IMG/VR virus record: IMGVR_UViG_3300021964_000532 | Coordinates: 1 to 23,928 of that record | Reading direction: 5' to 3' (one strand) | From: a virus | Length of the DNA: 23,928 bases | Shown: in pieces, positions 1 to 23,928 of the stretch | Numbering within the stretch: position 1 is the stretch's first letter | How the letters are laid out: each line of letters begins with the position of its first letter | The notes under the pieces: generated by a model | Database searches by the model: none | Told to the model about the DNA's origin: nothing | What the model saw: only the letters and a program-made list of their open reading frames with translations | Translations under genes and position numbers: made by a program

Positions 1-2
1 TT

Positions 3-371
3 GCATCTTTGTTTGGAACACCTATGGTTTATACCGGCTTTGGTCGCAATCCCTTTGCCGCACCAGATGTAAGCAGTGATGATGACCGTCCTAGAATAAC
101 CACTCCTGCTCCTGTAGCTGCTCCTGCTGCTACAGTAGAACCAGCAGTGTCTGTACCACCCAGCTATTATGCAACTGGTGCTGGAACAGGAACAATGAGC
201 CTTGCTGAACTTGCTAATGTTCAACCGTATCTTGCAACACTATATGCAAGCACACCGAGTCCTGTAGGACAGAACTATGAAGAACTTCTCAGACGTATTA
301 AGAAGCAAGAAAAGGATCGTCGTAGGCTGAGTGGTCTTGATATCTTTAAACCTGTAAGCACTGTAGCATGA
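3..371 (+). CDS. C-terminal part of a probable virion-associated protein (5' end outside window)
   Basis: The reading frame is open from the first bases of the window, so this is taken as the last ~123 codons of a gene that starts upstream. A TTG at position 9 could be a start, but no ribosome site can be judged. A low-complexity stretch rich in Ala, Pro and Val (about residues 32-50 from that TTG) looks like a flexible linker. It is followed by a Leu/Tyr-rich segment and a basic C-terminal helix with RRIKKQEKDRRR. It overlaps the next start by 4 bases (ATGA). Its place just before the lysis genes suggests the end of a tail or virion protein, but no family is recognised, so function is inference. 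Confidence 0.6.
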   Translation, partial: ASLFGTPMVYTGFGRNPFAAPDVSSDDDRPRITTPAPVAAPAATVEPAVSVPPSYYATGAGTGTMSLAELANVQPYLATLYASTPSPVGQNYEELLRRIKKQEKDRRRLSGLDIFKPVSTVA

Positions 372-565
372 CAGCAGCTAAAGTTTTAGAGTGGCGTCTT
401 CTGCCACGATTTATGATGTTGGTCATGACGCTTATGAGTTGGCGTTGTGCCGAATGGTTTATGTCTTTAGAATCTCCGGAAGCCAGCCAGTCAGCTTTTG
501 TGTCTGTTGTTATGGGTGCCATGACAGGTGCCTTTGCTGTGTGGATGAACCACGAAGGTAAATAA
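368..565 (+). CDS. small two-helix membrane protein, possible holin or lysis accessory
   Basis: This is a 65-residue protein with two hydrophobic segments. One, near residues 12-32, contains PRFMMLVMTLMSW; the second, near 43-60, contains SVVMGAMTGAFAVWM. They are joined by a short polar loop and the protein ends in NHEGK. Its ATG overlaps the previous stop (ATGA), so it is probably translationally coupled. It sits three genes before another holin-like protein and just upstream of the lysozyme, so a membrane role in lysis is a fair inference. Similar small proteins beside lysozyme genes are, to my recollection, common in uncultured marine phages, but no named domain is recognised. Confidence 0.7.
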   Translation: MTAAKVLEWRLLPRFMMLVMTLMSWRCAEWFMSLESPEASQSAFVSVVMGAMTGAFAVWMNHEGK

Positions 566-566
566 A

Positions 567-671
567 ATGAAATTAATTCAAGCTATTAAACGGTTTTTTG
601 TTTATAATCACGTTGGTGATTTGTCAAAGCATAGACTGTATACTACAAAATATGAAGATTTGTGTAAATAA
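567..671 (+). CDS. 34-residue basic hypothetical protein
   Basis: A short frame starts with ATG one base after the previous stop codon and ends at TAA, one base before the preferred lysozyme start. The product begins MKLIQAIKRFFVYNHVGD and ends in YEDLCK. A good ribosome site, GAAGGT, lies about 9 bases upstream, inside the end of the previous gene. The tight fit between two real genes and the ribosome site support it, although the length is small. An amphipathic, basic N-terminal helix is the only visible structure. No function can be assigned. Confidence 0.55.
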   Translation: MKLIQAIKRFFVYNHVGDLSKHRLYTTKYEDLCK

Positions 672-672
672 A

Positions 673-1158
673 ATGAAATATAATGCGTCTCATTTTCTAG
701 ATAAACTTATTGACCATGAAGGTATGGTTCTTACCGTATATAAAGATTCGCTAGGAATTGACACGGTGGGAATAGGTAGAAATCTAAAAGACCGTGGCAT
801 CAGTAAAGAAGAGTTAGAGTATATGGACATCCCTAATATGGATGCTGTGTACGAACATGGTATCTCAGAAGCAGATGCTCGGTATCTTGCTATGAATGAT
901 ATCAAGATTGTAGAGAACGAACTTTGTCGTGTCCATCCATGTGTCGAAGACCTTGACGCTGTGCGACAACTTGTGTTGATGGACATGGCTTTTAATATGG
1001 GTGTTCCAAGACTTTGTAAATTTAAGAAAATGTGGAATGCTATACATGAACAACAGTTTGAAATTGCATCACTTGAGATGATGGATTCCAGATGGGCTAG
1101 ACAGGTGGGAAGACGAGCAACTATTTTATCTAATGCTATGAAAACAGGAGAGTTTTAA
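673..1158 (+). CDS. T4-type lysozyme (endolysin), glycoside hydrolase family 24
   Basis: This 161-residue muramidase should cleave the MurNAc-GlcNAc bond of peptidoglycan at lysis. The T4 lysozyme catalytic triad is present with exact spacing: Glu16 (HEG), Asp25 (YKD) and Thr31 (DTVGIG) match T4 Glu11, Asp20 and Thr26. The C-terminal half has the family pattern around MAFNMG and SRWARQ. T4 lysozyme is 164 residues, so the length fits. The ATG at 673 is preferred over in-frame codons upstream (598, 652) because it gives the normal family N-terminus and follows the 34-residue gene directly. There is no signal peptide, so export would depend on a holin. Its stop overlaps the next start (TAATG). 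Confidence 0.93.
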   Translation: MKYNASHFLDKLIDHEGMVLTVYKDSLGIDTVGIGRNLKDRGISKEELEYMDIPNMDAVYEHGISEADARYLAMNDIKIVENELCRVHPCVEDLDAVRQLVLMDMAFNMGVPRLCKFKKMWNAIHEQQFEIASLEMMDSRWARQVGRRATILSNAMKTGEF

Positions 1159-1952
1159 TGGGTACGCCAAGTTCAATGACACGTACTGGTAAGCACGAAC
1201 CGTGGGAACTGCAGGTTTCTAGGGAACAGATAACTTTTCACGAATCAATATATAAGTTTGGATATAATGGTGATGTAAATGGAACAGAAGAAACTATTTG
1301 GTCACAAGGCGGTATCTATTCTTATCCTGCTAGTGCTGCTCAATTATATGTAAGTTCTAGCAGCACAGCAGACACAGATGGTGGAACAGGCGCAAACTCC
1401 GTAAAGATTATAGGTCTCGATGCTAATTATAATGAAGTAGAAGAAGACATTACTCTTACAGGACAGACGCAAAAGATTACTCAAACATCTTGGTTACGTG
1501 TGTACCGTATGTATGTTACCCTTGCTGGTTCAGGTGGGGCAGCAGCAGGAACTATTTATCTTGCCAATTCAGGAGCAACTGCAGGTGTACCTACTGGTAC
1601 TGTCTATGCTTCTATTCTTTTAGGGGCAGGACAAACAGAAATGGCTATATATACAGTACCTGCAGGATATACTCTTTACTTAGATGATATTAACTTTACT
1701 ACGGCTATTTCATTAGCAAATTCATATTGTCAAGTTAGGTTTATATTACGTGAGTTTGGAACAAATGTATTTCGTGAACAACTTAGAATTGTATTACAGT
1801 CTAATACCTTTATTGATAAGTTTAATTATCCTTTTAGGATACCAGAAAAAACTGATATTGAAGCTCGTGGTCTTAGTGTAGGAAGTACTAACAATCCTAT
1901 ATCTGCATCATGGCAGGGTCTATTAATTAAGAATGAAATACCACCAGCATGA
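1158..1952 (+). CDS. probable virion structural protein
   Basis: A 264-residue protein rich in Gly, Ala, Ser and Thr with alternating beta-type patterns, as in phage head- or tail-decorating proteins. Features include KHEPWELQVSR near the N-terminus, a Ser/Thr-rich stretch (YVSSSSTADTDGGTG), GLDANYNE, VPAGYTLYLDD and a C-terminal SWQGLLIKNE. The start has a clear ribosome site (AGGAG, 7 bases upstream) and overlaps the lysozyme stop. I recall related sequences in many marine phage genomes, where they are usually called structural or hypothetical. No named domain is certain; the structural call rests on composition and on its place in the late block. Confidence 0.6.
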   Translation: MGTPSSMTRTGKHEPWELQVSREQITFHESIYKFGYNGDVNGTEETIWSQGGIYSYPASAAQLYVSSSSTADTDGGTGANSVKIIGLDANYNEVEEDITLTGQTQKITQTSWLRVYRMYVTLAGSGGAAAGTIYLANSGATAGVPTGTVYASILLGAGQTEMAIYTVPAGYTLYLDDINFTTAISLANSYCQVRFILREFGTNVFREQLRIVLQSNTFIDKFNYPFRIPEKTDIEARGLSVGSTNNPISASWQGLLIKNEIPPA

Positions 1953-2101
1953 TTAGTGTAATTGTTGCAAGGGGTGTCGTTAAGGAAGACGAGTTTAAAC
2001 TAGAAGAAAGAGTTACTTGTCTTAAAAAACGTATACATGAATTAAATGAAAAGGTAAGGGGTAAGGATTATGTTGACAGCATTGATAGGGCCAGTCGCTA
2101 A
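1949..2101 (+). CDS. 50-residue coiled-coil-like hypothetical protein
   Basis: A short frame starts at the ATGA overlap with the previous stop and runs to TAA at 2101, overlapping the next gene by 32 bases. The product begins MISVIVARGVVKEDEF. It then has a charged heptad-like helix with Leu/Val spacing (EERVTCLKKRIHELNEKV), which could form a short coiled coil. The overlapping start and the protein-like composition support expression. Position between a virion protein and a holin-like protein would suit a lysis accessory (for example a spanin-like subunit), but there is no lipobox or clear membrane anchor, so this is only a guess. Confidence 0.5.
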   Translation: MISVIVARGVVKEDEFKLEERVTCLKKRIHELNEKVRGKDYVDSIDRASR

Positions 2102-2456
2102 TCTTGCAAGCACTTGGTTAAACGGTAAGGTTGAAACCAAGGCTGCAGAAACTAAAGCAAAGGTTGCTAAAGCAGAAGCCGAAGCACAGATTATGCTCAG
2201 TCGTGCAACGAGTGAAGCAGACTGGGAAAAGATTATGGCTTCGGGTAGTCAACATAGTTGGAAGGATGAATGGTTAACTGGTTTGTTTTCCATTCCATTA
2301 ATACTGGCCTTCTGTGGTGATTGGGGTAGGGAGATTGTTGATGATGGCTTTGCTGCCCTTGCTATGATGCCTGACTGGTATCAGTATACGCTAGGCGTCA
2401 TCGTCGCTGCCAGCTTCGGTGTCCGTAGTGCCACCAAGTTCTTCGGAAAGAAGTAA
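2070..2456 (+). CDS. 3TM holin-like protein (GTA holin type)
   Basis: This 128-residue membrane protein has an N-terminal hydrophobic helix (LTALIGPVANLAS) and an Ala/Lys/Glu-rich helix near 20-50. A conserved-looking SWKDEWLTG precedes a second membrane helix (LFSIPLILAFCG), and a third membrane helix lies near the C-terminus (YTLGVIVAASFGV). This matches the Pfam family described as 'holin of 3TMs, for gene-transfer release', first seen in Rhodobacter-type gene transfer agents; the match is from memory of the pattern. Holins make the membrane lesion that lets the lysozyme reach the wall. Its last 66 bases overlap, on the opposite strand, the end of the terminase small subunit gene. Confidence 0.7.
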   Translation: MLTALIGPVANLASTWLNGKVETKAAETKAKVAKAEAEAQIMLSRATSEADWEKIMASGSQHSWKDEWLTGLFSIPLILAFCGDWGREIVDDGFAALAMMPDWYQYTLGVIVAASFGVRSATKFFGKK

Positions 2457-2903
2457 GTCTTCTTCTTCGTATTCTTCTTCGTCACTTTCAAACTGATCAG
2501 GAAAGGCTTGGGCCATAAGCCCAAAGACCTTTTCAAATCCTAGTGTTTCCATCGCAAACACTATTTCTTTTTCCATAGATTCAGGTGTCATCTCTTCTGC
2601 ATCAGAGTTATTGCCACGAACACGTGACAGTAACTCCAGTGCCTTGAGAGCAGTAGTTCCGTTGCCAGCATTACGAGCAACTTCATACTGCTTCTCAAGT
2701 TCATCGATCACATCGATATCTGTTGTGATACCATTTCTAAGTTCTTCAATGCGTTCCTGAATAGCTGTGTCTTGTAGCAAGCGATAGCCCTGATTGTGGG
2801 CCGATGCTTCACTGTATCCAGCGTCCTTTGCCGCACGAGAAGCGTTGTTATGCAGAATATAATTCTGACAGAACTTTTCTTTTCTTTCGTTAAGCTGCTT
2901 CAT
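2391..2903 (-). CDS. terminase small subunit
   Basis: The 170-residue protein begins with the Terminase_2-type pattern: ERKEKFCQNYILHNNASRAAKDAGYSE, then HNQGYRLLQD and IQERIEEL. This is the helix-turn-helix DNA-recognition domain that binds the packaging site and hands it to the large subunit. The rest is acidic, with a strongly acidic tail (ESDEEEYEEEDLL and a final SDDDA). It is the last gene of the leftward array, its start overlaps the previous gene by 14 bases, and its 3' end overlaps the holin-like gene head-on. The large subunit is at the other end of the window on the opposite strand, an unusual separation. Confidence 0.85.
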   Translation of the reverse strand: MKQLNERKEKFCQNYILHNNASRAAKDAGYSEASAHNQGYRLLQDTAIQERIEELRNGITTDIDVIDELEKQYEVARNAGNGTTALKALELLSRVRGNNSDAEEMTPESMEKEIVFAMETLGFEKVFGLMAQAFPDQFESDEEEYEEEDLLLSEELGGTTDTEAGSDDDA

Positions 2904-5211
2904 TCAACAACTCAGAATAGTGTTTTTCTTGTCCACGCTTGGAAAGCTTCCACACTGCTGCGGCAAGAGTATCTTGGCCGTGGAACGTAACACCCATGTC
3001 CATTTCCATATTGTCAAAAAGTTTTTCACAGTCTTGAGCCATTGCCAAAAGTTCTCCTGTTGTCCAGAACTTCTCACCACCAAGTTCAACCTGCATATAT
3101 TTATTCTTATCAGGCTCTGTATCTGTCTTTTGCTTTTTCTTTTCTTCGGTCATCTCACCTTCAATAGAACAGTCAAAGCCAAAGAGTTCAAAGTTCCTGA
3201 ATCCAAGTGTATGTGCAATGGCGATAGTACGCATTGCAGCGCATGTGCCACCCGTGATTAGTGTAGACCCTTCTTCGATTCCTGTTTCCTTATCAACAAC
3301 AATCTTGTCTTTGATATTCATGTCACGAAGAGCATCTGAATAGGCTTGCCATCCTTTAATGTTAGCACCCTTTGAAAGAAGATACTTTGTAACGGATGGG
3401 TCTGTCATAGATGCGACAAGGAAGATTGTTTCTTCGTCCACAGTCTTGAACAAATCTTTACGGACTACGCCGTGTGTGCTTGTTCCTTCAATGGGACGTG
3501 GATCAAGAATAACGCAAGAAAAGGGCTGGATACCTTTCTCAAGAAGTTTTGGATAGCTATGCTTGACGCAGAAGACTTTGTTGTCTGTTTTTGAGATACG
3601 CTTTTTCAGCAGATCAAAGTCAATGCTATGACCACCGGAAACAATGATGGCTGTTTCTGTATTGACCTTACTTGTCTTGATCCAATCAAAATCCTTGATA
3701 AGATTTTTGTTTTGTTTTACGTTGTCGATGATCTCCTGCTTTGGGCGAGAGTCTTTTGGTGTAACTACAATGGGTACACGTGTAAACTCATCCGGAAGTT
3801 TTGTAGTACCTTCTTTGTTTGCTACAAAAACAAGATGAGTAATGCCACCTCCAAGGACAGGATCAGACGAAGGAAGAACCACTTTTGCATACGCTTCAAT
3901 CTCCTTTACAAGTTTGTTCACACCAAGATTGTCTTCGTGTGGAAGTTGTTTGTTCTGGTCTTCGGAAAAGAAATCATCAAACACAAGGATGGGAATGTGC
4001 TTCAGATTTTCGTAGTCTGACTTGACCGTCTCATACGAATGACCACCATCAATATATGCAAAGTCTGCCTTCTTCACAGCCTTACATGCTTTCAGGGTTT
4101 CTTTTGTGTCGCCCTTATGAAGCTTAAATGTGAATGTCTTTCCCTGCTCTTTCATCTTGTCAGCAAACTCTGTCAGGCGTTGCCTTACAGCTTCTACAGT
4201 ATTGTGAGCCTTTGAGTTCATTTCATACTTATCGATTTCTGGCGTTGCTTCTTCAAACAAATCAAAGCCAAGGTAGTGAACCTTGTCATGTGTTTGGAAA
4301 GCTGCTGTTGCCATTTGAATAGCACGGCCACCATTCCATGTGCCGGTTTCAACGATTGTCTTTGGCTTATAAAAAGCTACCATCTTAACAAGCTGTGTAT
4401 ATCGTGCAGCATTTACATCAGGCGCAACAGTATTAGAGTTTGCGTTCTTCTTTAGATTGCCTTTGTAATGTGTAAAGAACTCAGACAAGGCCGACTGAGA
4501 GAACGCTGCAAGTCCACTGGCATGTTCTGATAGATTGTTTGTAACCAGACCGTGCGCTTTATAAATATTAAGCAGACGCTCAAAAATAAATCCGTCATGC
4601 CACTCACGATACGTTACAACTTCTCCAATAGTGTAACAACCACGAAGATCGGCAAGCAAGCTGCAAGTATTATGGCAAGCCAGATTAAAGCCCATGAAAC
4701 TTGTTTCACTGTAGTCTGCATCCTTTCTACCAAGATGAACAAGGTCTGCCTGTTCGGGCAACCACTGTTTAAATTTATTTAGTTCTAGACGTTTGGTTGT
4801 TACCGTGTCTGCATCCAGCCAGATAAGCCAGTTGTCGGGGAAGGGAACACCACCGCCTTCAAGAAGTTTTTGATCTGCTTCCATCATCTCGAAAGCAAGT
4901 TCAGTCATGGCGTAAACTTTATGGCACCACTTGATCGCATCAAGCCGCCAGTTGTACGGCATCTTGCCGCCTTCTGTTCCATCGTGAAGTTTCATACGTT
5001 CACGATACTGTACCATTTCTTCTACGTCGTTAAGATTGCGATAATGAATGTTGTCAGCCATAGGGGGAGACACACTTTCAATGTCAAAATCATGGTAGTA
5101 TGCCACGAGTTCAAACTCTGCAGGATTCCATTTGTCCACCACGCTCTGTAGCATGTTCTTAGCATATTCATGATATCCACTTTCATTAAATGATGTTACA
5201 AAAGTATACAT
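2890..5211 (-). CDS. three-domain protein: glycosyltransferase-like, SAM methyltransferase, DUF115-like
   Basis: A 773-residue cytosolic protein. Residues ~1-255 look like a GT-A glycosyltransferase with WLDADT (Asp133-Ala-Asp135) as the metal-binding DxD. Residues ~270-465 form a class I SAM methyltransferase of the Methyltransf_24 type: IVETGTWNGGR near 287-296, YIDGGHS near 386-392, FDDF near 411-414. Residues ~515-773 resemble the DUF115/MAF-type fold: AIIVSGGHS near 521-529, CVILDPRP near 566-573, then FELFGFDCS. Such proteins act on surface sugars or flagellin glycans. The start at 5211 has GGAG about 10 bases upstream and overlaps the preceding glycosyltransferase stop (TAATG). The likely target is host surface glycan, virion protein or DNA; I cannot tell which. 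Confidence 0.75.
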   Translation of the reverse strand: MYTFVTSFNESGYHEYAKNMLQSVVDKWNPAEFELVAYYHDFDIESVSPPMADNIHYRNLNDVEEMVQYRERMKLHDGTEGGKMPYNWRLDAIKWCHKVYAMTELAFEMMEADQKLLEGGGVPFPDNWLIWLDADTVTTKRLELNKFKQWLPEQADLVHLGRKDADYSETSFMGFNLACHNTCSLLADLRGCYTIGEVVTYREWHDGFIFERLLNIYKAHGLVTNNLSEHASGLAAFSQSALSEFFTHYKGNLKKNANSNTVAPDVNAARYTQLVKMVAFYKPKTIVETGTWNGGRAIQMATAAFQTHDKVHYLGFDLFEEATPEIDKYEMNSKAHNTVEAVRQRLTEFADKMKEQGKTFTFKLHKGDTKETLKACKAVKKADFAYIDGGHSYETVKSDYENLKHIPILVFDDFFSEDQNKQLPHEDNLGVNKLVKEIEAYAKVVLPSSDPVLGGGITHLVFVANKEGTTKLPDEFTRVPIVVTPKDSRPKQEIIDNVKQNKNLIKDFDWIKTSKVNTETAIIVSGGHSIDFDLLKKRISKTDNKVFCVKHSYPKLLEKGIQPFSCVILDPRPIEGTSTHGVVRKDLFKTVDEETIFLVASMTDPSVTKYLLSKGANIKGWQAYSDALRDMNIKDKIVVDKETGIEEGSTLITGGTCAAMRTIAIAHTLGFRNFELFGFDCSIEGEMTEEKKKQKTDTEPDKNKYMQVELGGEKFWTTGELLAMAQDCEKLFDNMEMDMGVTFHGQDTLAAAVWKLSKRGQEKHYSELLNEAA

Positions 5212-5984
5212 TAAATTATATCTCCTAGTGCGTCGTTGTAAAATACTTCTTTGTGTTTGACCTGCCATTCCCCTGCATATTCAGAATCGATATCTCTTTT
5301 AGGTTCCCATTCGGCAAACCAAGGACCACCTGTAGTAAAGTGTACGTTCTTTGGTGTGATCCTTTCGTCTGACCAACCGTCCAGCCAGTTCCATTCTTCC
5401 GGAATACTACCAATCTCTTCGTCTTTCAACCAAGACATTCCATGTAGCCAAGAACCAGACTTTGTGTTAGCATCGTCCACACTTAGATTAATATTAGCTG
5501 GGTGACCGCAGTTGAAGAGCATAAAGCTTGACCAGTTCTTTCGGTTGTAGCTTTGCTGAATCTGTCCGTCCATCTTTATGGTAGCTGATGGGTTGTAGTT
5601 GTGTTTAACACAGTGAAGTGCGATGTCTTTGTTGCTGCCGTATGTTTCAAAGACTTCTTCAATGTCAGCTTTAACAAACATGTCAGAGTCCATGAACAGG
5701 GCAAGACCTTCGTACTGATTGAGTGCAGGAATTAGAAAACGAGTGAAGGTAAACTCCGTACTAAACGGACGACCATCAAACGTATCTACCATTACCCTTT
5801 GGCCATCAATACTGTCGAGCCTAGCAGAACGACGATAAAGACCTGCTCTACGAAGTGCGGTCTGAACCAGTGGGATAACATCAAACTTCTTGTTGTATTC
5901 CATAATTGAACTGCGTAGAACATCATAGGCAATCTTCTCCCTTTTATCAAATCCAACATAAATTACAGGGCGTTTTTCAAACAT
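5211..5984 (-). CDS. glycosyltransferase, GT-A fold, GT8-like
   Basis: This 257-residue protein starts with the nucleotide-sugar-binding type of strand (VIYVGFDKRE), then FTRFLIPAL and the DxD motif FMDSDMF (Asp99-Ser-Asp101). A later segment carries FMLFNCGH, LDGWSDE and THFTTGGP-like features (NVHFTTGGPW) that fit a sugar-acceptor pocket. It should transfer a sugar from a nucleotide-sugar donor in the cytosol. The ribosome site AAAGGAG lies 6-7 bases before the ATG. It overlaps the three-domain gene downstream by one base, so both are probably made together and act in one modification pathway. Confidence 0.75.
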   Translation of the reverse strand: MFEKRPVIYVGFDKREKIAYDVLRSSIMEYNKKFDVIPLVQTALRRAGLYRRSARLDSIDGQRVMVDTFDGRPFSTEFTFTRFLIPALNQYEGLALFMDSDMFVKADIEEVFETYGSNKDIALHCVKHNYNPSATIKMDGQIQQSYNRKNWSSFMLFNCGHPANINLSVDDANTKSGSWLHGMSWLKDEEIGSIPEEWNWLDGWSDERITPKNVHFTTGGPWFAEWEPKRDIDSEYAGEWQVKHKEVFYNDALGDII

Positions 5985-6023
5985 TAAAGTTACTCCTTTC
6001 CGAAAGATACTGGTATTTTACTA

Positions 6024-6545
6024 CTATTCACTGGCCGTGTCAAGGATTTTATCAATGTCTTCAAGTTCGTTCTGCTCTGCAACAAAGCAGGACTTGATAA
6101 AGTTGGGCGGCTTTTTGAAACGCTCCTTGATGTAGAAGTCCTTTGCGTGTATACCACCGATAATAGAATACTTTCCATCTGACCCAGTGACCAAGATCAG
6201 AACATCGATCACAGGGTTTTCTTTGTAAGCAGCAAGCCTACCAGTTTTATACCTTGTGTGTTTCACATCGATAACTGTGCCGTTGTAGATAATATCTCCG
6301 ACATCTGTTCCAGCATTGATAGACATAACCTTATCATTGAAGGTACATTCGGGATACACGCCAAGGTACTTACAGACTGCCATCTCTGACATCATGGCTT
6401 CATAGTTGGATTCGATTTGGGAAACCTTCTTATCAACTCTGTATTTATTTTCTCCAAACCTTTTAAGGCTTGCGTCCATGCGCTTGGCAACAACCAAGGC
6501 AATATGTTTTTCAAGAGCGTTCAACTCTATGCTATGGTGTGCCAT
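6024..6545 (-). CDS. hypothetical protein, possible PD-(D/E)XK-type nuclease
   Basis: A 173-residue soluble protein. The N-terminal half is helical (LNALEKHIALVVAKRMD and NYEAMMSEMAVCKYLG). The centre has GTDVGDIIYNGTVIDVKHTRY, where an Asp, a beta strand and Asp-Val-Lys fit a PD-(D/E)XK nuclease core (Asp ... D-x-K). This resembles restriction-endonuclease-like phage proteins, but only the motif spacing supports it and the family is not named. The ribosome site is AAAGGAG about 7 bases upstream. It lies between the small overlapping genes and the glycosyltransferases. Confidence 0.55.
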   Translation of the reverse strand: MAHHSIELNALEKHIALVVAKRMDASLKRFGENKYRVDKKVSQIESNYEAMMSEMAVCKYLGVYPECTFNDKVMSINAGTDVGDIIYNGTVIDVKHTRYKTGRLAAYKENPVIDVLILVTGSDGKYSIIGGIHAKDFYIKERFKKPPNFIKSCFVAEQNELEDIDKILDTASE

Positions 6546-6548
6546 ACC

Positions 6549-6692
6549 TTACTCCTTTCTCTTTATCCATTCTTTGTATGCTGGACTATTCTTTGGTGGT
6601 TTGAACTGTATCCAACCCTTCCCTTGCTTCCATATCGGCAAGGTCTTTGAGATATCCTTCGATGTCTGTTTGGTTATCTTCTTCTGGGACAT
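6549..6692 (-). CDS. 47-residue basic protein in an overlapping frame
   Basis: A frame of 47 codons lies in the +1 frame of the 82-residue gene, overlapping it by 107 bases and ending just before the next gene's ribosome site. The product begins MSQKKITKQTSKDISK, continues with IWKQGKGWIQF and ends in KPPKNSPAYKEWIKRKE. It is very basic, with several Trp and Pro, which looks like real protein rather than a random frame. An AAGG lies about 8 bases before the ATG. It may bind nucleic acid, but no family is recognised. If real, this is one of the densest stretches of the window. Confidence 0.45.
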   Translation of the reverse strand: MSQKKITKQTSKDISKTLPIWKQGKGWIQFKPPKNSPAYKEWIKRKE

Positions 6693-6834
6693 CTGCCATC
6701 CTTTCCAGTCCTTCAATAAGTCTACGCTTTATGGCTTCCGATATCAAACTCGTGCGTGTCTCTTCGTCCATCTCAAAAATAACAACGGCACCGCCGTCTT
6801 TCAACTCTATGTAGTCTGCGATTTCAAGTTTCAT
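6586..6834 (-). CDS. small acidic hypothetical protein
   Basis: An 82-residue protein beginning MKLEIADYIELKDGG. It has a short beta-type N-terminus, a helical middle (TSLISEAIKRRLIEGLERM) and an acidic C-terminus. GGAGA lies about 12 bases before the ATG, directly after an 8-bp hairpin in the leader (6859-6879). It is the first gene after the structured intergenic region, so that region could regulate it. Its 3' half is overlapped by another frame of 47 codons. Function unknown. Confidence 0.65.
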   Translation of the reverse strand: MKLEIADYIELKDGGAVVIFEMDEETRTSLISEAIKRRLIEGLERMADVPEEDNQTDIEGYLKDLADMEAREGLDTVQTTKE

Positions 6835-7059
6835 ATGTATAAAAATCTCCGTTTTCTTTACATATCACTAGGATATGTATAATTTGGGATGCCCTATCTC
6901 TACCGCATCCGCAGAAGGGATTTGATATATCGCCCTATGCCGACATCCAACATAGGGATAGCTGCCGTTTCTATGCAGTTACTTCTGCTCAGACATGACG
7001 ACCCTACGCAGCATAGTCAGTCATGTCCTATCGCCCATTACGTCGGACGATTATGCTGC
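6835..7059 (-). ncRNA. structured intergenic RNA region after the ribonucleotide reductase gene (candidate)
   Basis: About 215 bases between the reductase stop and the next gene have no credible frame but many inverted repeats. On the minus strand, 5' to 3': GCAGCATA (7059-7052) pairs with TATGCTGC (7015-7008). GACATGAC (7027-7020) pairs with GTCATGTC (6999-6992) and interleaves with the first pair, as in a pseudoknot. GGGcGATAG (7036-7028) can pair with CTATCCC (6961-6955). GCAG/CTGC form a small hairpin (6988-6975). CCCTATG/CATAGGG (6957-6951/6939-6933) competes with the previous pairing. GGATGC/GCATCC (6910-6905/6892-6887) and TACATATC/GATATGTA (6879-6872/6866-6859) follow. The first arm includes the reductase stop codon. 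It could be a regulatory leader, a processing site or an independent small RNA. Confidence 0.45.
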
Positions 7060-8997
7060 ATTCAAGTCCACTACTTCACACACGCCAGCCGTACATGCTA
7101 GTTCACGGCCACCTGATGTAGTGTCTTCCTTCTCAAACTCAGGAAGCTTGCTCCAATCAATGCTTGGAATCTTGTCATAGATTAGTTTCCATTCAAGATA
7201 GTCATCGTAATCCAAGTCTTGGTAAGGTGCTTGCTGATATGTGTGTTCACTGAATGGCAGGAAACTAATACCAGAAACCTTGTCAAAGTTTTCGTAAACC
7301 CATGAGCCAACTTCCATCCATTCGTTTTCTTTAACAGAGATAGTCACCGAAGGTTTGTGCTCACACCAATGCTCTTGATACATGAGCCAAAGGTCTAGCT
7401 GTTCGATGGCAGACATCTCATTACGAGTGACTGCTCCTTCCGGCGACTTCATAAGGAAGCTAAACACTGTTGTGCTGTCAGGCTTCATTACATCTGGTTC
7501 ACTTGGGATACCCTGTGCAATCATGAACTGTGTAAGCGGGTCTTTATTGTCGCCACGTACAGTACGAATGTAGTAATCGCTGTGACGAGCATGAATACCA
7601 GAAGCACTGTCAACAAGCTGACTGACTGTACCACTAGGCTTGACGCAGGTAATAGCTGCTGACTGTGAGATGCCAAGTTCTGCTGACAAAAGACAGTTCG
7701 TATCGACAGCGGTTTGTTTCAGATCAGAAAGAATACCTGCGATATTTTTACCATACTTGGAATCACGGCCAGACAAAAGCCTGTTATCCATGATGCCTGT
7801 AAGAGACACTCCAAGCAGACGCTCTTCTTCTGTGTTCTTCTGCCATATCTTGCGAAGATACCGGAAGCTGGTAAGGGTTGCTTGGAATGTGCCAAGGATA
7901 GTGGCAAGTCGAACCTTTTCAGCCAGCGTCTCTTCGGTATCGTTCTCACGAACAACAACTTCGGAAAGATTACAGAACTGATAAGGACGGAGAATGATTT
8001 CACTGCAGGGATTACATCCAAAATCATAGTCAACATCACGGCGACCATTCTTTGCTGCTTGTTTCTTGGCTGACTGCCTATTGAAGATACCACGCTCACC
8101 TGACTTGCTCTCGTACAGAGACAGCCATTCACGCATGAACGTACCCATCTGCGGCTTCTCTTTGTAAGCAACACTGTTGTTAGCCAGAGCACGTTGCCCT
8201 TCGTGTTCCCACCATTGACCTGACTTAGCATGAGCCATCTGGTCATCGTTCAGGTTGGACAGACTGATAAGGGCAGAGCGACGGACGCCGCCTACAACAA
8301 CCACTTCACCAATCTTACACATGATGTCGTGACATTCTATCGGATAAAGTCTGCGGCCCGCAGCACCCTTGAACTTCTCAATGCAGAACTCGAAAAGTTC
8401 TAATAGCGGTTGGGGACCAGAAGCACGACCGCCAAAGGTCTTGAGCCTTGCTCCTGCGGGTCTCACTTCACTGACATCAAACTTTGGAATCTGACCAGAA
8501 TACAGCATGAAGATAAGTTCTTTTAGAGACTTTGCCCAGCCCGGACGACTGTCTCCAACCTTGATGACTGTATCTGTTGTGTGAAACTCTTCGTTTACAA
8601 CAGGCAGCTTTTCAACGCTGTTACGCTCGACGGAGAAGCCAACGCCTGTGCCACACATCAGGATATACATGCACTCATCGAAAGCACGTGGGCTGTCTAC
8701 GGGAAGGTAGGAACAGTTGTATCCACCAACATGACAACGATCAAGTGCCGGTCCTGATGTCATCAGTGCTCTCATGCTGGGCATGATTTGAAGGGAGAGC
8801 ACAGCTTGTTCCAGTTGCCCACGCAACTCGTCAGTAAGAACATAACTGTGCTTTTCTTTGAGATGATTCGACATGTAGTCGAAGTATCTTGATACTGTTT
8901 CAGCCCATGTTTCCCTACGCTGCTCGTCTTCTTTCCAACGTGCGTAGCGAGACACGGCAATGAAATTCTGGTAGTCTGTAGGCAGATAATTATTCAT
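7051..8997 (-). CDS. adenosylcobalamin-dependent ribonucleoside-triphosphate reductase (class II)
   Basis: A 648-residue monomeric RTPR that reduces ribonucleotides to deoxyribonucleotides with coenzyme B12 as radical source, feeding phage DNA synthesis. Compared with the Lactobacillus leichmannii enzyme, Cys95 (NCSYLP) fits Cys119. Asn329-Pro-Cys331-Ser-Glu333 fits Asn406/Cys408/Glu410 (Cys331 the thiyl radical site), and Cys342 (FCNL) fits Cys419. A C-terminal pair Cys635/Cys640 (CTAGVC) fits Cys731/Cys736. CGTGVGFSVER and KPSGTVSQL are also typical. The ATG at 8997 is chosen because GGAAG lies upstream and because a longer in-frame start at 9045 would lie inside the promoter. The host or its neighbours must supply B12. 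Confidence 0.93.
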   Translation of the reverse strand: MNNYLPTDYQNFIAVSRYARWKEDEQRRETWAETVSRYFDYMSNHLKEKHSYVLTDELRGQLEQAVLSLQIMPSMRALMTSGPALDRCHVGGYNCSYLPVDSPRAFDECMYILMCGTGVGFSVERNSVEKLPVVNEEFHTTDTVIKVGDSRPGWAKSLKELIFMLYSGQIPKFDVSEVRPAGARLKTFGGRASGPQPLLELFEFCIEKFKGAAGRRLYPIECHDIMCKIGEVVVVGGVRRSALISLSNLNDDQMAHAKSGQWWEHEGQRALANNSVAYKEKPQMGTFMREWLSLYESKSGERGIFNRQSAKKQAAKNGRRDVDYDFGCNPCSEIILRPYQFCNLSEVVVRENDTEETLAEKVRLATILGTFQATLTSFRYLRKIWQKNTEEERLLGVSLTGIMDNRLLSGRDSKYGKNIAGILSDLKQTAVDTNCLLSAELGISQSAAITCVKPSGTVSQLVDSASGIHARHSDYYIRTVRGDNKDPLTQFMIAQGIPSEPDVMKPDSTTVFSFLMKSPEGAVTRNEMSAIEQLDLWLMYQEHWCEHKPSVTISVKENEWMEVGSWVYENFDKVSGISFLPFSEHTYQQAPYQDLDYDDYLEWKLIYDKIPSIDWSKLPEFEKEDTTSGGRELACTAGVCEVVDLNAA

Positions 8998-9035
8998 GTG
9001 TTCGCTTCCTTTCTTTGGGGTGAAAATAAGAAACC

Positions 9036-9064
9036 ATTCTACCACTATTCAGTTTGAATAGCAA
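9036..9064 (-). promoter_or_regulatory. sigma-70-type promoter for the ribonucleotide reductase, with a dyad in the spacer
   Basis: On the minus strand TTGCTA (9064-9059) and TAGAAT (9041-9036) are separated by 17 bases, a good fit to the -35/-10 consensus (4/6 and 5/6). A perfect 7-bp inverted repeat CTATTCA-AAC-TGAATAG (9045-9061) fills most of the spacer and could be an operator. The start point would be near 9028, about 30 bases before the reductase ATG. It lies in the gap between the 109-residue gene and the reductase. Confidence 0.6.
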
Positions 9065-9067
9065 TAG

Positions 9068-9397
9068 CTAGTGGCCAAGAACAGCATTAATTCTTTTCCT
9101 GACATATTCAACTTCGCCAGATCGAAGAACCTTAAATGCGAACTCTCTCATGTATACTGGATTGACGCCAGCAAAATCACAGACTGCAGTAAAGTCTTCT
9201 GCTGTGACGCCTACAGATGCAAAGAACCACGCAACTGCCCTGTCTCTTTCTATGATAGAAGAATCAGGCTCACCTTCATAGGAAGGCTTTGTTGCATCTA
9301 GGAGTGCCTGTAAGATAACACATAGGAAAAGTGTTTTCTCCGAAGATGAATTCTCATTTATTATTTCGTCTATTAGTACGATGTCTTCTTTTCTCAT
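9068..9397 (-). CDS. hypothetical phage protein next to endonuclease I
   Basis: A 109-residue, mostly helical protein starting MRKEDIVLIDEIINE. It has a first helical pair (LFLCVILQALLDATK), then ERDRAVAWFFASVGVTAEDF and a C-terminal part reading VNPVYMREFAFKVL. The last part could be a helix-turn-helix, but this is not firm. An earlier in-frame GTG at 9457 exists; the ATG at 9397 is preferred because it reduces overlap with the endonuclease gene to 44 bases. The ribosome site is weak, so translation is probably coupled. I recall similar proteins beside endonuclease I genes in marine phages; function unknown. Confidence 0.6.
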   Translation of the reverse strand: MRKEDIVLIDEIINENSSSEKTLFLCVILQALLDATKPSYEGEPDSSIIERDRAVAWFFASVGVTAEDFTAVCDFAGVNPVYMREFAFKVLRSGEVEYVRKRINAVLGH

Positions 9398-9788
9398 TGA
9401 ACCATTCTTTCGGAATCCCTTCCCCTTGTTTGCAGTATAGGAATCCGTGCTTGTCACACCAGTCTGCGTAAGTCATCTTACCACCTTTGTAAAGTTTACG
9501 ATTGGGATTATCAAACACGAATCTGATATCATAGTCTGTGCCATATTGGCTACGAATAAACAGATGCTTCTTCCTGTCTTCAAGCATGAACCTGCCTTTG
9601 ACTTCCAGTATGATACCATTCGGGAGAACAAAGTCTGGAATGTACCGCTTGTCTTCTGTCCAGACGTAGGAGATAGGATCAGGTTCATACTGGAAGTCGA
9701 TCTTGTTCTTGATTAGAACAAGGGCAGTGTTGTATTCAGAGTTTGACCGATACTTGTGATCAATATCTCTTTTTCTTTTTCTAGGCAT
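9354..9788 (-). CDS. endonuclease I-like Holliday junction resolvase (T7 gp3 family)
   Basis: A 144-residue nuclease close in length to T7 endonuclease I (149). The active-site pattern is conserved: Asp52 (YIPDF), Glu62 and Lys64 (ILEVKG) have the same spacing as T7 Asp55, Glu65 and Lys67, and Glu18 (NSEYN) fits T7 Glu20. LPNGI and EDRKKHL are further family-like parts. It should cut branched DNA, resolving replication and recombination intermediates before packaging, and could help degrade host DNA. N- and C-termini are very basic. It overlaps the upstream exonuclease by 8 bases and the downstream gene by 44. Confidence 0.88.
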   Translation of the reverse strand: MPRKRKRDIDHKYRSNSEYNTALVLIKNKIDFQYEPDPISYVWTEDKRYIPDFVLPNGIILEVKGRFMLEDRKKHLFIRSQYGTDYDIRFVFDNPNRKLYKGGKMTYADWCDKHGFLYCKQGEGIPKEWFNEKRRHRTNRRNNK

Positions 9789-10641
9789 TCGTTACTTCTT
9801 CCACATCAGGTACTTTGTTTACCTGCACAAGATGGCGAACACCGTTTGCATACTTGAATGTACGCAAGCCTTGACCATTGTTCGCATCTGCCCAGCATGT
9901 TTCTTTGTATGGGCAGAACACGCAGCCAATGGCAAGCTTCATGTTACCGGACTTACCGTCCGGTTCAGGTTGATAGCAACGCTGTGGTGGTGTTGGACTA
10001 GCGACAACTTTCTTGACTGTGCTGATGCGTTCACCTGCATTTATCATATGAACAGACTCAACATTCATAAGAGCCAACTCACCAGAAGACTTATCGACTG
10101 CAAAGAACGCTGCCGTCTGATCCTTACCCGCTTCGGCATAGCCAGAGATTTGTGCTATGTATCCAAACGGATCATCAGAGTGAAGCGTACCTTCCTTAAA
10201 CTTCTTGAAGGCATAGGGAGAAGCCGACTTAACATCAGTGAGAACACCGTCGATACGGCAATCCTTGTGTCCCTTGACGCCATCTACTTCGATTTCTTTC
10301 TGCTCTTCTGTCACTTCGTGACCAGCAACTTCTGCAAGAAAAATGAGAAGTGCTTCTAGGATATCTCCATACAGAAATTTAAGTTTGGTCTGTCCGTCTA
10401 CAGGCTTTGCTTCAACACCTTCCTGCATATCATACCAAAGCTGACGCAGTGGTTTACCAATCTGTGATATGCGAAGAGACGTAGACTTCTTCCTTGGCCC
10501 TTCTGAAAGAGAACGAGACAAGGCTCTGCTGATTGACATGGAAAACTTGTGAAGGGAATCTCTGTTCTTCACAGAGTCCATGTTGTTTGCTTGCTCAAGA
10601 GTAGTGTAGATATCTTGAACAAGAGTGTCTATGCTTTTCAT
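9781..10641 (-). CDS. RecB/Cas4-like PD-(D/E)XK exonuclease with probable Fe-S cluster
   Basis: A 286-residue nuclease-like protein. Core residues are visible: Glu96 in GDILEALLI, Asp131 in CRIDG, Asp136-Val-Lys138 in LTDVKSA, and the QxxxY motif QISGY near 164-168. A C-terminal cysteine group, Cys240-x2-Cys243-x5-Cys249, plus Cys222 upstream, fits the 4Fe-4S cluster of Cas4/AddB-type nucleases. It probably acts as a DNA exonuclease in recombination or host DNA breakdown, a role taken by T7 gp6 in T7. Start and stop overlap neighbours (ATGA with the DUF3310 gene). No CRISPR array is nearby, so a Cas4 role in spacer capture is not suggested. Confidence 0.8.
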   Translation of the reverse strand: MKSIDTLVQDIYTTLEQANNMDSVKNRDSLHKFSMSISRALSRSLSEGPRKKSTSLRISQIGKPLRQLWYDMQEGVEAKPVDGQTKLKFLYGDILEALLIFLAEVAGHEVTEEQKEIEVDGVKGHKDCRIDGVLTDVKSASPYAFKKFKEGTLHSDDPFGYIAQISGYAEAGKDQTAAFFAVDKSSGELALMNVESVHMINAGERISTVKKVVASPTPPQRCYQPEPDGKSGNMKLAIGCVFCPYKETCWADANNGQGLRTFKYANGVRHLVQVNKVPDVEEVTNA

Positions 10642-10925
10642 CGTTCAATCCCTTCTTCAATTTCGATAAGTTTGTCCATGTACCAACGTGCTTTCTTCAA
10701 GTCTTCAACACCATTCTTGTAACGATAACGCCAAACATACTTCATGATGTTACCTTGCAAGTAGTATTCAAAGCCTTCGTCAAGTCCGGTAGCTGCCATG
10801 ATGGCATCAATACATTCGATACCTGACTGGTTGTAGTGTGGTGGATGATTGACAGCATCAGACTGTTTGTTTGCTTGCTGTTGTTTCGCTTCAATCTCCC
10901 TTATCACTTTTCCATAATCATTCAT
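10638..10925 (-). CDS. DUF3310 protein
   Basis: A 95-residue protein with the DUF3310 signature: VNHPPHYNQSGIECIDAI, then LQGNIMKYVWRYRYKNGVEDLKKARWY. This family is widespread in phages, where it is sometimes annotated as nucleotide kinase-like; its biochemical role is not established. A lysine/glutamine-rich N-terminal tail precedes the domain. AAAGGAAG lies upstream of the ATG. It overlaps the exonuclease start by 4 bases (ATGA). Confidence 0.85.
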   Translation of the reverse strand: MNDYGKVIREIEAKQQQANKQSDAVNHPPHYNQSGIECIDAIMAATGLDEGFEYYLQGNIMKYVWRYRYKNGVEDLKKARWYMDKLIEIEEGIER

Positions 10926-11025
10926 TGCACTTCCTTTCCGTTGTTAAAATATGTTGGCGTACCCACCCTAACACAAGCCAACCCACAGCCATCTAACTAT
11001 GATCACTGCTCCCGGTTTGATGTTG
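10926..11025 (-). other. 100-base gap between SSB and DUF3310 genes with inverted repeats
   Basis: No frame is credible. CCTAACA (10965-10971) and TGTTAGG (11022-11028, across the SSB stop) are inverted, as are GTTGGC (10951-10956) and GCCAAC (10975-10980). They could fold into a stem at the end of the SSB message. A weak promoter-like pair for the DUF3310 gene (TTGTGT, 17 bases, CATATT) is present on the minus strand. None of this is strong enough for a firm call. Confidence 0.3.
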
Positions 11026-11499
11026 TTAGGCTACCGATGTTCCGAATGGAATGTCATCGTCAAAGGAAGCGTCTTCTGCATTGTAGCCACCCGGCACAAC
11101 ATCAAAGTCATCGTCGTCACCATACGGTACGAGATTCACAACCTGAACTGCTTGCAGATCAGTGCCAATACCGGTGTTACCAGCATACTCCCACTCGTAG
11201 GTTTTGAACAGTACGTTCACATCAGAACCATTACCGACAAGGGTGCCTGTCATGTCACGCTTCTGACCATCCTTCAAAGAAGGTGCCTTATTATCCGTAC
11301 CATCCTTACGCTTTTGTTTACGCTTGATGGTAACGAACTCACCACGGTCATCGTTCTTGTTCTTGATCTTCAAGCCAAGCTTCTTTGCTTGCTCAAGCTG
11401 GTCACCTTCCAGTGCCAAGTCGATGGTATACACCGGCTCGAAAGTGGTGTTAGGTGAAGAGATCGATGCCCAATGGGCCTTTCCGCTTAATACTGGCAT
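11026..11499 (-). CDS. single-stranded DNA-binding protein, T7 gp2.5-like
   Basis: A 157-residue OB-fold-type protein beginning MPVLSGKAHWASI. The middle is basic (VTIKRKQKRKDG). The end is acidic with a terminal aromatic motif (FDDDIPF), the tail by which gp2.5-type SSBs contact polymerase and helicase. The ATG at 11499 is certain because AAGGAG stands 7-8 bases upstream; a longer in-frame start at 11562 would overlap its promoter. It has its own promoter, which fits the need for large amounts of SSB. It follows the DNA polymerase in the replication cluster. Confidence 0.82.
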   Translation of the reverse strand: MPVLSGKAHWASISSPNTTFEPVYTIDLALEGDQLEQAKKLGLKIKNKNDDRGEFVTIKRKQKRKDGTDNKAPSLKDGQKRDMTGTLVGNGSDVNVLFKTYEWEYAGNTGIGTDLQAVQVVNLVPYGDDDDFDVVPGGYNAEDASFDDDIPFGTSVA

Positions 11500-11552
11500 G
11501 TCAAATGCTCCTTTCTTCTGTGCGTTCTCAGACGCTGTTTCAATGTTTGTGA

Positions 11553-11581
11553 AGTATGACACAACTAAATCATCGTGTCAA
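11553..11581 (-). promoter_or_regulatory. sigma-70-type promoter for SSB, with overlapping dyad
   Basis: On the minus strand TTGACA (11581-11576, perfect -35) and CATACT (11558-11553, 4/6 to -10) are 17 bases apart. An inverted repeat TGACAC ... GTGTCA overlaps both boxes and could be a regulator site. The start point would be near 11546, giving a ~45-base leader to the SSB ATG. It lies in the 88-base gap after the polymerase stop. Confidence 0.6.
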
Positions 11582-11586
11582 CATGT

Positions 11587-13239
11587 TTAATGAGTTTCAG
11601 CCCAATTGTTTCCAATTTTATATTCACTATCTAAAGGACATGATACTTTCAGTTCTTGCTCAGTAAGCTTCATTGCCTTCTGTGTCATCTCGCCAAACCT
11701 TTCGGCCTGATCAGATCGAACTTCAAACTGATACTCATCGTGGATGCTGGCGACAAGGCGATAGTCAAAGCCCTGTCGTCCAGCTAGTAGTGTAATCTGC
11801 CGCAGCCATTCTTTACAGATGACAGCACCGGCACCTTGGAGAAGGAGATTGGCTGCGGCATGTTGTTGACGGACTTTAAGGAGACGACCATCAAGACCAC
11901 GAATATAACCTGTCTGTGCTGCCCTGTCAATCTTATCACGCAAAGATTTTAGGGCTGGCATGTTGGTCATAAACTTATCCATGATAAGCTTACCTTCCTT
12001 TGCACCGCCGCCAACGATGGAACCGATCTTGGCTGGTCCTGCTCCATAGATCAGTGCATAGATGAAAGTCTTAGCTGCATCTCTAGTAGGAAGACCTGCT
12101 GCCTTTTGGTTTGCTGTGTGAATGTCACCACCCACAACTTCTTCCGTAAACTTTCTATCACCCATATAGTTGGCTAGACATCTCAACTCCAGAGAAGATG
12201 CGTCACACCCTAACAGCTTGTACCTACTATCTGTCGTAGTCCACACGGCACGACACTCTTTGCCATAAGGCGAGTAGACTGCCGGAACCTGTGCCATGTT
12301 AGGACTGTAGTGTGCCATCCTACCTGAAATTGCCTTGAGTGTAATCACACGACCATGAACCTTGCCATCGTCTTTCACAACATCAATCCAAGATTTGACC
12401 TGTGATACACGTTTTTGTAAAAGCAGATACCGTGCAATCCTTTGTGCTTCCGGTATGTCAACATTCTTTAACGTACCTTCATCGACAATTGGATGTCCTG
12501 TGGGAGTAAGATTCGTAGGCTTCCATCCCTTTGCCATCAGACGCTTTGCAATCTGCTGGCGAGAAGCTGGATTGAATACTTCCACATGATCCTTCAACCT
12601 TTTACCTGTCTTCTCTGAGTATCGCTCAGTGATAATCGGTGGAAAGATTTCTTGCATCTCTTTCTCAATATCTGCTGCTTCTTCTGAAAGCTTTGCCACA
12701 AGGCAAGATGCTTCCGGAACATTCAGTGTGAAACCGTTCTTCTCCTGTCTGTCCACGATTGCCCTGACTGCATGTTCAAGTTCAATACTTTTAGCAGAGA
12801 ACTTCTTAATCATTGGGAGCATGTAGACATACAGCTTTGCTGTAAGCTTCACGTCGTTGATACAATACTCCAACATCTCCTGATTGAAATGTGTGAAGTC
12901 GTTGTATTCAGTCTTGGGGAACCCAAGTCGAGTTCCCCAAGCATCCAGTGAGTGACCGCCATCCATCGCAGGATCAAGGAGTTGAGAGAAGATAAGAGTA
13001 TCCCTGACCTGCTTTACTTTTATCTTACTACCTGTCAGACGGTTCAGTGTTGGTGCGTCGAAAGACACACCGTTGTGCATCACAAAGATGTCATAATTTT
13101 CTGACCACTGTGGAAAGTTTTTTATGTCATCTCCATGAAACACAAATACTTCATTGGTGTCGATGTCCTGTGCGGCGATACAGTGGATCACCGTGGCATT
13201 CAGGTCATCTGTTTCTATATCTACCGCAACTCGTTTCAT
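11587..13239 (-). CDS. DNA polymerase, family A, with 3'-5' exonuclease (T7-like)
   Basis: A 550-residue replicative polymerase. Exonuclease motifs: Exo I VAVDIETD (Asp7, Glu9), Exo II MHNGVSFDAPT, Exo III EYCINDVKLTA. Polymerase motif A is LGCDASSLELR, motif B RDAAKTFIYALIYG, motif C SIHDEY (His500-Asp501-Glu502). The residue equal to E. coli Pol I Phe762 is Tyr394, as in T7; in environmental phage surveys Tyr or Phe here goes with virulent lifestyle and Leu with temperate. It is shorter than T7 gp5 (704 residues), and no thioredoxin-binding insert is obvious. Its ATG overlaps the upstream stop (ATGA). It works with the primase-helicase and SSB next to it. Confidence 0.95.
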   Translation of the reverse strand: MKRVAVDIETDDLNATVIHCIAAQDIDTNEVFVFHGDDIKNFPQWSENYDIFVMHNGVSFDAPTLNRLTGSKIKVKQVRDTLIFSQLLDPAMDGGHSLDAWGTRLGFPKTEYNDFTHFNQEMLEYCINDVKLTAKLYVYMLPMIKKFSAKSIELEHAVRAIVDRQEKNGFTLNVPEASCLVAKLSEEAADIEKEMQEIFPPIITERYSEKTGKRLKDHVEVFNPASRQQIAKRLMAKGWKPTNLTPTGHPIVDEGTLKNVDIPEAQRIARYLLLQKRVSQVKSWIDVVKDDGKVHGRVITLKAISGRMAHYSPNMAQVPAVYSPYGKECRAVWTTTDSRYKLLGCDASSLELRCLANYMGDRKFTEEVVGGDIHTANQKAAGLPTRDAAKTFIYALIYGAGPAKIGSIVGGGAKEGKLIMDKFMTNMPALKSLRDKIDRAAQTGYIRGLDGRLLKVRQQHAAANLLLQGAGAVICKEWLRQITLLAGRQGFDYRLVASIHDEYQFEVRSDQAERFGEMTQKAMKLTEQELKVSCPLDSEYKIGNNWAETH

Positions 13240-13706
13240 AGTGTAATCAACTCCGCTTTCTCATAAGGTATGTGGAAGAAGTGCTCACCCTTTACGATGT
13301 TTCTACCACGTGCTTCTTTTACTTCTGCTTGCTCAACTACGTAGTCCTTGATACGCCATGCAGCTTTCAAATCACCACGCAGAATGTAGAAGTTGAAGAA
13401 TGGTTTTGGAATGTCCAAGCTTCTTACTTTATTGATCAGCTTGTGCTTGCGATATGGAATACGAATCTCCTTCCAGTTTGGGTTCCAATCACCTTTCCAA
13501 GCATACTTCACTTCAACTTCACTAAAGTAGGTATTATCTGCTTTTTCACTCTTGATGTCAACCGAAAAGTTTTCAGTCGCATCAAGGATGGTGTGTCCAT
13601 TGTTGACCAGATACCTGATGATAGCAGCCTTTGCAGGAGTATCTGCCATCTCGTATCGCTGCCGTGAGAACTTGATGTTCACGGCTCCTTGTATTGGCTG
13701 TAACAT
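13236..13706 (-). CDS. hypothetical protein between helicase and polymerase, possible nuclease
   Basis: A 156-residue protein starting MLQPIQGAVNIKFSR. The centre reads NFSVDIKSE, then YFSEVEVKYAWKGDW and IRIPYRKHKLI; an acidic residue followed by Glu-x-Lys between strands fits a PD-(D/E)XK nuclease or resolvase core. The C-terminus is basic. It is tightly coupled on both sides (TAATG with the helicase stop, ATGA with the polymerase start), so it probably acts in replication. I do not recognise the family by name; the nuclease call is a motif-level inference. Confidence 0.6.
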   Translation of the reverse strand: MLQPIQGAVNIKFSRQRYEMADTPAKAAIIRYLVNNGHTILDATENFSVDIKSEKADNTYFSEVEVKYAWKGDWNPNWKEIRIPYRKHKLINKVRSLDIPKPFFNFYILRGDLKAAWRIKDYVVEQAEVKEARGRNIVKGEHFFHIPYEKAELITL

Positions 13707-15232
13707 TATAGAAAATCTCCTATGTCTTCTGTTGATCCATTGTCAGAGTCGAATGGGTTCTCAATCTCAGAGAGCCTACCAGTGTCCTTGTTATAATGCA
13801 AGTAACAAGCGATGCCAGTGTCGCCAGCGTAACGGTTCTTCAAGACCCGTACAGTGGTTGTATTAGCTTCGACTGGGTCATCTGCCTGTTGGTTGCGTTC
13901 AAGGGCTATGACAGCGTCTGAAAGCTGTGCAATGCTGTGTGAGCCACGAAGCTGTGACAGACTGATTGCACCACCCTGTTCCTGTCCCTTGTCACCTGAC
14001 ATCCTGCGAAGGTGAGAGACCAGAAGCAGACCACACTGTGTCTCTTCAACCAGACTCCGTAGCTTTGTCATAAGCATGTCGATGTTCCTACGCTCGTCAC
14101 CATCGTCAAGGCCGGACACAAGGATGGACAGGTGATCGATGACCACAAACTTACAGTCCATTGCCTTGACCATGTACCTGACCTTGGCAAGTATCTCATC
14201 AGTGGTGATCGAACCAAAGTGATTGAAGGCAATAAGTTTTGGATTCTGCACCGTGTCCTGAATGAACGGCTCCATATCCTGACGGCTCATGTCCTTCCTG
14301 ACTTCCTTGATGAACAGGCGTTGGTTGGCAGGGATGGACATCAGGTGGAACATCGTCTGCTTCTTGTTCTCTTCAAGGTGAATGATGCCGATATTGGAAT
14401 CGATGTTCTTCAGAATATGATATTCCAATTCATACATCATGCTGGTCTTACCTGCACCTGTACCGGCAGTGATGGTGACCAGTTCTCCTGTACGCATCCC
14501 ATACAGCTTGTCGTTCAAACCTTGGTATGGATATAGAACAGTGTCCTGTTCGTCTTCTTCAAACAGTTCGTCGATGTGGTCACACAGGCGAATGATACCG
14601 GCAGGTGTGAAGGGCTTTGCATTCCACCAAGAGCGAGAAAACTGCTCACGCTTGTTCTGCTTGAGATACTCGTTGGCGTCCTTCATCTCCATGTCCATGA
14701 TCAGACACTTGTTAGGCTCGAACACCTGCGCCACCTGACTGGCAGCTTTCTTGCCGTGCTCATCGTTGTCGAAACACAGAACGATCTTGTCAAAGCCATT
14801 CAGGTATTCGTAGTTGGCCTTGATGTCCTTGAGTGCAGACTGTGCTCCATTCTTGATGGAGACCACAGGCCACTTGGAACCAAGCATCTCGAAGGCAGAC
14901 ATCGCATCAATCTCACCTTCACACACAGTGATAAACTTACCACCTGACTTGAACTTGTTGGCACCAAACAGTGTGGCATCTGGCAACCTGCCTTCAACAT
15001 AGAATCCCTTGTTCTTAACTTCACGAATCTTGTTTGCTACATGATGTGTTTCACTATCATGATAGGGATAGATATGTTTTATAATATTATTATTAGAAGA
15101 CCATATAGTTTTTACATTATAGAACTTACATGTATCTTCTTTGATGGCACGATCAGGGATCGCAGTGATGGCACCGTCAGTGAAGTGTTGTTTATACACG
15201 CCCTGAATAGGTGCTTGCTGTTGCGCTTCCAT
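13706..15232 (-). CDS. primase-helicase short form from internal start (gp4B-like)
   Basis: Inside the primase-helicase gene an in-frame ATG at 15232 (codon 46) is preceded by a strong ribosome site, AAAGGAG (15244-15238), with a 5-base spacer (ACAAG). The product would be 508 residues, lack the zinc ribbon (Cys15-Cys37) and keep TOPRIM and helicase parts. T7 gene 4 makes exactly such a pair, the short form having helicase but no template-directed priming. The internal site is at least as good as that of the full-length start. Confidence 0.65.
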   Translation of the reverse strand: MEAQQQAPIQGVYKQHFTDGAITAIPDRAIKEDTCKFYNVKTIWSSNNNIIKHIYPYHDSETHHVANKIREVKNKGFYVEGRLPDATLFGANKFKSGGKFITVCEGEIDAMSAFEMLGSKWPVVSIKNGAQSALKDIKANYEYLNGFDKIVLCFDNDEHGKKAASQVAQVFEPNKCLIMDMEMKDANEYLKQNKREQFSRSWWNAKPFTPAGIIRLCDHIDELFEEDEQDTVLYPYQGLNDKLYGMRTGELVTITAGTGAGKTSMMYELEYHILKNIDSNIGIIHLEENKKQTMFHLMSIPANQRLFIKEVRKDMSRQDMEPFIQDTVQNPKLIAFNHFGSITTDEILAKVRYMVKAMDCKFVVIDHLSILVSGLDDGDERRNIDMLMTKLRSLVEETQCGLLLVSHLRRMSGDKGQEQGGAISLSQLRGSHSIAQLSDAVIALERNQQADDPVEANTTTVRVLKNRYAGDTGIACYLHYNKDTGRLSEIENPFDSDNGSTEDIGDFL

Positions 15233-15367
15233 CTTGTCTCCTTTCGTGTAGGTTTGGCATGAGAAACAATACTTGCTGTTGTCTTCATACAATACATTAG
15301 CATCAGACGAACCACATGCTGTGCATTCACCACGGCTAACCACTTTTGATTTTTGATCTGTCATCAT
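13706..15367 (-). CDS. primase-helicase, T7 gp4-like (long form)
   Basis: A 553-residue bifunctional protein that makes RNA primers and unwinds DNA at the fork. A zinc ribbon has Cys15-x2-Cys18 and Cys34-x2-Cys37. The TOPRIM primase has CEGEIDAMSAFE (near 149-160) and CFDNDEHG (near 198-205). The RecA-like DnaB-type helicase has Walker A AGTGAGKTS (301-309), Walker B FVVIDH (Asp411), SHLRRM and the C-terminal LKNRYAGDTG arginine-finger region. The end is acidic with a terminal Phe-Leu (EDIGDFL), like the T7 gp4 tail that binds the polymerase. An internal ribosome site at codon 46 predicts a second, zinc-less product. The ribosome site AAAGGAAG precedes the ATG at 15367. Confidence 0.94.
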   Translation of the reverse strand: MMTDQKSKVVSRGECTACGSSDANVLYEDNSKYCFSCQTYTKGDKMEAQQQAPIQGVYKQHFTDGAITAIPDRAIKEDTCKFYNVKTIWSSNNNIIKHIYPYHDSETHHVANKIREVKNKGFYVEGRLPDATLFGANKFKSGGKFITVCEGEIDAMSAFEMLGSKWPVVSIKNGAQSALKDIKANYEYLNGFDKIVLCFDNDEHGKKAASQVAQVFEPNKCLIMDMEMKDANEYLKQNKREQFSRSWWNAKPFTPAGIIRLCDHIDELFEEDEQDTVLYPYQGLNDKLYGMRTGELVTITAGTGAGKTSMMYELEYHILKNIDSNIGIIHLEENKKQTMFHLMSIPANQRLFIKEVRKDMSRQDMEPFIQDTVQNPKLIAFNHFGSITTDEILAKVRYMVKAMDCKFVVIDHLSILVSGLDDGDERRNIDMLMTKLRSLVEETQCGLLLVSHLRRMSGDKGQEQGGAISLSQLRGSHSIAQLSDAVIALERNQQADDPVEANTTTVRVLKNRYAGDTGIACYLHYNKDTGRLSEIENPFDSDNGSTEDIGDFL

Positions 15368-15382
15368 GTTTGCTTCCTTTCG

Positions 15383-15583
15383 TTAAGTTCGGTAGTAGTA
15401 TATACCAACCACTTCACTATCGTCAAGCACATAGAGAAGACGATCAGATAGCTTGGTTGTAAATCCGATTGCATGAGCAAGCATGGAGCGATCTTGCAAC
15501 CACTCCGATGCTTCACTCTTGGACGCAACCTGATCTACTAACACCTTGTCTTCATTGTGTTTTTCGTAGATCATATCGATCAT
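15383..15583 (-). CDS. small hypothetical protein after MazG
   Basis: A 66-residue protein starting MIDMIYEKHNEDKVLVD, with a helical middle (KSEASEWLQDRSMLAHAIG) and a beta-type end (YVLDDSEVVGIYYYRT). The ATG at 15583 overlaps the MazG stop (ATGA), which favours it over longer in-frame starts. It lies directly upstream of the primase-helicase. No domain recognised. Confidence 0.6.
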   Translation of the reverse strand: MIDMIYEKHNEDKVLVDQVASKSEASEWLQDRSMLAHAIGFTTKLSDRLLYVLDDSEVVGIYYYRT

Positions 15584-15909
15584 CTTTTGTCTCCACTCCC
15601 ACGCAGTGTTCCGTTGCGCTGACGTTCCGCAAGCTTCCACAGGTTGTTCTTGGCAACGGATTCCAGATTCGTACCCATCACTTCGGCAACGGCAGCGACG
15701 TACCAGAGCACGTCACCAAGTTCGTCGGCAACTTCGTCCTGCTTCATGACCAACTCTTCTTTGTCGTATCCATCACGGATAAACTTCTTGACCTTGTTTG
15801 CAATCTCCCCTGCTTCACCTGCCAAGCCCAAGGCGGTGTAGGAAAAGCTTTCGTTCTTAGGAAAGATCGCAGTCTTCATTGCGAATTGCTGGTAATCATT
15901 TAGTTCCAT
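15580..15909 (-). CDS. mazG: MazG-like nucleotide pyrophosphohydrolase
   Basis: A 109-residue all-alpha NTP pyrophosphatase. The MazG metal-binding pattern is present: GLAGEAGEIANKVKK (near 28-42) and DEVADELGDVLWYVAAVAE (near 58-76), giving the paired E-x-x-E and E-x-x-D motifs. It hydrolyses (d)NTPs to monophosphates. In marine phages it is proposed to lower ppGpp or clear odd nucleotides and keep the host growing, though that role is debated. AAAGGAG lies before the ATG, and the start overlaps the upstream gene by 14 bases. It sits next to the primase-helicase. Confidence 0.9.
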   Translation of the reverse strand: MELNDYQQFAMKTAIFPKNESFSYTALGLAGEAGEIANKVKKFIRDGYDKEELVMKQDEVADELGDVLWYVAAVAEVMGTNLESVAKNNLWKLAERQRNGTLRGSGDKR

Positions 15910-16111
15910 TTGTAATTACTCCTTTTGTTGCCCATTTTTGCGCTATCATCTTGGCCACACTGTAAGCTGGCACGGCATGTTTGCCTACGATCTTACCCTG
16001 CTTGGCCAAGATAACTTCATACTGATGACCATCATCAGTTCTCTGATCGAACATAGATATAACTGCTTCTCTGTCGTCGCCAAAGAATTCAGTAACCAAC
16101 TTAGTAGTCAT
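15896..16111 (-). CDS. small hypothetical protein upstream of MazG
   Basis: A 71-residue protein beginning MTTKLVTEFFGDDREAV. It has a beta-hairpin-like part (DDGHQYEVILAKQGKIVG) and a helical end (AYSVAKMIAQKW). The layout resembles the 74-residue gene at 17069-17293, which also opens with EFFG followed by Asp-rich residues and ends in a helix ending in W, so the two may be distant paralogues. The ATG at 16111 overlaps the upstream stop by 11 bases. Function unknown. Confidence 0.6.
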   Translation of the reverse strand: MTTKLVTEFFGDDREAVISMFDQRTDDGHQYEVILAKQGKIVGKHAVPAYSVAKMIAQKWATKGVITNGTK

Positions 16112-16286
16112 CCAGTTCTTCCTTTTCCAGAACAGTAAATGCAAACTGTTCTGTTTCCGACATCAGTTCTTCGGCTTCCTGCTTTGCCAGACGCTTTGCT
16201 TCCTTCTGGTCATAGCCTTCGTCCAGATACTGGTGATACAGTTCCCGAAACAAACCCTTACGTTCCTTTTCCCAAAGATTCTGCAT
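16101..16286 (-). CDS. small charged helical protein
   Basis: A 61-residue, nearly all-helical protein (MQNLWEKERKGLFREL, then YDQKEAKRLAKQEAEELM) with an acidic end (KEELDDY). A good ribosome site, AAAGGAG, lies before the ATG. It overlaps the following gene by 11 bases. No domain recognised; part of the battery of tiny early genes. Confidence 0.6.
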   Translation of the reverse strand: MQNLWEKERKGLFRELYHQYLDEGYDQKEAKRLAKQEAEELMSETEQFAFTVLEKEELDDY

Positions 16287-16298
16287 GATAACTCCTTT

Positions 16299-16481
16299 CT
16301 ATTGATCTTCGTTTAGGACAATGCCCTTTACTTGCAGTCCGTCCATATACTCCACGCCGTCCTTTGCTGCCCAAGCTTCTTGGATGGCTCTGTATTCTGC
16401 GTCTGCTTCATTGTGACCAAGCACAGTATAGTAAACACGGCTGGTTTTTGTGTGTTCAATCAGTACCTTATACTTGTCCAT
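16299..16481 (-). CDS. small hypothetical protein
   Basis: A 60-residue protein starting MDKYKVLIEHTKTSRVYY, a beta-type N-terminus followed by a helix (NEADAEYRAIQEAWAAK) and a final strand (GLQVKGIVLNED). The ATG at 16481 overlaps the upstream stop by 14 bases, which favours it over a longer in-frame start. The pattern (short strands, then a helix with many Glu/Ala) recurs in neighbouring small genes. Function unknown. Confidence 0.6.
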   Translation of the reverse strand: MDKYKVLIEHTKTSRVYYTVLGHNEADAEYRAIQEAWAAKDGVEYMDGLQVKGIVLNEDQ

Positions 16482-16638
16482 CTGATTGACACTCCTGTTC
16501 ACCAACGAACTCCAAGAATTCATTGATCTCTTCGATGGACAGTTCTTCCACAGGTACGCATGAAACGTACTCAATATATTCCCTATCCATAATGTGAATC
16601 TCAGAGTGATCTGAGTATGGTTCTATGTATTTGAACAT
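16468..16638 (-). CDS. small acidic hypothetical protein
   Basis: A 56-residue acidic protein starting MFKYIEPYSDHSEI and including EELSIEEINEFLEFVGEQ. The ATG at 16638 is fixed by AAAGGAG 5 bases upstream. It follows the SleB-like hydrolase by 11 bases and overlaps the next gene by 14. No function can be read from it; an anti-host or inhibitor role would be speculation. Confidence 0.6.
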   Translation of the reverse strand: MFKYIEPYSDHSEIHIMDREYIEYVSCVPVEELSIEEINEFLEFVGEQECQSDGQV

Positions 16639-16649
16639 GGTTACTCCTT

Positions 16650-17069
16650 TCATTCCCATCTATAGAACACATGATCCTGTATCTGAACTACAGGTGTTTT
16701 TGTTTCTGCCCATTCAGGCATAACATAGACTGCGTGGTAGTGTGTTGATCCTTCCACAAAGTCATCAAGGTTACCATTATACACACCTTGAGCAATAAGT
16801 CTAGCCCTTTCCCACGCTTCCTTGTCTTTTGGTACATCAGACTTGCCGTCACAGTACCAGCTAAACTGACAACGGTTACGGACAGGGAAGTTTTCTGTCC
16901 AAGAATATGTCGGGCCTTGCTCCACCACGTCACACACGTTGTCAGGATACCTGTCATCACGGACACGGTTCATTACCACCTGTGCCACCGCAACCTGCCC
17001 AATGAAGGGCTGGTCACGGGCTTCGTGGTACACGTTAAGTGCAAGGCATACTATCGCTTCTGCAAACAT
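16650..17069 (-). CDS. SleB-like cell wall hydrolase
   Basis: A 139-residue protein of the Hydrolase_2 (SleB/CwlJ) family, muralytic enzymes first known from spore cortex lysis and also found in phages. The signature is clear: CLALNVYHEARDQP with catalytic-type Glu16, then GQVAVAQVVMNRV, CQFSWYCDGK and STHYHAVYVMPEW. It has no signal peptide. It lies in the early leftward array, while the GH24 lysozyme is in the late block, so the phage has two different wall enzymes under separate control. Its start overlaps the upstream stop (TAATG). It could act at entry or lysis, or trim the wall for virion assembly. Confidence 0.85.
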   Translation of the reverse strand: MFAEAIVCLALNVYHEARDQPFIGQVAVAQVVMNRVRDDRYPDNVCDVVEQGPTYSWTENFPVRNRCQFSWYCDGKSDVPKDKEAWERARLIAQGVYNGNLDDFVEGSTHYHAVYVMPEWAETKTPVVQIQDHVFYRWE

Positions 17070-17293
17070 TAGCCTGTACCACCGGGCTTGAAGTCTTTCA
17101 GGAAGTCGTCGGCACCTAGCACCCAGTTCTCTGCTAGGTCTTCGGCGTACTGTTCGCTACGCCCACTGATCTTGTGCTCTTCCATGATGGTCTTGTCTGC
17201 CATCAGCAGGATGATGTATCCACCATTGTCCTTGAAGACCATAGCCCTACGGTCAGCGTAATCGTCACGCCCAAAAAATTCATGCAACAACAT
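17069..17293 (-). CDS. hypothetical protein opening MLLHEFFG
   Basis: A 74-residue protein with RRAMVFKDNGGYIILLMAD, a beta-hairpin, and a helical part, EQYAEDLAENWVLG. I recall close relatives in several marine phage genomes, always uncharacterised. The ATG at 17293 lies 14 bases inside the upstream gene, and the stop overlaps the SleB-like start (TAATG). It may be a distant paralogue of the gene at 15896-16111. Confidence 0.65.
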   Translation of the reverse strand: MLLHEFFGRDDYADRRAMVFKDNGGYIILLMADKTIMEEHKISGRSEQYAEDLAENWVLGADDFLKDFKPGGTG

Positions 17294-17546
17294 TTGATTT
17301 CTCCTTTTCTCCCAGAAGTTCTTTCACAGCTTCTTCTTCTTCTGCCAAGTAGGATTCATAGAACCCATACATTGAATCGGCACACTCATACACGGCACCA
17401 CGGGCCATCTTATTATCCTTGAAGTAATGATCAAGCAGGGCGTCCCGCATCTCTTCGATTGCCGCCAGCCTACCGTCATAGTAGGCAATGTGCTGTCTTT
17501 TCTTTACGATTTCCAGCGTCACTTCAAAGTCTTTACTTGGTTTCAT
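17280..17546 (-). CDS. hypothetical helical protein
   Basis: An 88-residue protein starting MKPSKDFEVTLEIVKKRQ. It is largely helical (AYYDGRLAAIEEMRDALLDHYF) with an acidic C-terminal helix (YLAEEEEAVKELLGEKEK). Its stop overlaps the next gene by 14 bases, and the preceding gene ends 5 bases upstream. No domain recognised. Confidence 0.6.
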   Translation of the reverse strand: MKPSKDFEVTLEIVKKRQHIAYYDGRLAAIEEMRDALLDHYFKDNKMARGAVYECADSMYGFYESYLAEEEEAVKELLGEKEKSNVVA

Positions 17547-17550
17547 TATC

Positions 17551-17826
17551 TCACTCCCTTACAAAGTCACGAGTTGAAAGATTGTCCCAGTCTGCACGAC
17601 GCATACGGAACTTTGTGTTCTGGATAGGGGTGCAGATTCGCACCCACTTGTATCCAACGATGGCCCACACTAGGCGGGTGCCACACACAGGCCATCGACT
17701 GTCCATCAGGTGGACACGGTACAGCTTGGCACTTTTCCATGAAGCTTCCACCGGCCTTGGCAGGAACGTGTCTGTCATTTCGACCGGCTTGTTGGTGAAT
17801 GAGTAGGTCATAGATTTAATGTTCAT
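17551..17826 (-). CDS. hypothetical basic protein
   Basis: A 91-residue protein starting MNIKSMTYSFTNKPVEM. The rest reads as mixed beta/alpha with many Trp and Arg (SWKSAKLYRVHLMDSRWPV, VRICTPIQNTKFRMRRADW). The ATG at 17826 overlaps the previous stop by 11 bases. Its basic, aromatic make-up would suit nucleic acid binding, but this is weak inference. Confidence 0.6.
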   Translation of the reverse strand: MNIKSMTYSFTNKPVEMTDTFLPRPVEASWKSAKLYRVHLMDSRWPVCGTRLVWAIVGYKWVRICTPIQNTKFRMRRADWDNLSTRDFVRE

Positions 17827-17992
17827 ATCCAATGTCCTTCACCAGTTCAAAGGTTTCTTCACACAGTTCGATGCAGCTTGGCTTGTCCATCTCCATAGCC
17901 TTGTCCACTGCGTCCATCTCGTCTTGGGCTTCTACCACATAGGTGTTCTGGTAGATGGTAAACCCTACGACTTCAAACTTTTTGTTTGTCAT
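17816..17992 (-). CDS. small hypothetical protein
   Basis: A 58-residue protein starting MTNKKFEVVGFTIYQNT, then VVEAQDEMDAVDKAMEM and a C-terminal ELCEETFELVKDIGY. It shares the strand-strand-helix layout of other small neighbours. The ATG at 17992 lies 20 bases inside the upstream gene. Function unknown. Confidence 0.6.
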   Translation of the reverse strand: MTNKKFEVVGFTIYQNTYVVEAQDEMDAVDKAMEMDKPSCIELCEETFELVKDIGYEH

Positions 17993-18266
17993 AAGCTTTT
18001 CTCCACTCTTCTGTGCTTTGTGTAAGGGCTGCTCCTGTATCCAGAATGTCTTCGATGTAGGCATCACCCATCTCGTATCGCCCGTTTGTGTATGGGGACT
18101 TCACGGCACACAACCAACGGGCATATGGATTAGCCGCTTCCTTGTGTGGTAGCTGGTAGGTCTTTAGCACCTGCCATTCAAACCACATTCCGTTCATCGG
18201 GTTACTAGCGTAGAAGGTGGCGTATGGATCGCCAACCTTCCGTGATTTACCAAGTGGATTAGCCAT
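17973..18266 (-). CDS. hypothetical protein
   Basis: A 97-residue protein starting MANPLGKSRKVGDPYATFY, with GMWFEWQVLKTYQLP, ARWLCAVKSPYTNG and a C-terminal helix (STEEWRKAYDKQK). AGGAG lies about 9 bases before the ATG. It overlaps the next gene by 20 bases. The motif around PYATFYA and EWQVLKTY looks conserved-type, but I cannot name a family. Confidence 0.6.
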   Translation of the reverse strand: MANPLGKSRKVGDPYATFYASNPMNGMWFEWQVLKTYQLPHKEAANPYARWLCAVKSPYTNGRYEMGDAYIEDILDTGAALTQSTEEWRKAYDKQKV

Positions 18267-18278
18267 TTGTTTTCACTC

Positions 18279-18605
18279 CTATTGTTGGTTTCTGTGTAGT
18301 TCGTTCAGTTCTTCCCGGCGTTCTGCTTCTGCCAGTTGGAGATCGTCTATGGATACTTCTTCATAGTAGTAATCTTCTTGCATCTCTTCATCCAGTTCAC
18401 GTTGCTGTTCAGCACTAGGCAGTTCGCCGTTATTCTGGAAGTAGATCAGAGCATCCACAAGGGTAGCGATATCTTTGTACCCTTCGACAACGTAGCCATC
18501 GAAGAGTTCGACGGTGCCTTCTTCGGCACCGCCTGAAATACCCATACCATGTTTGTCTGCTTGGCTGATGGTAAGTTTACCCAGTTTGATGTGATTACTT
18601 TTCAT
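18279..18605 (-). CDS. hypothetical protein with acidic C-terminal half
   Basis: A 108-residue protein starting MKSNHIKLGKLTISQADK. A Gly-rich turn (GMGISGGAEEG) is followed by a strand-helix part (LFDGYVVEGYKDIATLVDAL) and a long, strongly acidic helix (LDEEMQEDYYYEEVSIDDL). The ATG at 18605 has AAAGGA about 7 bases upstream and is preferred to an in-frame ATG at 18626. Acidic tails of this kind occur in DNA-mimic inhibitors, but nothing else supports such a role. Confidence 0.6.
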   Translation of the reverse strand: MKSNHIKLGKLTISQADKHGMGISGGAEEGTVELFDGYVVEGYKDIATLVDALIYFQNNGELPSAEQQRELDEEMQEDYYYEEVSIDDLQLAEAERREELNELHRNQQ

Positions 18606-18618
18606 TGTCCTATCCTTT

Positions 18619-18792
18619 CTAATCACAAGAGGTGTAGCGGGTGAAGGTCAGATCATACGATCCGTCTTCACGCTGTTGGATGTTATCCAGACGAGTACCG
18701 TACCCTAAAGGGTGGTACTGTGAAAAGTACCACTCCTTCACGGGCTTGATCTCGCTCTCCTTCTGCACGTTATACACAACTACGGTTTGCAT
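18619..18792 (-). CDS. 57-residue hypothetical protein
   Basis: A frame fills the gap between two small genes. The product begins MQTVVVYNVQKESEIK and continues PVKEWYFSQYHPLG, then TRLDNIQQREDG and LTFTRYTSCD. The alternating hydrophobic pattern and aromatic residues look like a real small beta protein. It starts 7 bases after the preceding stop (18800) and ends 13 bases before the next start. Function unknown. Confidence 0.6.
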   Translation of the reverse strand: MQTVVVYNVQKESEIKPVKEWYFSQYHPLGYGTRLDNIQQREDGSYDLTFTRYTSCD

Positions 18793-18799
18793 TGGTCTA

Positions 18800-18994
18800 T
18801 TATACTCCTTTTACTGATACAAAGACACCGTCTTTACCACGACCTACTTTCATGTATCCCTTGTTCGAGTGCCACGAACCCTTCAAGCCGTACCGATTTG
18901 TGGTGCGGCGAATCAGGATGTCATTGGTTGCTGTGGTCTCCACGTTGGTAGGGATGTGGGTCTCTTTGGTTGGGAAAATCTTGGTCATGAACAT
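18800..18994 (-). CDS. 64-residue basic hypothetical protein
   Basis: A basic protein starting MFMTKIFPTKETHIPTN, followed by DILIRRTTNRYGLKG and a Gly/Lys-rich end (YMKVGRGKDGVFVSV). GGAG sits 8 bases before the ATG at 18994; a second ATG two codons later is also possible. Mixed beta pattern, no named domain. Confidence 0.6.
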   Translation of the reverse strand: MFMTKIFPTKETHIPTNVETTATNDILIRRTTNRYGLKGSWHSNKGYMKVGRGKDGVFVSVKGV

Positions 18995-19008
18995 TGTGTA
19001 GTCTCCTT

Positions 19009-19152
19009 TCACTGATTAGCTGTAGATTTAGTGGCTTGGTTGGCAGATTCAAGTAGGGTCTGCCAAACAAAATCGTATTTAGCTTTACGCCGTTGCTTCA
19101 TGGCGATGGTACGGGCCTTTGCCCCACGAGTGTATTTGATTTTCTTAGCCAT
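19009..19152 (-). CDS. 47-residue basic hypothetical protein
   Basis: A short frame giving MAKKIKYTRGAKARTIAM, then KQRRKAKYDFVWQTLLES and a polar end. The strongly basic N-terminal half suggests RNA or DNA contact. It overlaps the upstream gene by 8 bases, and its stop abuts the AAAGGAG site of the next gene. The overlap, ribosome site arrangement and composition support it. Function unknown. Confidence 0.6.
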   Translation of the reverse strand: MAKKIKYTRGAKARTIAMKQRRKAKYDFVWQTLLESANQATKSTANQ

Positions 19153-19315
19153 TGGTCCGTTGCTCCTTTGCTTGGCCTTCGAGATCATGCAGGAATTTGA
19201 AAAACTCCTGCTGGTTGGTGGTGTTAGGGATGGCGTATGCCTTGTGCTCAGTCACGCTCACCACCTGTCCGTCCGGATCGAGTTCTTCGATCAGGAATTT
19301 GATATGGTCATCCAT
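19145..19315 (-). CDS. 56-residue hypothetical protein
   Basis: A short frame with GGAG 8 bases before the ATG. The product begins MDDHIKFLIEELDPDG, then QVVSVTEHKAYAIPNT and a helical end (NQQEFFKFLHDLEGQ). It overlaps the next gene by 8 bases. No family recognised. Confidence 0.6.
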   Translation of the reverse strand: MDDHIKFLIEELDPDGQVVSVTEHKAYAIPNTTNQQEFFKFLHDLEGQAKEQRTNG

Positions 19316-19317
19316 GT

Positions 19318-19488
19318 TTAGTCTCCTTCATCATATATTGCCATTGCGATACCGATAGTCATACCAGAAGCGGCCACCCATAGCAAGGCCGGTACGGATA
19401 CCATGCCATGATAGTACGCTGTGAATAGCGCACAGGCCGCAAAGATTATTGATGTCAGGCAGGACATCACAAAAGATTTCTTTAGCAT
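19318..19488 (-). CDS. small two-pass membrane protein
   Basis: A 56-residue protein starting MLKKSFVMSCLTSIIFA. Two membrane helices are visible (about residues 5-24 and 31-50, the second with PALLWVAASGMTIGIAM), and the end is acidic (IYDEGD). GGGAG 8 bases upstream fixes the ATG at 19488. In an early array, such proteins could alter the host membrane or exclude other phages, but that is inference only. Confidence 0.6.
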   Translation of the reverse strand: MLKKSFVMSCLTSIIFAACALFTAYYHGMVSVPALLWVAASGMTIGIAMAIYDEGD

Positions 19489-19492
19489 ATCG

Positions 19493-19723
19493 TTAACTCC
19501 CATCTACCATGCCGGTACGTTGCCATCTGTTGATCCAGCTATCCACCATTGCCTGTGCTTCATCAGGCCCATCGGATACGTTCTCGCAGATGTGGTAGGC
19601 CGCATCTAGCAATTCCTGTACCTTCCACATCACTTCTTCTAGGTTGTCCGGCACTTCATGCCAGACAACGCCAGAGAACACTTCATCGTTCCTGCCAAGC
19701 AGGGTCAGGCTGTTCTTGTGCAT
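19493..19723 (-). CDS. hypothetical protein
   Basis: A 76-residue protein starting MHKNSLTLLGRNDEVF, with WHEVPDNLEEVMWKVQELLDAAY and a C-terminal DSWINRWQRTGMVDG. Mostly helical after a short beta start. Its ATG overlaps the upstream stop (TAATG). No domain recognised. Confidence 0.6.
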   Translation of the reverse strand: MHKNSLTLLGRNDEVFSGVVWHEVPDNLEEVMWKVQELLDAAYHICENVSDGPDEAQAMVDSWINRWQRTGMVDGS

Positions 19724-19941
19724 TAGTCAATCTCCCTTAGTGCTTCATAGCGTAGGATATACATCTCTTCATTCAGTTCTTCAACACGTTGCCAGTCATC
19801 GTCTGACAGGTGGTCTTCGATCTGTTTGTTTGTGAACCACAGGTAGTGATCCGACAGGTGGATGATGTCGCCATCACCGTTACGGGCAAGGGCGTTGAAT
19901 TCGTCCATCGTGTATTTGGGACGGTGGATTTGAACAGTCAT
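19723..19941 (-). CDS. hypothetical protein
   Basis: A 72-residue protein starting MTVQIHRPKYTMDEFNAL, then NGDGDIIHLSDHYLWF and an acidic helical end (DDWQRVEELNEEMYILRYE). GGAG lies 7 bases before the ATG, which overlaps the upstream stop (ATGA). Function unknown. Confidence 0.6.
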   Translation of the reverse strand: MTVQIHRPKYTMDEFNALARNGDGDIIHLSDHYLWFTNKQIEDHLSDDDWQRVEELNEEMYILRYEALREID

Positions 19942-20381
19942 AGGTTTACTCCATTGGTAATGATTACAGTCCAGCGATAGGTGGTAGATTCATGCCTTTC
20001 GTTGTTTTCGTCCCACCAGTTTGTTTCATATTGGTGGCCATGTATGTCCATGTTGGCTGTAAATTCATGGCCACAACAGTCATGGGAACAGCCACACCGG
20101 CCAGCATACAGGCCGCTGTGCCTTCGCATCAGGTATTCAGCGAAATAGTCCGGATCGAATGCGGCCCGGCCTTCGCCAAGGTCACGACGGATATAGCAGC
20201 CAAAATCCAGAAGGTATGTCACGCCTTCCGGGTCACGGCCAAAGTCACCATCATCGTCATCGAAATGTTTCAGCGTCCCGCCCTTGATCAGGTAGAATTG
20301 CAGGGCGTTTTCCTTGCCTACATGGCTGGCAAGTATCTCTTCGCCAGCACGTTGCAGGTATTCACGATCTTGTCTGTTCAT
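19938..20381 (-). CDS. hypothetical protein with a Cys/His cluster
   Basis: A 147-residue protein starting MNRQDREYLQRAGEEIL. An acidic stretch (HFDDDDGDFGRDPEG) precedes a Cys/His-rich segment, GRCGCSHDCCGHEF, then IHGHQYETNWWDENN. The Cys/His spacing could bind zinc. The ribosome site GGGAGAG precedes the ATG. Base composition here and rightwards is noticeably richer in CCGG/GGCC words than in the left part of the array. No named family. Confidence 0.6.
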   Translation of the reverse strand: MNRQDREYLQRAGEEILASHVGKENALQFYLIKGGTLKHFDDDDGDFGRDPEGVTYLLDFGCYIRRDLGEGRAAFDPDYFAEYLMRRHSGLYAGRCGCSHDCCGHEFTANMDIHGHQYETNWWDENNERHESTTYRWTVIITNGVNL

Positions 20382-20383
20382 CT

Positions 20384-20503
20384 TTACTCTCCCATCAGTA
20401 GGCGTTTAAGTTCTTCCACCGACCGTCCCGATATGCGGGACAGTTCGGCCAGCGTCATGTTTAAGTTTTGATCGAACATGTCGATGATTTCTTGATCAGA
20501 CAT
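20384..20503 (-). CDS. 39-residue helix-turn-helix-like protein
   Basis: A short frame giving MSDQEIIDMFDQNLN, then MTLAELSRISGRSVEELKRL and a final LMGE. The second part has the pattern of a helix-turn-helix (LAELSRISGRSVEELKRLL). GGGAG lies about 8 bases before the ATG, and the gene fits exactly between its neighbours. It could be a minimal DNA-binding regulator or an adaptor, but size and sequence alone do not prove DNA binding. Confidence 0.6.
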   Translation of the reverse strand: MSDQEIIDMFDQNLNMTLAELSRISGRSVEELKRLLMGE

Positions 20504-20515
20504 TTGTCTTTCTCC

Positions 20516-21223
20516 CTATGCTACATCGATTACAAAACCGGACTGGTCTTGCTTTGCTTTGCCCTTGGCATACAGGGCCACGACTACGCCGTCCGGGTCT
20601 AGGAAGCGCAGATCGTCCTTGTCACCGTCCACCACGGGCATTCCCTTGAAGGTGGCCGGGATACTGTCCTTGTCACGGAACACCACCGCCAGATTTGCAT
20701 TGTGCGTCCGGGCGGCGTCGAGACACATATCAGCATAGCGTTGGTTTGCTTCGCTGTAGGATAGTGTCAGATGATAGTTTGCAGGGCGTGGTTTGCCCAT
20801 CCGGCTGACGTTTTTGGTGTAGTCATAGAATTGAACATCAGCGAATTCGCCAGCCATATCCACATGCAATTCCCAGTTTATGTCGGACGTTCCGTTGATC
20901 CGTACCACCGGCTGAATGTTTTTCTTCTGGCAGTATTTCCTAAACTGCCGGATATCGTTGGCCAGATCGGCAAGGAACATGTCCCGGTGATCCCGCCAGT
21001 AAATCGTTTTACGCATCCGGGCTTGCTGTACCGAATTCATGGCACCACGTCCGGCGGTGTTTAGGCACCCGGCTTTGCATCCGGCCATCACTGCCATCGG
21101 GCAGAGATTGATACCGTCCACCGTATCAGCCGGTGCGAGATACAGGATGGCAGTCAGATATTCTGATCCGTCACCCTTCACGGTTTTTGCGTTGTTGCCA
21201 ACGCCGAGCAGTTTCAGTTTCAT
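20516..21223 (-). CDS. phage gp88-family protein
   Basis: A 235-residue protein that I recognise as the family named 'gene product 88' after mycobacteriophages. Its motifs are KTVKGDGSEYLTAILYLAPA, then LCPMAVMAGCKAGCLNTAGRG with Cys41, Cys49 and Cys53, RINGTSDINWE, VQFYDYTK, LTLSYSEAN, LRFLDPDGVVVAL and a final SGFVIDVA. The three conserved Cys suggest a metal or Fe-S site, but the spacing (C-x7-C-x3-C) is not the radical-SAM CxxxCxxC. Activity is unknown. AAAGGA stands 7 bases before the ATG. It follows a hairpin terminator-like element and may be separately expressed. Confidence 0.75.
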   Translation of the reverse strand: MKLKLLGVGNNAKTVKGDGSEYLTAILYLAPADTVDGINLCPMAVMAGCKAGCLNTAGRGAMNSVQQARMRKTIYWRDHRDMFLADLANDIRQFRKYCQKKNIQPVVRINGTSDINWELHVDMAGEFADVQFYDYTKNVSRMGKPRPANYHLTLSYSEANQRYADMCLDAARTHNANLAVVFRDKDSIPATFKGMPVVDGDKDDLRFLDPDGVVVALYAKGKAKQDQSGFVIDVA

Positions 21224-21269
21224 GGCAATGTCCTTTCCTGTTTTGCCGTTGCTGAAAAGTAATAAATAG

Positions 21270-21300
21270 CGGGTGATCTAGATCATGTCCAGATCACCCG
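21270..21300 (-). terminator. hairpin, possible terminator between small genes
   Basis: A perfect 10-bp stem CGGGTGATCT / AGATCACCCG with an 11-base loop lies in the 84-base gap between the stop of the 111-residue gene and the gp88-like start. On the minus strand it is followed by CTATTTATT, only partly U-rich. On the plus strand it is followed by GTGGTTTTT. It may be a leaky terminator or an RNA-stabilising or processing hairpin that sets expression of the downstream array. Confidence 0.55.
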
Positions 21301-21307
21301 GTGGTTT

Positions 21308-21643
21308 TTATGCGGCCATGTCTTGCTGGCCACCATCCGTTGCTTGCCACCATTCTTCGATCCACTGGGCATAGTCACTGGCCGAATAGTCCGACAAGGT
21401 TTCTTCTGGTTCGTTGCCATGGATCAGGCTGGCCCATCCGGCATAGGTCTCTTCGCCAGTCTCAGGATCGATATGGATGAATTCCAATGCGATCCAATCC
21501 ATACATTGCGCTTCTTCCCACGCCTTGGCCACGTTCTGGCCACGATAGAAAACTTCCGAGCAATCGTCCGGGTCCTGTACGGAAACATGGAAGCCCATGT
21601 GATTGATTGCGTGTTTGATCAATTGATATCCTGAATTCCGCAT
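21308..21643 (-). CDS. hypothetical acidic protein
   Basis: A 111-residue protein starting MRNSGYQLIKHAINHMG. It has a beta part (FHVSVQDPDD), then KAWEEAQCMDWIALEFIHID and a very acidic, Trp-rich end (DYAQWIEEWWQATDGG). AAAGGA lies 8 bases before the ATG. No domain recognised; its charge and its place near the start of the leftward array would suit an early host-interacting protein, but that is conjecture. Confidence 0.6.
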   Translation of the reverse strand: MRNSGYQLIKHAINHMGFHVSVQDPDDCSEVFYRGQNVAKAWEEAQCMDWIALEFIHIDPETGEETYAGWASLIHGNEPEETLSDYSASDYAQWIEEWWQATDGGQQDMAA

Positions 21644-21657
21644 CGGTTTATCCTTTC

Positions 21658-21837
21658 CTAGCGAGTGATAAAGATTTGCTGGCTTTTGCCAAACACATCA
21701 GCGAACACGGCGTAGCGTAATCCGTGAATGCTGCGACGTTCCCTAGCTTCTCGAATTGCATCCTTTGCATCCGTGAATTTCAGATTTGCTTTCGGCCACC
21801 ATTGGCCATTGCGAGTTTTGACTGCGACTTGAAACAT
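21658..21837 (-). CDS. 59-residue hypothetical protein
   Basis: A short frame giving MFQVAVKTRNGQWWPKAN, then FTDAKDAIREARERRS and a final strand pair (YAVFADVFGKSQQIFITR). AAAGGA lies 8 bases before the ATG. The strand-helix-strand layout matches other small proteins of this array. It is about 62 bases downstream of one of the two identical hairpin elements. Function unknown. Confidence 0.65.
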   Translation of the reverse strand: MFQVAVKTRNGQWWPKANLKFTDAKDAIREARERRSIHGLRYAVFADVFGKSQQIFITR

Positions 21838-21896
21838 GTGATCGATCCTTTCTGATCGGTTGCTATCGCCAACACCAAGCCCGGCGATTTGGGCTA

Positions 21897-21954
21897 AACA
21901 ATATCTCTCTCTCTTATCTTACCCCTAAAGGGGTAAGAGAGAGAGATATTGATC
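21897..21954 (-). repeat. hairpin element, copy 1 of 2
   Basis: A long inverted repeat at 21899-21951. The 3' arm of 22 bases (GGGGTAAGAGAG then AGAGATATTG) pairs completely with the 5' arm, which carries one 5-base bulge; the loop is TAAA. The element is identical over about 58 bases to the copy at 22124-22181, and the flanks also share CGATTTGG on the left. It starts 7 bases after the stop of the 33-residue gene and ends 61 bases before the ATG of the 59-residue gene on the minus strand. Confidence 0.85.
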
Positions 21955-21958
21955 TGGG

Positions 21959-22060
21959 TTATTTGGCCGGTTTGATCAGCCGGAAAATTTCCCATCCGAT
22001 CACTGCCAGCGGAACCCATACCGGCGACGTGATCAGCGTGATCATGATTGCTTGGATCAT
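21959..22060 (-). CDS. 33-residue single-pass membrane protein
   Basis: A tiny frame starting MIQAIMITLITSPVWVP and containing one membrane helix (LITSPVWVPLAVIGWEIF) with a basic end (RLIKPAK). AAGGGAAA lies about 9 bases before the ATG at 22060, which favours this short form over a longer in-frame start that would run through the hairpin element. It is the first gene of the leftward array and is framed by the two identical hairpin elements. Function unknown; one-helix phage proteins often act on host membrane enzymes. Confidence 0.5.
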   Translation of the reverse strand: MIQAIMITLITSPVWVPLAVIGWEIFRLIKPAK

Positions 22061-22123
22061 GGTCGTGTTTCCCTTGCGGTTGATTGATCGCCCATTGCGT
22101 TTTGGCTGGACGATTTGGCCAAG

Positions 22124-22181
22124 AACAATATCTCTCTCTCTTATCTTACCCCTAAAGGGGTAAGAGAGAGAGATATTGATT
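22124..22181 (-). repeat. hairpin element, copy 2 of 2
   Basis: The second identical copy; its inverted repeat is at 22126-22178 with the same TAAA loop and 5-base bulge. On the minus strand it lies about 65 bases before the ATG of the 33-residue gene, close to the distance of copy 1 from its gene. With the same spacing twice, it is more likely a cis-acting control, such as a leader hairpin, than a random insertion. Confidence 0.85.
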
Positions 22182-22204
22182 TGCTGATTTTGTGGTGATT
22201 TTCG

Positions 22205-22283
22205 GATCGTCAAATCGGTTGATCGTGATCGTCAAATCGGCCAGCGCAAATCGTCACACGGATCGTCAAAAGCTTGACGGATC
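22205..22283 (+). repeat. GATCGTCAAATCGG iterons in 22-bp phase
   Basis: GATCGTCAAATCGG occurs at 22205-22218 and 22227-22240. A degenerate copy (ATCGTCACACGG) is in phase at about 22249-22261. The repeat starts are exactly 22 bases apart, two helical turns, so bound proteins would sit on one face. A further GATCGTCAAA follows at 22261, merging with the first GTCAA-N4-TTGAC dyad, and half-repeats GATCG occur at 22221 and 22280. This looks like a protein-binding iteron array. Confidence 0.75.
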
Positions 22284-22307
22284 GATGAAGCCGATGGCCA
22301 AAAAAAT

Positions 22308-22355
22308 AAATAAAAAAACTATTTATTTCTAAAGAACTAAATAGTTTTTTTATTT
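22308..22355. terminator. 18-bp AT-rich hairpin, possible bidirectional terminator
   Basis: Arms at 22308-22325 and 22338-22355 are perfect complements over 18 bp (AAATAAAAAAACTATTTA on the left), with a 12-base loop. A-runs on the left and T-runs on the right give U-rich tracts on both strands, so it could stop transcription from either side, or serve as a structured part of an origin. Confidence 0.65.
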
Positions 22356-22424
22356 AAAATCAGAAACTTGGCTAGGTTTTGGGAAGATTTGGGAAGATTG
22401 CCGAAGTGTCAGGATTTTGACATT

Positions 22425-22445
22425 ATTAACCCTTATCGGGTTAAT
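22425..22445. other. 8-bp hairpin ATTAACCC/GGGTTAAT
   Basis: A perfect 8-bp inverted repeat with a 5-base loop (TTATC) follows four bases after the second GTCAA-N4-TTGAC dyad. TTGACA at 22417-22422 with GTTAAT 17 bases on (22440-22445) also looks like a weak plus-strand promoter, with the hairpin covering its -10. Role unknown. Confidence 0.4.
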
Positions 22446-22521
22446 CTTGGGAAAACTAGGGGGGACTAGGGGGGTCTATGTCAATCTTTTGACGCCATGA
22501 TTGTCAAAGTTTTGACAATAA

Positions 22522-22565
22522 AAAAAAGTCAATAAAAATCTTTAGAGATTTTTATTGACTTTTTT
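22522..22565. terminator. 20-bp AT-rich hairpin, bidirectional terminator-like
   Basis: Arms at 22522-22541 and 22546-22565 are perfect complements over 20 bp with the tetraloop TTAG. Six or more A at the left base and T at the right base give a terminator-like U-run in both directions. It stands between the fourth and fifth dyads, and its arms contain further GTCAA and TTGAC half sites. It would insulate the two divergent transcription units. Confidence 0.75.
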
Positions 22566-22610
22566 GTCCTGGCAAAATCTGTCAAGATTTTGACGGTGAA
22601 AAGGATTCTT

Positions 22611-22655
22611 TCGGGATTCTTACCAAGTCTTAGAAAGACTTGTTAAGAACCCCGA
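22611..22655. other. 21-bp imperfect hairpin
   Basis: The arms TCGGGaTTCTTAcCAAGTCTT and its partner (22635-22655) pair with two mismatches around a 3-base loop (AGA). It has no T-run after it on either strand, so it is not an ordinary terminator. It closes the palindrome-rich part of the control region before the AT-rich zone. Confidence 0.6.
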
Positions 22656-22861
22656 CCCAAAAAAACTGTTTGTATTTATAATATATATATGACCCTGCCA
22701 TAAATTTTCAAAAATTAAAGGGAGTTTCATCCGGGCCAAATTAGTTCATATAGAATATAAAAAGTATGATTAATTATATATAGAATAATTCGGCTGTGTC
22801 TTGGGTGGGGTGTGTCGGGGTATGTATTTACCCTTGGCAGGACTAGATAAAAATAACATAC

Positions 22862-22890
22862 TTTTGTAAAACACGCAAGTGTGCTACAAT
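22862..22890 (+). promoter_or_regulatory. candidate promoter of the rightward (late) block
   Basis: TACAAT (22885-22890) is a good -10 box, followed by an A-rich stretch. A weak -35 (TTTTGT at 22862-22867, 17 bases away, or TTGTAA at 22864, 15 bases away) precedes it. ACAC-GCAA-GTGT (22871-22882) is a small dyad in the spacer. The leader to the ATG at 22948 would be about 50 bases. The weak -35 suggests that an activator may be needed, as is common for late promoters. Confidence 0.45.
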
Positions 22891-22904
22891 AAAAAAATTA
22901 AAGC

Positions 22905-22940
22905 TGCCTAATTTTTAGGCAACTGCACAATTATTAGGCA
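22905..22940 (+). promoter_or_regulatory. leader hairpin TGCCTAA/TTAGGCA with a second TTAGGCA
   Basis: TGCCTAA (22905-22911) can pair with TTAGGCA (22915-22921, loop TTT) or with an identical TTAGGCA at 22934-22940, 7 bases before the ATG at 22948. The AGG of the second copy is the only ribosome-site-like sequence there. Pairing with the second copy would hide it, pairing with the first would free it, so this could be a simple translational switch. Confidence 0.45.
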
Positions 22941-22947
22941 CAAAAAA

Positions 22948-23148
22948 ATGTTTACAGCTGTGATTTTAGCTTGCTTCATCGATGCGTCTTGTGTAGAATT
23001 TGTAGATAGGTACGGTCCATATAAAACTGAACTGGAATGTAAAGCCCGTGTAGCAGAAATGGTACAGGATATTATGTCAGTTGAAGGGACACCACCAGTA
23101 TCTAGAATTCTTTTTAAGTGTGACGTAAAGCAGGGAACAAAAACATAA
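22948..23148 (+). CDS. small cysteine-containing hypothetical protein before the terminase
   Basis: A 66-residue protein starting MFTAVILACFIDASCVEF. The short hydrophobic N-terminus could be a weak export signal. The rest reads YGPYKTELECKARVAEMV and ends ILFKCDVKQGTKT, with four Cys in total. The gene ends immediately before the terminase start, so they are co-transcribed. It has only a weak ribosome site (AGG). I recall similar small proteins in marine phages, uncharacterised. An exported or periplasmic role is possible. Confidence 0.6.
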   Translation: MFTAVILACFIDASCVEFVDRYGPYKTELECKARVAEMVQDIMSVEGTPPVSRILFKCDVKQGTKT

Positions 23149-23928
23149 ATGTTAGATGACACTATTGGTACAGAAGACCTGCCGGAACTTTCCGGTATGG
23201 GAGACTATATACGTCTAAAAGACAGTTTGACAAAGTATACCAACGTCCGGGCCAAAGAAGACTTCCTTACCTTTGTAAAGATGTTTGCGCCTACGCTGGT
23301 ATCTGACTTTGAGATGGGAAGACATATTGAACTTCTCTGTGAAAAGCTGCAGGGAGTGGTAGAAGGAGACGTGAAACGTCTTATGGTGTTTCTCCCGCCA
23401 CGCTCGTCTAAGTCTCTTATCTGTAGCAAACTATTTCCTGCGTGGTATATAGGTAATTACGCAAACCATGAGATAATGTCTGTGTCACACAGTGACCAGC
23501 TTGCCAGTGACTTTGGCCGGTCAGTCAGGGACATTGTAAATACAGAAAGATTCCAGCGTATTTTTCGTGGTGTGTCCCTACGCAGTGACGTTAAAGCAGC
23601 AGGTAAATGGAAAACAAATAAAAATGGCTCGTATTACGCAGCAGGTGTACGAAGTCAGGTTGCAGGTCGTGGTGCTCACGTAGCCTTGCTTGACGACGTT
23701 ATGTCTGAAGAAGACAGCTTCAGTGAAGCAGGGCGTAGGTATATTAAGGAATGGTATCCTGCAGGTCTGCGTACACGTATTATGCCCAATGGAGCCATCA
23801 TTATTATCAACACACGTTATCATTATGATGACCTGTGTGGTTGGCTGTTGAAACAGGAACAGAATGCAGAAGAAAGCGTATACCCGTGGGAAGTAATTAG
23901 TATCCCTGCATGGCTAGACGAGCCAGCA
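23149..23928 (+). CDS. terminase large subunit (N-terminal ATPase part, 3' end outside window)
   Basis: The first 260 residues of the DNA-packaging motor are present; the frame is open to the window end. The ATPase part shows an atypical Walker A, LPPRSSKS (about 82-89), the form common in terminases. It also has IMSVSHSDQLASDFGRSVRD, an adenine-side segment, AGVRSQVAGRGAHVALLDD with Walker B acidic residues Asp182-Asp183, and IIIINTRYHYDDLCGW, the coupling motif region. It translocates DNA into the procapsid using ATP; the nuclease domain lies beyond the window. Its small subunit is at 2391-2903 on the other strand, about 20 kb away across the early genes. Confidence 0.9.
   Translation, partial: MLDDTIGTEDLPELSGMGDYIRLKDSLTKYTNVRAKEDFLTFVKMFAPTLVSDFEMGRHIELLCEKLQGVVEGDVKRLMVFLPPRSSKSLICSKLFPAWYIGNYANHEIMSVSHSDQLASDFGRSVRDIVNTERFQRIFRGVSLRSDVKAAGKWKTNKNGSYYAAGVRSQVAGRGAHVALLDDVMSEEDSFSEAGRRYIKEWYPAGLRTRIMPNGAIIIINTRYHYDDLCGWLLKQEQNAEESVYPWEVISIPAWLDEPA

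Follow-up and report, generated by a model that had tools for sequence, protein, structure and literature searches.

The window, by which we mean the whole 23,928-nt stretch analysed, derives from an uncultured tailed phage of marine or saline water, of whose genome it is a 23.9-kb fragment. Its leftward genes include those for GP88, a DNA primase/helicase, DNA polymerase A, a Cas4-like nuclease and ribonucleotide reductase, while TerL is encoded rightward, at 23149. Comparison with the cultured phage collection at the nucleotide level, near and distant, gave no match to the window. At the protein level the cultured matches include HTVC023P-type pelagiphages for TerL (35-38% identity) and are HTVC103P/104P/115P for the DNA polymerase, and the first cultured match for GP88 is HMO-2011. 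Genome contigs scanned for a host with the TerL protein and the hairpin motif gave no match.

The genes and intergenic elements at the upstream end of the leftward operon are collected in Table 1. The product of the 33-aa gene is likely a single-pass membrane peptide, judged by inspection. Between this operon and TerL, the segment 22264-22595 holds five copies of the palindrome TGTCAA-N4-TTGACA (eight strand matches with up to two mismatches, against 0.5 expected); they probably serve a phage regulator as operators. Two long A/T-tract hairpins of the bidirectional-terminator type (22307-22356 and 22514-22568) also lie here between the divergent operons, and the first has a conserved counterpart in the relatives L028 and L185; it is puzzling to find them upstream of the first leftward gene, unless a promoter lies between them and that gene. 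Directly ahead of TerL is a 66-aa gene (22948-23145) that is conserved clade-wide with invariant cysteines and has no Pfam or PHROG match. At the far side of the window, 2893-5984 encodes a 792-aa protein that combines a methyltransferase domain with an MptE-like domain, adjoined by a 257-aa protein with a weak glycosyltransferase-8 match.

Table 1. Genes, leaders and intergenic hairpins at the upstream end of the leftward operon, in the order of transcription
Feature	Position	Strand	Remarks
Hairpin 2	22126..22178	(-)	exact copy of hairpin 1; precedes the first leftward gene
65-nt leader, hairpin 2 to 33-aa gene	22061..22125	(-)	has CCAAATCG in common with the other leader, otherwise different
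33-aa gene	21959..22060	(-)	38-aa homologues at the same place in L028 and L185
Hairpin 1	21899..21951	(-)	53 nt, 22 bp, UUUA loop, 5-nt bulge on 3' arm (leftward sense)
61-nt leader, hairpin 1 to 59-aa gene	21838..21898	(-)	AGAAAGGA ribosome-binding site
59-aa gene	21658..21837	(-)	follows hairpin 1; L028 and L185 have 58-aa homologues
111-aa gene	21308..21643	(-)	homologue in G005/L013 flanked by class-member hairpins on both sides
Third intergenic hairpin	21270..21300	(-)	13 bp, 5-nt loop, one G-U pair (leftward sense), sequence unrelated to the twins
GP88 family protein (PF17338)	20516..21223	(-)	downstream end of the hairpin-bearing gene cluster

Twin hairpins of the window

The preliminary description had reported identical 58-bp twin hairpins, 60-65 nt upstream of tiny genes and in otherwise differing surroundings. 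The exact repeat is real, but its length is 57 nt (21897-21953 equals 22124-22180; 59/60 identity when extended to 60 nt) and the hairpin proper takes up 53 nt. The spacing was correct, at 61 and 65 nt to the starts at 21837 and 22060, and the leaders that follow the twins indeed differ in sequence. Folded as RNA in the sense of the genes, the twins reach minimum free energies of -33.8 and -34.9 kcal/mol (z of -7.5 and -7.1), with equal stability in 0/200 shuffles. The loop is 4 nt, and hairpin 1 begins 7 nt past the stop codon of the 33-aa gene.

Five hairpins in the window score at least 14, against none in 20 dinucleotide shuffles: the twins, two T-rich terminator-like hairpins and one more upstream. 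The third intergenic hairpin (z of -7.0) is placed between two genes in the same way as the twins, 7 nt past the stop of the 111-aa gene and 46 nt ahead of the start at 21223. It is present in the terminator scan list, with a weak tail, CTATTTATTA. Long stable hairpins at gene ends, one of them in that list, could be unusual attenuators or terminators, for example ones that need a phage or host factor; we consider this very improbable. No U-run follows the twins (checked on both strands) or the other members of the classes defined below, so they are not standard terminators, and the ordinary terminator-like hairpins with T-runs that occur close by (22522-22565) look different. Intrinsic terminators have a GC-rich hairpin followed by a T-run; on neither strand does a T-run follow the twins.

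A hairpin family placed between stop and start codons

A mechanical hairpin scan was made over 259 loci (2.2 Mb), mostly relatives by TerL, GP88 and polymerase. The preliminary description had proposed searching relatives for the element and its copy number; that search found a family, with hairpins of 16-24 bp in one to nine copies per phage among the IMG/VR relatives. As read from sequence, the twins are members of this long-hairpin family, which belongs to a group of uncultured aquatic phages. In the sense orientation four sequence classes stand out: (i) hairpins of 49-54 nt and 20-23 bp, whose 3' arm carries a bulge of 3-5 nt at a distance of 5-8 bp from the loop (the window, L004, L027, L028, L185, G005/L013 and L212); (ii) hairpins of 47-53 nt with ends TATTAG...CTTATA, whose stem has a U-U mismatch close to its base and whose 3' arm bulges by 1 or 3 nt (L044, L055, L056, G014, L196 and L041); (iii) hairpins of 42-44 nt with stems of 17-18 bp, mostly bounded by TTAA, with a 6-7-nt loop of the CUUAUG type and, on the 5' side, either a bulged U or a U-U mismatch (G012, G013, L076/L217, L078 and L081); and (iv) hairpins of 53 nt made of A and T only (L068 and L221). 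The class iv hairpins have 24 pairs and lie at the same kind of site (L068 40-92 and 194-246; L221 4738-4790). In an Rfam search at E<=1 nothing exceeded the gathering threshold, and the sub-threshold hits were only chance matches of miRNA or snoRNA type. The attC sites of integrons were also considered; their RYYYAAC...GTTRRRY core ends do not occur, the element ends being CAATA...TATTG, TTAA...TTAA and TATTAG...CTTATA.

Placement was scored at 29 sites in nine phage records, using our own gene calls, partly checked by hand. The gap from stop codon to hairpin runs from -4 to +13 nt (median 3; 20 sites), and that from hairpin to start codon is mostly 14-74 nt (median 37.5; 28 sites). In near-complete relatives the family hairpins are confined to the small-gene operon near TerL. 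The 57-kb G012 has nine within one 5-kb stretch of this operon, where 0.1 hairpins scoring at least 14 would be expected in the whole genome, and none in its structural genes, weaker scan hits apart. Within a class, the loop motif and the side of the bulge are constant relative to the gene among all copies, and class iii hairpins are followed by a recurrent ribosome-binding module, roughly GATAacggTTTTGGAGGccgaATG. Random placement in relatives, which the preliminary description had named, together with the lack of a transcript feature, as the outcome that would count against it, is not what is seen: the sites are fixed between stop and start codons of one operon. About 145 nt between two of the G012 hairpins (L191 3996-4142) contain no clear gene on the sense strand and may represent a decayed cassette or else an RNA gene.

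These regularities bear on whether the hairpins are a small palindromic mobile element of MITE or REP-like type, inserted repeatedly, as had been suggested. Several near-identical copies per genome and, in one class, TTAA...TTAA ends would suit such an element. The copies are nevertheless found only at the gene borders of one operon and in a single orientation, no target-site duplication is common to the classes, and matching sites in relatives hold hairpins of unrelated sequence, even before the same gene; we find this origin hardly credible. Of the hallmarks of MITE or REP-like elements, neither variable sites and orientation nor a duplication in the flanks, which were inspected by eye, could be recognised. 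The recent duplication once offered for the twins is likewise too simple, because relatives have hairpins of their own, with different sequence, at the matching sites. Nor was the proposed loss of the 33-aa gene by recombination between repeats seen, as L028 and L185 keep its 38-aa homologue between two hairpins.

Comparison of relatives shows hairpins, or the genes beside them, swapped at the hairpin sites, and among G012, G013 and L217 changes in gene order and content coincide with these sites. Exchange at the hairpins fits this pattern, which is small in numbers and would equally be expected wherever short genes come and go. The hairpins might be recombination joints between gene cassettes, identical border hairpins letting phages swap small genes through homologous recombination, with any effect on RNA secondary. 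One class iii hairpin is identical at 43/43 positions in G012, G013 and L076 and precedes an orthologous gene, while its upstream flank is unrelated in the two comparisons with G012 (~34-37% identity); different hairpins also precede the same gene in relatives. However, any direct repeat would serve for such exchange, leaving the hairpin shape, the bulge and the fixed distance from the stop codon unexplained, and we regard joints as the main role as quite improbable.

Pairing kept while the stem sequence changes

Stem sequence differs between phages, while the copies within one genome agree. In the relatives L028 and L185, identity is 94% in the sequence upstream of the hairpins and 83% in that between them, but drops to 56% and 70% inside the hairpins, both hairpin copies having switched together. 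L027 and L056 share a homologous gene (32% identity, E 7e-15) with a hairpin ahead of it in each phage, and the two hairpins differ in sequence. Location and shape thus persist even as the stem sequence is replaced.

Pairing survives this turnover. MAFFT alignments of the 53-nt and TATTAG classes misplace the bulge, so pairs were counted outward from the loop. Ten pairwise comparisons in class i gave 1 to 17 two-sided changes each and no one-sided change. Within L185 itself the two copies differ at five outer pairs, every one of them changed on both arms (5 two-sided, 0 one-sided). In class iii, 93% of the cells of 15 hairpins are paired and 53 cells are changed on both sides, spread over 12 of the 18 pairs; shuffled controls average 15.8 two-sided changes (0/500 reach the observed count), and the signal collapses when the partner is slid by one column. 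G-U pairs make up ~1% of pairs, and the few present fall in the gene-sense strand; setting G-U against A-C mismatches as a discriminator of RNA from DNA yields few events only.

Template switching during DNA replication can correct imperfect palindromes and could copy one arm onto the other. Such correction in DNA would mimic compensatory change, so that two-sided changes alone do not prove a role in RNA. It should also erase the bulge, and the persistence of the bulge, in a similar place within each class, argues against template switching as the sole cause. With G-U pairs rare and covariation open to such mimicry, readings at the level of DNA retain real weight. One is that the hairpins are operators or stoperator-like palindromes bound by a phage protein whose specificity varies by lineage, like the ESAS of Cluster K mycobacteriophages. 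Copies alike within a genome and unlike between genomes are what sites tracking a trans factor would show, the near absence of G-U pairs agrees, and the ESAS have the same distribution, being multi-copy, upstream of the starts of non-structural genes, with a consensus specific to the subcluster (PMC3203893). Yet the arms of ESAS do not co-vary, whereas here co-variation extends over more than 20 bp and includes the outer pairs that differ within L185; the asymmetric bulge and strict orientation would be odd in a site for a dimer; and the window has its separate operator-like palindromes. We judge operators improbable.

Probable processing of an early message and parallels in known phages

The constant orientation, the set position between stop and start codons and the conserved pairing suggest that the element works at the level of the transcript. 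The gene content suggests that the operon is early and read by the host RNA polymerase, and the hairpins probably cut or cap its messenger RNA as the T7 processing sites do. Our preferred reading, to which we give an even chance, is that they are processing sites at which host RNase III cuts a polycistronic message made early in infection. The operon would be read as one message in which a hairpin folds just behind one stop codon and ahead of the next ribosome-binding site; RNase III of the host would split this message into units at the hairpins, giving the upstream gene a 3' end with a hairpin and the downstream gene a new 5' end before its start site. The leader hairpins or processing sites of the preliminary description are in keeping with the intergenic place, fixed orientation, co-changing arms and lack of a U-tract.

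A search for phage-encoded RNase III found none in seven relatives (the control was positive), so the host enzyme would be needed. That for single-subunit RNA polymerase (PF00940) gave no match, but its control likewise gave none. An alphaproteobacterial RNase III, that of S. meliloti, is reported to require longer double-stranded RNA than its E. coli counterpart, and in T7 the R1.1 substrate contains an internal loop that is asymmetric (PMC6121014); the need for longer double-stranded RNA would suit the long stems, should the hosts be alphaproteobacteria. Three observations count against RNase III processing. Selection on RNA only would be expected to leave more G-U pairs; the bulge is not uniform, with 3-5 nt on the 3' arm in class i, whereas hairpins of the 42-44-nt class have on their 5' side just one bulged U or a U-U mismatch; and HTVC103P and HTVC104P, cultured relatives by DNA polymerase, lack comparable hairpins in the parts scanned. 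The scanned parts of the cultured relatives HTVC115P, HMO-2011 and CRP-804 gave none either.

Next after RNase III processing we rank stabilisers of mRNA ends that act uncut: each hairpin would block exonucleases at the 3' end of a gene and insulate the next ribosome-binding site, the ends being made by other nucleases. The first gene of the operon is also preceded by a hairpin (22126 in the window; likewise in L028 and L185), at a place with no gene further upstream that would require a 3' end, and the fixed bulge would be purposeless; stabilisation alone is unlikely. It is also conceivable, though doubtful, that this is a class of RNA elements defined by shape and place, in which the stem shared within a genome is replaced as a unit between close relatives and co-evolves with a trans factor, the hairpins also bordering exchangeable small-gene cassettes. 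The factor might be an RNA-binding protein of the phage, or else nucleases or defences of the host that recognise double-stranded RNA.

The family offers a testable case of pairing and position kept with the sequence free and the copies changing in concert within a genome. The hairpins probably mark the beginnings and ends of messages for many unnamed phage genes, and could serve in metagenomes as a marker of early-gene cassettes.

In the marine-phage literature examined we found no description of a comparable many-site layout and nothing specific on intergenic processing hairpins, and the papers on HTVC023P-type phages do not mention hairpins. HTVC023P and HTVC027P do carry one to two perfect or near-perfect hairpins of 12-15 bp, 8-14 nt past a stop and near TerL and GP88. 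These resemble the family in shape and place; unlike it they are shorter, in one or two copies and without a bulge. The 15-bp intergenic hairpin of HTVC027P (L282) at 19229-19261, 8 nt past a stop and 17 nt before a start, is a possible family member; for this cultured pelagiphage, RNA-seq of infected HTCC1062 has been published (PMC12753301).

The closest published parallel in distribution is the ESAS, multi-copy inverted repeats just upstream of non-structural gene starts whose arm departures do not support pairing (PMC3203893). ESAS/SAS and the family share multi-copy inverted repeats before the starts of non-structural genes, with a consensus that varies by lineage (PMC3203893). As an ESAS is followed by an SAS, a hairpin of the 42-44-nt class is followed by a conserved ribosome-binding module (TTTTGGAGGCCGA-ATG); the 13-bp SAS itself, GGGATAGGAGCCC, has no match in the window with up to two mismatches allowed. 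Unlike ESAS arms, which lack support for RNA pairing, the arms here co-vary almost perfectly, and two-sided changes dominate.

The parallel in mechanism would be the T7 early operon.

RNase III processing of that operon is textbook biology, with sites R0.3, R0.5, R1, R1.1 and R1.3. As a control, T7 was put through the same scan, which picked up R1.3 as a hairpin lying between a stop and a start codon; hairpins at R0.5, R1 and R1.1 emerged when the remaining early gaps were folded. The T7 sites have ~10 bp and a weak lower stem, unlike the 20-24 bp of nearly pure Watson-Crick pairs found here with a bulge on one arm only, and in the present family the stems differ between close relatives. In both, several hairpins per genome, similar to one another, repeat in the gaps of one operon, early in T7 and probably so here, after a stop and before the next ribosome-binding site. 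In both, the helix is broken by an asymmetric loop or bulge, and about two turns of double-stranded RNA with such an interruption are present in class i (20-24 bp) and, more weakly, in class iii.
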